Source: Hyalangium gracile (lineage in GTDB: Bacteria; Myxococcota; Myxococcia; Myxococcales; Myxococcaceae). From it: a stretch of DNA of 64,000 nt. The position numbers and the translations under genes are program-made. The notes under the pieces were generated by a model that was not told where the DNA came from, did no database searches, and was given only the letters and a program-made list of their open reading frames with translations. The stretch is from contig NZ_JAHXBG010000002.1 in the NCBI RefSeq assembly GCF_020103725.1, positions 62,001 to 126,000 of the forward strand, in the 5' to 3' direction. Of the stretch, positions 1 to 64,000 are shown piece after piece (the first letter of the stretch is position 1; each line of letters begins with the position of its first letter).

Positions 1-1917
1 GCGCGCGGTGAGCAGAAGGTGGAGCTGGCCTTCAGCCAGGTGCTCAACTACTCCAGCGGCCTCTACCACTACCACTACCCGCTGGGCGCCACGGCCAAGG
101 CGCAGCCCGCGGACTGGCGTCAGGTGGGCGGCACGGCGACGCGCGACTTCACCTTCAGCGCTCGCATCTCCAGCAAGACACCGCTGCGCAGCATCTACTC
201 TCCCACGCACCAGGTGGACGTCTCCCGCCGGGGCGAGGCCAGCGCCGTGGTCGGTATGGAGCAGGTGGGCGGCGCGGATCTCTCCAAGGATCTGGACCTC
301 TACTTCTCCGTCTCCGACAAGGCAGTGGGCCTGTCGCTGCTCACGTACAAGCAGGCCGACGAGCCCGGCTACTTCGTGGCCCTCATCACCCCGAAGACGG
401 AGGTCAGCCCCAACGAGATCGGCGCCAAGCGCGTCACCTTCGTCATCGACACCTCGGGCTCCATGCAGGGCGATCGGATGAAGATCGCCAAGGACGCGCT
501 CAGGTACTGCGTCACGCGGCTCAATGCCCAGGACACCTTCAACGTGGTGCGCTTCTCCACGGACGTGGAGCCGCTCTTCCCGGGGCTGAAGCAGGCCTCC
601 AAGGAGAACATCCAGAAGGCCGTCTCCTTCGTGGATCAGATGGAGGCCATCGGCGGCACGGCCATCGACGAGGCGCTGGTGCGCGGGCTCCAGGACAATG
701 ACGGCAAGTCCCCCACCCCGCACCTGCTGCTCTTCATCACCGACGGCCAGCCCACCATCGGCGAGACGGACGAGAGCGTCATCGCCCAGCACTCCAAGGA
801 GGGCCGCAAGACGAAGACGCGCGTGTTCACCTTCGGCGTCGGCGAGGATCTGAACGCGCGGCTGCTGGACCGGCTCTCCGCCGAGGGCAACGGCACCTCG
901 GACTTCGTCCGGGACGGCAAGGAGTTCGAGACCAAGATCTCCAGCTTCTACGACAAGGTGAGCAACCCGGTGCTGGCGGACCTGGCGCTCGATCTGTCCT
1001 CCATCGACGCGTACGATCTCTACCCGCGCAAGCTGCCGGATCTCTTCAAGGGGACGCAGGTGGTGGTGATGGGCCGCTACCGCAAGCCCGGCGACGCCAA
1101 GGTCGTCCTCACTGGCTACGTGAACAGCGACAAGCGCACGTTCGACTACGGCACCACGGCGCCCCGCGAGGCCACCCGGGACGACTTCATTCCCCGGCTG
1201 TGGGCCATCCGCAAGGTGGGCTTCCTGCTCGAGGAGATCCGCCTGCGCGGCGAGCGCCCCGAATTGCGCGACGAGGTGCTCGCGCTGGGCAAGAAGTTCG
1301 GCATCGTGACGCCCTACACCAGCTACCTGGTGGTGGAGGACGAGCCCCTCGCGGTCACCGGCCAGCCGCCCCCGCCGCCCGTCATCCGCCCGTGGGAGGA
1401 TCACCCGCCGCATCGTCACGAGAACCGCCCCATGCCGAAGGCGGAGGCCCGGGAAGCGGAGGACGACTTCGGCGATCTGTTCGGCGCGAGCCGTGGCCGC
1501 GCGGGAGGCGGCGCGAGCGGGGCCATGGCGCCCTCGGCCGCGGCGCCCGCTCCGGCCGAGTCCATGACGATGGCCGAGGGCAAGGGCGGCGTGGCCGTCT
1601 CCCGCGCGACGAAGAAGATGAAGGAGCAGGAGCGCGGCCCCTCGGCGAGCGATCCGGTGCGAGTGGCCGCGGGCCGGACGTTCATCTTCCGGGACGGCGG
1701 CTGGATCGACTCCGAGGCGCTCACCAGCCCAGGCAAGCAGCTCAAGGTGAAGTTCCTCTCCAAGGCCTACTTCGCGTTGCTCCAGGTGAAGCCGGAGCTG
1801 AAGGCGGCGTTCTCACTCGGAGACCGGGTGGTGGTGATGGTCTCCAAGGGGCGGAGCGTCATCGTCGGCCCGGACGGTGAGGAGGACGAGGCCAAGGCCC
1901 GCGCCTTCCTCAAGTAG
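1..1917 (+). CDS. VIT/VWA domain protein, 5' end outside the window
   Basis: The frame is open from base 1, so the true start lies upstream. The first ~110 visible residues look like the end of a VIT domain. A von Willebrand A domain follows with the MIDAS motif DTSGS at about 448-462, set in FVIDTSGSMQGDRM, and a downstream FITDGQP that carries the later metal-binding Asp. After the VWA domain comes a Pro/Ala/Gly-rich linker (about 1360-1650) and a small C-terminal domain. VIT-VWA proteins are usually surface or secreted binding proteins that use a metal ion at the MIDAS site. The signal peptide, if there is one, is not visible. A strong GC hairpin follows the stop. The family call is firm; the ligand is unknown. 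Confidence 0.88.
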   Translation, partial: ARGEQKVELAFSQVLNYSSGLYHYHYPLGATAKAQPADWRQVGGTATRDFTFSARISSKTPLRSIYSPTHQVDVSRRGEASAVVGMEQVGGADLSKDLDLYFSVSDKAVGLSLLTYKQADEPGYFVALITPKTEVSPNEIGAKRVTFVIDTSGSMQGDRMKIAKDALRYCVTRLNAQDTFNVVRFSTDVEPLFPGLKQASKENIQKAVSFVDQMEAIGGTAIDEALVRGLQDNDGKSPTPHLLLFITDGQPTIGETDESVIAQHSKEGRKTKTRVFTFGVGEDLNARLLDRLSAEGNGTSDFVRDGKEFETKISSFYDKVSNPVLADLALDLSSIDAYDLYPRKLPDLFKGTQVVVMGRYRKPGDAKVVLTGYVNSDKRTFDYGTTAPREATRDDFIPRLWAIRKVGFLLEEIRLRGERPELRDEVLALGKKFGIVTPYTSYLVVEDEPLAVTGQPPPPPVIRPWEDHPPHRHENRPMPKAEAREAEDDFGDLFGASRGRAGGGASGAMAPSAAAPAPAESMTMAEGKGGVAVSRATKKMKEQERGPSASDPVRVAAGRTFIFRDGGWIDSEALTSPGKQLKVKFLSKAYFALLQVKPELKAAFSLGDRVVVMVSKGRSVIVGPDGEEDEAKARAFLK

Positions 1918-1919
1918 TC

Positions 1920-1965
1920 CACCTCGAGGCCCCAGGCCCCTTCCGGGGGGCCTGGGGTTCAGGTG
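1920..1965 (+). terminator. GC-rich hairpin after the VWA gene
   Basis: A perfect 11-bp stem (1930-1940 with 1947-1957, loop TTCCGG) sits inside an outer CACCT/AGGTG stem, starting 3 bases after the stop codon. Only two T follow the inner stem, so this is either a weak intrinsic terminator or an RNA 3'-end stabiliser. Confidence 0.6.
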
Positions 1966-2066
1966 CCTGATGCTGCCTACCCTGCCGGTTGCGCCGAAAA
2001 AGTTCGGCCATGGCAGACTTGGGGTAGGACAGGGGGAAGGATCCAGGCCCCCCTGGGAGGCACCCG

Positions 2067-2675
2067 ATGACGGAGAAGCGGCAGCACCGGCGATTCAAGA
2101 AGAGGTACACGGTCCGGTTCGGCACGACTGATCTGTCAAAGCAAGGCATCACCGGGGACATCTCGAAGGGCGGAGCCTTCATCCTGACGCGGGACATGGT
2201 GCCGCTGGACACGCGGGTGCACCTGCAGGTGCAGCTGGATCCGAAGAACTTCGTGCTGTTCGAGGGCATCGTGCAGCGGCACCGCAAGGTGCCCGCCGAG
2301 CTGCGGCAGGTGGATCCGGGCGGCTTCGGCGTGCGCTTCCTCTACCCGGGCGAGGTGGTGGCCGACATCGTCAACAAGGACACCACCACCTTCGAGGTGC
2401 ACTACACCAACGCCGAGCAGCTCCAGGCCGCCTACGAGCGCGAGCTGCGCATGGGCGGCACGTTCATCCTCACGGAGAAGCCGCTGCGCATCCAGGACAA
2501 GGTCATCGTCTCGCTGTGCCTGGACTTCGCCAACGAGACGGTGGAGCAGGAGGCCGTGGTGGTGCACATCAGCCTGCCCCAGAGCACCACCCGGGCGGGC
2601 GTCTCCGTCATGTTCTCCGACAGGACCGCGCTGGAGGAGCAGCTCAAGCCCTTCCTGCCCCCACCCGCGAAGTAG
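2067..2675 (+). CDS. PilZ domain protein with two PilZ-like halves
   Basis: This 202-residue protein starts at an ATG with GGGAGG 7 bases upstream. The N-terminal half has the PilZ c-di-GMP signature: basic RR in QHRRFKKR (residues 5-13), then DISKGGAFI (about 31-39). The second half (about 105-200) repeats the fold in weaker form, with MGGTFILTEKPL, but lacks the Arg-rich entry motif. The family resembles the Myxococcus paralogous PilZ group (TIGR02266 as I recall). It has no signal peptide or membrane segment, so it is probably a cytoplasmic c-di-GMP effector. Only the first half appears able to bind nucleotide. The gene converges with the next one, leaving 10 bases between stops. Confidence 0.88.
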   Translation: MTEKRQHRRFKKRYTVRFGTTDLSKQGITGDISKGGAFILTRDMVPLDTRVHLQVQLDPKNFVLFEGIVQRHRKVPAELRQVDPGGFGVRFLYPGEVVADIVNKDTTTFEVHYTNAEQLQAAYERELRMGGTFILTEKPLRIQDKVIVSLCLDFANETVEQEAVVVHISLPQSTTRAGVSVMFSDRTALEEQLKPFLPPPAK

Positions 2676-2685
2676 CGGAAGGCGG

Positions 2686-3594
2686 CTACTGCGCCGACGC
2701 CGCGGTCAGCGTGAACGCCACACTCACCTGCTTGCCCGAGCCCACCGACACGGGCGCCGGGCTCGCCGGGTTGGTGGCGAACGTCACGCCGTCGGGGCCG
2801 ACGATGGCGGCGGAGAAGTCACCGGGGATGAGGAACTTGAACTGAGCCTCGAAGGTGCCGTCGCCGTTGGCATCCGTGAAGGCCACCGTCTCGGTGGTGT
2901 TGCCAGTGTTGGTGAGGGACGCCTTGAAGTCCGCCAGGGTGATGGCCTGATCGTTCACGGTGGGCAGCGTGACGCCAGCGGCCTTCGTGAGCGTCACCGT
3001 CACGGTGCCGCTGAAGGTGATCTCCGCGGCCTTGATGACGGGGCTCATCACCCAGCGGCCCGAGTTGCCCGCCTGCCGGCCGAAGCTCTGCGCCACGTCG
3101 AAGTCCACGAGGATGACCTTCTGCTCACCCTCCACGGAGACGGGATCGGCGATCTTCACCTTGAGGCCGGACTGGCCATAGCTGGGCATGTGCAGCTCGC
3201 CCGCCACCGAGGCGCTCGCGGGCAGGCCCTGGTAGTTCGGCGAGGAGGCGTAGATCTTCGTGGAGCCGTCCTCCTCCTCCACCTCGATGAAGGCGCCCGT
3301 GATGACGAAGCGCAGCTCCTTGTAGGTGCCTTCCGGAACGACCGCGTCCTTCACCAGATCCGCGGTGTCGTTCGCCAGGGTGAGCAGATCCGTCGTCTTC
3401 GGCTCCTTGAGCAGGACGACGCGGTTGTTCTCACCCTCGCCCAGCAGCTCGACCTCGGAGATGGTGACGACGGCGCGCTTGAAGTCGCCCGGAGCGTCGG
3501 TGAGCTTGATGGTGACCTTGCTCTCCCCTCCGCAGCCGATGAGGCCGAGCGCAAGGGTGATGAGGCAAGAAGCCAGGATGTGGACGCGTTGCAT
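2686..3594 (-). CDS. DUF4382 domain lipoprotein
   Basis: I chose the ATG at 3594 because GGAG lies 7 bases upstream and a lipoprotein signal follows immediately (MQRVHILASC, lipobox LIGC). The frame extends further upstream, but without a signal sequence. The product is 302 residues. The DUF4382 pattern is clear: KLTDAPGDFKRAVVTISEVEL near the N-terminus, then a threonine/aspartate beta-rich domain. The last ~100 residues form a separate beta domain with a calcium-like DANGDG loop. It is probably an outer-membrane or periplasmic binding protein. The function of DUF4382 is not known. Confidence 0.85.
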   Translation of the reverse strand: MQRVHILASCLITLALGLIGCGGESKVTIKLTDAPGDFKRAVVTISEVELLGEGENNRVVLLKEPKTTDLLTLANDTADLVKDAVVPEGTYKELRFVITGAFIEVEEEDGSTKIYASSPNYQGLPASASVAGELHMPSYGQSGLKVKIADPVSVEGEQKVILVDFDVAQSFGRQAGNSGRWVMSPVIKAAEITFSGTVTVTLTKAAGVTLPTVNDQAITLADFKASLTNTGNTTETVAFTDANGDGTFEAQFKFLIPGDFSAAIVGPDGVTFATNPASPAPVSVGSGKQVSVAFTLTAASAQ

Positions 3595-3758
3595 GGGGTT
3601 CTCCAGGTGGTTGCTTCGAACGTCGCCCGGAAGACCAGCGAACACGCCCGTCGGCCACGCACGCGGCGCCAGTGCTCACGGCCCGCGCACGCAACCTGGA
3701 GAACTTCCACGCCCTTGTACTTTCTGTCTCCACGCCTGAGACAGCCACACCCCAACGC

Positions 3759-3911
3759 CTACCTCTGACGAGCAGCCCAGACGGCCATCACCCCGAGCAG
3801 CGCCAGAGGCACCCCCGAGGAGGAGGAGCAGTCGCAGCCTCCCGGAGGAGGGACATCCGCCCAGGCGGCGGAGGACAGGAGCAGCGCGGAGACGAGGAGC
3901 AGTCGTTTCAT
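3759..3911 (-). CDS. 50-residue secreted microprotein with MYXO-CTERM-like tail
   Basis: This small ORF encodes a signal peptide (MKRLLLVSALLLSSAAWA, residues 1-18), six linker residues, GGCDCSSSS (residues 24-32), a hydrophobic stretch (VPLALLGVMAVWAA) and a basic end (RQR). Cys-Ser followed by a hydrophobic helix and Arg is the layout of MYXO-CTERM sorting tails, which in myxobacteria are handled by a dedicated rhombosortase-like protease. Here the mature part between signal and tail is almost absent. The ATG is 45 bp upstream of the RND permease stop on the same strand. I see no strong Shine-Dalgarno. The reading frame and signal peptide look real; expression is not proven. Confidence 0.6.
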   Translation of the reverse strand: MKRLLLVSALLLSSAAWADVPPPGGCDCSSSSGVPLALLGVMAVWAARQR

Positions 3912-3955
3912 GCCCCGAGCCTACGCGATGTCTCACGCTGTTAAGAACTGGCGGC

Positions 3956-6900
3956 TCAGCCCTGCGCGGGATGCACCTCGTCCTCCGACCGCTTCCGGCG
4001 ACGCCCGAGGAGCTGGCTCAGGCGCGTCCTGGCGCGATCCGCCACCACATAGAAGGCGGGGACCACGAGCAGGCTCAGCACGGTGGAGACGGAGAGGCCT
4101 CCGAGCACCGCGATGGCCATGGGCTGACGCGTCTCACTGCCCGCGCCCAGCGCCAGCGCCGCGGGCACCGCCGCCATCATCGTGGCGATGGACGTCATCA
4201 GGATGGGCCGCAGCCGCACCGGGCCCGCGCGCTGCATGGCCTCCACCGCGTCCGCGCCCTGCTCTCGCTGCTGCAGGGCGTAGTCCACCAGGATGATGGA
4301 GTTCTTCTTGACGATGCCCATCAGCAGCAACAGGCCGATCATGCTGAAGATGTTGAGCGTGGTGCCGGTGGCGAGCAGGGCGAACGCGGCGCCCGCCACG
4401 GACAGGGGGAGGATGGTGAGCACCGTCACCGGGTGCAGGAACGAGTTGAACTGCGAGGCGAGCACCATGTACGCCACGCCGATCCCCAGGAAGAGCGCGA
4501 ACAGCAGGCTGCTCATGGAGTCGCGGAAGGCCACGCTCGCGCCGCCGAGCACCACGCGGGTGCCGCCCGGCAGCTCCTTGGCGGTCTTCTCCACGAAGGC
4601 GATGGCCTCCTCCTGGCTCGAGTTCGGGGCCACGTTGGCGAAGATGCTGATGGCGCGCTCGCGATCCCGGCGGGTGATGGCCTGCAGCGCGGGGCGCTCC
4701 TCCTGCCGCACCAGGGACGAGAGCGGGATCAGCTCGCCGTTGCCGGTGCGGACCTTGAGCCGCGTCAGATCCTCCGGCCGCGAGCGCTGATCCGCCAGCA
4801 GCCGCAGCCGCACGTCGATGCGCCGGCCGCCGGAGTTGTACTTACCCACGCGCACCCCACCCACCAGGGAGTTGATCGTGGCGGCCACCGACTCGATGGA
4901 GACGCCCAGGTCCGCCGCGCGAGCCCGGTCCGGGGTGATGCGCAGCTCCGGCATGCCCAGCTGGTAGTCCGTGTCCACGTCCACCACCCTGCCGCTGGCC
5001 TGCAGCTTGTCACGCATCTCCTGGCTGGCCACCACCAGCTTCTCCCAGTCCGAGCCGCGCACGCTGAACTCCACCGGGAAGCCACGCTGCGCCGTGAAGC
5101 CGGCCTGGGACAGGTCCTGCACCACCGCGCGCAGGCCCGGGTACGAGTTGAGCTCCTTGCGCAGCAGCTGCTGGAACTCCGACTGGGGCATGCGCTGATC
5201 GGGAGGGACGAGGGTGATCATCACCATGCCCGTGTTCACCCCCGAGCCGCCCATGCCGCCCACGACCGCGAAGGTGCGTGTCACCTCCGGGCGGCTCGCG
5301 AGGAACGCCTCCGCCCGCTTGAAGAGCTGGTTCGTCTCCTCCAGGCTGCTGCCCACCGCCGTCTGCAGGCGCACCGTGAGCCGGCTCTGATCCTGCGAGG
5401 GGACGAACTCACCCTGCAGCGCGCGGAAGGCGAACGCCGAGGCGATCAGCATCACCGCCGCTCCGGCCAGCACCCACCACGGCCGCTTCAGCCCCTTGCC
5501 CAGCACGCGCCCGTAGAAGCCCTCGAGCCGCTCGAAGCCGCGGTCCACCCACTGCCCCACCCGCCCGCGGTGCTCGCGCGAGGCCTTGAGCAGCTGCGCG
5601 CAGCGCGCCGGCGCCAGGGTGATGGCCTCCAGGTACGACAGCAGCACCGCCACGCACAGGGTGACGCCGAACTGGAGGAAGAACTTGCCGATGATCCCCT
5701 TCATGAAGATGACGGGGATGAAGATGGCCACCACCGCCAGCGTGGCGGCCAGCGCCGCGAAGGTGATCTCCGAGGTGCCCTCGCGCGCGGCGCGCACCCG
5801 TTCCTTCCCCATCTCCGCGTGCCGGTAGATGTTCTCCAGCACCATGATGGCGTCATCCACCACGATGCCCACCGCCAGCGCCAGGCCCAGCAGCGTGAAG
5901 GTGTTGAGGGTGAAGCCCAGGAAGTAGATGGCCGCCACCGTCCCCAGCAGCGACATGGGGATGGCCAGCACCACGTTGAGCGTGCTGGACAGCGAGCCCA
6001 GGAACATCCAGCACACCAGCGCCGTGAGCAGGCAGGACAGCAGGAGCTCGATCTCGATCTCGTGGACGCTCTCCTCGATGAAGCGCGTCGAGTCGAAGTT
6101 GATGCCCAGCTGCATGCCCTCGGGCAGATCCTTGTTCAGCTCGGCCAGCGCGGCCCGCACGCCCTCCGCCACGGCCACCGCGTTGGCGCCGCGCTGCTTG
6201 CGGATGCCCAGGCCCTGCGCCGGGTTGCCGTCCACGCGCGACATGCGGCGCACGTCCTCGAAGCCGTCCTCCACCAGCGCCACGTCATTCAGGTACACCG
6301 TGTCCCCGTTCTGCTCCCGGACGACGATGTTGCGCAGCGTCTCGAGGTTCAGCGCCTCGCCCATCACCCGGACGTTGACCTCGCGGCCCTCCGTCTCGAT
6401 GCGGCCAGCGGGCAACTCCACGTGCTCGCGGTTCAGCGCGGCGATGACGTCCATGACGGTGAGCCCCTGGGCGTCCAGCTTCTGCGCGTCCACCCAGATG
6501 CGCACGTTGCGCTCCAGCGAGCCGCCCAGCGTCACCTCGCCCACGCCCTCTACCGTCTGCAGTTTCTCCTTGATGCGGTAGCGCGCGAAGTCGCTCAGCA
6601 CCTGCGGCGCGAAGGGACCGGACAGGCCAATCCACATGATGGGCTGATCCTCCGGGTTCGTCTTGGAGATGATGGGAGGATCCACGTCCTGCGGCAGCCG
6701 CCGCTGCGCCTGGCTCACCTTCGCCGTCACATCCTGCAGCGCCAGGTCCACGTTGCGTGACAGATCCAGCTCCACGGTGATGGAGCCGCCGCCCTGGCGC
6801 GCGTTGGAGGTGAGGGACTTGACGCCCTCCACCTGCATCACCGCCTCCTCGAGCGGCTCGATCAGATCGCTCTCCACGGACTCGGGAGAGGCGCCCTCCC

Positions 6901-7051
6901 AGCTCACGGAGATGTTGATGGTGGGGAAGTCCACGTCCGGGAACTGGCTGATGCCGATGCGCTGCGCGGCCACCAGGCCGAAGACGATGGTGGCCGCCAT
7001 CAGCATCCACGCGAAGACGGGCTTCTTGATGCAGGCCTCGGTGATGTTCAT
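3956..7051 (-). CDS. RND-family (HAE1/AcrB-like) efflux permease
   Basis: At 1031 residues this is the full length of the AcrB/MexB group. It starts with MNITEACIKKPVFAWM, a first membrane helix and the periplasmic porter motif GISQFPDVDFPTI. Helix 4 carries the proton-relay pair D399-D400 in VGIVVDDAIMVLEN, and helix 10 has the relay lysines in GIVKKNSIILVDY. Twelve membrane helices and two large periplasmic loops are expected. It would export drugs, detergents or lipophilic metabolites using the proton gradient. Its ATG overlaps the adaptor stop by 4 bases, so the two are translationally coupled. The substrate cannot be read from the sequence. Confidence 0.95.
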   Translation of the reverse strand: MNITEACIKKPVFAWMLMAATIVFGLVAAQRIGISQFPDVDFPTINISVSWEGASPESVESDLIEPLEEAVMQVEGVKSLTSNARQGGGSITVELDLSRNVDLALQDVTAKVSQAQRRLPQDVDPPIISKTNPEDQPIMWIGLSGPFAPQVLSDFARYRIKEKLQTVEGVGEVTLGGSLERNVRIWVDAQKLDAQGLTVMDVIAALNREHVELPAGRIETEGREVNVRVMGEALNLETLRNIVVREQNGDTVYLNDVALVEDGFEDVRRMSRVDGNPAQGLGIRKQRGANAVAVAEGVRAALAELNKDLPEGMQLGINFDSTRFIEESVHEIEIELLLSCLLTALVCWMFLGSLSSTLNVVLAIPMSLLGTVAAIYFLGFTLNTFTLLGLALAVGIVVDDAIMVLENIYRHAEMGKERVRAAREGTSEITFAALAATLAVVAIFIPVIFMKGIIGKFFLQFGVTLCVAVLLSYLEAITLAPARCAQLLKASREHRGRVGQWVDRGFERLEGFYGRVLGKGLKRPWWVLAGAAVMLIASAFAFRALQGEFVPSQDQSRLTVRLQTAVGSSLEETNQLFKRAEAFLASRPEVTRTFAVVGGMGGSGVNTGMVMITLVPPDQRMPQSEFQQLLRKELNSYPGLRAVVQDLSQAGFTAQRGFPVEFSVRGSDWEKLVVASQEMRDKLQASGRVVDVDTDYQLGMPELRITPDRARAADLGVSIESVAATINSLVGGVRVGKYNSGGRRIDVRLRLLADQRSRPEDLTRLKVRTGNGELIPLSSLVRQEERPALQAITRRDRERAISIFANVAPNSSQEEAIAFVEKTAKELPGGTRVVLGGASVAFRDSMSSLLFALFLGIGVAYMVLASQFNSFLHPVTVLTILPLSVAGAAFALLATGTTLNIFSMIGLLLLMGIVKKNSIILVDYALQQREQGADAVEAMQRAGPVRLRPILMTSIATMMAAVPAALALGAGSETRQPMAIAVLGGLSVSTVLSLLVVPAFYVVADRARTRLSQLLGRRRKRSEDEVHPAQG

Positions 7052-8292
7052 TGCCCGGCTCCCGCCGCGTTGCCGCCATCCGTGGGCCTGCGCGGCTCAC
7101 CGGTGACGGCGGGCTTCTCTCCCTGCGCCACCCGCACCGCCGCGCCCTCCCGCAGCGCCTCCGCGCCTCGCACCACGAGCTGCTCGCCCGGCTTGAGCCC
7201 CTCGCGCACCTCCACCCGGCCGTCCGCCGTGCGCATGCCCAGCTCCAGCACGCGCTCGCGCGCCTTGTCCCCTTCCACCACGTAGGCCAGGAAGCCGCGC
7301 TCGCTGGGGCGCACCGCCGTCTGCGGCACCACCGGCGAGCCCTTGGACGTCTCCACTGGCACCACCACCGAGGCGAAGGCGCCGGGCCGCAGCGCCTCGC
7401 TGTCCTCCTTGGACACCTCCGCCGTCACCGACACCATGCGGCTCTGATCGTCCGCTGCCGCGGCCACGTGGGTGATCTTCGCGGTGTAGGTGCGGCTGTC
7501 CGAGCGCACCGTGAAGCGCGCGGAGAGGCCCGGCTTGATCCGCCCCACGTCCGCCTCGGGCACGCGGAAGCGCACCAGCAGCGGCTCGCGGCGCAGCAGC
7601 GTGGCCAGCACGTAGCCCGGCTGCACGTACTGTCCCGTCTGCACCGTGCGTGTCTGCAACACCCCGTCCATGGGCGCGCGCACGTAGGCGTCCCGCAGGT
7701 TCAGCTCCGCTTGCTCCAGCGCCGCCTTCGCCGCGCTCACCTCGGCCGCCGCGGTCCGGGCCCGCGTCTGGAAGGTCTCCAGCTCCTCCGCGGGTAGAAG
7801 GCCCGGGCGCTGCTCGTTCACCGCCGCGCGACGCTGGGCCCCGGCCTGGGCCTCCGACGCCGACGCCTGGGCCTTCTCCAGCGCCGCCTTCGCCGCGCTC
7901 ACCGCCAGGCTGTAGCGGGTGGGCTCGATCTCCGCGAGCAACTCCCCCTTCTTCACCGTCTGTCCCTCGATGAAGCCCACGCGCTCCACGACGCCCGCCA
8001 CGCGCGCGGTGATCTGCACCTGCTCGAAGGCCTCCACGGAGCCCACCGCGCTGACCGCGTACTCCACGTCCCGGATCTCGACGGGCGCCACCTCCACGGG
8101 GAACTGCATCGGTCCACGCCCGCCGCCTCCCGGACCACCGCCACCGGCCTTGCCCGGTGGAGCACCGCCGCCCCGATCTCCACCGCCTGCACCGCCCAGA
8201 GCGCCGCCCCCCTCCTTCTGGCCACACCCCACCCCCGTGGCCACCACCACGGCCACCAGGGCCACCAGTCCCATCCCGCGTCTCACGATCAC
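7048..8292 (-). CDS. RND efflux periplasmic adaptor (membrane fusion) lipoprotein
   Basis: The 414-residue protein starts at GTG (8292). A lipoprotein signal with lipobox ATGVGC is followed by a Gly-rich tether (residues 25-60). The lipoyl/barrel-sandwich half-motifs flank an Ala/Gln-rich coiled hairpin (about 110-200), then a beta-barrel and membrane-proximal domain as in AcrA/MexA. It bridges the RND pump to the TolC-like channel. The start overlaps the tolC-like stop as GTGA and its own stop overlaps the permease ATG, so all three genes are one operon. The Gly-rich linker after the lipid anchor is unusually long. Confidence 0.93.
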   Translation of the reverse strand: MIVRRGMGLVALVAVVVATGVGCGQKEGGGALGGAGGGDRGGGAPPGKAGGGGPGGGGRGPMQFPVEVAPVEIRDVEYAVSAVGSVEAFEQVQITARVAGVVERVGFIEGQTVKKGELLAEIEPTRYSLAVSAAKAALEKAQASASEAQAGAQRRAAVNEQRPGLLPAEELETFQTRARTAAAEVSAAKAALEQAELNLRDAYVRAPMDGVLQTRTVQTGQYVQPGYVLATLLRREPLLVRFRVPEADVGRIKPGLSARFTVRSDSRTYTAKITHVAAAADDQSRMVSVTAEVSKEDSEALRPGAFASVVVPVETSKGSPVVPQTAVRPSERGFLAYVVEGDKARERVLELGMRTADGRVEVREGLKPGEQLVVRGAEALREGAAVRVAQGEKPAVTGEPRRPTDGGNAAGAGQ

Positions 8293-9644
8293 GGCTCCTT
8301 CCCGAGAGGATCGAGTCCCACGGCGGCCCGGAGATCCAGCAGCGCCACACCCAGGGTGTAGCGCGCGCGAGCCACCGCCACTTCCGCCTCGAACAGGCGC
8401 AGCGAGGCGTCCGCCACCGCCAGCGCGGTGGACAGGCCCTGTCGATACAGAATCCCCGTCTCCTCCGCATTCTTGCGAGCCTGGGCAGCCGCCAGCTCGC
8501 TCTGCCGCAGGGCGGCCTGGGCGTTGCTCAGCACCACCTGGGCGCGCTGGATGTCCACGCCAACGCGGCGCGTGAGGGCCGTGGCCTCCAGCTCCGTCGC
8601 CTGGGCCAGCGCCACCTGCTCGCGGTGATCGGCATACCGCTCTCCGCCATCGAAGAGGTTCCAGGTGAGATCCAGCGAGAGGAACCCATCGCCGTTGCGG
8701 CCCGCGAAGCCGGGCTCGTTGGTGAAGCGGTATTGCCCGGTCAGCCCGAGCGTCGGGAACAGGCGCGCCAGCGGCTCCCGCGCGGAGGCCTGCTGCGCCT
8801 GCACCTTGAGCCTCGCGGAGAGGATGTCGAGCCGCCGCTCCTCCGCCCCCTGGCCGAGCGCACTGAGCGCATCTGGGGGGCGCGCGGCCTCCACGAGCAC
8901 CGCCTCCGGCAGGGCGAGCGGCCCCTCCACCGGCGACACGAGCAGGAAGCCCAGCTCGATGCGGTTGGTGTCCGCGGAGCCTCGAGCCTCGGCCAGCTGC
9001 ACCTCGGCGCTGGACAGCTCCAGCTCGGCGCGCGTCACGTCATTGGTGCTGGCCAGACCCGCCTCGGCCCGAGCCCTCGCGTCCTCCAGGCTCTGCCGGG
9101 CAAACTCCATCCGCCGGACGGAGGCCTCGTAGACCTGCTGGGCTCCCAGGGTCGAGAGGAAGGCATCCGCCGCCTCGAAGGCCACCAGGCGCCGGGTCTC
9201 CCGCGCGTCCAGGCCCGCTGCCTCACCCTGGAGCCGAGCAGCCCGGTACAGGGGAAAGCCCCGCGCGTCGAGCAGGGCCATCCGAGCGACGGCCGTGGCG
9301 CCCAGTGCGTTGAGCCGCTGGCTCACCACGGGCTGCCCGTCGACGGTCCGCACGGCCTCGCGCAGGCGGCGCGTGTAGGTGCCCGTAACCGTCAGCTCGG
9401 GAAAGAAGAAGGCCCGGGCCCGAGCCACGCGCGCCTCCGCGGCCTCGGCTCGCCGCTGCGCCGCCAGCGCCCGCTCGTTGCGCTCGGCCGCGAGGGCCAC
9501 GGCCCGCTCGAGGGTGAGCGGCTCGCCCGTGGCCTGCTCCAGGGGCCTGGCTCCCGGCTCCGAGCTCTGCGCCGCGGCCGCCAGGGGGCTCAGGGCGAGC
9601 CAGGCACAGAGCGGCGCGGCGAGAAGAGATCGGACGGTGGACAT
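8289..9644 (-). CDS. TolC-family outer-membrane efflux channel
   Basis: I chose the ATG at 9644 because a clean signal peptide follows (MSTVRSLLAAPLCAWLALSPLAAAAQS); the frame continues upstream without one. The mature protein shows two related halves of long Ala/Glu/Arg-rich coiled-coil helices. TolC-like motifs include GLTGQYRFTNEPGF and LDLTWNLFDGG. TolC-family channels trimerise through the outer membrane and periplasm. Here it would be the exit duct of the adjoining RND pump. It is the first gene of the three-gene operon. The length of 451 residues is typical. Confidence 0.92.
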   Translation of the reverse strand: MSTVRSLLAAPLCAWLALSPLAAAAQSSEPGARPLEQATGEPLTLERAVALAAERNERALAAQRRAEAAEARVARARAFFFPELTVTGTYTRRLREAVRTVDGQPVVSQRLNALGATAVARMALLDARGFPLYRAARLQGEAAGLDARETRRLVAFEAADAFLSTLGAQQVYEASVRRMEFARQSLEDARARAEAGLASTNDVTRAELELSSAEVQLAEARGSADTNRIELGFLLVSPVEGPLALPEAVLVEAARPPDALSALGQGAEERRLDILSARLKVQAQQASAREPLARLFPTLGLTGQYRFTNEPGFAGRNGDGFLSLDLTWNLFDGGERYADHREQVALAQATELEATALTRRVGVDIQRAQVVLSNAQAALRQSELAAAQARKNAEETGILYRQGLSTALAVADASLRLFEAEVAVARARYTLGVALLDLRAAVGLDPLGKEP

Positions 9645-9689
9645 GGAGGTGTGAAGTCGTACGCAGCGCGAAGGTCTTCTCCGCTCGCC

Positions 9690-9718
9690 ATATAACGAAG
9701 CGTGGAGAGCAGGACCAA
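9690..9718 (-). promoter_or_regulatory. Predicted housekeeping promoter of the efflux operon
   Basis: On the minus strand TTGGTC (9713-9718) and TTATAT (9690-9695) are separated by exactly 17 bases, and the -10 lies 45 bases upstream of the chosen tolC-like ATG. The match to sigma-70 consensus is partial (TTG conserved, AT-rich -10 in a GC-rich context). Confidence 0.4.
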
Positions 9719-9818
9719 GGAGTTCTGGCGTGGGTGGACGTTGGCCGGCTCGACGGACTAAGGGAGACATTCAGTTCGGCCTTCCAAACGGGCGCGTGCG
9801 CCCCGGAATCCTCCTCCG

Positions 9819-11750
9819 ATGCGTTTATTCCGATTCGGCTTGTGGTGCGTGTTGTTTGCTATCGGATGCAAGCGAGAGGAGGTCCCCACCGCGGGAGCCC
9901 TCCGCGTGGACCTCACCTATGCGACGTTCCGTCCGGGGTGCCTCACACTGAAGGCGCAGGATCAGGCGGACCCGTCCCGCTTCACGCTGCAGGAGGTGGC
10001 GCTGGGGCAGGAGCCGGCGCCCAGCAGGACCGTGAAGGTGGCCGTCTTCCGCAAGGAGGACTGGAGCCGGCGGCTCGTGCTCACGGCCACGGCGTATGAG
10101 CGCTCCTGCGCGGAGCAGAACCCGAGGCAGGTGGATGCGCAGACGCTGGAGGCGGAGGTGCCCGCGGAGGGCATCGCGCTCGTGAGCATGGCGCTGCGCG
10201 CCGAGGATCTGGACGACGACCACTACGTAAAGGTGAGCCAGGGCGGCACGGACTGCGACGACGACGATCCCGCCGTGAACCCCGGCATCCTCGATGACTG
10301 CGACGGCAAGGACGACAACTGTTCGGGGGACGAGTCCGACGCGCCGGGTGTGATCGTGTACTACGCGGACGTGGACGGAGACGGTTACGGCAACCCGGCC
10401 ACACGGCAGGCCTCCTGTGTCCAGCCGACGGGCACCGCCACCAATGGCCTGGACTGCAACGACACCAATGCCGCGGTGCGTCCGAACCAGCGCGAGCTCC
10501 TGTGCAACGGCCAGGACGAGAACTGCGACAGCGTCGCGGACGACAGCTTCGATGTGAGCAGGCCGTGCACCACGGCGCTGGGCTGCTCCGGGGCGTGGGC
10601 CTGCACCCCGGACCAGCGCGCCTCGCAGTGCGTGAGCCCCGAGACGCCGAGGAACTGGTACGTGGACGAGGACGGGGATCAGCGCGCGGGCCGCTCCGTG
10701 GGTCCGGGCTGCGTGCCGCCGGTGGCCGGAGCCGTGGATCGCCAGGACGACTGCGACGACAGCTCGCCCTTCGCGTTCAGCGGAGGGACGGAGCGGTGCG
10801 ACCGGCTGGACAACGACTGCAACGGCCAGGTGGACGAGGTGGGCTGCGGCTCGGTGGCCTGGAGGACGATCCCGGGCACCGGGAACACCGAGTGGCGCGC
10901 GCTGGCCGCCTACGCGGACGGCAGGGCCTGGGTGGCGAGCCCCACGGGCGCGCTGGCGCATGTGGCGGGTGGCGTCGCCACCGCGTACCCCGACTGCGCG
11001 GGCCAGTGGCTCTCCGCCTGGGCTCGTCCCAGCGATGGCCGTGTCTTCCTGGGCTCGGAAGACGGCCGGATCGCCACTCACGCGGTGACGGGAGGCGTCG
11101 ACTGCTCGACCGCGGGAGAGAACACGAGCACGGGTACGAGCTCCCAGATCAATGGCCTGGTGGGCTTCGAGAATGGCGCGAGCACCACGCTCTTCGCGGT
11201 GACGAGCAACGGGCGCATCTACCGGTGGACCTATCCGGGCAATGCGCCGCCCGTGGAGCTGGCCGGGCTCGGCGCGAACCTCCGGAGCATCCACGGGACG
11301 AGCCCCACGAACCTGCTGGCCGTGGGCGTGGACAGCTCCAGCGGGGTGCCTCGGGCCTTCCGCTTCGACCCGACGGGCGGCGTCTGGGTTCAGGAGAGCC
11401 TGCCGGCCTCCCTGCCCAAGGTGTTCCTGCGCGACGTGCACATGGTGCACGGTCAGCTCGCCTACGCGGCGGGAGATCAGGGTGTGGTGCTCGAGCGCTC
11501 CAACGGGGCGTGGAAGGAGGTCACCCGGCTCGACCCGGGAGGAGGCCCCCCTCCGAACATCCACGGCCTGACCGCCTTTGGTCGCACGGCGATCTACGCC
11601 GTCACCAACGACAAGAAGGTGTACCTGTTCAACGGGAGCTGGAGCTCCGTGGAGTCCCTCTCGTGGACGCCCAGGGCCATCGACGGTGTGGGACCGCACG
11701 ACGTCTGGGCCGCGGGCAGCCAGGGCACCGTCATCCGCTGGAGCCCCTGA
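9819..11750 (+). CDS. Lipoprotein with three MopE-like metal-binding repeats and a propeller-like domain
   Basis: The 643-residue protein starts with a lipoprotein signal (MRLFRFGLWC, lipobox FAIGC, Cys17). An N-terminal beta domain (25-130) is followed by three Asp/Cys repeats of the MopE type: DCDDDDPAVNP to DDNCSG (145-170), DCNDTNAAVRP to DENCD (212-237), and DCDDSSPFAF to DNDCNGQVDE (311-340). In between lies a calcium-like DVDGDGYG. MopE repeats are linked to copper or calcium binding in methanotrophs and are frequent in myxobacterial surface proteins. Residues 344-643 contain repeated W/G-rich blades that suggest a beta-propeller. The probable location is the cell surface. Confidence 0.82.
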   Translation: MRLFRFGLWCVLFAIGCKREEVPTAGALRVDLTYATFRPGCLTLKAQDQADPSRFTLQEVALGQEPAPSRTVKVAVFRKEDWSRRLVLTATAYERSCAEQNPRQVDAQTLEAEVPAEGIALVSMALRAEDLDDDHYVKVSQGGTDCDDDDPAVNPGILDDCDGKDDNCSGDESDAPGVIVYYADVDGDGYGNPATRQASCVQPTGTATNGLDCNDTNAAVRPNQRELLCNGQDENCDSVADDSFDVSRPCTTALGCSGAWACTPDQRASQCVSPETPRNWYVDEDGDQRAGRSVGPGCVPPVAGAVDRQDDCDDSSPFAFSGGTERCDRLDNDCNGQVDEVGCGSVAWRTIPGTGNTEWRALAAYADGRAWVASPTGALAHVAGGVATAYPDCAGQWLSAWARPSDGRVFLGSEDGRIATHAVTGGVDCSTAGENTSTGTSSQINGLVGFENGASTTLFAVTSNGRIYRWTYPGNAPPVELAGLGANLRSIHGTSPTNLLAVGVDSSSGVPRAFRFDPTGGVWVQESLPASLPKVFLRDVHMVHGQLAYAAGDQGVVLERSNGAWKEVTRLDPGGGPPPNIHGLTAFGRTAIYAVTNDKKVYLFNGSWSSVESLSWTPRAIDGVGPHDVWAAGSQGTVIRWSP

Positions 11751-11757
11751 TCAGGGG
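11744..11757. repeat. 14-bp perfect palindrome containing two opposing stop codons
   Basis: CCCCTGATCAGGGG spans the junction of the two convergent genes. The plus-strand TGA (11748-11750) and the minus-strand TGA (11751-11753) are its centre, so the two coding regions abut with no gap. Confidence 0.9.
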
Positions 11758-12290
11758 ACGCCGGTGATGATCAGCGGGTCGCCCTCGACCACGGGGTAGT
11801 CCATGTAGAGCTGGAACGGCGAAGTCTCGCTGCCCAGCTTCTGCTCGAGCGCGTCACACACCGCGCTGGAAGCACACGTCATCGGGGTTCCGTCGATGAG
11901 GGAGTAGCCGCTCGTCCGGGTGCCCTTGAGGTAGTTCCGGTTGACCATCAGCGTGAAGATCGCCTCCTCTGGCACGGGCTTCGACTCGATGAGTTCCTCC
12001 AGCACGTAGCGGACCGACGAGCCATCCTCGGGAGGATCCTTCACCTCGACCTTGGAGAGCCGGATCGTCTGGAGCATGCCCCAGCGGAACGTGAACCCTT
12101 CAATCCCTTCATAGAAGAGCGTTCCTTCTCCCGTGTCCTCCCGAATCCCTATCAGACAGGTCTGAGGACCCACGCCCTCGCACGTCGCCTTGAACGGGGA
12201 CACCAGGTACTCCTCCCCTCCGTCCTGGCAGCCGAACAGCCCTGCGGCTCCCAACGCCAGCAGCCCCAAAGCTCGCATCCACCGCTTCAT
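11751..12290 (-). CDS. Lipoprotein of unknown function
   Basis: I chose the ATG at 12290 because AGGAGG lies 6 bases upstream and a lipoprotein signal follows (MKRWMRALGLLALGAAGLFGC, Cys21). The upstream extension of the frame has no protein-like features. The 179-residue product has two further Cys pairs (TCEGVGPQTC and TCASSAVC), suggesting disulphides in the periplasm or at the surface. No family is recognised. It ends tail to tail with the MopE-like gene, and its promoter region is shared with the divergent MBL-fold gene. Confidence 0.75.
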   Translation of the reverse strand: MKRWMRALGLLALGAAGLFGCQDGGEEYLVSPFKATCEGVGPQTCLIGIREDTGEGTLFYEGIEGFTFRWGMLQTIRLSKVEVKDPPEDGSSVRYVLEELIESKPVPEEAIFTLMVNRNYLKGTRTSGYSLIDGTPMTCASSAVCDALEQKLGSETSPFQLYMDYPVVEGDPLIITGVP

Positions 12291-12410
12291 CGCGCCTCCT
12301 CGGATCGGCCGGCCCCTACCCTGATTCCCCACCCATTTCAAAAATCCGACTTCCACGCCAGCCAGGATGTCCCGGATTGGCGCGAGCGTCCTGATCCAGT
12401 GCGATCCAAA

Positions 12411-12432
12411 GTGGTGCACCGGGGTGCTCCAC
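12411..12432. promoter_or_regulatory. 22-bp dyad, candidate operator
   Basis: GTGG-T-GCACC-GG-GGTGC-T-CCAC is symmetric except for one T/T pair. The centre is only 2 bases, so it suits a dimeric DNA-binding protein better than an RNA hairpin. It lies 59 bp upstream of the -24 element of the MBL-fold gene and 121 bp upstream of the divergent lipoprotein, where an enhancer-binding or repressor site would be expected. Confidence 0.45.
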
Positions 12433-12469
12433 TCCCTTCTCCTCCCTGTGATTCCAGGCACTTGGCCTC

Positions 12470-12485
12470 TGGCATCATCCCTGCT
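12470..12485 (+). promoter_or_regulatory. Predicted sigma-54 promoter of the MBL-fold gene
   Basis: TGGCATCATCCCTGCT matches the -24/-12 consensus TGGCAC-N5-TTGCW at TGGCA, TGC and the final T. The invariant GG (12471-12472) and GC (12483-12484) are exactly 10 bases apart. Transcription would start near 12496, about 70 bases before the ATG. The next gene downstream encodes a sigma-54 activator, which supports the assignment. Confidence 0.55.
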
Positions 12486-12565
12486 CTTACGCCAGGACGT
12501 CAGCGGTTTACACGAAAACGTCAGCTCGGCCCGTCGGGGCGCAGGCAATCTGGAGGAGGAGCACC

Positions 12566-13405
12566 ATGGAGGTCCGGTTCTTCGGAGTTCGGGGCAGCAT
12601 CGCGGTGTCGGGCTCGCGCATCGGGGGCAACACGGCTTGCGTGGAGGTGACCAGCCAGGGCCACCGGCTCATCCTGGATGCGGGCACGGGCATCCGCACC
12701 CTCAGCGAGATCATGATGCGCGAGGGCCCGCCCCAGAAGGCGACGATGTTCTTCTCGCACCTGCACTGGGATCACGTGCAGGGCTTCCCCTTCTTCACCC
12801 CGGCGTACCTGGGCTCGACGGAGCTGACGCTCTACGGGCCGGGCGCCAACGGGGACCAGGCGCTGCAGAGCGTGCTGGCCAGGCAGATGGAGCCGCCCAA
12901 CTTCCCAGTGCCGCTGTCCACGCTGCGCTCGAAGATGACGTTCGGGTCGGCGCTGCACGGGCAGCCCATCGAGGTGGGCCCGTTCAAGGTGACGCCCATC
13001 GACGTGCCGCACCCGCAGGGGTGCCTGGCCTACCGCGTGGAGGCGGACGGGCACACGTTCGTCTACGCCACGGACGTGGAGCTGTCGCGGGCGGGGCTGA
13101 CCTCGGACGTGGCCCGCTACCTGGAGGGCGCGGACGCGCTGTGCCTGGATGCCCAGTACACGCCGGACGAGTACGCCGGGAAGGTGGGCATCCCGAAGAA
13201 GGGTTGGGGCCACTCGACGATGGTGGACGCGGCCCAGGTGGCCTCGGCGGTGGACGCGCGCCGGCTGCTGCTGTTCCACCACGACCCGGCGCACAACGAC
13301 GACCTGGTGGAGAACATGGCCGAGGAGGCCCGCAACCACTTCTTCGCGACCGAGCCGGCGCGTGAGGGCAAGCGCCTGGTGCTGGGACAGGCCGTGAACG
13401 CGTAA
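12566..13405 (+). CDS. MBL-fold metallohydrolase (cyclic phosphodiesterase-like)
   Basis: The 279-residue protein opens with the fold-typical VRFFGVRGSIAV and has LDAGTG (38-43), the metal-binding HLHWDH (65-70), a later DVPHPQG, a YATDVE (Asp ligand) and a C-terminal HHDP. All metal ligands of a dinuclear zinc site appear present. The opening GVRGS type is common in phosphoribosyl-cyclic-phosphate and 3',5'-cAMP phosphodiesterase-like members, so a cyclic nucleotide or phosphodiester substrate is plausible but unproven. GGAGGAG lies about 8 bases upstream of the ATG. The gene is 14 bp ahead of a sigma-54 activator and probably co-transcribed with it. Confidence 0.85.
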   Translation: MEVRFFGVRGSIAVSGSRIGGNTACVEVTSQGHRLILDAGTGIRTLSEIMMREGPPQKATMFFSHLHWDHVQGFPFFTPAYLGSTELTLYGPGANGDQALQSVLARQMEPPNFPVPLSTLRSKMTFGSALHGQPIEVGPFKVTPIDVPHPQGCLAYRVEADGHTFVYATDVELSRAGLTSDVARYLEGADALCLDAQYTPDEYAGKVGIPKKGWGHSTMVDAAQVASAVDARRLLLFHHDPAHNDDLVENMAEEARNHFFATEPAREGKRLVLGQAVNA

Positions 13406-13419
13406 GGACGGACGGCGCG

Positions 13420-14991
13420 ATGCTCTACGAATGCTATGGTGGTGGCACGGCGTTCGTTCTTCCGCCGTTGCCCACCATGCCCCAGCCAACGGACGTCAGC
13501 CAGGTACTGCTCTCGGTGGGAGGCCTCGTCGGGCGGGAGGTCGACCTCGACGCGTTCCTCCAGACGCTGGTCGATCGCATCGCGGTGACGATGCAGGCCG
13601 ACCGCGGCACGCTCTGGCTTTTGGATCCAGCGCGCGGCGAGCTGTTCTCCCGCGCGGCGCACCTGCCCGAGGTGTCGCAGATCCGGGTGAAGCTCGGGCA
13701 GGGCGTGGCGGGCCACGTGGCGAAGGTGGGCGAGCCGGTCAGCGTTCCGGATCCCCGCGGCGAGCGCCTGTTCTTCGCGGACATCGATCGGCTCACGGGC
13801 TACAAGACGACGAGCCTGCTGGCGGTGCCGTTGCGGGACTCGGAGGGCGCCATCTACGGCGTGCTGCAGGTGCTCAACCGGCGGGGCAGCGATCGCTTCA
13901 CGGAAGAGGACATGGAGCGGCTGACGGTGATCGCCGCCCAGGTGGGCACGGCGCTGCAGAGCACCAGCCTCTACCAGGAGCTGAAGCGGGCGAAGGACCA
14001 GCCGCAGGCGCCGGTCGGCTACTTCTTCAACCGCATCATCGGCGAGTCTCCGCAGCTCAAGTCCATCTACCGGCTGGTGCAGAAGGCGGCGCCCACGGAC
14101 GCGACGGTGCTGCTGCGCGGCGAGAGCGGCTGCGGCAAGGAGCTGTTCGCCCGGGCCATCCACGTGAACGGGCCTCGGCGGGACAAGCCGTTCGTGAAGG
14201 TGGACTGCGCGGCGCTGCCGGCGACGCTGATCGAGAACGAGCTGTTCGGCCACGAGAAGGGCGCCTTCACGGGCGCGGACCACCGGGTGCCGGGCAAGTT
14301 CGAGGCGGCGGACGGCGGCACGGTGTTCATCGACGAGATCGGCGAGCTGCCGCTGCCGGTGCAGGGCAAGCTGCTGCGAGTGCTGCAGGATCGCGAGTTC
14401 GAGCGCGTGGGCGGCACGCAGACGGTCAAGGTGGACGTGCGCATCGTCGCGGCGACGAACCGGGACCTGGCGAAGATGGTGTCCGAGGGCAAGTTCCGCG
14501 AGGACCTCTACTACCGCATCAAGGTGGTGGAGATGGTGCTGCCGCCGCTGCGGGAGCGCGGGGCGGAGGACATCGAGCGCCTGGCGCGGCACTTCGTGGC
14601 GACGGCGGCCAAGCGGCACCGGCTGAAGCAGCCGCAGCTGAGCGCCGTGGCCCTGGAGCGCCTGAGGACCTACCGCTGGCCCGGCAACGTGCGAGAGCTG
14701 GAGAACTGCATCGAGAGCGCGGTGGTGCTCTGCGAGGGAGAGATCCTCGAGGAGCACCTGCCGATGCCCACGATGGACCGGGCCGCGTCGGCGCCCTCGG
14801 GGACGGAGGCGACCACCGTGGCCACCGCGCCCGTGGGCCTGATGCCTCTGGCGGAGGTGGAGCGACAGCACATCCTGCGAGTGCTGGAGGCGGTGAAGGG
14901 CAACCGAACGGCGGCGGCGAAGGTGCTGGAGATCGGTCGCAACACCCTGGCGCGCAAGCTCAAGGAGTACGGGTTCGCGGACGAGGCCTAG
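13420..14991 (+). CDS. GAF - AAA+ - Fis sigma-54-dependent transcriptional activator
   Basis: The 523-residue protein has a GAF sensor domain (about 30-185), a sigma-54 AAA+ domain and a C-terminal Fis-type helix-turn-helix (about 485-520, [20 protein letters not shown]). The Walker A GESGCGKE (234-241), the sigma-54 contact loop GAFTGA (281-286) and Walker B VFIDE (302-306) are intact, so it should open sigma-54 promoters. The GAF domain probably senses a small ligand; there is no receiver domain. The start at 13420 has a GGACGG 8 bases upstream. An inner ATG at 13477 (MPQPTD) fits GAF alignment equally well. The predicted sigma-54 promoter upstream of the MBL-fold gene may be its own target. 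Confidence 0.93.
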
Positions 14992-15024
14992 CCAGCGCGG
15001 AGCCTGTCGGCTGGAACCGTTGCG

Positions 15025-15049
15025 AACTGGTATGACAAGCATACCAGTT
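15025..15049. repeat. Perfect 10-bp inverted repeat between the activator and kelch genes
   Basis: AACTGGTATG-ACAAG-CATACCAGTT begins 34 bases after the activator stop. No T-tract follows. The TGGTAT/ATACCA arms resemble GntR-type operator half-sites, so either an operator for the kelch gene or a 3'-end hairpin of the activator mRNA is possible. Confidence 0.6.
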
Positions 15050-15079
15050 GGCGGCGCTCTGGTCCGACCTGGGCCCCCC

Positions 15080-15085
15080 TATAAT
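15080..15085 (+). promoter_or_regulatory. Consensus TATAAT -10 element of the kelch gene
   Basis: A perfect TATAAT stands alone in very GC-rich DNA, 6 bases before the kelch ATG at 15092. No good -35 lies at the usual distance. Transcription starting 7 bases after the -10 would begin at the A of the ATG, giving a leaderless mRNA. Confidence 0.45.
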
Positions 15086-15091
15086 GTCGGT

Positions 15092-16201
15092 ATGTCCCCC
15101 AACCAGGAATCACCCAACCCCACGCGTGTCCCCTACGAGGGCACCTGGCTCGATGGCTTCAGCCTGACGGCGGTAGCCGGCGGCGCCCTCCTGGCGGGCG
15201 GCTCGGAGACGCACTCGGACGGCACCCCGCCGAACACGGCCAACAGGGCGTCATTCTGGGATGCATCGAAGCAGGAATGGCTCCCGCTTCCACCCCTCCC
15301 CACCCCACGCTTCAACCACGCGGCGGTCGCCCTGGGGGACGGGCGTGTGCTGCTCATCGGCGGGCGGGACAACAGCGTCACGGAGATGGCAAGCACGCTC
15401 CTCTGGGATCCAACGACCCGGGAGTTCAAGGAGGGCCCCCCGCTCCGCGAGGCGCGCGCATACCCCGTGGCCCGTGTGCTGCCAGACGGCGCGGTGCTGG
15501 TGCTGGCCTCCGAGCTCGACGACGACCTGGAGCGCGGCACCCGGGCGGAGCTGCTGCGTCCGGGTGCCAGCGCCTGGGAGCCGGCGGGCCAGACGGTCCG
15601 CATCTTCCACGTCGGCCCCGTGTGCGTGAGCGGCGAGCGGGTGGTCATCGCGGGCGGCCGGGACAACGGCTTCGGCTTCGCCATCATCGAAGGAGTCCAC
15701 TACGCCCCGCCCCTCGCCCAGAGCACGGAGATCTGGGAGCCCGGGAGCCGTACCTGGCGAACGAGCGCCGGCCCGATGCTCGAGCCCCGTGACGACGCCG
15801 CGGGAGTCACGCTCTCGGATGGGCGCATCCTCGTCGTGGGAGGCTGGCACGAGGGCACGCTCCTCAAGAGCACGGAAGTGTGGGATCCGCGCACCGAACA
15901 GTGGAGCCCGGCGGGGACGCTCTCGATTGCACGCTCCAGCCTCGCCCTGACCGCGCTGCCGGACGGCCGGGCGGCGGTCTCCGGTGGGCTGGCGGAGGGC
16001 CCGTTCGACCACACGAAGGAGGTGGAGATCTGGGAGCCCGAGCGGCGCGTCTGGACTCCGGGCAAGCCCATGGAGCAGGGCCGCGCGGGCCACCGGCTGG
16101 TCGCCGTGGGCGACGGAGCCTTCCTGGTGGTGGGAATCGCTCGCCCGTCTCAGGAGGTGGCTCCGGAGACGACCTGGGAGCTGTGGCGGCCCTTCCCGTG
16201 A
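15092..16201 (+). CDS. Kelch-repeat beta-propeller protein
   Basis: The ATG at 15092 is chosen because the consensus -10 ends just before it; the frame extends to 15020 without support. The 369-residue product has about six kelch blades, each with RVLLIGG, RVVIAGG, RILVVGG or RAAVSGG strands and paired W residues (LWDPTTREF, IWEPGSRTW, VWDPRTEQW, IWEPERRVW). No signal peptide is present, unlike many myxobacterial kelch proteins, so a cytoplasmic scaffold is likely unless it is exported in another way. It has no Shine-Dalgarno, consistent with leaderless translation. Confidence 0.82.
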   Translation: MSPNQESPNPTRVPYEGTWLDGFSLTAVAGGALLAGGSETHSDGTPPNTANRASFWDASKQEWLPLPPLPTPRFNHAAVALGDGRVLLIGGRDNSVTEMASTLLWDPTTREFKEGPPLREARAYPVARVLPDGAVLVLASELDDDLERGTRAELLRPGASAWEPAGQTVRIFHVGPVCVSGERVVIAGGRDNGFGFAIIEGVHYAPPLAQSTEIWEPGSRTWRTSAGPMLEPRDDAAGVTLSDGRILVVGGWHEGTLLKSTEVWDPRTEQWSPAGTLSIARSSLALTALPDGRAAVSGGLAEGPFDHTKEVEIWEPERRVWTPGKPMEQGRAGHRLVAVGDGAFLVVGIARPSQEVAPETTWELWRPFP

Positions 16202-16249
16202 CGCGCGGGCCGCGCTACGTGGCCTCGTGCCCCAGGGATGCTGAGCTCG

Positions 16250-17680
16250 TCAGCGCACCAGCAGGTCAGGTCTGGCTCGACCTTCCATCTCGAAGGTCGG
16301 CCAGCGCGGATCCACCGTGAGGAGCTCGATCCCCTGGTTGCTCACCACCACCGTGTCCTCGATCTTCGAGCCCGGCAACGAGGGGTTCCAGGCCATCGCA
16401 TTGCTCGGCTGCAGGAGCACCTTCGACCCGGGAAGCGCTACGTCATCCCGCGACAGGTAGCCGCAGGAGCCTCCCTGGTGGTGGAAGGCCTGCGCTCCCG
16501 GATGGCCACACGCCGCGTAGGCCTCGACCATCGCCGCGTAGACCTCTCCCAGCGCCACCCCCGGCCGCGAGGTCCGGAACGCCGCCGCCTCCACACGCGC
16601 TACGTCCACCGCGAGCTTGCGCTCGATCGCTGAAGGCTCACGGAAGTAGACGAACCTCGTGAGGTTGGCGAACAGCCCGTGCCGACGCGCGCAGAAGACC
16701 AGCATGGCCCGCGCTCCCAGCCGCTCCCTGCTCGCGGTGGCATGCCGGTGCAGCGGCAGACGGCGCTCCTCTCCCACCAGCGTCAACGCCGGGTGGATCC
16801 CTCGTGCCCACAGTGCCTCGGCCCCGGCTCCCGCCAGCTGCCAGCCCGTCCACTCCGGCTTCGCCGCGAGCAGTACCTCCGTCATCGCCTCCGCCGCATC
16901 CCGCCCGAGCACGCGGTACCGCTCCAGCTCCTCGGGGAGCAGCGAGTGACGCGCGTCCACCAGCTCGGCCGGTAGCGGCACCTCCTTGCCCGTGGGACGA
17001 TCCGAGGCCACCTGGCCCCCTCCCCGCTTCGACTCGACGAAGGCCTCGCGCTGCTCACGCTGCGCCCACGGACTCGACCAGATCGGAAGGCCGCGGGGCA
17101 CCTCCTCTTCCTCCAGCCGGGCCGCCTCGATGGCGTCCGTCAGCACCCACGCCCCCTCTCGGGTGATGAGCACCTCCGCCACCCCGACATCCGTCGTGAG
17201 CAGCACCACGTTCGAGCCACCACACGTCGCCCAGGCGAACCAGTCCACTCCCCGTAGACGCACCGCCCCCAGCTGGTGCTGCTCCAGGGTGGCCCTGACT
17301 CGGGCCAGCTTCACTTCCAGCTCCTTCACCGCAGCCTCCTGTCTCCCCTGGGGAGCGCTCACCGCGGAGATGCCACCTTCGGCTTGCGCCCGGAATCGCT
17401 CTCGCAGCCGCGGGACCACGAACTGCATGTCCTCGGGCGCCTTCACGGGCTCGAACCTCGAGCTCCTCGGGTCCTTCCTCGGCGTCTCGATGAAGGCCAC
17501 GGGCAGCAGCGGGCGGCCATCCTCCTTCACCAGCGTGCTGGCCTCACCCGTCACCTGCTCGAGCTGCGGCTGTGGCTCCAGGGCGGGAGCCGCGGGAGCC
17601 TTGCGCTGGCTCTCCTCGCGAAGCCGTGTCACCAGTTGCTGGAACTGCGCCGCATCGACGCCTTCAGGCATGTCGGTCAT
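16250..17680 (-). CDS. M24 (creatinase/aminopeptidase P-fold) protein, probably inactive
   Basis: I start this at ATG 17680 (MTDMPEG, 476 residues); an ATG at 17671 is also possible. Residues 120-190 resemble a creatinase N-domain, and 245-465 follow the pita-bread M24 fold with HHQGGSCGY and [17 protein letters not shown]. Active M24 enzymes hold two metals with two Asp, one His and two Glu. At the two Asp positions I read Cys330 (MLVFCARR) and Asn339 (LFANLTRF), so metal binding is probably lost. A Pro/Gln/Glu-rich segment (28-100) precedes the fold. The 48-bp gap from the convergent kelch gene holds no clear terminator. The role may be peptide or protein binding. Confidence 0.7.
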
Positions 17681-17781
17681 GAGCGCGCGCGTACTTAGCC
17701 CCGAGCCTCCTCCCCGAGCAATCTCGGAAAAGAGGCTTGCGACTTCAGGCACAGGGGAGGTGTTGGCTATGCGCCTCTCAG

Positions 17782-18684
17782 CTACAGCGTGCGCGAGAGC
17801 ACGAACGCCGCGGCCACCGAGAGCGCCCCCGCCGCCGAGAAGAACCCCCAGGCCCGGCGCGCCAGCTCGTGCCCCGTGCCCGTCCCCTCGTTGCCCAGCA
17901 CCAGCATCGCCGGGCCGCCCTGCTTCCCTCGCAGCACGTAGGAGCCCGGCGCCGGCCCTCGCTGCAGCTCGCCCACCACGAGGCACGACTCCCCGAGCTT
18001 CCCGATCCGCTCGTAGGACAGCACCTCCTCCACCGGTCGGCCCTGGACCAGCTCGCCCGCCTCCGGCTCCGCGAGCCGCGGATCCGTCTGGCAGCGCATC
18101 ACCCGCACCGGAGCCAGCGTCGTGGACGGCGCGAAGCTCACCGCCGCCTCCGCCCGCTCGCCGCGGACCGTGATGAGCAGCGCGTACGCCCGATCCTGCG
18201 AGATCAACGCGCCCTTGCGGCCCTGCTCGCCCGCGGCGCGCAGCTCCGCGTCATAGAAGGCGCACACCACGCCTCCCGGAGAAGTCACCGGCTCGCTCGC
18301 TCCCAGCCGTCCCTGGTACACGCCCCACGCGGGCTCCCGGCCAGCTCTCAGCTCCGCCACGGCCTCATCGATGCTCCGGGGGGCAGACCCACGCAGCGCA
18401 TCCGCGCGCAGCCTCGCCTTCGAGCCCAGCAACGCCAGCCCCGCCGCCAGCCCCAGCAGCGCGAACCCCACGCCCCGGCCCGCGACATCCAGCGACACCC
18501 GCAGCGCCGTCGGCACATGGTCCGTCACCAGCGCCAGCGACACCGCCGCCAGCAGCCCGAACCACGCCAATGGCCACCTCGGCATGAACGAGCCCGAGTC
18601 CTTGCGGCCAAACGCAAACGCCAGGATCACCAGCCCGCTCAGACCCGCCGCATAGAGCGGCGCCAGCATCATCCGGACATCCAT
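17782..18684 (-). CDS. Membrane protein with a GIDE-like middle domain
   Basis: The 300-residue protein has two or three N-terminal membrane helices (residues 8-25, 36-53, 68-86), a soluble middle domain (95-265) and one C-terminal helix (280-297). The order of helices, a soluble domain with [17 protein letters not shown] and DAELRA, and a final helix resembles GIDE-domain proteins related to the mitochondrial ligase MUL1, without the RING finger. The function in bacteria is unknown. It lies 101 bp upstream of the M24-like gene on the same strand. Confidence 0.6.
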
Positions 18685-18828
18685 CCCATCCCCCGCGGCT
18701 GATGGAGCGCGGCCTCAGCCACACGCCACGCCTGTCGAGGGTGGGGATGCTGCAATGCCCGTGCAAGGGCACCCGGACCGGGGGGCCACCCACGTCAGCC
18801 ACTGGACCCTTCCGCGGCGGACGTCCGT

Positions 18829-20943
18829 TCACTCCTGGGCGCTGCCTGCCACCTTCCGCTTCGGGCGCTCACCCGGAATTCCCTGCACCGTCAGGTGGCT
18901 GAAGCTGCACGACAGGTTGCGGCACCCGAGGGCCACCTTGCCCACGCGCCCCTCCAACCCCGGCAGCATCTTGTACGCGAAGCGCACGTTGTTCACGAAC
19001 GCCTCCGCCATCACGCCGTTCTTCTTGCGCTTGAGCTGCAGCCGCACCTTGAACGGGCCCTTCGTCGGCACCGGCATCTCGTCCGCCGTGAGGTTCTCCA
19101 GATCCTGCGAGCTGTTGCCCACCACCTCCTCGCCATCCTCCTGGAGGTAGCGCCACGACAGCCGCATGCCCACGTCCGGAATGGCGAACGCCGACACCTG
19201 CAGATCCTTGATCCGGAACGTCAGCTCGCCGAAGTGCTGCGCATCCGGCTCGTCCAGGTACTCGGCGCCCAGCTTCTTCACGTCCATCTCCACCTCGGCC
19301 GTGAAGTCGTCGCTCGAGAAGTACCGGTGCGCCACGTATGCGCGCGGCAGGAAGCGCCCCTTCGGGCCCACCTCGCTCCCGCCCTGGATCACCTTGAGCT
19401 TCCCGTTCTCCATGCGCCACGAGCCGGACCAGGCGTTCATCTCCTCCTCGCCCGGCGCGAACTCGAGCGTCAGGCGCGAGACGCCGTCCGGCTGCTTCGG
19501 CCCCTCCAGGTGGGACGTGATGAACAGCTCGCCGTCCGTGTTCGGCGGCCACGGCTTCTTGCCGTGCTTCACCGCGATGCCCGACGTGCCGATCACCACG
19601 CCCTTGTCGCCACCCACGTGCAGATCCACAGGGCCGATCACCGCGCGCACCACGTACGCCAGCACGATCAGCCCGCCCACCACGGACAGCCCCGTGCGCA
19701 CGCTCCGCCAGCCCACGTGCAGCTGCTTCGCCACGGAGCGCGCCCTGGACGGACGCGCCGGCTGGGTGGCCACCGAGGAGCCCACCGCGAGCGCTGGCCC
19801 CGAGCCCGAGCCGATCAGCCCCTCGAGCACCGCGCACACCTCGCCCGCCGTCGCGTAGCGCGCGTCCGGCTCGTTCTCCAGCAGCCGCGCCACCACCTCG
19901 TCCACGCGCGGGTCCAGCCCGGGCACCCGCTCGGACGGCATCCGGAAGCGCCCCACGGGCAGCTCTCCGGTGAGCACCTCGTAGATCACCACGCCCAGCG
20001 AGAACAGATCCGCCCGCCCATCCACGCTGCGCGCGTCCCGCCGCTGCTCCGGAGCCATGTAGTTGAGCGTCCCCATGGCCACCGCCGTGCCCGTGAGGTT
20101 CAGCCGCGAGTCCGGCCGCCGGATGCCCGCCAGCCCGAAGTCCGCCACCTTCGCGTGGCCCTTCACATCCACCAGGATGTTCTCGGGCTTCAGGTCGCGG
20201 TGGATGATGCCCTTCTCGTGCGCGTACTCGATGGCGCGCGCCACCTGGAGCAGGATCCGCAGGCCCTGCTGCGGCGACAGCCGGTTCACCCCCAGCATGT
20301 CTCGCAGGGAGCGCCCCTCCACGTACTCCATCGCGAAGTAGTAGTGCTCCCCCGCCACCCCGCGATCGATGATCTGGATGATGTTGGGGTGGTTGAGCGC
20401 CGCCAGCGCCGTGGCTTCCTTCTCGAAGCGCGTGACGAACTCGGGATCCTTCGCCAGCCGGGGCGGCAGCAGCTTCACCGCCACCGTGCGCGCCAGCGAC
20501 TGCTGCCGCGCCAGCCACACCTCGCCCATGCCCCCCTGCCCCAGCAGCTCCAGCAGCTCGTAGCCCGGCAGCTCCGCCTTGCCTCGGGAGACGAACGTCT
20601 TGTTCGGCCCGCCGTCTTCTTCCGGCGCCGCCTGCTCCGCCACCTGCGAGCCCCGCACCACCGTGGCCGAGCTCACGTCCAGATCCACCATCAGCGGCTG
20701 CGCCGGCGGCGCCACGCCTCCACCGGGCACCGTCGGGAGCGCCGCCTGGGGAGAGGGCACCACGCCGCTCGCGCTGGCCTGCACCGCGGGCATCTCACCG
20801 ACGGTCGGCCGCGTGCCCACCGTGGAGGCCACGTTGCGACGCACCTCGAAGCGGATGCCGCAGCGGCACAGCAGGCGCTGGCCGCTCACGTACACGCTGA
20901 TGTCGTGCGTGCGCTCGCAGTTGGGGCAGGACTGGGTGATCAT
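18829..20943 (-). CDS. Ser/Thr protein kinase with N-terminal zinc ribbon and C-terminal lectin-like domain
   Basis: The 704-residue protein starts with a zinc ribbon (CPNC at 6-9, CRCG at 26-29). A Pro-rich linker leads to a complete Hanks-type kinase: GQGGMG loop (135-140), Lys157, HRDLKPEN (248-255), DFG (268-270) and APE (297-299). One membrane helix (about 412-430) separates a ~270-residue C-terminal domain that looks like a concanavalin/LamG-type beta-sandwich and would sit in the periplasm. The layout suggests a sensor kinase that reads an envelope ligand. Its ATG overlaps the stop of the FHA-cyclase gene by 4 bases. FHA domains bind phosphothreonine, so the cyclase is an obvious candidate substrate. 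Confidence 0.92.
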   Translation of the reverse strand: MITQSCPNCERTHDISVYVSGQRLLCRCGIRFEVRRNVASTVGTRPTVGEMPAVQASASGVVPSPQAALPTVPGGGVAPPAQPLMVDLDVSSATVVRGSQVAEQAAPEEDGGPNKTFVSRGKAELPGYELLELLGQGGMGEVWLARQQSLARTVAVKLLPPRLAKDPEFVTRFEKEATALAALNHPNIIQIIDRGVAGEHYYFAMEYVEGRSLRDMLGVNRLSPQQGLRILLQVARAIEYAHEKGIIHRDLKPENILVDVKGHAKVADFGLAGIRRPDSRLNLTGTAVAMGTLNYMAPEQRRDARSVDGRADLFSLGVVIYEVLTGELPVGRFRMPSERVPGLDPRVDEVVARLLENEPDARYATAGEVCAVLEGLIGSGSGPALAVGSSVATQPARPSRARSVAKQLHVGWRSVRTGLSVVGGLIVLAYVVRAVIGPVDLHVGGDKGVVIGTSGIAVKHGKKPWPPNTDGELFITSHLEGPKQPDGVSRLTLEFAPGEEEMNAWSGSWRMENGKLKVIQGGSEVGPKGRFLPRAYVAHRYFSSDDFTAEVEMDVKKLGAEYLDEPDAQHFGELTFRIKDLQVSAFAIPDVGMRLSWRYLQEDGEEVVGNSSQDLENLTADEMPVPTKGPFKVRLQLKRKKNGVMAEAFVNNVRFAYKMLPGLEGRVGKVALGCRNLSCSFSHLTVQGIPGERPKRKVAGSAQE

Positions 20944-22586
20944 GCGTCCCGAACGACTGTGCGCTCCGAGCCGGTCACCCGGAACGTCTGGACACCCTTC
21001 TCCCGGCCCTTCACCTGCAGGACGGGGAGCTCATCCGCGAAGAACCCCGGCCCCGCCTTCTGGATCGTCGTCCCCGTGGCCAGCACCTCGCCGCCCTTGG
21101 CCAGCCCACACAGCCGGGACGCGGTGTTCACCGTGTCGCCGATCGCCGTGAACTCGTGGCGCTCCACGCTGCCCATGTAGCCGACGACCGCCTGGCCGGT
21201 GTTGACGCCGATGCCCACCTCGATGGGCTTGCGTCCCTGGGACTTGCGCTTCTCGTTCAGCTCGTCCACCGCGTCCATCATCTCCAGCGCCGCCTGCAGC
21301 GCGCGCGCCGGATCGTCCGGGTGCGACAGCGGCGGGCCCCACACCGCCATCACGCAGTCGCCGATGAACTTGTCCAGGTTGCCCTCGTGGCGGAACACCA
21401 CGTTGGCCATGGCGGTGAAGAACTCGTTGAGCATCTCCACCACCTCTTGCGGAGAGTCGTTCTCCGCCAGCGTGGTGAAGCCGCGGATGTCCGCGAACAG
21501 GCACGTCACCTCGGCCAGCCGGCTCTGCGCCAGGTCCTCCGTCTCGCCCTTGATCACCGCGTCCGCCACCGCCTTGGACAGGAAGCGGCTGAGCTCGGCG
21601 CGGGTGATGGCCTCGGCGCGGATCTGCTCGGCCAGCGCCGCGTTCTCCAGCGCGATGCCCGCCTGCGCGGCGATGCCCGTGAGGATCGTCAGATCGTTCT
21701 CGGAGAAGGCGTTGATGCGCTGGCGGCTGTCCAGGAACAGCACCGCCTTGATGGAGCCGTTCACCGTCAGCGGCACCGCCATGGCCGAGCGGATGCCCTG
21801 CGCCACGATGCTCTCGGCCGCCGAGAAGCGCTCGTCGATGATGGCGTCCGCGGTGAGCACCGCCTTGCCCGTCTCCACCACGCGCCGCAGCACCGTGTCC
21901 GACAGCATCACGTTCATAGGCTTGCCCTGCCGGTGGTGCACCGCCACCGGATCGAACTCGCCGTTGGGCGCCATCGTCAGGATGACGCCGTTGTCCGCGG
22001 GCAGCAGCTGGAACGCCACGCGGATGATCTGATCGAACAGCTCCTGCTGCGTGCCCGCCAGGCTCACCTGGCGGTGGAACTCGTAGGCGATGCGCAGCTT
22101 CTCGTAGTCGCGGCGCAGCGCCTCCATGTCGCCCAGCTCGTCCGCCGGGCGGAAGTTCTGCGGCCCCTGGTCCATCTGCGCCAGGAACGCCGGCACCGAG
22201 CGCGGGTTGGCCACCACCGTCACGCCCGCCGGCGCCGACGGCACCGAGGGCGCGTCCCCCGCATGGAAGGTGAACTTCGAGCTGCCCAGGGAGATCTCGT
22301 CCCCGTCCCGCAGCCGCATCTCCTTCACCCGGCGTCCGTTCACGAACGTGCCGTTGGAGGAGTTCAGGTCCTTGAGGATGAAGTCACGCCCCGCCTGCTC
22401 GATGACGGCGTGCTCCTTGGACACCTCGCGGTCCACCAGACGCAGCGTGTTGGCCGGGTGGCGGCCCAGCGTCGTCTTCGGACCGAGCGGAAACTCCCCG
22501 AGCGTGCCGTCGGCGAACATGCCGGTCAGGCGCGGTCCCCGCATCGTCTTCGGCTGGGCTTGGGAAGGGGCGGAAGCTTGGGTCAC
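20940..22586 (-). CDS. FHA - GAF - class III adenylate cyclase
   Basis: The 548-residue protein has an FHA domain (about 35-105; GRHPAN and SSNGTFVNG), a GAF domain (about 165-320) and a class III cyclase domain (355-540). Both metal-binding Asp are present (D366 in FADIRGFT, D410 in FIGDCVMAVWG), and Lys406 just before FIGD is the residue typical of ATP-specific enzymes. It should make cAMP in response to a GAF ligand and phosphothreonine partners. It has no membrane segment. Overlapping translation with the downstream kinase gene suggests a kinase-cyclase signalling unit. The 116-bp upstream gap carries a 16-bp inverted repeat. Confidence 0.93.
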   Translation of the reverse strand: MTQASAPSQAQPKTMRGPRLTGMFADGTLGEFPLGPKTTLGRHPANTLRLVDREVSKEHAVIEQAGRDFILKDLNSSNGTFVNGRRVKEMRLRDGDEISLGSSKFTFHAGDAPSVPSAPAGVTVVANPRSVPAFLAQMDQGPQNFRPADELGDMEALRRDYEKLRIAYEFHRQVSLAGTQQELFDQIIRVAFQLLPADNGVILTMAPNGEFDPVAVHHRQGKPMNVMLSDTVLRRVVETGKAVLTADAIIDERFSAAESIVAQGIRSAMAVPLTVNGSIKAVLFLDSRQRINAFSENDLTILTGIAAQAGIALENAALAEQIRAEAITRAELSRFLSKAVADAVIKGETEDLAQSRLAEVTCLFADIRGFTTLAENDSPQEVVEMLNEFFTAMANVVFRHEGNLDKFIGDCVMAVWGPPLSHPDDPARALQAALEMMDAVDELNEKRKSQGRKPIEVGIGVNTGQAVVGYMGSVERHEFTAIGDTVNTASRLCGLAKGGEVLATGTTIQKAGPGFFADELPVLQVKGREKGVQTFRVTGSERTVVRDA

Positions 22587-22644
22587 TCGACAGACCTCAC
22601 CGGTGGGACACTAGCAGACGCACTCCCCCTGGGGGAACGGCCGT

Positions 22645-22660
22645 GGGTGGATCTCCACCC
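22645..22660. repeat. 16-bp inverted repeat between cyclase and lipoprotein genes
   Basis: GGGTGGA-TC-TCCACCC lies 58 bp upstream of the cyclase ATG and 42 bp past the lipoprotein stop. The 2-base centre favours a DNA operator over a hairpin. No T-tract is seen. Confidence 0.45.
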
Positions 22661-22702
22661 CGCCCCCCACCGGCCTGGCAGGCGTCCCGTATTCCCGAGT
22701 TA

Positions 22703-23641
22703 TCAGGGAGTGCCGCTGGCATCAATCGCCGAGGGAGCCTGCGCAGCCGGCCGCTGGGGCGCCAGGTTGCGCACAGCGATGCCGACGGCCGGATAGAAGG
22801 TGGCGCCCCCCAGGTTGCGCTGCACGCCAAAGAGCTCGGGCTTGCAGAAGGTATAGCCGCCGGTGATCTCGGCGAAGACGTGGACGTACTTGTAGCCCAG
22901 CGAGACGCCCATGGTCGTGCCGACGAACTCGCTCTTCACCTTGGCCGGCAGGCTCACGTCGAAGCCCGTCACGTCCTTGCCCTGCGCGGCGAAGTCGACG
23001 AACCGCTCGTCCAGGCTGGTGCGGCTGTAGATGTACTTGGGCGCCGCGTACAGCCGGAGGATGTCGCCGACATCCGCGCTCATGTAGAGCGGCACCTCCA
23101 CGTCATAGCGGGAGAACTCATCGAGCTGGATGATCTTCATCAGATCGAACACCGGGCTCTTGAAGGAGTGGCGAGCCCCCGCGAGCCCGAGCGCCACGTC
23201 GAAGGACTTGCGCTTGTTCTCCGGCACGTCCTCGCCGTCCCCGGCGTGGAGGACGCGGAACTTGGTGTCCAGGCGCCAGGAGATGCCGCTGTAGCGCAGG
23301 CCCACGTCGAGGTCGTCGAACAGGCCCGCGCGAATCATCACCTCGTTGACGACGCCCGGGGGCGCCACGGCCAGGGCGACGCCGGAGGTGAGCAGGCGCT
23401 GCTGCTCCTCCTCGGTGAGGCGCACGGGCTGGTCGCCGTCGATGGCGTCCTTGAGCTCCTGGCCCTTGTTGATGCCCAGATCCACCACCTCGGCCAGCTG
23501 CCCCACCGGGATGAAGGCGCCCGCCCCCAGGGAGACCTGGAACTGCCCCCGGGCCAGCGGCTTCGCCGTCTGCAGGGTAGAGATGTTGGAGGCACAGCCC
23601 GTCGCCAGAGCGAGAAGGAGCAGTGAGGGAAGGTATCTCAT
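22703..23641 (-). CDS. Lipoprotein, predicted beta-barrel-like envelope protein
   Basis: The 312-residue protein starts with MRYLPSLLLLALATGCAS, a lipoprotein signal with Cys16. The mature part alternates short amphipathic strands and Gly/Asp/Asn turns (FQVSLGAGAFIPVG, LDVGLRYSGIS, VSLGYKYVHVFAEITGGYTF), the pattern of an outer-membrane barrel or of porin-like lipoproteins common in myxobacteria. I do not recognise a named family. It is transcribed divergently from truD, with 92 bases between starts. Confidence 0.75.
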   Translation of the reverse strand: MRYLPSLLLLALATGCASNISTLQTAKPLARGQFQVSLGAGAFIPVGQLAEVVDLGINKGQELKDAIDGDQPVRLTEEEQQRLLTSGVALAVAPPGVVNEVMIRAGLFDDLDVGLRYSGISWRLDTKFRVLHAGDGEDVPENKRKSFDVALGLAGARHSFKSPVFDLMKIIQLDEFSRYDVEVPLYMSADVGDILRLYAAPKYIYSRTSLDERFVDFAAQGKDVTGFDVSLPAKVKSEFVGTTMGVSLGYKYVHVFAEITGGYTFCKPELFGVQRNLGGATFYPAVGIAVRNLAPQRPAAQAPSAIDASGTP

Positions 23642-23733
23642 GGCCCGAAGGTTATTTGCTTCTGGGCAGTGCTGTCAGGGCTTCTTCAACTCGCGCCTTC
23701 TTTCCGCGGGCCCACGCTGCTAAGGGGGCTCCC

Positions 23734-25260
23734 GTGCGAATCAAGCAAAAACCCGAGGACTTCTCCGTCAAGGAGTCCTTCCGTTTCGATGAAGTGGCCA
23801 GTGGGCGCTTCCGCGTCTACCTCATGGACAAGCAGAAGCTGTCCACCTTCGAGGCGGTGGATCGCCTCCGGGACGCCTTCGGCCTCAAGCCGGGCTCCAT
23901 CAGCTTCTGCGGCCTGAAGGACAAGCAGGGCCGCACCGAGCAGCTCATCGCCGTGGAAGGCGCGGACGTGGAGATGCAGGAGCCCAACCTGCGCCTGAAG
24001 TACCTGGGGCGCACGGACAAGCCCCTGTCCGCGGCCAACATCACCTCCAACCGCTTCGCCGTCACCGTGCGCGCGCTGGAGGAGGCCGCGCTGGGCCCGC
24101 TCAACGTGGCCGCCGCCGAGGTCAACCGCCTGGGCGTGGTGAACTACTTCGACAGCCAGCGCTTCGGCTCGCTCAAGCACGGCCAGGGCTTCATCGCCAA
24201 GGATCTCATCCGCGGCGACTTCGAGGCCGCGCTGAAGAACTACTTCGCCAAGCCCTCGGAGCTGGACCGGACCGAGGACGCCAAGGTGAAGCAGTTCTGG
24301 CGCGAGAACTGGGGCCGCTGGGACGCGCGCGTCCCGTTCGAGGGCAGCAAGAAGTACCACCGCATCCTGCGGTCGCTGCGCGAGCACCCCACCGACTACG
24401 TGCGCGCCTTCCTGCAGATCGACGCGGACTACCGCGCGATGCTGCTCTTCACCTACCAGAGCTATCTGTGGAACGAGGGCGTGCGGCGCTACCTCCAGCT
24501 ACTGCTGCCGCGCGAGCACCTGTTCCCCCTGCGCTACCAGGCCGGCACCCTCCTGTTCCACCGCGAGGCCAGCCCCGAGGTGCTCCGCACGCTCCGGGAG
24601 ACGTCCTTCCCGCTGCTCGGGCCGGACACCACCTTCATGGATCCGAAGATCGAGGAGGCCGTCCAGTGGACGCTCGGGCGCGAGAAGATCACGCTCAAGG
24701 ACCTGGTCATCCAGGAGGCCCGCAAGCTGCTCTTCTTCAAGAGCGAGGGGCGCCCGGTGCTCTCCTTCCCGCACAAGCTGGTGCTGGGACGTCCGCAGGC
24801 GGACGAGCTCAACCGCGGCTCCATGAAGGTCAACGTCGCCTTCACCCTGCCGCCGGGCGCCTACGCCACCCTGGTGGTGAAGCGCCTGTTCCACTTCTCC
24901 TGGCGCGAGGACACTCCCGACGAGATCCGCGCCTCCCAGCGCCCCCGGCTCGCCGAGCAGGAGCGCCAGGAGTCCTTCGAGACCCGCCCCCGGCGCCCTC
25001 GCGACGGCTCCGAGTCGGCGGCCCCGGCCGGGCGCTCGAGAGGAGCCCCCGAGCGCGCCTTCGCTGGACGTGCCCGGAGCTCCGAGGCTCCCCGGACGCC
25101 TCGTGAGCCTCCCCTCGCCCGACCGGCTCCCGAGCCGGCCCCCGAGCCTCGCGAGCCGGCTCCCGGTTTCCGCGAGCGGCAGCGGCAGAAGAAGGAGGCC
25201 AAGGAGCGCGCCCGGGCCGACATGGCGTCCAAGCCCGCGAGATCACAGAAGAAAAAGTAG
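23734..25260 (+). CDS. truD: tRNA pseudouridine(13) synthase TruD with long basic tail
   Basis: I choose the GTG at 23734 because AAGGGGG lies 6 bases upstream and alignment with TruD begins at VRIKQKPEDF; the longer frame would overlap the divergent gene. The 508-residue product has the TruD catalytic Asp63 in GLKDKQGRT and the later NYFDSQRFGS and LWNEG motifs. TruD isomerises U13 of tRNA-Glu and others. The core ends near residue 415. A ~90-residue tail rich in Arg, Pro, Ala and Glu and ending RSQKKK follows, which E. coli TruD lacks. The tail may add RNA affinity. Confidence 0.93.
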   Translation: MRIKQKPEDFSVKESFRFDEVASGRFRVYLMDKQKLSTFEAVDRLRDAFGLKPGSISFCGLKDKQGRTEQLIAVEGADVEMQEPNLRLKYLGRTDKPLSAANITSNRFAVTVRALEEAALGPLNVAAAEVNRLGVVNYFDSQRFGSLKHGQGFIAKDLIRGDFEAALKNYFAKPSELDRTEDAKVKQFWRENWGRWDARVPFEGSKKYHRILRSLREHPTDYVRAFLQIDADYRAMLLFTYQSYLWNEGVRRYLQLLLPREHLFPLRYQAGTLLFHREASPEVLRTLRETSFPLLGPDTTFMDPKIEEAVQWTLGREKITLKDLVIQEARKLLFFKSEGRPVLSFPHKLVLGRPQADELNRGSMKVNVAFTLPPGAYATLVVKRLFHFSWREDTPDEIRASQRPRLAEQERQESFETRPRRPRDGSESAAPAGRSRGAPERAFAGRARSSEAPRTPREPPLARPAPEPAPEPREPAPGFRERQRQKKEAKERARADMASKPARSQKKK

Positions 25261-25331
25261 GACACCCGGGGCCGTGAGAGTAGTCTCGCGCACAGGCGCA
25301 ATGGGGGGCCCCATGGTGCGTACAGCAGGGC

Positions 25332-25955
25332 GTGAACGCACTCACACTCAATCCTCTTGGGGACATCGCTCAGGCCATCGGGTCGCTGATGGCTGAGGAG
25401 GCCCCCTCGCTCCCCTGGAAGGCGGACGTGCAGGCCGCCCGCCGCGGGGACCCCAACGCCTTCGAGGCCCTGGTGCGCAGCGTCCAGCGCGCCGTGTACG
25501 GCCTGGCGCTGCGGCTGCTCAACAGCGAGGCGGAGGCGGCCGAGGTGTCCCAGGAGGCCTTCCTGCGGGCCTACCAGAACCTGCACCGCTACGATGAGTC
25601 GCGGCCCTTTGATCTGTGGGTGATGGCCATCACCCGCAACCTCTGCCTGGACATGCTCCGCCGGCGCACCAAGGTGCGCACCGAGGAGCTGGAGCCCATG
25701 AAGGAGGTGCTCCCCAGTGGCGAGGCCTCGCTGGAGGAGGGAGCGATCGCCCGCCAGGAGCGCCAGTCGCTCGAGGAGGCCATGGCCACCTTGTCCGTGG
25801 ATGACCGCGAGGTCCTTGCGCTCTACTACGTGCAGAAGCGGACGACGAAGGAGATTGCCCAGATCCTGGGCTGCGCGCCGGGCACCATCATGGCGCGCCT
25901 GTTCCGTGCGCGGGAGAAGCTGCGCAAGAAGATGACGATGGAGGAGCCCACATGA
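25332..25955 (+). CDS. RNA polymerase sigma factor (ECF-type sigma-70 family)
   Basis: The 207-residue protein starts at GTG 25332; an ATG at 25389 (MAEEAPS) is possible. Region 2 is clear (DVQAARRGDPNAFEALV to PFDLWVMAITRNLCLDMLRRR), with an acidic linker and region 4 (LSVDDREVLALYYVQKRTTKEIAQILGCAPGTIMARLFRAREKLRK). Region 3 is absent, so it is an extracytoplasmic-function type. Its stop overlaps the anti-sigma ATG by 4 bases. ECF factors are usually held inactive by the partner encoded next to them and often activate their own operon. Confidence 0.95.
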   Translation: MNALTLNPLGDIAQAIGSLMAEEAPSLPWKADVQAARRGDPNAFEALVRSVQRAVYGLALRLLNSEAEAAEVSQEAFLRAYQNLHRYDESRPFDLWVMAITRNLCLDMLRRRTKVRTEELEPMKEVLPSGEASLEEGAIARQERQSLEEAMATLSVDDREVLALYYVQKRTTKEIAQILGCAPGTIMARLFRAREKLRKKMTMEEPT

Positions 25956-26455
25956 CTCCCACCCAGTGTCCCGATCTCGAGGTGCTGTTCACCGAGCTGG
26001 ATGCCGGCGAGGGCCCCGCGCTCGATCACGCCGCCGAGTGCCCCCTGTGCACCGCGATGCTCGAGGAGCACCGCCAGCTCGAGAAGGATCTCTACCGCCT
26101 GGCCGATCCCCTGCCGCCGCCCACGCTGGTGGCCAACGTCATGGCTCGGGTGGCCACCGAGCCCACGCCCCTGCGGCGCGAGCTGTGGTCCGGCGTGCCC
26201 ATCCTGCTCGCCTCCCTGGCGGTGGGGCTGGGCCTGCTGATCTCCAATGATCGCGCGCTGTCCCGGCTGGGGGCGGCGCTCGCCTCGCTGTTCACGGACG
26301 GCAAGGCGCTGCTGCAGGGGCTCGCCAGCGGAGCCAACGCCCTCTGGGCCACCGCGGCCGGTCCGGTCGCCATCCTCCTCGTCCTGTTGCTCATCGTCTC
26401 GTTGACGGGCCTCAAGCGTCTCGTCGGCACCGGCCCCAACCCTTCCGAAGCGTGA
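25952..26455 (+). CDS. Membrane anti-sigma factor with zinc-type (ZAS) domain
   Basis: The 167-residue protein has an N-terminal zinc-binding anti-sigma motif: His26-x3-Cys30-x2-Cys33 in DHAAECPLC, with Cys6 as a possible fourth ligand. A helix follows (36-70), then two membrane segments (about 80-97 and 128-150). The N-terminal domain should lie in the cytoplasm and bind the sigma factor encoded just upstream. The ATG overlaps the sigma stop, and the stop overlaps the next gene's GTG. Both junctions imply matched amounts of the three proteins. Confidence 0.88.
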   Translation: MTPTQCPDLEVLFTELDAGEGPALDHAAECPLCTAMLEEHRQLEKDLYRLADPLPPPTLVANVMARVATEPTPLRRELWSGVPILLASLAVGLGLLISNDRALSRLGAALASLFTDGKALLQGLASGANALWATAAGPVAILLVLLLIVSLTGLKRLVGTGPNPSEA

Positions 26456-27915
26456 GTGTTCCCATGAAGATCGCCACTCGCATCCTCCTGCCGACCCTTC
26501 TGCTGGGCGCTCCGCTGGCCCTGGCGGAGGCTCCCAGCCCCGCGGCCGCCGAGGCTCCGGCCGCGAAGACCATCGACGTGAACTTCCGCGGCACGCTCCA
26601 GGACGCGCTCAAGCGCATCGCCGAGGAAGGCGGCCTCAACGTGGTGGCCACCGGCGCGCTGGAGACCACCGTCGAGGTGCACCTCAAGGGAGTCACCGCC
26701 GAGCAGGCCCTGCGCACGATCGCGCGCACCTACTCGCTGCGCCTGGATCAGGACGGCGCCATCTTCACGATGCGGCCCATGACGCACGACGAGAAGGAGA
26801 GCGCCCAGGAGAGCGCGAAGGCGGCTGCCGGTTCGCAGGCCGTCCCGTCCATGCCGTCGATGCCTTCCATGCCGGCCCTCCCCTCCATGCCGCCCGTCCC
26901 GCCCATGCCTCCGATGCCCCCGGGCATCGCCGAGAGCGCGGAGGACGAGATCGATCCGAGTGAGATCCGGGAGCGGGTCCGCGACGAGGTGCGCAAGGCC
27001 CAGCGCCGCCGCAAGGGCGAGCGGGATGTCGTGGCGCGCGGCCACCCGTTGGAGGTGAGGAAGGACGACTCGGTGGACAACGCCGTGGTCTACGGCAGCA
27101 ACCTGGTGGTGCGCGGGCACGTCGAGGAGGACGTGGTGGCCTTCGGCGGCAACGTGGACATCTACGGCTCGGTGGAGGGAGACGCGAACGCCTTCGGCGG
27201 CAACATCACCCTGCACCCGGGCGCCGTCGTGGATGGAGACGTGTCCGCCATTGGCGGCAACGTCATCCGCGAGGAGGGCGCCCACGTGAATGGCAGCACC
27301 GAGTCCTTCGGTGGCAGCAATGTCGGCGCCCTGGTGGCTGGCGAGGTGAAGAAGAGCCTCAAGAAGGAGTTCCGGAACAAGGATGCCGCCGCGGAGGATG
27401 AGGACGATGACCACGGCGGAGGCGGGCTGCCGTGGTTCATCATCAAGTTCGCGGCGCTCTTCGGGCTGGGGTTCCTGGGGCAGCTGTTCTTCCCCGCGCG
27501 GATGAAGGACCTGTCCACGGAGATCCGGACGCAGCCCATCAAGAGCACGATGGTGGGCGTGCTGGGCGCCGTGGCGCTGTTCCCCATCTCGCTGGTGCTG
27601 ACGATCACCATCATCGGCGCTCCGGTGGCGGCCGCGCTGTGGCTGATGGCCATGCTGGTGACGGTGCTGGGCTTCACGGCGGTGGCGAGCGAGATCGGCC
27701 TGCGGGTGCCCATCATGCGCGGCCGGAAGACGCAGGCGGTGGTGCTGGCCCTGGGGCTGGTGATCCTCCTGGCGATGACGTCCATCCCCGTGCTGGGCTG
27801 GTTCGTGCTGTTCGCGGCCTGCTTCATGGGCTTCGGCGCCGCCCTGCTCACCCGGTTCGGCCACCGGCTGCGCGGCATCCCCGAGCCGCTGTCTCGCACG
27901 CCCACCAGCATCTGA
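26452..27915 (+). CDS. STN-domain, bactofilin-like beta-helix, multi-pass membrane protein
   Basis: The start is GTG 26452, overlapping the anti-sigma stop, or ATG 26464, which begins the signal peptide MKIATRILLPTLLLGAPLALA. Counting from 26452: STN domain 40-108 (FRGTLQDALKRIAEEGGLNVV), a Met/Pro-rich linker of PSMP and PPMP repeats 131-158, a charged helix 163-195, a right-handed beta-helix with FGGN/IGGN turns at about 205-290, an acidic stretch 310-322, and four or five membrane helices 326-468. STN domains lie at the periplasmic end of TonB-dependent transducers that signal to anti-sigma factors, so this protein may be the third part of the sigma circuit. Confidence 0.8.
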   Translation: MSVPMKIATRILLPTLLLGAPLALAEAPSPAAAEAPAAKTIDVNFRGTLQDALKRIAEEGGLNVVATGALETTVEVHLKGVTAEQALRTIARTYSLRLDQDGAIFTMRPMTHDEKESAQESAKAAAGSQAVPSMPSMPSMPALPSMPPVPPMPPMPPGIAESAEDEIDPSEIRERVRDEVRKAQRRRKGERDVVARGHPLEVRKDDSVDNAVVYGSNLVVRGHVEEDVVAFGGNVDIYGSVEGDANAFGGNITLHPGAVVDGDVSAIGGNVIREEGAHVNGSTESFGGSNVGALVAGEVKKSLKKEFRNKDAAAEDEDDDHGGGGLPWFIIKFAALFGLGFLGQLFFPARMKDLSTEIRTQPIKSTMVGVLGAVALFPISLVLTITIIGAPVAAALWLMAMLVTVLGFTAVASEIGLRVPIMRGRKTQAVVLALGLVILLAMTSIPVLGWFVLFAACFMGFGAALLTRFGHRLRGIPEPLSRTPTSI

Positions 27916-27941
27916 GTTCGTTGCAGCTCGTAGCATCCCGT

Positions 27942-27980
27942 GGGGGTCGACCTTCACCGGTCGGCCCCCTTCGTGTTTTT
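27942..27980 (+). terminator. Intrinsic terminator of the sigma/anti-sigma operon
   Basis: An 11-bp stem with one T-G pair (27942-27952 with 27959-27969, loop TTCACC) is followed by TTCGTGTTTTT. It lies 26 bases after the stop of the membrane protein gene. Confidence 0.8.
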
Positions 27981-28129
27981 CGCAGGGAGCCACCGCTCTT
28001 GACGCGCCGCACCACCCTGCTCGCGTAGCTGCCGTGTGGCCTGCCATCACCCCGGCTGGTGTTCACGGGTGACACCCCTCCCGGCGCCCTTTGACTGCCT
28101 GGGGCCAGTGGGCGAAGTTGCGCCCACCC

Positions 28130-29476
28130 ATGCGCCGCCTCCCTGATGCCTCCCCCCGTGGTCGGGCCATCACCGTGGACCTCGAGGGCGAGCCCGTTCC
28201 CGCCGTCGAGGGCGAACCCGTAGCGTGCTCGCTCATCGCCGCCGGAGAGGACGTCCTCGCCCGCTCCATCAAGTACCACCGCCCCCGCGGCGCGTACTGC
28301 TTCGCCGCCGCCTGCTCGCACTGCCTCATGCGCGTGGACGGGCTGCCCAACGTCTACACCTGCCGCACTCCCGCTCGCGCCGGCATGCGCCTGGAGCGCC
28401 AGAACGCCTTCCCCTCCGCCAAGGTGGACCTCTTCGGGACCATCGACTGGTTCTTCCCTCGCGGGCTGGACCACCACGAGATGTTCGCGGGCGTCCCCGT
28501 CGCCGAGAAGGTGATGGCCAAGGTGGCCCGCCAGCTCGCGGGGCTCGGCCTGCTGCCCGAGCAGGAAGCTCCTCCCCGGCTGCCGGCTCGCATCCTGCGC
28601 ACCCGCGTGGCCGTGGTGGGCGCAGGCCCGGCGGGGCTCGCGGCCGCGAAGGTGCTGGCCGATCGCGGCGTCCCCTTCCTCCTCATCGAGCGAGAGGAGC
28701 GCGTGGGAGGTCGGCTGACCCGAGGCGCTCCCCTGGCGGACGATCCCTCTGTCCCCGAGCTCTCCTCCTTCCCCAAGGGCAGCGTCCTCACCCGCGCCCA
28801 CGCCATCGGCCTCTACGATGACGAGGGCGGCCGCTTCCTGGCCGTCACCGCCCAGGAGCCCGAGGGCCTGCGCCTGCTCCTCGTCCACGCGGACCGCTTC
28901 CTGCTCGCGCCGGGCGGCCACCCGGGCATCCTCCCCTTCGAGAACAACGATCTGCCCGGCGTCTACGCGGGCCGTGCCGCCAGCATGCTCCTGCGCGAGC
29001 ACGGCGTGGCGCCCGAGTCGGCGGCGCTCGTCGGCTGGGGCCCGGAGCTCCATGCCCTGGCCCGGCTCCTGGAAGCCCACGGCACCCGCGTGGTGGCGGT
29101 GGTGGATCTCCGAGGCCCCCTGCCCGCTTCCCCGCATCCCACCGCCTGCCTCGGCAGCGAGCCCAAGGCCCACGGGCTCAAGAAGGTGGGCGCCTTCAGC
29201 TTCGTGCGCCAGGGCGGTGGAAAGAAGAAGGTGGACTGCGACGCGGTCCTCATCTCCATCCCCACCAGCCCCAGCTTCGAGCTGGCTCGCCAGGGTGGCG
29301 CCAACGTGAGCTTCGACGCCGAGCGCGGCTTCTTCGTGGCGGAGGCCCAGCCCAACGGGAGCACGGCCGCTCCGGACCTCTTCGTCGCGGGAGACATCAC
29401 CGGCGGCGGCACCGCCAGCGAGGCCGCCGCAGCGGGAGCCCGGGCCGCCGAGGCGCTCATCGGAGGACTGTCATGA
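28130..29476 (+). CDS. [2Fe-2S] plus FAD/NAD-binding oxidoreductase subunit (HcnA-HcnB / SoxA-like)
   Basis: I start at ATG 28130; a TTG at 28091 in frame is also possible. Residues 1-90 (448 in all) form a Fer2_4 ferredoxin-like domain with ligands Cys57, Cys62, Cys65 and Cys78 in RPRGAYCFAAACSHC and YTC. A pyridine-nucleotide-disulphide-type flavoprotein follows, with the FAD site VAVVGAGPAGLAAAKVL and a final DLFVAGDITGGG. Fer2_4 and flavoprotein parts occur in hydrogen cyanide synthase, heteromeric sarcosine oxidase and dye-linked proline dehydrogenase. Here HcnA and HcnB parts are fused. The BFD [2Fe-2S] domain that normally ends the flavoprotein is missing and appears in the next gene. 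Confidence 0.85.
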   Translation: MRRLPDASPRGRAITVDLEGEPVPAVEGEPVACSLIAAGEDVLARSIKYHRPRGAYCFAAACSHCLMRVDGLPNVYTCRTPARAGMRLERQNAFPSAKVDLFGTIDWFFPRGLDHHEMFAGVPVAEKVMAKVARQLAGLGLLPEQEAPPRLPARILRTRVAVVGAGPAGLAAAKVLADRGVPFLLIEREERVGGRLTRGAPLADDPSVPELSSFPKGSVLTRAHAIGLYDDEGGRFLAVTAQEPEGLRLLLVHADRFLLAPGGHPGILPFENNDLPGVYAGRAASMLLREHGVAPESAALVGWGPELHALARLLEAHGTRVVAVVDLRGPLPASPHPTACLGSEPKAHGLKKVGAFSFVRQGGGKKKVDCDAVLISIPTSPSFELARQGGANVSFDAERGFFVAEAQPNGSTAAPDLFVAGDITGGGTASEAAAAGARAAEALIGGLS

Positions 29477-30960
29477 GCAAGGCGCTGATCTGCTCTTGTG
29501 AGGATGTCACCGTCGGCGACGTGCGCCACGCGCTCTCCCGCGGTTACTGCGACGTGGAGTCCGTCAAGCGCTACACCGGCTTCGGCACCGGCATCTGCCA
29601 GGGCAAGAGCTGCCTGGCCGCCGTGGCCGCGCTGATCGCCAAGGAGGGCCCCCTCAAGCCCCAGGGCATCCAGCCCTTCACGCCTCGGCCTCCGGTCTAC
29701 CCCACCGAGCTGTCCCTGTTCGGCAGCGCTCCGGTGGACGAGTCCCGGCCTCCCGTGGGCGGCGTGCCCGAGGAGCTCGGCGTCTTCCCACCCGCGCTGC
29801 GCCCGAATACGCCCCTGCCCGCCAAGGCCAAGGTCGTCATCATCGGCGGCGGAGTGATGGGGCTGGCGCTGGCCTACAACCTCAGCCTGCGCGGCGAGAC
29901 GGACGTGGTGGTGCTCGAGCGCGGCTACCTCTGCGCGGGTGCCTCCGGCCGCAACGGTGGCGGCGTTCGCATGCAGTGGGGCACCGCCGCCAACATCGAG
30001 CTGGCCAAGCGCTCCATCGATCTGATGAAGCAGTTCGCCCGCGATCTCGGCATCAACATCTGGCTGCGCCAGGGCGGCTACCTCTTCCTCGCGAAGACAG
30101 AGGCCGTCGCCAGGCGCCTGGAGCGCAACGCCGCGCTCCACAACAAGCACGGCGTCCCCACCCGCATCATCACCGCCGACGCCGCGCGCGAGATCGTCCC
30201 CGGCCTGACGATGAAGGGCGTGCTCACCGCCTCGTTCAACCCGGAGGATGGCGTCATCTTCCCCTGGCCCTTCATGTGGGGCTACGCCCAGCACTGCCTC
30301 AAGAAGGGCATCAAGGTCGAGACCTTCACCCACGTCACCGGCTTCGACATCTCCAACGGCCAGGTCCGCAAGGTGAAGACCGATCGGGGCGACATCGCCT
30401 GCGACACCGTGGTGCTGGCCGCCGGCGCCTGGAGCCCGGAGATCGCGAAGCTCGCCGACGTGAAGCTCCCCAACGAGCCCCACCGCCACGAGATCCTCAG
30501 CACCGAGCCCCTCAAGCCCTTCCTCGGGCCGCTGGTGTCAGTGCTCGACTCGGGCCTGTACTTCAGCCAGTCCATGCGCGGAGAGATCGTCGGCGGCATG
30601 GGCGACCCCAAGGAGCCCGCGGGGCTCAACATGGGCTCCACCCTGCGCTTCGTGGCCCGCTTCTCCCAGGGACTCATGGAGCAGCTGCCCAACGTGGGCC
30701 ACGTGAAGGTGCTGCGCCAGTGGGCTGGCTGCTACGACGTGACGCCCGACAACAACCCCGTGCTCGGGCGCACGCCCGGCCTGGACAACCTCCTGCAGAT
30801 GTCCGGCTTCGTCGGCCACGGCTTCATGATGGCCCCCGCCGTCGCCGAGCGGATGGCCGCCTGGATGGCCACCGATGAGCACGACGATCTCTTCCACCGC
30901 TTCAACCTGCGCCGCTTCTCCTCCGGCCGCCTGGAGCGCGAGGACATGATCATCGGCTGA
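29473..30960 (+). CDS. BFD [2Fe-2S] fused to a DAO-type FAD oxidoreductase (HcnC / SoxB-like)
   Basis: The ATG overlaps the preceding stop by 4 bases. The N-terminal 60 residues carry Cys7, Cys9, Cys42 and Cys47 (CSCED and GICQGKSC), the BFD-like [2Fe-2S] pattern. A Pro-rich linker leads to a D-amino-acid/sarcosine/glycine oxidase fold: VVIIGGGVMGLALAYNL (FAD), GASGRNGGGVRMQWG, and a C-terminal QWAGCYDVTPDNNPVLG with GFVGHGFMMAPAVAE. With the upstream subunit it should oxidise a small amine or amino acid and pass electrons through the iron-sulfur centres to a quinone or other carrier. Glycine (giving cyanide), sarcosine and proline are candidates. The substrate is unknown. Confidence 0.88.
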   Translation: MSKALICSCEDVTVGDVRHALSRGYCDVESVKRYTGFGTGICQGKSCLAAVAALIAKEGPLKPQGIQPFTPRPPVYPTELSLFGSAPVDESRPPVGGVPEELGVFPPALRPNTPLPAKAKVVIIGGGVMGLALAYNLSLRGETDVVVLERGYLCAGASGRNGGGVRMQWGTAANIELAKRSIDLMKQFARDLGINIWLRQGGYLFLAKTEAVARRLERNAALHNKHGVPTRIITADAAREIVPGLTMKGVLTASFNPEDGVIFPWPFMWGYAQHCLKKGIKVETFTHVTGFDISNGQVRKVKTDRGDIACDTVVLAAGAWSPEIAKLADVKLPNEPHRHEILSTEPLKPFLGPLVSVLDSGLYFSQSMRGEIVGGMGDPKEPAGLNMGSTLRFVARFSQGLMEQLPNVGHVKVLRQWAGCYDVTPDNNPVLGRTPGLDNLLQMSGFVGHGFMMAPAVAERMAAWMATDEHDDLFHRFNLRRFSSGRLEREDMIIG

Positions 30961-30986
30961 CAGGTACGGGGTTCCCCTGTGCCGGA

Positions 30987-31098
30987 CCCGGACACTCCCC
31001 TCTCTGGACTGTCCGGGAAGACGACAACGAGATGTGCTCCGGCAAGGCCCGGAAGCTGCTGGGAAACCTCTCCCAGACTGTACAGGCTCTTTACAGTC
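30987..31098. other. Three consecutive hairpins after the oxidoreductase operon
   Basis: The first is CCCGGACA/TGTCCGGG (30987-30994 with 31010-31017, 15-base pyrimidine-rich loop). The second is CTGGGA/TCCCAG (31059-31064 with 31071-31076). The third is GACTGTA/TACAGTC (31076-31082 with 31092-31098). None has a T-tract on the plus strand. They may be the processed 3' end of the operon mRNA or a separate structured RNA. No known riboswitch core is recognised. The rest of 30961-31180 contains no convincing gene, and 31125-31180 is unusually AT-rich. Confidence 0.5.
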
Positions 31099-31183
31099 GG
31101 GGGTCGAGGACCGGTGCTACATCACTCCATGACACATTGTGGCATAAATCGCCTTTCCTAGGGAATTCAGGCAATTGCATGTC

Positions 31184-31199
31184 CGGCATGGCAAGTGCT
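31184..31199 (+). promoter_or_regulatory. Candidate sigma-54 promoter of the small RNA
   Basis: CGGCATGGCAAGTGCT has the invariant GG (31185-31186) and GC (31197-31198) exactly 10 bases apart, with GGCA and TGC conserved, but the -24 box starts CGG instead of TGG and the third base after GG is T rather than C. The start would be near 31210. A weak sigma-70 alternative (TTGCAT at 31175-31180) also exists. Confidence 0.35.
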
Positions 31200-31204
31200 T
31201 ATCC

Positions 31205-31324
31205 ATGAGTGCAGATACCTTCAACCTGGGCATAACTGCCATCCGCTGGCAGGCCGCCTGGAGCGAAGGGATCGCGGAATCCCCTCCGCTCCTCCGGGAG
31301 CGGTCCGCGCGGTGGACGGTGTGA
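31205..31324 (+). CDS. Possible 39-residue peptide overlapping the candidate sRNA
   Basis: ATG 31205 to TGA 31324 encodes a peptide beginning MSADTFNLGITAIRWQAAW. It lacks a Shine-Dalgarno, and the predicted sigma-54 start lies just inside the ATG, so a non-coding RNA is more likely. It is listed because the frame is intact, ends before the terminator, and has ordinary amino-acid composition. It could be a dual-function RNA. Confidence 0.2.
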   Translation: MSADTFNLGITAIRWQAAWSEGIAESPPLLRERSARWTV

Positions 31325-31382
31325 ATCCCCCCCACTCTGTCCCGCCCAGGCGGCAGCCCCCCCAGGCTGCCGCCTTTTTTTT
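31210..31382 (+). ncRNA. Candidate small RNA with C-rich loops
   Basis: About 170 bases between a promoter-like AT-rich stretch and a perfect intrinsic terminator. Hairpins: GGGAT/ATCCC, CCGCTCC-TCCG-GGAGCGG, and the terminator stem. Two runs of seven C lie in unpaired positions, one in a spacer near 31326-31332 and one at the terminator loop (31357-31363). C-rich loops are a usual way for bacterial sRNAs to pair with G-rich ribosome-binding sites. The myxobacterial developmental sRNA Pxr also has such C-runs, but the gene neighbours known for pxr are not here. A 39-codon ORF overlaps the same DNA. Confidence 0.5.
31348..31382 (+). terminator. Perfect intrinsic terminator
   Basis: AGGCGGCAGCC (31348-31358) pairs without mismatch with GGCTGCCGCCT (31365-31375); the T-run covers 31375-31382. 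It ends plus-strand transcription just before the convergent SDR gene. Confidence 0.92.
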
Positions 31383-31398
31383 CCCTCGAGCCCGGGCC

Positions 31399-32268
31399 TC
31401 AGGCCAGCGACGGCCCCGCCTCCAGCGGTCCACGGGAGCCCTCGGGCAGCACGGGCGTCTCGGCTCCGGCGGGCGGGTGGAGCGCTCTGGCCACGCGCCT
31501 TCCCAGCACCCGCCGCACCGCTCGCGGCAGTCTCGGCAGCAGCGTCATCACCCAGCGGTGGCCTCGGCCCGGGTACACCAGCGGCACTCCCCGCTCGAAG
31601 CCCGCCAGCGCCTCCCGAGCGCACTGCGCCGCGGACACCTCGAAGAAGGGCCTCGTGCCCTGGAGCCCTCCCACCGCCCGAGCCCGCGTGTCATCCACCG
31701 GCCCTGGCGCCACCTGGGTGACGCAGATGGGGGTGCCCTCCAGCTCCAGGCGGAGCGACTCGATGAAGCCGTCCAGGCAGCGCCGGGTGGCAGCGTAGGT
31801 CGCGGCGCCCGGGAGGAAGAGCTGGCCCGCTCCCGAGCTGACATAGAGCAGCCCGCCGCGCCCTCGCGCCAGCATCGGCCCCAGCAGCCGACGGGCGAGC
31901 AGCAGCGGCGCCACCACGTTGGCCATCAGCATCCGCTCGATGCACCCCCAGCGCTGCTCCGCGAAGAGACCCGGCTCGGCCACGCTGGCGGCGCTCACCA
32001 GCACATCCACCGAGAGGAAGTGCCGCGACAGCTCCGCGAGCATGTCCCCCACCTCTCCCGGCCGGGACATGTCACAGGCCAGCAGCACCACACCCAGAGT
32101 GGGGTTGCTCAGCTGCAACTCGTCTCGCAGGGCCTCCAGCCGCTCCACCGTCTGGGACACGAGCACCAGCGTCCGCGCACGGTGGGCGAGCTGCCGGGCG
32201 AGCTCCCGGCCAATCCCGGAGCAGGCTCCGGTGATGAGCACGGTGCCGGAGTCGATGGGGGGACGCAT
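31399..32268 (-). CDS. Short-chain dehydrogenase/reductase family protein, altered active site
   Basis: The 289-residue protein has the SDR cofactor motif TGACSGIG (13-20) and the catalytic Ser region (LYVSSGAG, 141-148). The catalytic YxxxK reads Tyr158-AAT-Arg162, so the lysine is replaced by arginine, and the NNAG motif is VSAAS. Catalysis as a standard dehydrogenase is therefore doubtful. The C-terminus (230-289) is Arg/Pro-rich. The neighbouring stress protein is divergent, with a 246-bp gap between starts. Confidence 0.85.
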   Translation of the reverse strand: MRPPIDSGTVLITGACSGIGRELARQLAHRARTLVLVSQTVERLEALRDELQLSNPTLGVVLLACDMSRPGEVGDMLAELSRHFLSVDVLVSAASVAEPGLFAEQRWGCIERMLMANVVAPLLLARRLLGPMLARGRGGLLYVSSGAGQLFLPGAATYAATRRCLDGFIESLRLELEGTPICVTQVAPGPVDDTRARAVGGLQGTRPFFEVSAAQCAREALAGFERGVPLVYPGRGHRWVMTLLPRLPRAVRRVLGRRVARALHPPAGAETPVLPEGSRGPLEAGPSLA

Positions 32269-32434
32269 GACGCAAAGCTAAGTCCCCTCTTCCGAGGCGC
32301 ATTCTCGGCTCCTCCGCGAGCGAGGAGGAAGGACGGAGGTGGAGCCGCTCGCCTCCGTGGACGCAGAACGTGCACCCGTCCCCGCGAGCCACGAAAAGTT
32401 TGCGTCCGGACAGGCCCCTCCTCAGGGAGATGAC

Positions 32435-32450
32435 TGGCACACTTCTTCCA
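32435..32450 (+). promoter_or_regulatory. Sigma-54-like promoter upstream of the stress protein
   Basis: TGGCAC-ACTTC-TTCCA matches TGGCAC-N5-TTGCA at every fixed base except the -13 G, which is C. The start would be near 32461, 54 bases before the ATG. The mismatch is at a critical base, so activity is uncertain. Confidence 0.3.
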
Positions 32451-32514
32451 GAGAGCGGGGTGGTTTCACGCACCAGGAGTGCACAGAGCATCTCCGAACA
32501 GGAGGAACAGCCTC

Positions 32515-32979
32515 ATGCCCGCACCGTCTCGAATTCTCGTCCCGGTGGATCTCTCGGAAGGCTCTCGAGCCCTCATCGACTACGCGATCCAGATCGCCAG
32601 GCCCTTCAACGCGGAGATCGAGATCATCCACGCCTGGGAGCCGCCCCAGTACGTGGCGCCGGATCTGCTCGTGGCCGCGCCCGGCTGGAACTCGCAGTCG
32701 CTCGAGCAGGTCGCCGTCGACGCCGCCACCAAGGAGCTGACCGCGCTGGCGACGGCCGTACAGGGCGCTCCCCGCCCGATCAAGCACCGGGTCGTCGTGG
32801 GCGAGGCGGCCTCCACCGTCCTGCGCGTGGCCGAGGAGGGCAAGCACGATCTGGTCATCATGGGCACCCACGGCCGCCGCGGTCTGCCGCGCCTGCTGCT
32901 CGGGAGCGTGGCCCAGAAGATCGTCGCGCGGGCCCACTGCCCGGTCCTCACCGTGCACCTCTACGACGCGGCGAAGTAG
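32515..32979 (+). CDS. Universal stress protein (UspA family)
   Basis: I start at ATG 32515 because GGAGGAA lies 9-10 bases upstream. The 154-residue protein has the single-domain Usp fold: RILVPVDLSEGS at the start, DLVIMGTHGRRG (113-123) and LLGSVAQKIVARAHCPVL (128-145). The ATP-binding G-x2-G-x9-G-S pattern (Gly117, Gly120, Gly130, Ser131) is complete, so it is probably an ATP-binding type. It acts in the cytoplasm under starvation or stress. Confidence 0.93.
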   Translation: MPAPSRILVPVDLSEGSRALIDYAIQIARPFNAEIEIIHAWEPPQYVAPDLLVAAPGWNSQSLEQVAVDAATKELTALATAVQGAPRPIKHRVVVGEAASTVLRVAEEGKHDLVIMGTHGRRGLPRLLLGSVAQKIVARAHCPVLTVHLYDAAK

Positions 32980-32999
32980 CCGGCCCCGAAGGGCTGGCC

Positions 33000-34115
33000 T
33001 CACTGCCTCCCGGTGGGAGAGATCGACGGGAGGGCCTGTGCCGCCTTCGCCCGGCGTGCCTTCAATATCGTGGGCACGCTGAGCACCAGCATCGCGACCA
33101 TCACCAGCAGGGCTCCGACGAGCTCGCGCCCGCTCACGCCCCGCTGCCCCAGCCAGAGCGAGAGTGCCCCGGTGGCCAGCACGCCCGCGAGGATGCTCGA
33201 GGCCCGGTTCACCGGCACGGTGAAGGCATTCTCCCGGTGATCGAGCAGGATGAGGCCGCCGAAGACCCCCGTCCCCTGGGACAGCAGCCCCACGCTCAGC
33301 TCCTCGAGCATGTGCCCCCGCGCGAAGAACCCCGTGAAGCCCTCGCGGATCTCCAGCATCGTCTGCCCCTCGCCCACCAGGGCCAGGATGCCGAGCGTGA
33401 AGAAGATGGCGGGCGAGGCCACCATCATCTCCTCCACGAAGTAGCGGGTGCTCGCCGCCTGATCCTCCGACTTGGCCAGGTTGCTCATGGCCCGCAGCCG
33501 GATGAAGTAGGCCAGCAGGTACACCGCGAGATCGATGATCGCCGCGATCGACATCCGCAGGTCCGCGCCCGGGCCCGTGGCGACGATCACCGCGCCCAGG
33601 CTCAGCCCCAGCGCCACCCAGGACGGCCACCGCACCTGGCGCTTGCTCACCGCGTCCACGATGGGGGCGAGCATCAGCACGCCGCCGCGCATCATCAGCA
33701 TCATGAAGACGATGGAGGTGCCATCGAAGGTGTACGCCAGGGTCGTCGTCCCGATGATGGCCGCCGAGCACAGCCCGGACAGGAACGTCCACATCCCGGG
33801 AACCGGGATGCTCACCCCCCACACCGTGCGGTGGTGCGCGTACCGCCACCAGCCCTTCACGGAGAGGAAGACGATCATCCCCATGAAGGAGGCGAACGTG
33901 GAGGCCGGCAGCAGCGCGAACCCAGCGATGCCGTCCTCCATCCCCTCCAGCAACCCGCTCGAGAGCGCCTTCGTCAGCGCGCTGTAGGGCGCGTAGCAGG
34001 CGAAGTAGCCGAAGGCATATCCCCAGATGGCGAGGTCACGTCGGTTCGAGATCGCGTCCAGGGCAGCCTCCAGGTGGTTCCGCCAGTATCGCGCAAACCC
34101 GGCTCCCATGACCAA
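33000..34115 (-). CDS. Multi-pass membrane protein, drug/metabolite-transporter-like
   Basis: The 371-residue protein has about ten hydrophobic helices (e.g. 90-108, 127-146, 173-191, 203-222, 243-262, 345-363) in two halves with GALLVMVAMLVLSVPTI at the end. The repeat layout recalls the EamA/DMT superfamily, but the loops are longer than usual and no signature is decisive. The N-terminal 40 residues are soluble and basic. It could start at 34115 or 34109. It is 39 bp downstream of the DUF2378 gene on the same strand and probably co-transcribed. Confidence 0.65.
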   Translation of the reverse strand: MVMGAGFARYWRNHLEAALDAISNRRDLAIWGYAFGYFACYAPYSALTKALSSGLLEGMEDGIAGFALLPASTFASFMGMIVFLSVKGWWRYAHHRTVWGVSIPVPGMWTFLSGLCSAAIIGTTTLAYTFDGTSIVFMMLMMRGGVLMLAPIVDAVSKRQVRWPSWVALGLSLGAVIVATGPGADLRMSIAAIIDLAVYLLAYFIRLRAMSNLAKSEDQAASTRYFVEEMMVASPAIFFTLGILALVGEGQTMLEIREGFTGFFARGHMLEELSVGLLSQGTGVFGGLILLDHRENAFTVPVNRASSILAGVLATGALSLWLGQRGVSGRELVGALLVMVAMLVLSVPTILKARRAKAAQALPSISPTGRQ

Positions 34116-34154
34116 GGGGGGGGCCGTTCTCCCAGCGGCCAGCCGAGCGGAGGC

Positions 34155-34694
34155 TCAGGGCCGCCACACGACGCGGTACGTCACCTCGTCGCCCTGTCTG
34201 GAGGACTGCGTCACCTCGAGCTCCGGCACCCCGGAGTGAAACAGGGTCTGGTAGACGAGGCCCCGGTAGTAGCCGGGGCGGCTCACGAAGTTGAACCAGA
34301 GCTCGAAGGTCGCGGGCCCCAGCTGCAGCAGCCGCGTCTCCGTGAAGTTGTTCGCCGTCCGGAAGGTGCGGTTCATGCGCTCCAGGGCGCGGTGCGGACC
34401 GATGGTCTTCACCAGCCCCTTGATGGCTCGCCCCATCTGGGTCTGCGTGTAGATGTCGATGAAGGCCCTGCCCGCCTCGAACTGCCCTTCTTCCGGGGGC
34501 AGCTCCGGCCACCGCTGCCGCACCACGAAGTCGATCAGCGCGGCGTGGGTCTCCACCGAGTAGGCCGGTAGCAGAGGCTTGCTCAGGTCGATCCCCAGCG
34601 CATCCAGCCCGGCGATCTGCTCGGGAGGAATGGGGCGCTCCAGCACCTGGAGCACGCTCTCCATCGTGTTCTCGAAGACGACCTTCTCAGCCAC
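34155..34694 (-). CDS. DUF2378 family protein (myxobacterial, TIGR02265-like)
   Basis: The 179-residue protein has the family pattern: VFENTMESVLQVLERPIPPE at the start, GIDLSKPLLPAYSVETHAALIDFV in the first third, and MGRAIKGLVKTIGPHRALERMNRTFRTANNFTET in the middle. The family is nearly confined to myxobacteria and is present in many copies per genome. Its function is not known. It is soluble, with no signal peptide. The downstream membrane protein probably shares its transcript. Confidence 0.88.
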   Translation of the reverse strand: MAEKVVFENTMESVLQVLERPIPPEQIAGLDALGIDLSKPLLPAYSVETHAALIDFVVRQRWPELPPEEGQFEAGRAFIDIYTQTQMGRAIKGLVKTIGPHRALERMNRTFRTANNFTETRLLQLGPATFELWFNFVSRPGYYRGLVYQTLFHSGVPELEVTQSSRQGDEVTYRVVWRP

Positions 34695-34894
34695 GAGATT
34701 GGCGTATCATGTTTCACGGAGCCTGGTAGCGCAGATCCTCCACCACCACCGGCGACAGGGGCCGGGAGACGCACGCGAGCACATGGCCCAGAGGGCGCTC
34801 CTCGGGCCACAGGCCGTTGGGCTCCGCCCCTCCGGAGGCGGGAATCTGGCGGTCGGCCTGTCTCCGCCGACGGGCGGACGACTAGACTGCGTGC

Positions 34895-35611
34895 GTGTCC
34901 ACCGCGCGCCTCGTGCTCTGCCTCACCGTGCTGACCTCGAGCCTGGGCTTCGCCCAGACGCCCGAGGAGAGCCCTTCGCCCACCTCCCCGGCCCCGCTTC
35001 CGCCCCCACCTCTCGTCCCCGCGCCCGAGAAGAGCGAGCCTGCCGAGCTGGAGCCGCCTCCCCCGGGAGAGTCGATCCCGTACACCTACCGCCCCTCGAC
35101 CCAGGAACGGTCCTCCGCGAAGCGGCTCCTGTTCCAGACGCTGGCCGGGGCCGGAACTGGCGCCCTGGCCGGCATCGCGGGCGTCTTCACCGGGTTCCTC
35201 CTCGTCGGCAATGACTGCTCCGATGCCGAGTGCGCCATCCCCGTGCTGGGCTCCATGAGCCTGGGCATCCTGCTGGGCACTCCGCTGGGGGTCTACGGGG
35301 TCGGCCGAGCCATGGATGGCCACGGGAAGTACTGGGCCTCCCTGGCGGGGACGACGCTCGGCTCACTCGCGGGGATCACGCTGGCCGTCGTCTCCGCGTC
35401 GGCCGACAGCGATGGGCTCGTCCTGCTCAGCCTCATGTTGGGCCCCATCGTCGGCGCGGTCCTCGGCTACGAGCTCTCCAACACCAGCGAGCCGCCCCTG
35501 CCCGGCCCCGCCGTGAGCGCCTCCTCGTCCCGCGCTGGCTTCCAGTGCCTCCCCGTGTTCAGCGTCACCCGCTCGGGTGGCATCCTCGGAGGCTTCGCGG
35601 GGCGGTTCTGA
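34895..35611 (+). CDS. Exported Gly/Ala-rich membrane-associated protein
   Basis: The 238-residue protein starts at GTG 34895. A signal peptide (MSTARLVLCLTVLTSSLGFAQ) is followed by a Pro/Glu-rich spacer (22-70) and three glycine-zipper-like hydrophobic segments (LAGAGTGALAGIAGVFTGFLL, LGSMSLGILLGTPLGVYGVG, LGSLAGITLAVV). Such segments are seen in outer-membrane-inserting lipoproteins and spore-coat or pore proteins. No family is assigned. It converges with the TPR kinase gene, leaving 27 bases. Confidence 0.65.
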   Translation: MSTARLVLCLTVLTSSLGFAQTPEESPSPTSPAPLPPPPLVPAPEKSEPAELEPPPPGESIPYTYRPSTQERSSAKRLLFQTLAGAGTGALAGIAGVFTGFLLVGNDCSDAECAIPVLGSMSLGILLGTPLGVYGVGRAMDGHGKYWASLAGTTLGSLAGITLAVVSASADSDGLVLLSLMLGPIVGAVLGYELSNTSEPPLPGPAVSASSSRAGFQCLPVFSVTRSGGILGGFAGRF

Positions 35612-35638
35612 CGCCGCCTGCTCCGAGGTGGCGAGCCC

Positions 35639-38449
35639 TCAGCGCGACTTGCGCCTGGCGGGGCGCTGCTTCTGGACGACGCGCGGTGGCGGCGCGGGCT
35701 CCTCGGCATGCGCGCCGAGCCAGGCGTCGATCTCCGCCGCCTCCTTGGGCTTCTCCAGCTTCACGTACAGGGCACGCGCCTTCCGGGCCTCCTCGCGCGC
35801 GGGCTCTGGGGACTTCGCCCCATCCCACAGCGCCTTGGCCAGCGCGAACCCCGTCTGCGCCAGCCCCTCGGGCTCGGTGTCCTCGTAGGACAGCGCCTTG
35901 CGCAGCGGCTCGATGGCCTCGGCGGCATTGCCCTTCGCCAGCAGCGCCTGACCGACGCCGTCGTACGAGTACGAGAGGTCCGGGTGGTCCTCGCCCAACA
36001 CCTTGCGCTTGATCTCCAGGGCCTCGCCGAACGTCTTCACCGCCTCGTCGTAGCGCTTCAGCGCGATGAAGCTCATGCCCAGCTCGTCCAGCGTGTCGGC
36101 CACGGCGGGATGCTCCGGCCCCTGCGTGGCCCGGCGCACCTCGAGCGCCTGCCGCACGTGCGCCAGCGCCTTCTCCAGATCGCCGCTCTCGCGGTACGCG
36201 GTGGCGAGCATGGTGTGGCGCGTGGCCACCTCCGGGTGCTGCTTGCCCTTGGCCGTCTCCGTCTGCCGGAGCGACTCGCTCAGCAGCGCGATGGCGCGCG
36301 GGTAGTCCGCCATGCGCAGCGCGGCCAGGCCCAGCCCGTGGCTCACCTTCGCCCGCTTCGGATCCTCGGGCCCCAGCGTGGACTCCGCCAGCGCGCGGGC
36401 CTTCTCGAAGTAGTCGCGGGACTCCTGGTAGCGGCCCTGCAGCAGCGCCACGTAGCCCAGGTTCCCCATCAGATCGAGCGCCAGCGGCGGCTCGCTGCCC
36501 ACGCGGCCGAGCACCGCCTGCGCCACCTGGCCCCACCGCTTCGCCTCCTCGGGGTGGCCGTTGTTGGCGAAGACGTAGACGAGCTTGGTGAGCACCTCCA
36601 GCCGCACGCGATCGGACCGGCCGGACTCCGCGCTGTCGAAGGCCTGCTCGAGCTGGCGGATGCTGTCCTCCGCCTCGCCAGCCTGCTGGAGCAGCCAGCC
36701 CAGGTGGTAGCGAAGCTCGGCCTCGAGCGGGCGGTACGCGGTGGCGACCACCTCGGGCTCCAGCTTCCGGGCCAGCTCCACGCCGGCCTTGTACCGGCCC
36801 GCGTCGTGGAGCGCCTTCACCTGGGAGAGCTGATCGCCCAGCTTCTCGACGCTGGCGCGCAACGCCGCGTCCGCAGGCAGCGGAGGCTGCTCGGCCAGCG
36901 AGGCGATGTCCTGGCAGGGCTGGAGCGAGGGCAGCGCCGCGGCGGCATCCACCGCGCGCTCCACCACCTTGGCGTCCGCCTCGGCCAGCAGGCCCGTCAG
37001 CGCCGCGAGATCCTTGCGGCGCCGATCCAGGCACACCATGCGCATGGAGAGCAGCTCCTCGGTCTGCTCTCCGCGCACGCGGGTGGCCTCGCAGGCCTCG
37101 GTGTGCATGCTCGACCAGGCGCCCGCGTAGCCATCCAGGGCGCGCACCACCTTGAGGGCCGTCTCCGCCGCGAAGGGCTTGCCGGTGGCCGCGAAGGCCG
37201 CCTCCAGCTTCTGCCGCGTCTCCGGGCTCCACGCGGAGGCCACCAGCGCCTGCGAGCCCGCGCACACCCGGCTCTGCTGGTACATGAACCCGCCCACGCC
37301 GAGCGAGGCCAGCGCCATGGCGCCCACCGCCGCCAGCGCACCCCGCCGCTGCACGCTGCGCTGCTGCTGCGCGAGCGCCTCCAGCAGCGCCTCCATGGAG
37401 GGGAAGCGATCCTCGGGGTTCAGCGACAGCCCGCGCATCACCGCGCGGCGGACCGAGGAGGGGATCTTCGCGTTCGCGGGCGGCTCCTTGGCGGCGGTGG
37501 AGTGCGGCAGCTGGCGCCACACCTCACCCGTGCCGGCCGAGGCCCTCGAGGTCTGCGCCGCCGTCCGGGCCACCTGCCGCGGCTCGAAGGGCCGCTTGCG
37601 GTACAGCGCCCAGTACAGCGAGGCGCAGAAGCTGAACTGGTCCGCGCGCCCGTCCACGCCCTCGCCCAGGTACTGCTCGGGAGGCATGTACTGGGGGGTG
37701 CCCATGATGACGTTGCTGTCGGGCAGCTCCAGCGCCACCGGCTCGCCGGAGCGCTCCTCGCGCGCCTCGAGCTCGCCCGCCAGGCTCTGCTCCTCGGCCT
37801 CGGCCAGCTCGGCGAGCCGGGCCAGGCCGAAGTCCAGCACGCACACGCGCCCGGTCTCGCCGACGAGCACGTTGGCCGGCTTGAAGTCCCGGTGCACCAG
37901 GCCCGCCTTGTGCGCCGCCATCAGCCCGCGGCCCGCCTCCAGGAAGACGCGGAGGACCTCCTGCCAGGTGTGCTGCTCCTTGCGGATCCACGTGCTGAGG
38001 GTGCGGCCCTGGATGAACTCCATGGCCACGAAGACCTGGTTGTAGAAGGTCCCCACGTCGTAGACGGAGATGACGTTGGGGTGGGAGATGCGGGCCATGG
38101 CCTGGGCTTCCCGCAGCATCCAGGCGCGCGCCGTGTGCCCGTCGGGCGTCTGCTTGTCGGGGCGCAGCAGCTTGAGCGCCACCTTGCGATCCAGGTCGGG
38201 ATCGTAGGCCGAGTACACCACGCCCATGCCGCCCTGCCCCAGGGGCTTGAGCAGCACGTAGCGCTCGATGCGCGTGCCGCGTGGCAGCTCGTAGTTCTCC
38301 TCCGGGCCCTCGATCGAGGGCTGGGACGCGGAGGCGGAAGACATCCCGGGCCGGGAGCGCGCGGACGGCGGCCGCTCCTCGCGGGTCGGCATGTCGGCGT
38401 CAGCCTCGGGCCCGGGGCGAGGCCGGGGCTCGGTCTTGGAATCCTCCAT
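35639..38449 (-). CDS. Ser/Thr protein kinase with C-terminal TPR array
   Basis: The 936-residue protein has a disordered N-terminus (1-60), a Hanks kinase with GQGGMG (71-76), Lys93, HRDFKPAN (186-193) and DFG (206-208), a membrane helix (about 370-389) and about nine tetratricopeptide repeats between residues 590 and 900. The kinase faces the cytoplasm and the TPR part the periplasm. This architecture is typical of myxobacterial kinases thought to sense protein partners through the TPRs. The last 20 residues are very basic. Nothing nearby shows the substrate. Confidence 0.93.
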   Translation of the reverse strand: MEDSKTEPRPRPGPEADADMPTREERPPSARSRPGMSSASASQPSIEGPEENYELPRGTRIERYVLLKPLGQGGMGVVYSAYDPDLDRKVALKLLRPDKQTPDGHTARAWMLREAQAMARISHPNVISVYDVGTFYNQVFVAMEFIQGRTLSTWIRKEQHTWQEVLRVFLEAGRGLMAAHKAGLVHRDFKPANVLVGETGRVCVLDFGLARLAELAEAEEQSLAGELEAREERSGEPVALELPDSNVIMGTPQYMPPEQYLGEGVDGRADQFSFCASLYWALYRKRPFEPRQVARTAAQTSRASAGTGEVWRQLPHSTAAKEPPANAKIPSSVRRAVMRGLSLNPEDRFPSMEALLEALAQQQRSVQRRGALAAVGAMALASLGVGGFMYQQSRVCAGSQALVASAWSPETRQKLEAAFAATGKPFAAETALKVVRALDGYAGAWSSMHTEACEATRVRGEQTEELLSMRMVCLDRRRKDLAALTGLLAEADAKVVERAVDAAAALPSLQPCQDIASLAEQPPLPADAALRASVEKLGDQLSQVKALHDAGRYKAGVELARKLEPEVVATAYRPLEAELRYHLGWLLQQAGEAEDSIRQLEQAFDSAESGRSDRVRLEVLTKLVYVFANNGHPEEAKRWGQVAQAVLGRVGSEPPLALDLMGNLGYVALLQGRYQESRDYFEKARALAESTLGPEDPKRAKVSHGLGLAALRMADYPRAIALLSESLRQTETAKGKQHPEVATRHTMLATAYRESGDLEKALAHVRQALEVRRATQGPEHPAVADTLDELGMSFIALKRYDEAVKTFGEALEIKRKVLGEDHPDLSYSYDGVGQALLAKGNAAEAIEPLRKALSYEDTEPEGLAQTGFALAKALWDGAKSPEPAREEARKARALYVKLEKPKEAAEIDAWLGAHAEEPAPPPRVVQKQRPARRKSR

Positions 38450-38489
38450 GGGCCCGGCATCCTAGGACATGGGGCAAGGCCCCTACGCC

Positions 38490-40178
38490 CTAGAATCCAT
38501 CCCCCCACATCTTCTTGCCGACACCCGGATCCTTCTTGTCCATCCGCTCGATCAGCTCCAGCACGCGGCGATCGCGGGGGGAGTCGCTCTTCTCGAGCTT
38601 CTCTAGGGTCTCGTAGGCGCTCAGGTCTCCGCGCGCCTTGCCCTGACGCAGCTCGCGAGCGAACTCCTCCACGTCCTTGTCCTTCGGCGTCACGGACTCG
38701 GTCTTGTCGGAGCGCCGCGGGCCGTGCCTGTCCCCGTAGCGGACGTCCAGGTGGTAGTTGTTGCGCCGCTCGTTGGCCTCCATCTTGGAGTTCTGCTGCT
38801 CCGTCGTCGGCTCCTTGAACTCGGTGTCGACGCCCTCGAACAGCTCGTCCGTGGCCGTGAAGGCATCGGGGTTGGGGTTCTCCAGGGCGGCGGCGGTGGC
38901 GGCAGCCTCCTTCGTGGTGGTGGCTACGAACTCGGCCAGGGAGACCGTCTTGTCGGCCGCCGCAGCCACCGTCGCCTTCTCGTCCACCGTGGGCTTCTTC
39001 TCGGGCGCCAGCGTCACAGCGGGCATCTCCACCGCCGTGGGCCTCTTCTCAGGCGCCAGCGTCAGCGCGGGCCGCTCCCCTGTCGCGGGCCTCTTCTCGA
39101 GCGTCGGGGTCGCCGGCAGCTCCGTGAGCGAGGGCTTGCGGGCCAGCGTCGGACCGATGACGGGCATCTCCGAGCGGGTCGGCGTCCGGGGCGCCACCGC
39201 CGGCAGCTCCGTGAGCGAGGGCTTGCGGGCCAGCGTCGGACCGATGACAGGCATCTCCGAGCGGGTCGGCGTCCGGGGTGCCACCGCCGGCAGCTCCGTG
39301 AGCGAGGGCTTGCGCGCCAGCGTCGGGCCGATGACGGGCATGTCCGACTGGGTCGGCGTCCGGGGCGCCACCGCCGGCAGCTCCTGCGTGGTGGGCGTCC
39401 TGGCCAGCGTGGGGCTGATGACGGGCATGCCCTCCTGGGACAGCGTCCGAGGCGCCACGGCGCCCTCCGCGCTGACGGGAGACGAGACCGACTCGGAGCC
39501 CTTGCCCTCGGAAGCGGCCGCGGCGACGGCGCCGACGGCGGCGGCAATGGACGCCTTGGCTCCCAGGAGCTTGCTGGACTCCGACGGGCTGGCGACCGGG
39601 ATCAGCATGCCCCCATCCGGCGGGGCGCGGAGAACGGCCTCCTGAAGCTGCTTGGGAGACACCGCATACGGCCGGTTGTGCAGCGGATCGGAGATGATGT
39701 AGTCGCCGTTCCGCGTCATCCCCTGGATCAGCACGTAGTGCGCGCTGTCCTGGCGCGCCCTCGGATCTCTCGTGCGGACCTGGGCGATGACCATGTGGCC
39801 CTGGTTCAGGTGCTGCTTCAGCTCCGCATCGCTGTAGTTGGCGCCCAGCGCGTCGCCGGCCAGGGGCACATTCACGCGCTCGAGCATCTTCGTCACGCCC
39901 TCGGGGTCGGTCCCGTTGCGGGTGACGATGTCATGGCCGAGCTGGCTGATGAGCTGGGCGTCGGTGAGGTCCCCCATGCTCCCGTGCCCCCGCGCCACCA
40001 TGGCCACCACGGCCGGAGCGCAGTTGTAGGCACCGTTCACATAGTCCTTGTCGGCCCCTCGGGGATGGAGCTGATTGACCTGGGGAATGGGCTTCCACCC
40101 CTTGGCGGCAGCTTCTGCGCCCAGGGGTGCGGAGGAAGCTCGCGATACATCGGTCCGGAAACGGAGGTGGAAGGACAT
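38490..40178 (-). CDS. C39-like papain-fold protease with tandem Pro-rich repeats
   Basis: The 562-residue protein has an N-terminal C39-type domain (25-195): catalytic Cys53 in YNCAPAVVAM, His147 in SAHYVLIQG and Asp164 in ISDPLHNRP. There is no signal peptide and no ABC transporter part. Residues 250-357 hold four copies of a 29-residue Pro/Thr repeat (MPVIGPTLARKPSLTELP), followed by 16-residue units around LAPEKRPT and an Ala-rich acidic segment. The C-terminal 90 residues are highly charged. C39 domains cleave after double Gly in leader peptides; free-standing forms have other roles. The substrate is unknown. Confidence 0.72.
   Translation of the reverse strand: MSFHLRFRTDVSRASSAPLGAEAAAKGWKPIPQVNQLHPRGADKDYVNGAYNCAPAVVAMVARGHGSMGDLTDAQLISQLGHDIVTRNGTDPEGVTKMLERVNVPLAGDALGANYSDAELKQHLNQGHMVIAQVRTRDPRARQDSAHYVLIQGMTRNGDYIISDPLHNRPYAVSPKQLQEAVLRAPPDGGMLIPVASPSESSKLLGAKASIAAAVGAVAAAASEGKGSESVSSPVSAEGAVAPRTLSQEGMPVISPTLARTPTTQELPAVAPRTPTQSDMPVIGPTLARKPSLTELPAVAPRTPTRSEMPVIGPTLARKPSLTELPAVAPRTPTRSEMPVIGPTLARKPSLTELPATPTLEKRPATGERPALTLAPEKRPTAVEMPAVTLAPEKKPTVDEKATVAAAADKTVSLAEFVATTTKEAAATAAALENPNPDAFTATDELFEGVDTEFKEPTTEQQNSKMEANERRNNYHLDVRYGDRHGPRRSDKTESVTPKDKDVEEFARELRQGKARGDLSAYETLEKLEKSDSPRDRRVLELIERMDKKDPGVGKKMWGDGF
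39108..39431 (-). repeat. 87-bp in-frame tandem repeat inside the C39-like gene
   Basis: Copies lie at 39345-39431, 39258-39344, 39171-39257 and about 39108-39170 (partial). The middle two are almost identical at the DNA level, so copy number could change by slippage or recombination without breaking the frame. Confidence 0.9.
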
Positions 40179-40270
40179 AGTTCAGAGGCCTTCGGTCGAT
40201 CGGATGCGCCAATCCTCCTTTTCGTACTTGCAGGACAAAAGTTTCCTGCCCCCCCTGCGATTTCTCCGGA

Positions 40271-41044
40271 TCAGGCCGGCCGGGCCCCGGCGTCTGCGTC
40301 CGGAGCGGCGCCCGTCAGGGGGAGCAGCTTCGCCCGGAGGGCCAGGATCTGTTCACGAGCCAACTGCTTGAGCCGCTCCACGTCCGCCAGCGTCATCCCC
40401 TGGGTGGAGATGGGGGTCCCCACCGTCACCAGTCCTCGGGAGGTAGCGAACCGCCAGGAGTGCTTGGGCAGTGCCCGCCGCGTGCCGCTCACCGCCAGCG
40501 GCAGCACGTCCGCGCCCGTCTCGATGGCCAGGCGGAACGCCCCGTCCTTGAAGGGCAACAGCTCATCGGTCTTCGAGCGGGTGCCCTCGGGGAAGATCAT
40601 CACCGGCATCCCCTTGGCGAGCCACCTGGCGCACTGCGCCATGGCGCCCTTGGCGGACCCCTGGTCTCCGCGCGTCACGGGGATGTCCCCGGCCAGCCAC
40701 ATGCTCCAGCCGACGGCGGGGATCTTGAAGAGGCTGGCCTTGCCCAGCCACTTCATCTCCCAGGGCAGATAGGAGATGAGGAAGGGGTCCGCGTTGGACT
40801 CGTGGTTGCTGACCACCACCGTGCGCGGCGACAGGCGCTTGGGCACGGGGCCATGGACGCCAAAGCGCCAGAAGGGCGTCAGCTTCGAGGCCGTCACTCC
40901 GATCAGCCGGAAGCACCGCCCGGCGATCACCTTGCGGCGATCGAAGGGCCAGGTGACGACGGCGACCACGAACTGGACGAAGAAGCCCACCAGGGCGACG
41001 AGGCCAATCTCCAGCCACGTATAGATCGAGAGCAGAGCATTCAT
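40271..41044 (-). CDS. plsC: 1-acyl-sn-glycerol-3-phosphate acyltransferase
   Basis: The 257-residue protein has an N-terminal hydrophobic region (5-35) and the PlsC motifs: NHESNAD (the HX4D motif, about 80-86), GDIPVTRGDQGSAKGAM, and FPEGTRS (about 150-156) with VLPLAVSGT. It would acylate lysophosphatidate to phosphatidate at the inner membrane, or act on another lyso-acceptor. It is followed downstream on the same strand by the C39-like gene (92-bp gap with a 6-bp hairpin at 40230-40249) and preceded by xth with 15 bp between, so xth-plsC are probably co-transcribed. Confidence 0.88.
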   Translation of the reverse strand: MNALLSIYTWLEIGLVALVGFFVQFVVAVVTWPFDRRKVIAGRCFRLIGVTASKLTPFWRFGVHGPVPKRLSPRTVVVSNHESNADPFLISYLPWEMKWLGKASLFKIPAVGWSMWLAGDIPVTRGDQGSAKGAMAQCARWLAKGMPVMIFPEGTRSKTDELLPFKDGAFRLAIETGADVLPLAVSGTRRALPKHSWRFATSRGLVTVGTPISTQGMTLADVERLKQLAREQILALRAKLLPLTGAAPDADAGARPA

Positions 41045-41059
41045 GGATGGCCGGAGCAG

Positions 41060-41842
41060 TTACCGGATCTTCGGATCCAGATCCACGCTCACCGGACAGT
41101 GATCGGAACCAAACACCTCGGGGTGGATGGCCGCGCGCTTCACGAAGGGCATGGCGCCGTGCGAGGCCAGCACGTAGTCCAGCCGCCAGCCGATGTTGCG
41201 CGCCCGCGCATCCAGCCGCTGCGTCCACCAGGAGTAGTGCCCGCCGCCCTTGTTGAAGAAGCGGAAGGTGTCCACCCAGCCGGCGCGGATCCACCGGTCG
41301 AACTCCTCGCGCTCCTCGGGGCGGAAGCCGCTCGTCTCGCGGTTGTCCTTGGGGCGGGCCAGGTCGATCTCCTGATGCGCCGTGTTGAAGTCGCCCACGA
41401 CGAGGATGCGCTCGCCATCCCGGCGCGCCTTCTCCAGCCGATCGAAGAGCCGGCGGTAGAAGTCCAGCTTGAAGGGGATGCGGCTGTTGTCCCGGTTCTT
41501 GCCGTTGCCGTTGGGGAAGTAGGCGTTGACGATCGTCAGCCGGCCGAAGCGCGCCACCTGCAGGCGCCCCTCCACGTCCACCTCCTTCAAGCCCAGCTTC
41601 GTCTCCACGTCATCCGGCGCGTCCCGAGCGAACAGGCCCACGCCGCTGTAGCCGGGGCGCTCGGCGGAGACGAAGTGCGTGCGCCAGCGCTTCAGGGCCC
41701 GCAGCTCCTCGGGGATCTGCTCTTCTCGGGCGCGGACCTCCTGCACCGCCACCACGTTGGCCCGCGCCCCGGTGAGCCAGCGCTCGAACCCCTTCTTGTG
41801 GACCGACCTCAGCCCATTGACGTTCCAGGAGACGACTCGCAC
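41060..41842 (-). CDS. xth: Exodeoxyribonuclease III (AP endonuclease family)
   Basis: The 260-residue protein matches the ExoIII family throughout: VVSWNVNGLRS at the start, AVQEVRA, YSGVGLFAR, NAYFPNGNGKNRDNSRIPFKL, the catalytic GDFNTAH, GWRLDYVLAS and the final GSDHCPVSVDL. It is a metal-dependent phosphodiesterase that cuts DNA 5' to abasic sites in base-excision repair. The usual ExoIII Q-E reads VQEV, as in many bacteria. It lies 43 bp downstream of the alpha/beta hydrolase start region on the same strand. Confidence 0.95.
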   Translation of the reverse strand: MRVVSWNVNGLRSVHKKGFERWLTGARANVVAVQEVRAREEQIPEELRALKRWRTHFVSAERPGYSGVGLFARDAPDDVETKLGLKEVDVEGRLQVARFGRLTIVNAYFPNGNGKNRDNSRIPFKLDFYRRLFDRLEKARRDGERILVVGDFNTAHQEIDLARPKDNRETSGFRPEEREEFDRWIRAGWVDTFRFFNKGGGHYSWWTQRLDARARNIGWRLDYVLASHGAMPFVKRAAIHPEVFGSDHCPVSVDLDPKIR

Positions 41843-41885
41843 GCGGTGCTTATGGCGTGTGGGCCCCTGGCCGGTCCAGTCGAAA

Positions 41886-42830
41886 TCACGGCGCCATGGA
41901 GGCCGGCTCGATCCCCTGCTCCACCAGGAAGGACCGGACGGCGTCGGCGATCTCGCTGCCGGCCTCCACCAGCCCCGCGTGCCCCGCGTCCCTCACCAGC
42001 AGCCAGCGCGCCTGGGGCAGCACCTGGCGCATCTGCAGCATGTCGCTGAGCGGGACGATGAAGTCGTTCTCGGCCGCGATGATCTGCGTGGGTACCTGCA
42101 CCCGGGCCAGCACGTCCCAGGCGTGGCCCTCGAAGAGGCCCTGGAACGTCTTCCAGAAGGCCTCGGGGCTCATCCGGTGCACGGCGGCGAAGAACTCGTC
42201 GAGGTCCGCGCGCGGAGCCCGGGCTCGTAGCGTCCCCGTCAGGCGGCCGGCCGGGTAGGCGAGTCGGCTGGTCAGGAAGGCACGCACCAGGGGGGAGGCC
42301 CAGGGCACCAGCGGCGTGGACGCACCCACGGCCTGCCGCACCGTGCTCAGCCCGATTCGCGCCCACCGCTCCTGCCTCCAGGCCCACATCACCCCGGGAG
42401 CCCCCGCGATCAGCGTCAGCGCGGGGAACAGCTCCGGCCGCCGGCGGTACAGCTCCAGGACGACGCGCACGCCCATGGAGAAGGCGATGTGGTGCGGCGG
42501 CCGCCCGTCTCCCCGCCGCATCATGTCCTCGATGACACGCTCCAGATCGTCCACGTGGGTGGCGACGGAGTAGTCCCCATTCCGGGACTCCTCGCTGTGC
42601 CCGTGGCCCCGGTAGTTCCAGTGCACCACCCGGTGGTCCTGCTCGAGGTTGGCGACGATGTAGCGCCAGAAGTTCTCCGAGGTGCCGATGCCGTTGGTCA
42701 GCAGCACCGGAGGCCGGGAGGCCATCTCCCGCTCCGAGTCCTCCTCGGGCAGATCGCCGCAGTGCGTGTGGTACGCGACCCGGGTGCCATCCGGGGCGGA
42801 GACGAAGCGGGTGACGCGGCGGTAGGGCAT
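41886..42830 (-). CDS. Alpha/beta hydrolase
   Basis: I start at ATG 42830 (MPYRRVTRF, 314 residues); the frame is open much further upstream but that part overlaps the aldo/keto reductase gene. The fold is complete: VLLTNGIGTSENFW (oxyanion region), WNYRGHGHSE, nucleophile Ser118 in IAFSMGVRV, acid Asp in AAENDFIVPL and His in RDAGHAGLVEAG. It lacks a signal peptide. Substrates in this family are esters, lactones or other small molecules and cannot be assigned here. Confidence 0.9.
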   Translation of the reverse strand: MPYRRVTRFVSAPDGTRVAYHTHCGDLPEEDSEREMASRPPVLLTNGIGTSENFWRYIVANLEQDHRVVHWNYRGHGHSEESRNGDYSVATHVDDLERVIEDMMRRGDGRPPHHIAFSMGVRVVLELYRRRPELFPALTLIAGAPGVMWAWRQERWARIGLSTVRQAVGASTPLVPWASPLVRAFLTSRLAYPAGRLTGTLRARAPRADLDEFFAAVHRMSPEAFWKTFQGLFEGHAWDVLARVQVPTQIIAAENDFIVPLSDMLQMRQVLPQARWLLVRDAGHAGLVEAGSEIADAVRSFLVEQGIEPASMAP

Positions 42831-42941
42831 GGGCCTGGGAATAGATGGGGAGGCACTCCCCAGGGTGCAAGCACCCCTGGCTGCCCACCAGCCCTCCTCG
42901 CGACGCTGGACGTCGTGCCCCGGGGCGCCGAGAGTGTGCTC

Positions 42942-43934
42942 ATGAGCACTTCCGATGCCCGGCTGGCTCCCTGGCTTGCTCCCCGCCCCACCGGGGAGTC
43001 CCGTCCGCCCGTGCTGTCCCTGGGGACGATGAACTTCGGCAAGCGCACCCCTGCCCCCGAGGCCAGGCGCATCGTCGACCGGGCCCTGGAGCGGGGCGTA
43101 CGGTTCTTCGACACGGCCAACGTGTATGGCAACGGAGAGTCGGAGCGCATCCTGGGACAGGCGCTCCGGGGCCGGCGCGCCGAGGTGGGGATCGCGACGA
43201 AGGTGGGCCTCCTGCGGATGCAGGGGCGTCCGGAGGGGCTGTCCGCCGCGCGCGTGGAGCGGGCCCTGGAGGAGAGCCTGGAGCGGCTGGGCACCGACTA
43301 CGTGGACCTCTTCTATCTGCACCAGCCGGATCCAGCCACGCCCATCGAGGAGACGCTGGAGGCCGTGGGCCGCGTGCTCCGGGCGGGCAAGGCGCGCCAC
43401 TGGGGCGTGTCCAACTTCGGCGCGTGGCGGATCCTGGAGCTGGACACGCTCTGTGATGCGCGAGGCCTGCCCCGCCCCGCCGTCTCCCAGGTGCTCTACA
43501 ACCTGCTCGTGCGCCAGATCGAGCTGGAGTACCTGCCCTTCACCCGCCGCTACCCGGTGCACACCACCGTCTACAACCCGCTCGCGGGCGGAGTGCTCGT
43601 GGGCCGCTACACCCCCGGCGCTCCCCCGCCCCCGGACTCCCGGCTCAGCTCCAACCGGATGTACCAGGGCCGCTACGGCTCGGATCGGCTGCTCGAGCAG
43701 GTGGAGCCCCTGCGCGAGGTGGCCCAGGCCGAGGGCATGGATCTGGTGACGCTGGCCTACGCGTGGCTCGCGAACCGCCCGGGGGTGGACTCCATCCTGG
43801 TGGGCCCTGGCTCCGTGGAGCACCTGGACGCCGCGCTGGAGGCCTGCGCCCGCTCCGTGTCCCCGGCGGGGCTGACGCGGCTCGACGCGCTCCACCAGGC
43901 CTTCGTGGGCACGGATGCCCGCTACGCGAGATGA
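42942..43934 (+). CDS. Aldo/keto reductase
   Basis: The 330-residue protein starts at ATG 42942 (MSTSDARLAP). The catalytic tetrad is intact: Asp57 and Tyr62 in FFDTANVYGNGES, Lys87 in IATKVGLL and His127 in YLHQPDP. The NADPH site is seen in GVSNFGAWRI and ILVGPGSVEHL. The family resembles the YajO/potassium-channel-beta type reductases. Its stop overlaps the ATG of the PhyH dioxygenase, so the two are probably in one pathway, perhaps modifying an alcohol, sugar or polyketide-like molecule. Confidence 0.93.
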   Translation: MSTSDARLAPWLAPRPTGESRPPVLSLGTMNFGKRTPAPEARRIVDRALERGVRFFDTANVYGNGESERILGQALRGRRAEVGIATKVGLLRMQGRPEGLSAARVERALEESLERLGTDYVDLFYLHQPDPATPIEETLEAVGRVLRAGKARHWGVSNFGAWRILELDTLCDARGLPRPAVSQVLYNLLVRQIELEYLPFTRRYPVHTTVYNPLAGGVLVGRYTPGAPPPPDSRLSSNRMYQGRYGSDRLLEQVEPLREVAQAEGMDLVTLAYAWLANRPGVDSILVGPGSVEHLDAALEACARSVSPAGLTRLDALHQAFVGTDARYAR

Positions 43935-44746
43935 GCATGCTGAGCGTGGATCCCAGCGGCTTCGATGTGGCCTCGGCGCTCGCGCACTACGCCGAGCACG
44001 GCTACGCCCGGCTGGGCAAGGTGCTGGACGACACGGGCCTGGAAGCCCTGCGGGAGCGCGCGGACGATCTGATGCTGGGTCGCGTGGCGTACCCGGGCCT
44101 CTTCTTCCAGATGGACGCGCCCTCCGGCCGCTACGAGGACGCGCCGCTGGGGCTGGGCTGGCAGGGGCCGTCGCTCGACTACCGCAAGCTGGAGAAGCTG
44201 GAGCTGGATCCACGCTTCCGGGCGTGGCTGGAGAACCCCCTCTTCGAGCGCATCGCCCGCGCCGTCATCCCGGACGACATCGTCCTGTACCGTGCCATCC
44301 TCTTCCACAAGGGCCAGGCCGGCGGCAGCAACCTGCCCTGGCACCAGGATGGGGGCCGGCTCTGGGGCATCTCCCAGGAGCCCGAGCTGCAGATCTGGAC
44401 CGCCCTGGACGACGCGCCCGTGGATGGCGGCTGCCTGGAGGTGGTGCCCGGGACCCACCGCGGCGGGCTCGTCACCCCGCTGGGTGGCGTCATCCCTCCG
44501 GACCGCGTGGCAGCCGCTGACGCCGAGGCCCGCCGGCTGCTCCTGCCCGTCCAGGCAGGCGAGGTGCTGCTCATCCACAACCACATCTGGCACCGCTCCG
44601 GGCCGAGCCGCACCGGGCAGCGCCGCCGCGCCTTCTCCACCTGCTACATGAGCGCGAAGACGCGGTGTGTGCGGAAGAAGAAGGCCCCGCGCGTCTTCCC
44701 TCCCGTCTTCCGCCGCGAGCCGGGAGACACGCCACCTGGAAGGTAG
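43931..44746 (+). CDS. Phytanoyl-CoA dioxygenase (PhyH) family protein
   Basis: The ATG overlaps the reductase stop by 4 bases. The 271-residue protein has the iron-binding facial triad His138-x-Asp140 in LPWHQDGG and His221 in HIWHRSG, and an Arg for 2-oxoglutarate in the following RTGQRRRAFS. PhyH-family enzymes hydroxylate substrates with Fe(II), O2 and 2-oxoglutarate. The C-terminus is basic. Pairing with an aldo/keto reductase suggests hydroxylation and reduction of the same compound. Confidence 0.9.
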   Translation: MSMLSVDPSGFDVASALAHYAEHGYARLGKVLDDTGLEALRERADDLMLGRVAYPGLFFQMDAPSGRYEDAPLGLGWQGPSLDYRKLEKLELDPRFRAWLENPLFERIARAVIPDDIVLYRAILFHKGQAGGSNLPWHQDGGRLWGISQEPELQIWTALDDAPVDGGCLEVVPGTHRGGLVTPLGGVIPPDRVAAADAEARRLLLPVQAGEVLLIHNHIWHRSGPSRTGQRRRAFSTCYMSAKTRCVRKKKAPRVFPPVFRREPGDTPPGR

Positions 44747-44756
44747 GGCAAGAGGG

Positions 44757-44867
44757 CTGACCTGGCCGACCGCCACCATCGAAGGCCCCTATGCCTTCTA
44801 TGACAAGATGGCGAGCGGTTTCGCCCGGGAACACGCCAACAGGCTCCTGGCCGCCTGGAGCAACTAA
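44757..44867 (+). pseudogene. Possible 3' gene fragment
   Basis: Between the PhyH stop and the toxin cassette one frame reads ATIEGPYAFYDKMASGFAR and ends AANRLLAAWSN-like before TAA, protein-like in composition but with no start or Shine-Dalgarno. It may be the remnant of a gene cut off when the neighbouring cassette arrived. The alternative is chance. Confidence 0.2.
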
Positions 44868-44896
44868 CATCCTCGCGGTGGCATCAGGCCCGGAAC

Positions 44897-45655
44897 TCAG
44901 CGCGGAATCGCGCGCCCGCCGATCTCCGGGAAGCGCTCATACGCGCGGATGAGCGCCTCCAGGTGAGAGGGGTTGTCGAGATCGAGCGGCGTATCCGTGA
45001 GCCGAACGACCCACCCGCCGCTCTCGGTACGCCGCGCCCGAGAGAGGAGTTCTGCATCGAGGGCAGGCTCCGGGAACCCGATGGCTTGTGCGGCAGCGGC
45101 AGACCAGTAGTTCAGCCACCCGAGGTGATGGGGAATCGCTGGCGAGCGAATGTGCTTGGGGAGGTTCAGTGCTGGGAGCCCCCGGGGAGGAACATGCGGC
45201 TGATCCATCGAGTGGCGAACCTGTTTCGCCATCTCCGGCGCCACGCCGTCCGGCAACACGCGCCCCCAGAATGCGCGGGCGCCTTCCGCCACGCCCTCGA
45301 GTACACCCGGCGCTGCCGCGATCATGGCCTCGCCCAGCGGCACCTTTGCATGGACTTCAAATTGTGACTGGCCGCCCGCACTGAGGCCCGCAGGTCTTCC
45401 CCAACCCGAAACCGTTACGGGGTAACTCTCGTCGCCGTTACACAGCAGTGGGAACTCCCCGCGCGCCGCCGCCTCAGCGAGCCACCCATCGCGCTGCGGC
45501 AACGCGATGAGCCGCCCCTCCTCGGACACTTCCCACTCCAAGCTCACACCGGGGAGCGCCCGTTCGATTCCGTGGACGACTGCGAGCGTGCGACCGTCGT
45601 TGCCCACAAGCGCAGGTGCGTAGACGATAAGGTTAAGGGTTCGCCGCCTGGTCAT
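44897..45655 (-). CDS. DUF5953-type protein, probable immunity protein
   Basis: The 252-residue protein starts at ATG 45655, overlapping the toxin stop by 4 bases; a GTG/ATG a few codons upstream is unlikely. It has no signal peptide or helix that would cross a membrane, so it is cytoplasmic. The C-terminus (WVVRLTDTPLDLDNPSHLEAL, then RFPEIGGR) matches what I recall as DUF5953, which in myxobacterial genomes is found next to DUF6310-type proteins. Coupling to a nuclease-like lipoprotein suggests that it neutralises that toxin in the recipient cytoplasm. The function is inferred from position only. Confidence 0.65.
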   Translation of the reverse strand: MTRRRTLNLIVYAPALVGNDGRTLAVVHGIERALPGVSLEWEVSEEGRLIALPQRDGWLAEAAARGEFPLLCNGDESYPVTVSGWGRPAGLSAGGQSQFEVHAKVPLGEAMIAAAPGVLEGVAEGARAFWGRVLPDGVAPEMAKQVRHSMDQPHVPPRGLPALNLPKHIRSPAIPHHLGWLNYWSAAAAQAIGFPEPALDAELLSRARRTESGGWVVRLTDTPLDLDNPSHLEALIRAYERFPEIGGRAIPR

Positions 45656-46362
45656 CGCTTGCACCCCGTGACGACAACATTGAGGGTGATATCCGCCTCA
45701 AGCAACGCGTCTTTGTGCGCTTGAGTGCTCACCCCAACGACGAACTCATAGCCGCATGCCTCCGCGGTGTAGCGCTCTTCCTGCAACAATGGCAGTTGCT
45801 TCAGGATCGTCCGCTCCCGGATAAAGTCAGGGTACGTGTCAAAGCGATGGGTCTTGATCTCCCACAGTACACGCACGCCGACTTGCAGCGCATCAAAGCG
45901 CACACCGCCGACGCGCACGTCCATTCCAGGGTAGCGGTTCGGCGGGAACTTATCGGCACACTCGTCATGCGGGTCATCCTCGCCAGCGTGAGGCACCGGG
46001 ATGGGGTCGCACTCCAGGCGGCGCTCCGCCGTCTCAGGGGCAGGCGGGTCCCTCCTGTTCGCGTTGGACGTGTCCGGTTTGGGGTTCGCCTCCGGCTCCT
46101 GCGAGGCCCAAGGAGCGTCTGCGGCCCAAAGGCCCGGCTCTCGGGTGGGCGGCAACACGCGCTTGTGAGGGCTCCGCGGCAGGGGCTGGGGGCGAACCTG
46201 CCCTGGCTGCCCACGGGTGGGTAGGCCCGTGCCGGGCGTAGCGGGTGGGCGCACTGGCGCCCAGGCGTAGGTCTCAGGCTCCCCTTGAGAGGTGGCGCAC
46301 CCAGCGACGACGACGGCAACGGCAACGGCTTGGCGGAGTGCGCTGCAAGTTCGGAAGTGCAT
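45652..46362 (-). CDS. Lipoprotein with C-terminal PD-(D/E)XK nuclease-like domain (DUF6310-type), candidate SitA-like toxin
   Basis: The 236-residue protein has GAAAGGA upstream of ATG 46362. The lipoprotein signal MHFRTCSALRQAVAVAVVVAG ends at Cys22; Ala23 is not Asp, so outer-membrane sorting is expected. A Pro-rich linker (29-110) leads to a ~115-residue domain with Asp157, Glu168 and Lys170 (FDALQ... and LWEIKTH), the spacing of a PD-(D/E)XK nuclease site. Outer-membrane lipoproteins with polymorphic C-terminal nucleases, each with a downstream immunity gene, are the SitA/SitI type exchanged between myxobacterial kin through TraA/TraB. The DNA is less GC-rich than its neighbours. No sitB-like gene is adjacent. 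Confidence 0.65.
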   Translation of the reverse strand: MHFRTCSALRQAVAVAVVVAGCATSQGEPETYAWAPVRPPATPGTGLPTRGQPGQVRPQPLPRSPHKRVLPPTREPGLWAADAPWASQEPEANPKPDTSNANRRDPPAPETAERRLECDPIPVPHAGEDDPHDECADKFPPNRYPGMDVRVGGVRFDALQVGVRVLWEIKTHRFDTYPDFIRERTILKQLPLLQEERYTAEACGYEFVVGVSTQAHKDALLEADITLNVVVTGCKR

Positions 46363-46479
46363 TCCACGTCCTTTCAGCGACGAGGGGAACGGTGCCAGCA
46401 GCGCTCGCGGCAGGAACGTGCGCCGCCGCGAGCACGGGAGCGCGGGCAGGCAGAGGCGGGGAGCAGCCGTGAGCGCCTA

Positions 46480-48951
46480 TCAGCTGGCGCGCGGGCCCGC
46501 GCTGGAGGACGCGGGGACGGCCGCAGCCCCCTCCCTGGGCTCCACCCGCACCGCTGGCGTGGAGCAGGACTCCCGGAAGCCTCGGGCCGAAGGGAAGATG
46601 AGCCGGAACGTCGTCCCCTGCCCGACCTGGCTCTCCACGGAGATCTCCCCGCCGAAGCGGGTGATGATGCCCTGGCACACGAACAGCCCCAGCCCCGTGC
46701 CCACCCCCACCGGCTTGCTGGTGAAGAACGGATCGAAGATGCGCGAGCGCATCTCCGGCGGAATCCCGGCGCCCGTGTCGCTCACCTCGACGATCACGTG
46801 GCCCTGCACCGCGCGCAGCTTCACGCGGATCTCGTTGCGGTCCGGGTGCCCCTCCGGAATGGCCTGCGCGGCGTTGATCAACAGGTTGAGGAAGACCTGC
46901 CCGAAGCGGCTCTCGCTGCCCTCCACCGGGGGCACATCCGCGTAGTCGCGCACGACCCTCGCGCGATTGCGCAGCTCCGCCCGGGCGATCGTCAGCGCCG
47001 ACTCGAGCACATTCTGCAGGTTGACGACGGTGGGCGCGTCCTCCTCCGCGCGGGAGAACGTCTTCAGGTCGGCGACGATGTGCTTCACCTTGTTGGCGCC
47101 CATCTCCGCCTCGCGAAGCACCTCCTCCGCCTCCGCCAGCCGCCCCGGGGGCAGCTCGCCCGCCAGCGCCCGCACCTCGCCGGCCAGGAAGGCCAGGTTG
47201 GAGATGACGAAGGTCAGCGGCTGGTTGATCTCGTGCGCCACGCCCGCCGCCAGCGTGCCCATGGCCGCCAGCCTGTCCGACAGCACCAGGCGCGACTGCA
47301 TCTGCTTGCGCTCGGTGAGATCGCGCGCGCTCACCACCGTGGCCGGCTCGCCGTCGAAGACGAGCGTCATCCGGCTCACCTCCGCCGTCATCACCCGCCC
47401 GCCCCGCCGCAGGAAGCGCAGCTCGCTCGTCCCCGAGCGCACCTGCGCGGGGGCCACGTCCAGCATTCCCGTGGCCTGCGCCCGATCGTCGGGGTGCACG
47501 AACTGGAGCACCGACATGCCCACCACCTCCGGGCGCGACAGCCCCAGGAAGCTGAGCGCGGACGGGTTGACGTAGACGAGCGGCCCGCCCCGGTGCACGA
47601 AGATGGCCTCCGGCGAGCCCTCGATGAGCGCGCGGAAGCTCTCCTCGGAGCGCCGCATCGCCGCCTCCATCCGCTTGCGCTCGGTGATGTCCAGCGACAC
47701 CGCGGCCAGGAAGCGCCGGCCCGCCCCATCCCGCACGATGAAGCGGTAGGTGAGCCAGCAATGCTCTCTCCCGTCCGGCGCGAACACCTGCGCCTCGGTG
47801 GTCGAGGGCTGCCCGGACTCGAGCACCTCGCGATCCTTCTGACGCAGGTGCTCCACCGCCTCGTCCGGCATCAGCGGGCGCTCGGCGGACGCCGGCTGCT
47901 GCGCCGACTCCAGGCGGAAGAAGCGTCGGTAGGGCTCGTTGGCCCACACGCGCCGCCCCTCGGAGTCCTTCATGTAGGCCAGCGCCGGGCTGTTGTTCAT
48001 GAAGGAGGAGAACAGCTCCTGCGACTCCTGCAGCGCGGAGAGCGCGGCGGCGCGCTCGGAGGCCAGCGCCTGCTTGGCCTCGAACTCGGTGGCGTTGGCC
48101 AGGGCGGCGCCCAGCATCACCGCCAGCAGCTCCATGGTCCGCGTCTCCTGCTCCGTGAAGGCATGCGGCCGCAGGGACAGGATGTTGAGGCCTCCCACCA
48201 CCCGATCGCCATGCCGCAGCGGCACGGCGATCATGGAACGGATGCCGATCTTGCGCGTCGCCTCCACGTTCACGCGCGGATCCCGCTCGGTGTCCGCCGA
48301 GTACAGCACCTCGCCTCCCAGCAGGGAGGCGCCCGTCAGGCTCTCGTGCACCGGCAGCCGGAAGCCCTGGAAGGCCGCCACGCAGCCCACGGTGATCCGG
48401 TAGACGAGCGTGTTGCCTTCCAGCATCCCCACCGCCGCGCCATCCGCCCGGCACATGGAGCGTGCATGCTCGCAGATGCGCTGCATCACCAGCTGCAGCT
48501 CCAGCCCGGCGTGCAGCAGCTCGCTCTGGAGCTGGACGATGTCCGCCAGCCTCGCCACCTCGCCCCGGCCGCGCTCGCGCAGGGACTGATCGGACGCGGC
48601 GCGCCGCTGGGCCAGCAGCGTCAGCCGGCCTCGCACGTCCGCGGGCGGGAACGGCGCGACCAGGAACTCATCCACGCCCGCCGTCAGCAGGGGCGACAGC
48701 TCCTCCTCGTCCAGCGACGCGGCCAGGCCCAGCACCAGCAGCCCGTGCGGTGAGGCGGCGCGCAGCGACTCGAGCCACCGCGCGCCCGTGGTCAGCCGCG
48801 AGGCCTCCACCGCCACCACGTCCATCGACTCGCGCGCGAGGATGCGTCCCGCCGCCACCAGGTCGGACTCGACCAGGGTGTCGTGACCCAACCGCCGCAT
48901 CTCCTCGAGGAGGGACGGGTGTGGGTCCGCTGTGACGAGCAGAATCCTCAT
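46480..48951 (-). CDS. Hybrid sensor histidine kinase: degenerate receiver, GAF, two PAS, HisKA, HATPase
   Basis: The 823-residue protein begins with a receiver-like domain (1-115) in which the phospho-acceptor position reads Glu49 (DVVAVEAS) and the conserved Lys is Ala99 (LVAPFPP), so it cannot be phosphorylated normally. GAF (145-290), PAS (312-425) and a second PAS (435-547) follow. The kinase core has His573 in AAGVAHEINQPL, then N (NLLINAAQAI), G1 (DTGAGIPPE), F and G2 (GTGLGLFVCQGII) boxes. No membrane helix is seen, so it is cytoplasmic. A response regulator is not adjacent. The C-terminal 25 residues are disordered. Confidence 0.93.
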   Translation of the reverse strand: MRILLVTADPHPSLLEEMRRLGHDTLVESDLVAAGRILARESMDVVAVEASRLTTGARWLESLRAASPHGLLVLGLAASLDEEELSPLLTAGVDEFLVAPFPPADVRGRLTLLAQRRAASDQSLRERGRGEVARLADIVQLQSELLHAGLELQLVMQRICEHARSMCRADGAAVGMLEGNTLVYRITVGCVAAFQGFRLPVHESLTGASLLGGEVLYSADTERDPRVNVEATRKIGIRSMIAVPLRHGDRVVGGLNILSLRPHAFTEQETRTMELLAVMLGAALANATEFEAKQALASERAAALSALQESQELFSSFMNNSPALAYMKDSEGRRVWANEPYRRFFRLESAQQPASAERPLMPDEAVEHLRQKDREVLESGQPSTTEAQVFAPDGREHCWLTYRFIVRDGAGRRFLAAVSLDITERKRMEAAMRRSEESFRALIEGSPEAIFVHRGGPLVYVNPSALSFLGLSRPEVVGMSVLQFVHPDDRAQATGMLDVAPAQVRSGTSELRFLRRGGRVMTAEVSRMTLVFDGEPATVVSARDLTERKQMQSRLVLSDRLAAMGTLAAGVAHEINQPLTFVISNLAFLAGEVRALAGELPPGRLAEAEEVLREAEMGANKVKHIVADLKTFSRAEEDAPTVVNLQNVLESALTIARAELRNRARVVRDYADVPPVEGSESRFGQVFLNLLINAAQAIPEGHPDRNEIRVKLRAVQGHVIVEVSDTGAGIPPEMRSRIFDPFFTSKPVGVGTGLGLFVCQGIITRFGGEISVESQVGQGTTFRLIFPSARGFRESCSTPAVRVEPREGAAAVPASSSAGPRAS

Positions 48952-49047
48952 TTCTCAGAGCCTTGGAATACCTATCGTTAGGAATCGAACCAATCATTTC
49001 GACCATGGCTGAAAGAGTCCAGAGCGAATGGGCTTCTGGGGCGGAAG

Positions 49048-49854
49048 ATGTCGGGTGATATGCTCCCAGTCGTGTCTGCAACTCCGGGAGTCCTGGTCGC
49101 CGAGCAACCTCACTACCTGCCCTGGCTGGACTTCTACGAGCAGGTGGCTCGGGCGAGCACGCTGCTGATCCTGGACAACGTGCAGTGGCTGAGGCGGGGC
49201 TGGCAGCGGCGGACGCGGGTGGCGCTGCCGCACCACGTGCCCACTCCGTCGCCCAGCGAGCCGGGCTTCCAGTGGCTCTCCATCCCCCTGGAGGGAGCAC
49301 ACCGGGACACCCTGCTGTCGGAGCTGGCGGTGGATGCCAGCCAGCCCTGGGCGCGCAAGCACCTGCAGGCCATCACCCTGCTCTACGGCAAGCGGCCATA
49401 CTTCCGCGCGCAGGTGCTGCCACGGCTGGAGGCCTTCTACGCGAAGGTGGCGCAGGCGCGAGGGCCCGGCTCGCTGCTGAGCACGCTGCTGGAGAGCATG
49501 GCGGCGTTCTACGAGCCGCTGGGCCTCGGCCCGAGCGTTCGGCTGGCCTCCACGCTGGAGCGCTCGCACCCGGACAAGACGGGGCGGCTGGCCTCGTACT
49601 GCGTGCAGCTGGGGGCGGACACGTACTACTCGGGCACGGGCTCGACGCTGTACCTGCAGCCTGGGGCGTTCCGGGACGTGGGGGTGCGGCTGCTGTGGCA
49701 GCGCTTCCGCTACCCGGCCTACCCGCAGGGCCGGGAGGGCCGCTTCGTGCAGGGCCTGTCCATCGTGGACGTGCTGTCGAACGTCCCGGTGGAAGAGGTG
49801 CGCAAGTGGCTCGAGCCCTCGCCGTGGGGGCCCTTCGCGCCGCCAGCGGGCTGA
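49048..49854 (+). CDS. WbqC family protein
   Basis: The 268-residue protein matches WbqC-like proteins: VAEQPHYLPWLDFYEQVARASTLLILDNVQW at the N-terminus, then R-rich QRRTRV and a later LYGKRPYF and ERSHPDKTGRLASYCVQLGADTYYSG. WbqC genes often lie in O-antigen or polyketide/peptide-like loci; the biochemical activity is poorly defined, with an N-acyl or glycine-transfer role proposed for some. The start may be 49048 or ATG 49060. It is divergent from the sensor kinase, with 96 bases between starts. Confidence 0.85.
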   Translation: MSGDMLPVVSATPGVLVAEQPHYLPWLDFYEQVARASTLLILDNVQWLRRGWQRRTRVALPHHVPTPSPSEPGFQWLSIPLEGAHRDTLLSELAVDASQPWARKHLQAITLLYGKRPYFRAQVLPRLEAFYAKVAQARGPGSLLSTLLESMAAFYEPLGLGPSVRLASTLERSHPDKTGRLASYCVQLGADTYYSGTGSTLYLQPGAFRDVGVRLLWQRFRYPAYPQGREGRFVQGLSIVDVLSNVPVEEVRKWLEPSPWGPFAPPAG

Positions 49855-49866
49855 GCTCGCGGGTGG

Positions 49867-51558
49867 CTACTGCGTCTCGTCGCTCGGCGGTGGAGGCGGC
49901 GGTGCGCGCGGCGCGGAGCCCGACTTGTCGAAGCGGACGAAGTAGCTGCGCACGGCGCGATCCAGGAGCACGGGGTTGAGCTGCGGCGGGATGCCCAGGT
50001 AGTTGGCCATGTCGATCACCTGATCGAGCAGATCGCGTGGCTGGCAGGCGGCGAAGGGGCGGCCCACGGCGCGGTAGTGCTTGTCGATCAGGTACTCCAC
50101 CATCTCCGGATCGAACGGCACGTTGCGCTTGTGGCAGATGGCCTCGAAGATCTCGAAGAACTGCTCCTCGTCGGGGCGCTGCACCTCGAGCTTGTAGCGC
50201 ACGCGGCGCAGGAAGGCGTCGTCCACCAGGTCCGAGGGCTCCAGGTTGGTGGAGAAGGCGGTGAAGACGTCGAAGGGCACCTGCACCTTCTTGCCCGTGT
50301 GCAGGGTGATGTTGTCCACGTCGCTCTCGAGCGGGACGATCCACCGGTTGAGCAGGTCCGTCGGGGAGACCTTCTGCCGCCCGAAGTCGTCGATGAGCAG
50401 CATCCCGTTCATGGCCTTCATCTGGAACGGGGCCTCGTAGTACTTCACCTCGGGCGAGTAGACGAGATCGAGCATCTCCAGCGTCAGCTCGCCGCCCACG
50501 ACGACGAGGGGGCGCTTGATGCGAACCCAGCGCCTGTCGTACGGCTGGGAGCCGGGCTCATCCTCGACGGCGGTGTGGAGGATGCCATCGTAGAGACGGA
50601 CGATGAAGTCGTCGATCATGATGGCGTGGGGGATGAAGATCTCCCCCTCGAAGCAGTTGACCATGCACTGGCAGATGGCCGTCTTGCCGTTGCCGGGCGG
50701 GCCGTAGAAGAAGATGGCGCGCCCGGAGTTCATCGCGGGGCCGATGCCGTCGAAGATGTAGTCGCGGATGCTGAGGTCGCCGAACTTGTCCTCCATGCGG
50801 GCGCGGGTGATGCGGTTGCCGCGGACGGTCTGCTTCTTCACGGCGTAGACCCAGTCCTGGATGGGGACGGGCGCCGGGCCGTTGTAGCGGTTGCGATCGA
50901 GGATCTGCCGCATCAGCTCGGTGGCGTACGAGGTGAGCTGGTAGATCATCGTCGACTTGCCCACGCCGGAGGCGCCGCCGCCGCGGATGTCCAGGTACTT
51001 CTGGCGGCGCAGGCCCTCGATGACTTCATCCACGATGGCGGAGGGCAGCTTGAGGCGGTTGGAGATGTCCATGCCCCGCATCTCGCCGGCGAAGAAGACG
51101 GCCTTGAGGATGAGCTCCTCCACCATGGCGACGTTGAGGCCCGCCTCCTCGATGGTGCGAGGCTGCTGGGGAAAGAACCCCTTGGGGGGTGGCGCGGAGG
51201 GATCGATGGCGCGGCGCTGGGCGGTGCCGCCCATGCGACGGTCGGGGCTGGAATACGGAGCGGCCGAGGCACGGCGCTCGGGGCCCGGAGGGGGAGCCGA
51301 GACGGTACGGCGCTCGGGGCCGGCATAGCCGCCCGGGTTGGGCGCACGGCTCTGGGTCAGGTTCTCCTGGGGCGGCGGCGGTGGCGGCCCCGGGAGGGCG
51401 GGCATGGCGTTGGTGCCCCCCTTGGGACGGGGCGGCGAGGCCAGCGGCGCGGCGGGGACCCTGGGTGTCTCGATGGGGGTGACGGTGCGGGTCAGGTCGG
51501 TGGTGATTTCGGGAGGCTCGAAACCCGGGGGAGTGCCTGGCCGCTTGAACTCGGGCAT
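49867..51558 (-). CDS. AAA-family ATPase with disordered N-terminus and winged-helix-like region
   Basis: I start at ATG 51558 (MPEFKRPGTP, 563 residues); the frame is open 1.7 kb further upstream but that part is antisense to the acyl-CoA dehydrogenase. Residues 1-130 are Pro/Arg-rich with several PERR-type motifs. A winged-helix-like segment (135-215) precedes the AAA domain with Walker A GPPGNGKT (286-293), Walker B MLLIDDFG and sensor TAFSTNLEPSD. A second P-loop look-alike, GASGVGKS (195-202), occurs in the winged-helix segment. The arrangement resembles myxobacterial AAA ATPases of unknown role, possibly in secretion or kin interaction. Confidence 0.8.
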   Translation of the reverse strand: MPEFKRPGTPPGFEPPEITTDLTRTVTPIETPRVPAAPLASPPRPKGGTNAMPALPGPPPPPPQENLTQSRAPNPGGYAGPERRTVSAPPPGPERRASAAPYSSPDRRMGGTAQRRAIDPSAPPPKGFFPQQPRTIEEAGLNVAMVEELILKAVFFAGEMRGMDISNRLKLPSAIVDEVIEGLRRQKYLDIRGGGASGVGKSTMIYQLTSYATELMRQILDRNRYNGPAPVPIQDWVYAVKKQTVRGNRITRARMEDKFGDLSIRDYIFDGIGPAMNSGRAIFFYGPPGNGKTAICQCMVNCFEGEIFIPHAIMIDDFIVRLYDGILHTAVEDEPGSQPYDRRWVRIKRPLVVVGGELTLEMLDLVYSPEVKYYEAPFQMKAMNGMLLIDDFGRQKVSPTDLLNRWIVPLESDVDNITLHTGKKVQVPFDVFTAFSTNLEPSDLVDDAFLRRVRYKLEVQRPDEEQFFEIFEAICHKRNVPFDPEMVEYLIDKHYRAVGRPFAACQPRDLLDQVIDMANYLGIPPQLNPVLLDRAVRSYFVRFDKSGSAPRAPPPPPPSDETQ

Positions 51559-51675
51559 GGGCCCTAGCCTACCCCATCTCCTGGAATTCTCCGCTTCCAC
51601 CCTGGGAGACCCGAGGGGCGGAGGGGGTACGGAAGGGCACGTCAGCCCACCGGAGGTGGTGCTAGTTTTGGGGGT

Positions 51676-53334
51676 ATGAGCTTCTTCCAGGAACCGCCCC
51701 GCCTCGGCAACCAGTACGATGATGATGCGCTGCTGCAGTCCTACCTCGCCCGCCAGCTCCCCGAGGAGCTGCGGCGCTCCGTGACGGAGGAGCTGCGGGA
51801 GCTGGGCGAGCTGAGCGGGAAGTACTTCTACGAGTTCCAGCTTCGGGATCGGCTGAACGAGCCGGTGCTGACGCAGTGGGACGCGTGGGGGCAGCGGGTG
51901 GATCGGATCGAGCTGACGCCGCTGTGGAAGGAGGCGGAGGCCCTCACGGCGAAGCGGGGCCTGGTGGCGGTGGCGTACGAGCAGAAGAGCGGCGCGCTGA
52001 GCCGGCTCCACCAGTTCGCGCTGAACTACGTGATCCAGCCGTCGCTGGACGTGTACTCGTGCCCGCTGGCGATGACGGACGGTGCGGCGCGGACGCTGCT
52101 GCAGCTGGGCAACCAGGAGCTGATTTCTCGCGCCCTGCCCCACCTGGCGTCGAGGGATCCGGCGACGTTCTGGACGTCGGGCCAGTGGATGACGGAGCGC
52201 ACGGGTGGCTCGGACGTAGGGCTGACGCAGACGGTGGCCAGGCAGACGCCGGAGGGCTGGCGGCTGTACGGGACGAAGTGGTTCACGTCGGCGACGACGT
52301 CGCAGATGGCGCTGACGCTGGCCCGGCCGGAGGGTAATGGGCCGGGCGGCAAGGGGCTGGCGCTGTTCTTCGTGGAGACGCGCAACGCGGACGGGCGGCT
52401 GAATGGCATCTTGATCAACCGGCTGAAGGACAAGCTGGGGACGAAGAAGGTGCCGACGGCGGAGCTGACGCTGGACGGGACGCTGGCGGTGCCGGTGGCG
52501 GGGCTGACGGACGGCATCCGGAACATGGCGTGGATGCTGAACGTGACGCGCACGTGGAACGCGATGGGCAGCGCATGGGCGATGCGGCGGGCGATGGCGC
52601 TGTCGAAGGACTACGCGACGCGGCGGGTGCAGTTCGGGGCGAAGCTGGCGGAGAAGCCGCTGCACGTGGACACGCTGGCGGGGATGGAGGCGGAGACGCA
52701 CGGGGCGTTCCTGATGGCGTTCCGGGCGGCGGAGCTGCTGGGGCGGATGGAGGCGAAGGTGGCGACCGAGGAGGAGCTGCTGCTGCAGCGCCTGGTGACG
52801 CCGCTGGCGAAGCTGACGACGGGCAAGCAGGTGGTGGCGACGACGTCCGAGGCGGTGGAGGGCTTCGGCGGGGCGGGCTACGTGGAGGACACGTACCTGC
52901 CGCGGCTGCTGGCGGACGCGCAGGTGCTGAGCATCTGGGAGGGCACGACGAACGTGCTGTCGCTGGATGCGCTGCGGGCGCTGGCGAAGGAAGGGACGCT
53001 GGACGTGTTCCACGCGGACGTGGAGCGGCGGCTGGCGACGGCGAAGGACTCGGGGCTGAAGCCGTGCGTGAGGGCGGCGGAGGATGCGCTGGAGCACGCG
53101 CGGAGCTGGGTGTCGGGCGCGCTGGCGAACCCGATGGGGCTGGAGGCGGGGGCGCGGCGGTTCTCGCTGACGCTGGGGCGGACGCTGGAGCTGGCGATGC
53201 TGGTGGAGCACGCGCAGTGGTGCCTGGACAACGGCCACGGGCCGCGGGTGCTGGCGGCGGCACGGCGGTTCACGCGGCACGGCGTGGACCTGATCTCGGA
53301 CATGGATCTGGATGACTCACGGCTGTTGGCATAG
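51676..53334 (+). CDS. AidB-like acyl-CoA dehydrogenase
   Basis: The 552-residue protein is longer than ordinary acyl-CoA dehydrogenases and follows AidB: an N-terminal extension (LGNQYDDDALLQSYL), MTERTGGSDV in the middle domain, RLKDKLGTKK, and the flavin region EGFGGAGYVEDTYLPRLLADAQVLSIWEGTTNV. E. coli AidB has dehydrogenase activity and binds DNA as part of the adaptive response to alkylation. Whether this protein does so is unknown. The stop is 9 bases before the next gene's TTG start, so read-through transcription into the nuclease-NTPase gene is likely. Confidence 0.9.
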   Translation: MSFFQEPPRLGNQYDDDALLQSYLARQLPEELRRSVTEELRELGELSGKYFYEFQLRDRLNEPVLTQWDAWGQRVDRIELTPLWKEAEALTAKRGLVAVAYEQKSGALSRLHQFALNYVIQPSLDVYSCPLAMTDGAARTLLQLGNQELISRALPHLASRDPATFWTSGQWMTERTGGSDVGLTQTVARQTPEGWRLYGTKWFTSATTSQMALTLARPEGNGPGGKGLALFFVETRNADGRLNGILINRLKDKLGTKKVPTAELTLDGTLAVPVAGLTDGIRNMAWMLNVTRTWNAMGSAWAMRRAMALSKDYATRRVQFGAKLAEKPLHVDTLAGMEAETHGAFLMAFRAAELLGRMEAKVATEEELLLQRLVTPLAKLTTGKQVVATTSEAVEGFGGAGYVEDTYLPRLLADAQVLSIWEGTTNVLSLDALRALAKEGTLDVFHADVERRLATAKDSGLKPCVRAAEDALEHARSWVSGALANPMGLEAGARRFSLTLGRTLELAMLVEHAQWCLDNGHGPRVLAAARRFTRHGVDLISDMDLDDSRLLA

Positions 53335-53343
53335 GTCGCCCTC

Positions 53344-56304
53344 TTGAAGCGGCACAGGCCCTCCAAGAAGAGCCTCGACCCAGCGGAAGCCAAGAAGGAG
53401 GTGGAAGAAGTCTTTTCCACCTACCGAAGTTCCCTGGCCAGCGCCCGAGACAACGAAGCAACGACTCGGATAACGCTGGTGGACAGGATTCTGGCTGCCG
53501 TCGGCTGGCAGCCAGAAGAGATTGATCGCGAAGTCCCCTCGGGAGTGGGGACATTTCTCGACTACGAGCTATGGGACAACGAGCGCCCGTGGATGCTGAT
53601 TGAGTCCAAGCGTGCGGGAGATCCGTTCAAGCTCGAATCCAGCGCCAGGTCGTCAACCACGACCGAGTTTCATGACATCGGCAGATTACTCCGAAGTGGA
53701 GGGCGCGATTTAAAGGAGGCATTCACCCAGGCCGCCGAGTACTGCAACAACTGTGGAATCCCCCTGGCTTGCATCACCAATGGGGTGCAGTGGCTCTTCT
53801 TCCGGGGACTCTCATCGCCTGATCGGCCCTGGCATCACGGCGTCGCGCTGACCTTCGCGACGATGGATGAGGTCATCAACCGGTTCGACACCTTCTTCAT
53901 GTCCATCGGGCGGACGTCCGCCGGGACCCAGCATCTCCTCCAGCATCTGGATCGCCCCTCTCCCGCGGCACCGCCCACCGCCTTCGTTCCCAACGAGTAC
54001 CTGAAAACGCGCAAGCCCGATCCCAACTCGCAGACGACACCTCATCTGCGCGCCGTTTGTGACTTCCTGCTAGGTGAGATTCACGGTGCCAATCGTCAGG
54101 AGATGATGCGGCATTGCTATATCGAGCCTGGCGTCGAGGCAGAGTTCGAGAAGAGCGTTCAGCGTCTGCTGCGTGACACCGCCCAGACGCTCGAGAGCAC
54201 TCACGACACCATTGCCCACGTGGACTCGAGACGCTTCGTCGAAGAGGTCTCCATCCAAGAGAGCTTGGCCAAAGCCCAGGACCCGATCGTCGTCGTCGGC
54301 CATGTCGGAGCCGGGAAGACCACCTTCCTCCATAAGTCCATTGCGCGATTCAGGGAGGATCACTCCGCCTTCTGTTCCATCATCAACCTTGAAGGTCATG
54401 GGCATGGAGGCAACCTCAACGCCGCCGAAGAAGAGAAGCGAGTTGCCGCCCAGATCCTGAAAGAGCTCCCTACGGCGGCCCGCGCCGTCCTCGCGCAGCG
54501 AGAGGATGTTTCCAGCGCCGAGAGAGAGCAGGCAGATCCCTTTCATGGCGAGACCCTGAAGAATCTCTTTCAAGAAGAGCTCGCGATAGAGCGGAGGCTG
54601 GGAGCCAAGGTCTGGGCTTCGAACCCAGCCGCATGGGATCAGAAGGAGTACGAGATCCTGGCGGCGTCTCGTCAGAATGTCGGTGAGCTGCTGTTTCGCT
54701 TCTTGCGTTATCTGCAGGAGCGTTTCCAGGACGCGGCCCAGCGCAAGTACCCGATCCTGGTGATGCTGGACAACCTCGATCAAGCCACTGACGAATATCA
54801 GCGATGTATCTACGGATTCGCGCAGCGGCTCTCCAGGGATACTCCCGCGGTCATCGTCATCTGCTTGCGCGAGGACACGTACGCACGAGGCAAGGAACCT
54901 GGGGGCTTCTTGACGTCCAGTTCCCTCCCCTTCGTCTTCCACGTGCCGGCTCCACCGCTGGACAAGATGCTCCGTCAGCGCGTGGAGTTTGGAGAGTACG
55001 CCTTGAGGCAGCGGCTGCTCCCGATGCCTTGGATGTACCAGCCGCCTGGAGTCCAGGAGGTCTGCAGGCTCCTGCGCACCGTGTTTCTCTCGTCAGGTTC
55101 CGAAGCACTGGAACTGCTGGCATGCCTCTGCGGCAACAGTATTCGCCAGGGACTCTCCCTCGTCCGGTCGGTGGTCCACGGGTCCACTGCCACGCGGGAG
55201 CAGCCCCACAGCGGAGCCGCCTATGCTCTCGAGTGCCTCTTATCGAGCCTTGGTCAGGAAGAGCTCAAACCGCTCCTGTTCAACTGCTTCGATGCCGATC
55301 CAGCAACTCCCCCGTATCACGCCCTGCGCGTTCGGATCCTCGGCTACTGCTCCTGGGCCTCCGCTTCCGTCAACGAGCGCCCATTGCTCGAGGCAACAGA
55401 TCAGATCCAGGGCCGGTTTGCCGAATGGGGCTACCCCGTAGCGATGGTGTACTCCGCCATCGATGCCCTGCTGACGGGCGGCATGCTAAAGCCCTTCGCT
55501 GAATCCGAGCGGGGCAAGTTCCGCAAGGGGGATCGGCTCCCCAGGCGGATAACCCTCACGGCTGCAGGCCATGCCCACATCTCCCGATTGCTCAGTCTGC
55601 CTGCATACAGGGCAGCCATGGCATGCATCACGCGCTGGTATGACGAAGACATGGGGAAGCACTTCGTGAAGCGCTCACAAAGAGGTGTGTCATCTGAGGG
55701 GGAACCTACTGTTGGCGACATCGTTGCATCGGGCGCGCTGGAGATCTTCGATGCTTATCTGAACCAGTTCGTTGCCCGGGAGGATCACCAGCTTGCGGCC
55801 CCTATCAAGACCCATACCTGGGCCATTGAGACCCTTTCTCGAGCCGCTCGCGTTGTCGCCAATCCCATTCATGACGTATCTCCAGGACACGTTGAAGTTA
55901 CCGTGGAGCAGTCGGGCACGACTCGTGCCGATGCCAGGCAAATGAATCTGGCGTTGAACCTGGATGAGCCCTCAGAACGCTCGGCTCTTCCCCGGCTTGG
56001 CGCGGGGATAGACTACAAAGGAAGCCAATACATTCCACGCATCCTGTGGGCGCTCGAATGGGCGCACCTGCATAAGGCCGGGCGGCTGTCGGCTGTTGGT
56101 ATCGCCAAGGTGCTCAAGACCCATTGCGACCTGGACGAGACTCCCTCCGGCGTCTCGAAAGCATTGAGCCTGCTCAAGGGGGATTCACGAGCCGTGGACT
56201 TCTGGGCCATGCTGGGACGCAGTTACGAGATAACGGCGGCTGGCCGTAAGGTTCTTCACGGGATCCTCGCCGCTCACTCCCGCTCGTCCCGACCCAGGAC
56301 CTGA
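53344..56304 (+). CDS. HsdR-type nuclease fused to P-loop NTPase and winged helices, candidate defence protein
   Basis: The 986-residue protein uses a TTG start (the frame has no ATG before residue 84). Residues 15-185 form a type-I-restriction-like PD-(D/E)XK nuclease with Asp73, Glu87, Lys89 (FLDYELWDNE, MLIESKRAG) followed by the QAAEYCNN and CITNGVQWLFF motif. A linker leads to a P-loop NTPase: Walker A GHVGAGKTT (319-327), Walker B ILVMLDNLDQ (471-480). C-terminal winged-helix-like segments lie near 720-790 and 920-980. The GC and codon use are lower and more mixed than in the flanking genes. It resembles STAND-type antiviral ATPases by layout, though no TPR sensor is present. Confidence 0.8.
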   Translation: MKRHRPSKKSLDPAEAKKEVEEVFSTYRSSLASARDNEATTRITLVDRILAAVGWQPEEIDREVPSGVGTFLDYELWDNERPWMLIESKRAGDPFKLESSARSSTTTEFHDIGRLLRSGGRDLKEAFTQAAEYCNNCGIPLACITNGVQWLFFRGLSSPDRPWHHGVALTFATMDEVINRFDTFFMSIGRTSAGTQHLLQHLDRPSPAAPPTAFVPNEYLKTRKPDPNSQTTPHLRAVCDFLLGEIHGANRQEMMRHCYIEPGVEAEFEKSVQRLLRDTAQTLESTHDTIAHVDSRRFVEEVSIQESLAKAQDPIVVVGHVGAGKTTFLHKSIARFREDHSAFCSIINLEGHGHGGNLNAAEEEKRVAAQILKELPTAARAVLAQREDVSSAEREQADPFHGETLKNLFQEELAIERRLGAKVWASNPAAWDQKEYEILAASRQNVGELLFRFLRYLQERFQDAAQRKYPILVMLDNLDQATDEYQRCIYGFAQRLSRDTPAVIVICLREDTYARGKEPGGFLTSSSLPFVFHVPAPPLDKMLRQRVEFGEYALRQRLLPMPWMYQPPGVQEVCRLLRTVFLSSGSEALELLACLCGNSIRQGLSLVRSVVHGSTATREQPHSGAAYALECLLSSLGQEELKPLLFNCFDADPATPPYHALRVRILGYCSWASASVNERPLLEATDQIQGRFAEWGYPVAMVYSAIDALLTGGMLKPFAESERGKFRKGDRLPRRITLTAAGHAHISRLLSLPAYRAAMACITRWYDEDMGKHFVKRSQRGVSSEGEPTVGDIVASGALEIFDAYLNQFVAREDHQLAAPIKTHTWAIETLSRAARVVANPIHDVSPGHVEVTVEQSGTTRADARQMNLALNLDEPSERSALPRLGAGIDYKGSQYIPRILWALEWAHLHKAGRLSAVGIAKVLKTHCDLDETPSGVSKALSLLKGDSRAVDFWAMLGRSYEITAAGRKVLHGILAAHSRSSRPRT

Positions 56305-56344
56305 CATATACCGAACCGACGGTGAAGCCACCCCGCCTCATGGG

Positions 56345-56875
56345 TTGGACGCATGGGGGCCAATCTGGCTCGTCATCGAGACGGACGAGCCGGTGGATTC
56401 CGTGGTCAGGAGCTGGCCCCCGAAGCTGCTCGGCCGAGTGGCCGACGAAGTGGTCGAGCACGAGCGCGTGCGCGCGTTGTTGCACCGAGGGTTTATCTCG
56501 ATGGATGTCTCTGGCGAGGACATGCCGGAGGCTTTGGTCACCACGGAGGAGCGCGTCGCGGTTCTGCTCGGGGTGGAGTCGAAGGGAATCGTGCCAGCGA
56601 TTCCCGCAGCCCCAGCCTCATGCATGCACCTCCAGGTCGACTCCCACCCTACAGGGACTCAGCCTCGGGTCCCGTCGGAGTTCCCGGCAAACCTGTCCTA
56701 CAAGCATACCGGTTCGGCAAGCGGCACTGCCGGGGGGCTGGCGTGGGTTCAGCCAGGGCTCACCGCTAGAGGTCACCGCGGTCCTGTTCCGGTCCCGGCG
56801 GGCGCACGTGCGCTCCAGCTCGCTTCCGCGCTGTCCAGGTGCTCCAGGAGCAGGGCGTTGATGCGGTCTGGATGA
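56345..56875 (+). CDS. Uncertain ORF downstream of the nuclease-NTPase gene
   Basis: The frame starts at TTG 56345. The first ~85 residues (IWLVIETDEPVDSVV, LLGRVADEVVEHERVRAL) look protein-like, but the rest drifts into Arg/Ser/Ala low complexity antisense to a hydrolase remnant. It could be the truncated 5' end of a gene or a short protein ending elsewhere. No family is recognised. It belongs to the disturbed 56305-57088 stretch. Confidence 0.25.
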   Translation: MDAWGPIWLVIETDEPVDSVVRSWPPKLLGRVADEVVEHERVRALLHRGFISMDVSGEDMPEALVTTEERVAVLLGVESKGIVPAIPAAPASCMHLQVDSHPTGTQPRVPSEFPANLSYKHTGSASGTAGGLAWVQPGLTARGHRGPVPVPAGARALQLASALSRCSRSRALMRSG

Positions 56876-57039
56876 TGCAGGGTGACACCATGGGAACCGT
56901 CGGGAATCTCCACGTATCGCGCCCCGGGAATGCCCTCCGCCAGCGCCTTACCCCCGTGCGGAGGCGCAATTCGATCGTGCGCGCCGCTTACGACCAGGGG
57001 CGGCCCCTCTCCGCCGGCGAGCCAGCTCAGCGTGCAGCC
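56773..57039 (-). pseudogene. Alpha/beta hydrolase, C-terminal fragment
   Basis: The minus-strand frame ends with a typical hydrolase tail: PPLVVSGAHDRIAPP (the acid Asp), then IPGARYVEIPDGSHGVTL (the catalytic His) and RINALLLEHLDSAE. There is no N-terminal domain or nucleophile elbow in any frame upstream, so this is a remnant of a full-length gene. The upstream part of the frame (to 57183) is unrelated. The region with no intact gene, 56305-57088, also holds the uncertain ORF above and no terminator that I can support. Confidence 0.65.
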
Positions 57040-57088
57040 ACGATGCGAGGTGGTCTGTCGAACGGGCGAGGGGGTCATGCGCGCTCTC

Positions 57089-57745
57089 TTAAAGTGTCCC
57101 GTGCCCGAGACGCAGAGTAACGGTGCTTGATGGTCCCGAAGAGAGACTTTCCTGTGCAGGCCCCGCATCTCCGATGCCACCATCTGCGGGAGAAGAATGG
57201 CCTCCCGTCACTCCTCCATCGCTTGTCTGCTGGAATGTTCGCACTACCCGGACACGATGCAGCCCGACGCACCTTCCCTCGAATGACATGAGCGACAGTT
57301 CGGCCTCAATACACTCGGGCCCCAAGCCACCCAGTTCTCTGGCGAAGAGTGGGAAGCGTATCGTGCTCCCATACCAGTATCCCGGCTCGAGAATGAGGAG
57401 ATCCTCCTCCCGGCCGCGAGGAGGGAACGCGTCCATGATGATGAACGGAACATTCTGGCGCGTTTGACAGTCGATGACCGAGTTCACATTCACGTCGATG
57501 TTCGAAAACAGCCGCTTGTCCAGGCGCAGGCGCTCCCCTTCGGCCCCAACCAGGAAGCGCCCGGAGAGGTACTCGCCGTCGTAATGAATCTCTTGAAGGT
57601 CCATCCTGGCGTGTGGCGGTCGTTGTCCGCAGTCGGCAAGGCGCTCCTGCTGCTTTGAAGGTGTGGTCGTACATGCCAGGAGCAGGGCCAGAACAGCGAT
57701 TCCGTACTGGAGGCAGAGAACCGGAGCGCGTCGCTGAGCCCTCAT
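57089..57745 (-). CDS. Lipoprotein of unknown function, coupled to lnt
   Basis: ATG 57745 overlaps the lnt stop by 4 bases. The 218-residue protein has a lipoprotein signal (lipobox ALLLAC, Cys after LALLLA) and a beta-rich mature part with YLSGRFLVGAEGERLRLDKRLF, several Cys (CQTRQN, ECIEAE, RCVGLH) and a Ser/Gly/Thr tail. No family is recognised. Because lnt adds the third acyl chain to lipoproteins, co-translation of a lipoprotein with it is unusual; the lipoprotein may simply share the operon. Confidence 0.72.
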   Translation of the reverse strand: MRAQRRAPVLCLQYGIAVLALLLACTTTPSKQQERLADCGQRPPHARMDLQEIHYDGEYLSGRFLVGAEGERLRLDKRLFSNIDVNVNSVIDCQTRQNVPFIIMDAFPPRGREEDLLILEPGYWYGSTIRFPLFARELGGLGPECIEAELSLMSFEGRCVGLHRVRVVRTFQQTSDGGVTGGHSSPADGGIGDAGPAQESLSSGPSSTVTLRLGHGTL

Positions 57746-59394
57746 GCCTTGCGGCCCGTCATTCGCCGACTGAGCAGCACCTGCGCCAGTAGCAGCACCA
57801 TCCCCAAGATCAGCGCCGTGGGACCGAACCAGTCTCCCCACGCCACCATCAACGTGCCGATGGGCGCCGTCGGCGGGATCGTCACCACCACTCCCGCTCG
57901 CTGGCCGGTCTGCACCTCCCGGACGATCTCTCCCGTCGGAGTGATGTAAGCCGAGATACCTGAGTTCGTCGCCCGCACCTGCGGCAGCCGCGTCTCGATG
58001 CTCCGGAACGCCGCCAGCGTCAGGTGCAGCTTCGGCCCCGCGGACGTCCCGAACCATGAGTCGTTCGAGAGCGTCACGATCAGCTCCGCGCCCTTACGCA
58101 CCGCCGCCGCTACGTAGTCCGGGAAGATGGCCTCGTAGCAGATGAGCGGCACCACCTTCAGCACCCTGCCTCCCCTTAAAGGGAAGCCGAACGATTGCGG
58201 CCCAGGCCCCCGCTTCCAGGTCCCCAGCCACGGCAGCATCCCGCGCACCCACGGCTTGTCCAGCGACTCCGGCACCCACTCCGTCAGCGGGAAGAGCTTC
58301 GTCTTGCGATAGACGCCGAGCTCCAGCCGCTTCTCCTCTGGAGTCCCCACCGGGCCCAGGAACATCGCCGCGTTGTACTCGCGATCCTGCTCCAGATCGT
58401 ACGCCCCGAAGATCAGCGGCATCTGGCGCTCGCCCACGAACTGCGACAGATCCTGATCGAACTCCGCCCCTTCCTCGCTCTTCGGCGAGCCGAACGTCGT
58501 CGGGTACACCGTCTCCGGCCACACGATCAGATCCGGCTTCGTGTCCTTCATCAGCTCGTCGGAGAGCTGGTAGTGCGTGTCCAGGATCATCCGCAGCGCG
58601 TCGTACGTCCCCATCTCCGCCGCCAGCCGGCCGTACTGCGTGATGTTCGACTGCACCACGCCTACCGTGAGCCCCGGTCCCGTCCCCACCTGCTCGCTCA
58701 CCTGTCGATACCGGATGGCTCCGTAGCCGGTGAGCACCACCACCAGCGCCACCAGCACCGCCGCGGGAGTTCGCAGCTCCCTCGCGCCAGGCCACTTCCA
58801 TCCCCGAGCCGAGAACGCCTTCACCGCCGCCAGCACGCACTCGTTGCCCAGGATGAGCGCCACCGTGAGGCCATGCGCCCCCGCGATGTCCGCGCCCTGC
58901 CGCAGCCAGACGGAGCTGTAGAGCCCCTGCCCCAGCGTGTCCGCGAAGAGCTTGGGCCACGCCCACTCCGTGCCCACGTACACCAGCGCTCCCGTCAGCC
59001 CCACGCGCAGGAACGCTCCCTCCGGCGCCATCCGCCGCGCCAGGTGTCGGGCCAGCGCCGCGAAGATGAACTGCGGCTGCATGAACGGCCCGAACGACAG
59101 CAGCACGAGCCAGAACATCCACAGGTCCGAGGACTGGGCATACGCCCCCAGCGCATCCGCGAACCACCCGAAGATCACTCCCGTGAAGACGACGCTGAGA
59201 ACCAGCCCTGCCGCCAGCGTCTGCCACACCGTCCGAGCCCGATCGAGCACCGCCAGCCACGGCACCAGCGCCACCCAACCCAACCAGACCCAAGCCGCCT
59301 CGATCCGCCCGAACAGCCACACCCCCAACGAGGTCGCCACGGCCGCGAGGAACATCTCCCCGAACCGCCGCCCCGCCGACAGCTCCACGCTCAT
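57742..59394 (-). CDS. lnt: Apolipoprotein N-acyltransferase
   Basis: The 550-residue protein has N-terminal membrane helices (about 10-230) and a periplasmic nitrilase-like domain. The catalytic triad is Glu294 (LIVWPETVYP), Lys366 (VYRKTKLFPL) and Cys419 (VPLICYEAIFPD), matching the E. coli order E-K-C. A final membrane helix follows (about 520-545). It N-acylates the lipid-bearing Cys of outer-membrane lipoproteins, which this genome encodes in quantity. It overlaps the upstream 59391 gene's ATGA and the downstream lipoprotein gene. Confidence 0.94.
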   Translation of the reverse strand: MSVELSAGRRFGEMFLAAVATSLGVWLFGRIEAAWVWLGWVALVPWLAVLDRARTVWQTLAAGLVLSVVFTGVIFGWFADALGAYAQSSDLWMFWLVLLSFGPFMQPQFIFAALARHLARRMAPEGAFLRVGLTGALVYVGTEWAWPKLFADTLGQGLYSSVWLRQGADIAGAHGLTVALILGNECVLAAVKAFSARGWKWPGARELRTPAAVLVALVVVLTGYGAIRYRQVSEQVGTGPGLTVGVVQSNITQYGRLAAEMGTYDALRMILDTHYQLSDELMKDTKPDLIVWPETVYPTTFGSPKSEEGAEFDQDLSQFVGERQMPLIFGAYDLEQDREYNAAMFLGPVGTPEEKRLELGVYRKTKLFPLTEWVPESLDKPWVRGMLPWLGTWKRGPGPQSFGFPLRGGRVLKVVPLICYEAIFPDYVAAAVRKGAELIVTLSNDSWFGTSAGPKLHLTLAAFRSIETRLPQVRATNSGISAYITPTGEIVREVQTGQRAGVVVTIPPTAPIGTLMVAWGDWFGPTALILGMVLLLAQVLLSRRMTGRKA

Positions 59395-60068
59395 GGACTC
59401 GGCTCCGCCCCGCTCGGATGCTCTGGATCCAGCATCTGGATGGGCATCCCCGGCGGCGCCATCTCCGGCGGGACGATGCCGTTCTCCGTCACCTTCATGG
59501 GCTGCCCGTTCGCGTCCAGCGGCGGGCCATCCGGGCTGAACATCAGGATCGCCGGCAGCCGCTCGCCCTCATCCGTCGTCTGGTAGTGGCGCACGTAGCC
59601 GGGTGGCAGCTCGAAGTCCTCCGGCACGACGATCCCCTTCTTCAGCGGATCCGTCCCTGGGGGCGGAAACACCATCAACCCCGTGGGTTCCTCTCCTGGC
59701 TTCGGCATCTCAAAGAGACCCTCGGGGAGCTGCTCGAGCACCTCCTCCGGCACCGCGGCCACCTGCTCCTGCAGGTGCTTGGGCAGGGGCTTCGTCGCGG
59801 GCCGGGCCGGTGCCGGGCGCGCGGGCGCCGGAGACGTCGGGGGCACCGGCTGCTGCACCGGAGGCGGCTCCGTCCGCGCGAACACGGGCGGGCTCTCCAC
59901 CTCCGGCTCGTCGAAGACCAGCCACAGGCTCAGCGCCAGGCCCACGCACGTGAGGGCCACGCCGATCCCGAGCACCCACGCGACGCCACCGCCCGCGCGT
60001 CGTTGCTCGACCCGGACGATGCCATCGCTGTCGACGTGCCGCTGTGGGGCCGGGGGCTGCGCCGCCAT
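59391..60068 (-). CDS. Single-pass membrane protein with Pro/Ala-rich periplasmic region
   Basis: The 225-residue protein has a short cytoplasmic N-terminus, one membrane helix (about 29-51, VAWVLGIGVALTCVGLALSLW) and a long Pro/Ala-rich stretch (56-100), then an acidic C-terminal domain with PDGPPLDANGQPM-like segments. No family is recognised. It leads the operon with lnt and the lipoprotein, and its promoter lies at 60095-60123. Confidence 0.7.
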   Translation of the reverse strand: MAAQPPAPQRHVDSDGIVRVEQRRAGGGVAWVLGIGVALTCVGLALSLWLVFDEPEVESPPVFARTEPPPVQQPVPPTSPAPARPAPARPATKPLPKHLQEQVAAVPEEVLEQLPEGLFEMPKPGEEPTGLMVFPPPGTDPLKKGIVVPEDFELPPGYVRHYQTTDEGERLPAILMFSPDGPPLDANGQPMKVTENGIVPPEMAPPGMPIQMLDPEHPSGAEPSP

Positions 60069-60094
60069 GCTCGCTCAGGACCTCCAGGCTCCGT

Positions 60095-60123
60095 ATAGTA
60101 TCGGCCCCTCCTACCGAGGCCAA
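60095..60123 (-). promoter_or_regulatory. Predicted promoter of the lnt operon
   Basis: On the minus strand TTGGCC (60118-60123) and TACTAT (60095-60100) are 17 bases apart, and the -10 lies 26 bases upstream of ATG 60068. The -35 resembles that proposed for the efflux operon (TTGG). Divergent from the membrane protein at 60156. Confidence 0.45.
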
Positions 60124-60155
60124 CCAACCCCCTCGCCTCCTGCCTCCCGAGCCCC

Positions 60156-61067
60156 ATGCACGCCGCAGCCGAGCCCGTCCCGCCCCCCTCCCCTGGCGCT
60201 GACGCCGCTCCCCGCTTCCAGGTCCACGCCTGGCGGCCGGCCCTCCGGTTCCTCACGCTGGCCGCTCAGGTGCTCGTCGCCGGCAACCTGCTCTATCTCG
60301 TGGCCCTCACCCTCCAGGGCTCCCTCGAGGGCCTGGAGCCCCTGGTTCCACGGGGGCTGATCGTCCGGCTGGTGCTCCAGCTCGTGGCGCTCCTGCTCCT
60401 GCCCCGCGTGCTCGTGTGGCTGCTGCGGCACTTCACCTCGGCCACTCTCGTCGTGGAGCCCTCGCGGCTCGTGCTCCAGCTCCGTGGTGTGCGCTTCGAG
60501 ATCCCCCTCGAGTCCATCACCGGCCTCGAGCCCTGGAAGCTCCCGATGCCCGGCCCTGGCCTGGCTCTGCGGCTGAAGTCAGGGCGCCGCTTCCAGTACC
60601 AGCTCGAGGCGGCCGATCCCGCCGCGCTCCTCTCCGCGCTGAGCTCCGCGCTGCCCTCGGCGACCCAGGCGGCGGAGCACCCAGCCACGCGGTTCGGACA
60701 GGCCCGGCGTGACTTCCGGCGGCGGTTCTTCGACAAGCCGGCCTTCAAGCTCGGCCTGTTCCCCCTGCTGCCCACCACCATCATGTTCCGGGCGCACCAG
60801 TACATCACCTTCGGCGGAGCCTTCGGTGAGTACGACATGCTGGGGCTCGGCTCGTACCTGAAGACCTACGCGGCCTTCTGGCACACCTTCGCCATCGGCC
60901 TGCTGCTGTTCGCCGGCTTCTGGCGCATCGCCGCCGAGCTCCTGGCCTTCGCCCTGACCTGGGTGCTGCCCTCGCGCGCACGCGGCATCCGGCTGGCCGC
61001 GGAGTGGCTGTGCCGGCTCGTCTACTACGTGGGCGCTCCCGCGATCATGGCGCAGCCCTTCCTGTAG
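60156..61067 (+). CDS. Membrane protein of unknown function
   Basis: The 303-residue protein has membrane helices at about 30-52 and 67-88, a soluble domain (90-180) with paired beta strands (SATLVVEPSRLVLQLRG, RFEIPLESITGLEPW) like a bacterial PH-type fold, and further hydrophobic helices at about 195-212 and 235-285. It has no signal peptide. The PH-like domain between membrane helices is a recurring bacterial theme without a general function. It converges with the secreted hydrolase gene at 61163. Confidence 0.65.
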   Translation: MHAAAEPVPPPSPGADAAPRFQVHAWRPALRFLTLAAQVLVAGNLLYLVALTLQGSLEGLEPLVPRGLIVRLVLQLVALLLLPRVLVWLLRHFTSATLVVEPSRLVLQLRGVRFEIPLESITGLEPWKLPMPGPGLALRLKSGRRFQYQLEAADPAALLSALSSALPSATQAAEHPATRFGQARRDFRRRFFDKPAFKLGLFPLLPTTIMFRAHQYITFGGAFGEYDMLGLGSYLKTYAAFWHTFAIGLLLFAGFWRIAAELLAFALTWVLPSRARGIRLAAEWLCRLVYYVGAPAIMAQPFL

Positions 61068-61162
61068 CGCCCACCAAAGCAGAACGCGCCCCCGCATCAG
61101 CTGGCGGAGGCGCGTCCGAACTTCCGCCACGCCCGAGAGCGTGGCTTCACCCGTTCAGCCGA

Positions 61163-62236
61163 CTACGGCGCGGCCGGGTTGTACGTGGAGATGGACCAGC
61201 CGGAGCGCTCGTGGCCGGACTTGTTCCACTCGGTGTTCTTGCCACCGACGATCTGCGCATCCGTGAAGTCCGGAGCGGCCGAGCCCGAGCCCGTGCCGAT
61301 GGTGGACTTGTAGTAGGTCGGGTGCGTGTCGTCCGACTGCAGGTAGTCGAAGCTGGTGGTGGAGTTCACGTAGTGCGTGTTGGAGTCACGCAGCGTGCCC
61401 TTCAGCGAGACGATGCGGGCAACGTAGGCCGCCTCGCTCTCGCCAGCGCGCCAGCGGATCGCGTCCACGTCGATCTGGCCGTCGCCGTTGGAGTCGTAGT
61501 CGCTGGCCATCATCTCCGCGAAGGAGTCCGCGCACTTGAAGCCGTACGTCGCCGCCAGGTTACAGGCGCGCCAGTTGCTCTTGGCCAGGTACGGCAGGAA
61601 CTTGTCGCGGCGGTTCACCGAGGCGCCCGTGGACGCGTCCTTGCAGCTCGTCTGGACGTTGTCCGCGTTGTAGCCCGGGTAGTAGATGTTCATGATGATC
61701 TTGGCCTTGGCCGCCGTCGCGTACTGGTTGATGGCCTGCATGCCACGCTCCATGTACGTGGTGCAGTTGGCCAGCGCCGTGTCCAGGCCGGAGTAGTTGC
61801 AGGTGCCCGTCTGGTCCTTGAACGCGCTGCGCGCCTGCAGATAGTCATTGCCGCACATCTCGAACATCACCACGCGCGTGTTCGCAGACTGCATGTACGA
61901 GCGCTCGGCGACGATCTTGTTGTTGTAGATGTCGTCGGCCTTGGCGCCCGACTTGGTGCGGCGCACCACCTCGATGTTGGCGTTCCACTTGTTGCCCAGG
62001 TACTCGCCCGCGGCGTAGGGGCCCGCGCGACGCGCCACGCTGAAGAGGCTGCCGTTGTAGCCGGCGAAGATCGAGTCACCGTAGGCCACCACGCGATAGG
62101 TGCTCGTCGCACCGCTGCGGTTGATGGTCCACGAGGTGTTCTGGTTGATGGTGCTGGCGAACGCAGCGCTGCTCACGACGGTGGTGGCCAGCGCGCACGC
62201 CGCGGTAGCGCCACGCAGATTGAAACGAAGGGACAT
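61163..62236 (-). CDS. Secreted SGNH/GDSL-type hydrolase
   Basis: I start at ATG 62236 because AGGAGG lies 8 bases upstream and a signal peptide (MSLRFNLRGATAACALATTVVSSAAFA) follows. The 357-residue product has SGNH blocks: Ser55 in AYGDSIFAGYNG, GND (129-131) and Asp302-x2-His305 in SDDTHPTYY. A dockerin-like calcium loop (DSNGDGQIDVDA, 248-259) sits in the second half. It would be a secreted esterase, lipase or carbohydrate deacetylase. Several Cys suggest disulphides. The region upstream (62300-62360) is AT-rich and probably carries the promoter. Confidence 0.88.
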   Translation of the reverse strand: MSLRFNLRGATAACALATTVVSSAAFASTINQNTSWTINRSGATSTYRVVAYGDSIFAGYNGSLFSVARRAGPYAAGEYLGNKWNANIEVVRRTKSGAKADDIYNNKIVAERSYMQSANTRVVMFEMCGNDYLQARSAFKDQTGTCNYSGLDTALANCTTYMERGMQAINQYATAAKAKIIMNIYYPGYNADNVQTSCKDASTGASVNRRDKFLPYLAKSNWRACNLAATYGFKCADSFAEMMASDYDSNGDGQIDVDAIRWRAGESEAAYVARIVSLKGTLRDSNTHYVNSTTSFDYLQSDDTHPTYYKSTIGTGSGSAAPDFTDAQIVGGKNTEWNKSGHERSGWSISTYNPAAP

Positions 62237-62383
62237 GGACTGCCTCCTAGGCTCCCGGGGGATTTGGGAGGCCGGCAGGGTACAGACAGCCCACCGCGCA
62301 TTTCCAGGGAAAACAGTGCAAATTCCAATAAACCGCAAGTGACGCAATGCACCAACAAATAGTTAGCCCAGTGACAGAGCCTC

Positions 62384-64000
62384 TCAGCCGAGGAGCCCCT
62401 CCAGCGCCATGACGCGCTGTGTCTTCACGTTGATCACCTTGCCGGTCCGCTCCAGGACGCCCTCGCCGATGATGAAGAGCGCGCCGTGGATGTCTCGGCG
62501 GCAGCGCTCGTAGACGTCCGGCGGCACCACCAGGTTGGCGATCCCCGTCTCGTCCTCCAGGGAGATGAAGCACATGCCCTTGGCCGTGGGAGGCCGCTGC
62601 CGGGTGATCAGCATCCCGCCCACCGCCACGCGCCGCCCCGACGTCACCCGCTTGAGCCCCTCGGCGGGCACCGCGCCCAGCTTGCGCAGCGCCGGCCGCA
62701 AGAGCTCCAGCGGGTGCTTCTCCAGCGAGAGCCCCACCGTCTCGAAGTCCGCCTCCACGCGCTCGGCCACGCTCATGGGCGGCAGCTCCACCTGCGTGCT
62801 GTCCATGGGCAGCCCGAAGAACAGATCGTCCTCGTCCAAGGGCCCCAGGGCCTGGATCTCCCAGAGCGCCTGGCGCCTCGAGCCGCACAGGGAGGCCAGC
62901 GCTCCGGCCAGCGCCAGCCGCGTCAGCTCGTGCCGGGGAATGCGGCCCCGCCGTGCCAATTCCCCCACGCTCTCGTAGCCCTTGCCTCGCGATGCCGCCA
63001 CGCGCCGACCGGCAGACTCGTTCAGCCCACGCACCATGCGCAGGCCCAGCCGCAGCCCCCCGCCCTCCTCCAGCGTGCAGTCCCAGTCCGAGTGGCGCAC
63101 GTCCACCGGCCGCACCTGCACGCCGTGCCGCTTCGCGTCCGCCACCAGCGTGTGCGGCGCGTAGAAGCCCATGGGCTGCGAGTTCAACAGCGCCGCGCAG
63201 AAGGCCTGCGGGTAGTGGTACTTGAGCCACGAGGACGCATAGGCGATCAGCGCGAAGGACGCCGAGTGGGACTCCGGGAAGCCGTAGTGCGCGAAGCCCC
63301 GGAACTGCTCGAACAGCTCCTCCATGTACTCGCGCGTGTAGCCGCGCTTCACGCCGCCGTCCACGAAGCGGATGCGGTAGGGCTCCAGCAACTGCTCGGC
63401 GCGCTTGTGCCCCAGCGCCCGCCTCAGCCCGTCCGCCTCGCCCGCGGTGAAGCCTCCGGCCACCATGGCCAGCTTCATCGCCTGCTCCTGGAAGAGCGGC
63501 ACGCCCAGCGTCTTCTCGAGGATGGCTCGCACCTCGGGCGTCGGGTACGTGGCCACCTCCTTGCCCTCCCGGCGCCGCAGGAAGGGGTGCACCATGTTCC
63601 CGATGATGGGCCCGGGGCGGATGATGGCGATCTCGATCACCAGATCGTAGAAGGTGCGCGGCTTGAGCCTGGGCAGCATGCTCATCTGCGCCCGGCTCTC
63701 GATCTGGAACACGCCCACCGAGTCCGCCTCGCAGAGCATGTCGTAGACCTTGGGGTCCTCCGGCGGGATGGTCGCCAGCGACAGCTCCCGGCCGAAGTGC
63801 TGGCGGATGAGCGCGAAGCACTTGGCCACCGCCGTGAGCATGCCCAGGGCCAGCAGATCCACCTTCAGCACGCCCAGCGCGTTGATGTCGTCCTTCTCCC
63901 ACTGGATGACGGTGCGGCCCTTCATCGCCGCGTTCTCCACGGGGATGAGGTCCACCAGCGGCTCGCGGGTGATGACGAAGCCGCCCACGTGGATGGAGAG
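62384..64000 (-). CDS. dnaE2: Error-prone DNA polymerase III alpha subunit DnaE2 (ImuC), 5' end outside the window
   Basis: The frame is open through base 64000 on the minus strand (539 codons visible of about 1050). SIHVGGFVITREPL, then MKGRTVIQWEKDD and LKVDLLALGML match DnaE2 rather than the replicative DnaE1, and the last contains the third catalytic Asp. Further on come GFPESHSASFALIAYASSWLKYHYP and a C-terminal OB-fold (VAVGGMLITRQRP to SLEDETGIANLVV). It is used in SOS-induced translesion synthesis together with ImuA and ImuB, which are not in this window. The N-terminal PHP domain is outside. Confidence 0.93.
   Translation of the reverse strand, partial: LSIHVGGFVITREPLVDLIPVENAAMKGRTVIQWEKDDINALGVLKVDLLALGMLTAVAKCFALIRQHFGRELSLATIPPEDPKVYDMLCEADSVGVFQIESRAQMSMLPRLKPRTFYDLVIEIAIIRPGPIIGNMVHPFLRRREGKEVATYPTPEVRAILEKTLGVPLFQEQAMKLAMVAGGFTAGEADGLRRALGHKRAEQLLEPYRIRFVDGGVKRGYTREYMEELFEQFRGFAHYGFPESHSASFALIAYASSWLKYHYPQAFCAALLNSQPMGFYAPHTLVADAKRHGVQVRPVDVRHSDWDCTLEEGGGLRLGLRMVRGLNESAGRRVAASRGKGYESVGELARRGRIPRHELTRLALAGALASLCGSRRQALWEIQALGPLDEDDLFFGLPMDSTQVELPPMSVAERVEADFETVGLSLEKHPLELLRPALRKLGAVPAEGLKRVTSGRRVAVGGMLITRQRPPTAKGMCFISLEDETGIANLVVPPDVYERCRRDIHGALFIIGEGVLERTGKVINVKTQRVMALEGLLG

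Follow-up and report, generated by a model that had tools for sequence, protein, structure and literature searches.

The window analysed here, a stretch of DNA 64 kb in length, contains a solitary gene in which a nuclease and an ATPase are fused in one chain directly behind an aidB-like gene. This raises the question of whether the protein is an immune effector and, if so, of which kind. The gene (53344..56304, plus strand, TTG start) encodes a single 986-residue protein, P0001, and all the sequence landmarks described in the initial annotation were found in it, namely D73, E87, K89, the QAAEY motif (129-133), TNGVQW and the P-loop GHVGAGKTT (319-327). Its reported position 9 bp behind an AidB-family gene, its atypical composition and the decayed sequence downstream were likewise recovered. 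The 9 bp run from the stop of the aidB-like gene to the TTG, with both genes in the same frame. The GC content of the nuclease-ATPase gene is 60.6%, whereas in equal-length windows outside the insert (within the 64-kb window) it is 69.9% on average and at least 67.2%; the GC3 of the gene is 0.72, compared with 0.90-0.955 in four neighboring genes.

Comparison across the genus places the gene in a slot with variable cargo. Its left border is the aidB-like acyl-CoA dehydrogenase gene (51676..53334, plus strand; AidB_N E 4.9e-13) and its right border an lnt-like apolipoprotein N-acyltransferase gene (57742..59394, minus strand). Both are present in all seven genus genomes, where they are convergent and at most 5.2 kb apart. 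The slot is empty in three of these genomes (G095, G097 and G098), in which the aidB and lnt protein matches end within 30 bp of each other or overlap, and the two genes lie 437 bp apart in a genome of another genus (G101). In four genus genomes, that of the window included, 3.8-5.2 kb separate them. The cargo differs. The L080 slot, in G100, encodes a toxin of the SitA5 family (E 6.6e-97) that includes an AHH nuclease domain, beside an Imm11/SUFU gene and a glyoxalase-like gene; in the L081 slot, a DUF4062 gene (E 4.5e-25) is accompanied by several genes, one of them epoxide-hydrolase-like; and the L082 slot is occupied by an operon of ~50% GC that encodes an ATPase of the nSTAND type (E 1.4e-10). 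SitA is a toxin type characteristic of myxobacteria, which suggests that the genome of the window is myxobacterial. None of eight cargo proteins from the other slots was matched convincingly by PADLOC, so the label of conflict genes for this cargo rests on the toxin pair and on the domain types. Downstream of the nuclease-ATPase gene, the window retains a remnant of the Imm11/SUFU immunity gene (56369..56590, plus strand), 75% identical in DNA to part of the intact gene in the L080 slot, followed by a stretch resembling a small lipoprotein-like frame (57201..57664, minus strand; a lipoprotein by eye) with 79% identity to the G100 slot and 72% to the G099 slot. Given this vestige of the immunity gene known from L080, the slot had probably been occupied by a toxin pair before the nuclease gene arrived. 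Searches of 76 genomes sampled from the wider family located aidB in 44, lnt in 46 and both in 42; outside the genus and G101, the aidB-lnt pairs compared were on different contigs or at least ~199 kb apart.

The close spacing to aidB would also be compatible with a partnership in the alkylation-damage response, and 2.4 kb from one relative elsewhere (L055) lies a frame resembling an acyl-CoA dehydrogenase, with a match to the AidB bait (E 6.3e-20). A conserved position beside AidB was nevertheless rejected, as aidB occurs in 7/7 genus genomes, the nuclease gene in only one, and aidB abuts lnt in three. We opened the loci of 18 relatives, 17 of them annotated (15 of the 17 from a plasmid collection with an incomplete gene table, and two corresponding to one E. 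coli locus), and none of the 17 lists an acyl-CoA dehydrogenase. Together with the foreign composition of the gene, these observations make a functional link to AidB highly improbable.

What the protein might do is best approached from its two enzymatic domains, whose conservation was assessed in 47 non-redundant sequences drawn from 58 frames of at least 700 residues that match the family profile. The N-terminal domain (residues ~13-190; 53380..53913, plus strand) is an HsdR-type PD-(D/E)XK nuclease, recognized through profile matches in relatives, residue conservation and a structure match. In Pfam searches of 31 members, HSDR_N matched 15 and HSDR_N_2 matched 12, with a best E-value among relatives of 4.1e-14, and a solved HsdR subunit (3h1t) was matched by sequence profile at E 0.0018. 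P0001 itself falls below the Pfam cut-offs (17 bits against 25.1 for HSDR_N and 16 against 25 for HSDR_N_2), yet its catalytic residues align with those of the relatives. D73, E87 and K89 (53560-53562, 53602-53604 and 53608-53610, plus strand) are kept in all 46 readable rows of the alignment, one row being masked there; Y133 is equally invariant (46/46), and Q129 is kept in 35 of the 46 rows and replaced by E in the other 11. The nuclease of the HsdR N-terminal type is thus intact as judged from sequence and would be expected to cut DNA. In BFVD, many of the matches were clamp loaders, and a single phage protein carried the name of an HsdR N-terminal domain protein (E 1.3e-3).

Although this nuclease family is shared with HsdR of type I restriction systems, P0001 differs from HsdR in its lack of a helicase domain and of neighboring HsdM and HsdS. 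No SF2 helicase family is listed for the chain, and no hsdM or hsdS was found among ten window frames scanned; membership in type I restriction was therefore rejected.

The central domain (residues ~295-613; 54226..55182, plus strand) is identified as an AAA+ ATPase of the Orc/Cdc6-TnsC type by an AAA_16 match (E 6.3e-9), fold matches and conservation. Its Walker A motif with K325 (54298-54324), Walker B D476 (54769) and a GDxR-type arginine, R601 (55144), all on the plus strand, accompany a set of further conserved residues: K325, D476, N477, D479, P537, R546 and R601 are present in 47/47 non-redundant relatives, and R509 in 44/47. Conservation of this order in both domains exceeds what chance would give. 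The GDxR arginine and the preceding stretch with P and R are features that we take to be typical of Orc/Cdc6. A structure model of P0001 built from 31 sequences was of middling quality (mean pLDDT 70.8, pTM 0.55). Against solved structures, the best VIA match of the modelled ATPase was 7jgr_G, from a Drosophila ORC-Cdc6-DNA entry (Z 15.8, rmsd 3.8, 257 aligned residues), followed by archaeal Cdc6 (1fnn_A, Z 14.9) and TnsC (7ufi_1, Z 14.3). Foldseek with the full model likewise returned mostly ORC and Cdc6 and also listed one chain (9zll_B, E 6.2e-5) from a complex of BrxC, BrxB and PglZ; its TM-scores by query were low (0.16-0.21) because one domain alone of P0001 matches. TnsC was also matched by sequence profile, at E 0.0058. 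Most of the other solved-structure matches by sequence profile were P-loop matches to unrelated proteins. As modelled, the ATPase of P0001 is an AAA+ domain nearest to Orc/Cdc6 and TnsC, with its Walker motifs intact. Both of these are AAA+ ATPases that load on DNA. P0001 resembles them in its ATPase fold and GDxR-type arginine and shares with Orc/Cdc6 a winged helix after the ATPase, but it differs in the fusion of this ATPase to a nuclease and in showing no sign of a role in replication or transposition.

This class assignment bears directly on the likeness to Avs proposed in the initial annotation, in which winged helices were thought to stand in for the TPRs. Avs proteins are STAND nuclease-NTPases with a variable C-terminal sensor, and like them P0001 combines an N-terminal nuclease, a central ATPase and a variable C-terminal part in one chain. 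If it worked as they do, a STAND switch would be tripped when the C-terminal half recognized a phage protein, and the oligomerized nuclease would destroy the DNA of the cell in an abortive response. Several observations are in keeping with such a sensor: nSTAND_NTPase5 matches 21 of the 31 members (E <= 0.01), though in P0001 it reaches 22.5 bits against a cut-off of 34; AAA_16 matches 19 of the 31; and the lower Foldseek matches of the model include the plant resistosome NRC4, CED-4 and RdrA, all with STAND-like ATPases. Excerpts of PMC12839542 also treat STAND and Orc/Cdc6 ATPases as related, and the difference between the two classes is one of degree. On the other side, Orc/Cdc6 and TnsC rank first by fold, the GDxR-type arginine is invariant, no TPR family was detected in P0001 at E <= 1, where a winged helix and further helices are predicted in the C-terminal part instead, and the NCBIfam Avs4 model scores 8 bits (E 0.33) against a cut-off of 1500, with no Avs match by PADLOC at E <= 1. 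We therefore rejected membership in Avs, and a sensor of Avs-like design is, in our estimate, unlikely while still deserving consideration. Nor need anything have been replaced, because Orc/Cdc6 proteins commonly have a winged helix following their ATPase.

Beyond the ATPase, only part of the C-terminal architecture first described could be sustained. One winged helix is predicted (residues ~661-749; 55324..55590, plus strand), its block pLDDT being 68-92 when the C-terminal part was modelled separately and 55-88 in the full-length model, whereas residues ~841-986 are poorly predicted. Taken alone, the winged helix gave weak VIA matches (Z 6-7), including MarR, PadR and Orc-type domains; the C-terminal model as a whole returned nothing from Foldseek at E <= 0.001 (best 0.3) and at most Z 6.7 from VIA, so that the assignment of a winged helix rests on its predicted topology. 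The chain ends in an orphan tail (residues ~860-986; 55921..56301, plus strand). In other members, its place is taken by an S1 or cold-shock domain, or the chain stops. A search for relatives of this tail in 195 genomes of the phylum recovered, apart from the tail itself, three weak matches (best E 7.6e-4) that we ascribe to chance: two doubtful frames, one of them beside an oxidase-like gene, and one large oxidoreductase-like protein (names assigned by eye).

The same region varies throughout the family. Past position 790, 31 of the 47 members extend for 59-89 residues and 12 for 142-160 (hereafter the longer subfamily), with 203-220 residues in three plasmid members and 197 in P0001. Pfam S1 was detected in six of the 31 members scanned, which we take to lie among the seven long ones of that set. 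Cold-shock domains matched two of eight members, the third of the plasmid members looking similar by eye, and the annotation of two plasmid relatives also names a cold-shock-domain protein. The variation suggests that the C-terminal end may serve as an exchangeable reader.

The fusion itself is no one-off arrangement. All 31 members scanned match phrog_14719, a PHROGs v4 cluster with no function assigned (P0001 at E 2.4e-42 over residues 16-554), from which P0001 differs by its extra orphan tail. Judged by these profile matches, the nuclease-ATPase is a broad single-gene family that had already been clustered without a function. Its distribution is patchy: relatives occur in three of 195 genomes of the phylum, the genome of the window included, and in one of seven of the genus. 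Plasmid records with relatives numbered 25 with P0001 as the query and 27 with a Klebsiella relative, and DNA similarity to the Klebsiella gene picked out eight E. coli genomes from 5,426, a pair of which are apparently duplicate deposits of one strain. In both E. coli records opened, the gene is held by the Rac prophage in an orientation opposite to that of its neighbors. From 94 pattern matches we obtained 27 viral contigs carrying relatives, and from at least 595 others at least 20 genome-contig loci, one labelled archaeal. P0001 alone as a query of the viral contigs recovered nothing, nor did four family queries against 50,697 phage records.

Gene neighborhoods of the relatives reinforce the impression of mobility, although the annotated sample leans to mobile DNA because 15 of its 17 loci come from the plasmid collection. 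A transposase, integrase or recombinase is present in 13 of these 17 loci within the stretch read, and no constant partner gene was found across them. Restriction-modification genes appear in only two of the 17, most of which are plasmid-derived, so that the association with defense islands looks weak in this sample; the slot of the window gene holds conflict-type genes in congeners. Using 29 bait proteins, we found an integrase, recombinase, transposase or phage gene in at least 21 of 47 viral and genome-contig loci.

Such surroundings are also what would be seen if the protein served the mobile element itself, cutting rival DNA for superinfection exclusion, plasmid competition or element maintenance. 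The presence of relatives on plasmids and prophages is in line with this, as is a tyrosine integrase 5.7-8.2 kb upstream in nine of 15 loci of the longer subfamily. However, within the stretches examined no element was seen around the window copy, the other two copies of the phylum or several genome contigs, and an element or phage bait match accompanied the gene in five of 20 genome-contig loci, a lower bound. We accordingly consider service to a mobile element rather improbable.

Comparison with named defense systems did not supply a ready identity. PADLOC returned partial matches for the 31 members, most commonly to type IIG enzymes (13), mad8 (12) and DrmMI (9); the best E-values over the 31 were 3.5e-8 (DrmMI) and 5.4e-8 (type IIG), the best for P0001 was mad8 at 0.0035, and no named defense model was confidently assigned to the family. 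According to excerpts of PMC12839542, BrxC and BrxD of BREX carry Orc-Cdc6 AAA+ domains; P0001 shares this ATPase class, but BREX is a multi-gene system with a methyltransferase and the window gene stands alone. CoCoNuT systems, as described in portions of PMC11090510, combine cold-shock-like OB folds with an NTPase and nucleases, but differ in their McrB-type GTPases, coiled coils and multiple genes.

A nuclease and an ATPase with no methyltransferase linked at the window could also point to modification-dependent, type IV-like restriction, in which the winged helix or the tail would read modified bases and the ATPase would license cutting; in fact, the annotation of one relative predicts a type IV restriction endonuclease. 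Profile searches detected no modified-base reader in P0001 or in the 31 members, however, and none of the matches seen makes the ATPase McrB-like, leaving this reading quite doubtful.

Literature searches brought up no paper that we recognized as describing this nuclease-ATPase family. In the DefensePredictor study (PMC13092281), 42 E. coli units are validated and, among 31 of these, PD-(D/E)XK occurs in 13 and P-loop domains in seven; a relative of the family may be among these units. PD(D/E)XK and P-loop domains are both given for PD-T4-4 in a table of PMC10952713.

Considering these lines of evidence jointly, we give roughly even credence to the reading that P0001 is a member of a mobile single-gene family of immune nucleases whose Orc/Cdc6-like ATPase would assemble on invading DNA. 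Its immune character is suggested by the conserved nuclease and ATPase, the patchy mobile spread, the solitary gene and its place in a slot where congeners carry conflict-type genes; the ATPase class, in turn, favors assembly on DNA over protein sensing as in Avs. The earlier proposal of a horizontally acquired, single-gene nuclease-NTPase as an anti-phage candidate is supported in the same way by the patchiness, the empty sites in congeners and the relatives on plasmids and prophages. In the mechanism that we envisage, the ATP-bound protein would follow Orc/Cdc6 and TnsC in forming a ring or a short filament on duplex DNA, and the winged helix would hold the assembly there. The C-terminal end, whether S1, cold-shock or the orphan tail seen here, may help to read a feature of the invading nucleic acid, with single strands, transcripts and replication intermediates as candidates, and the assembly would gather the nuclease domains so that the invading DNA is cut. 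The outcome could be restriction, with the host spared, or abortive infection, with the host killed; we lean toward ATP-gated cutting of replicating invader DNA. More tentatively, and at somewhat less than even confidence, we suggest that a single protein could suffice for restriction: an Orc/Cdc6-like ring loaded on invading DNA would be equipped with exchangeable C-terminal readers that determine what is recognized, and would operate without a methylation mark, a guide or a partner gene.

Immune proteins that join a nuclease to an ATPase are known. In the libraries searched, however, no function is attached to the present family, which fuses an HsdR-type nuclease and an Orc/Cdc6-like ATPase in one gene and spans plasmids, prophages and several phyla with differing nucleic-acid-binding ends. 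If protective, it would link initiator-type ATPases to restriction in a direct way and provide a compact system in which end swaps could map the rule for distinguishing self from non-self. Because one relative lies in the E. coli Rac prophage, the family can be tested in a standard laboratory strain. Interrupted relatives were also encountered, one by an insertion sequence and others (L028, L062 and the near-identical L032 and L064) each split in two frames; such copies are expected of costly cargo.

Comparison of the slot between aidB and lnt (window 53335-57741; counterparts L080, L081 and L082 in three congeners) revealed that its content differs from genome to genome within the genus. The two genes abut in three genomes, while four others harbor four distinct cargoes between them, one per genome: a SitA5 toxin pair, a DUF4062 gene, an nSTAND-ATPase operon, and the nuclease gene of the window. 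Small lipoprotein-like frames adjoin lnt in the slots of three genomes (L081:1763-3563; window 57201-57664), being present in apparent duplicate in L081.

The three-gene operon (L082:1822-6205, minus strand), a candidate undescribed conflict system, has a GC content of ~50% versus ~70% for its genus. It encodes an nSTAND-type ATPase, whose start appears SIR2-like by eye, together with 636-aa and 309-aa proteins, for which Pfam searches gave no convincing match.

The E. coli relative of the nuclease gene occurs in 8 of 5,426 genomes; at L017 and L018 it is a cargo of the Rac prophage, where it lies in reversed orientation, flanked by DUF1367 and DUF977 genes. Nine of the 15 loci from the long, S1-bearing subfamily (L033, L037-L041, L043-L045) encode a tyrosine integrase 5.7-8.2 kb upstream of the family gene, as if these represented one prophage type carrying the gene at a constant position.
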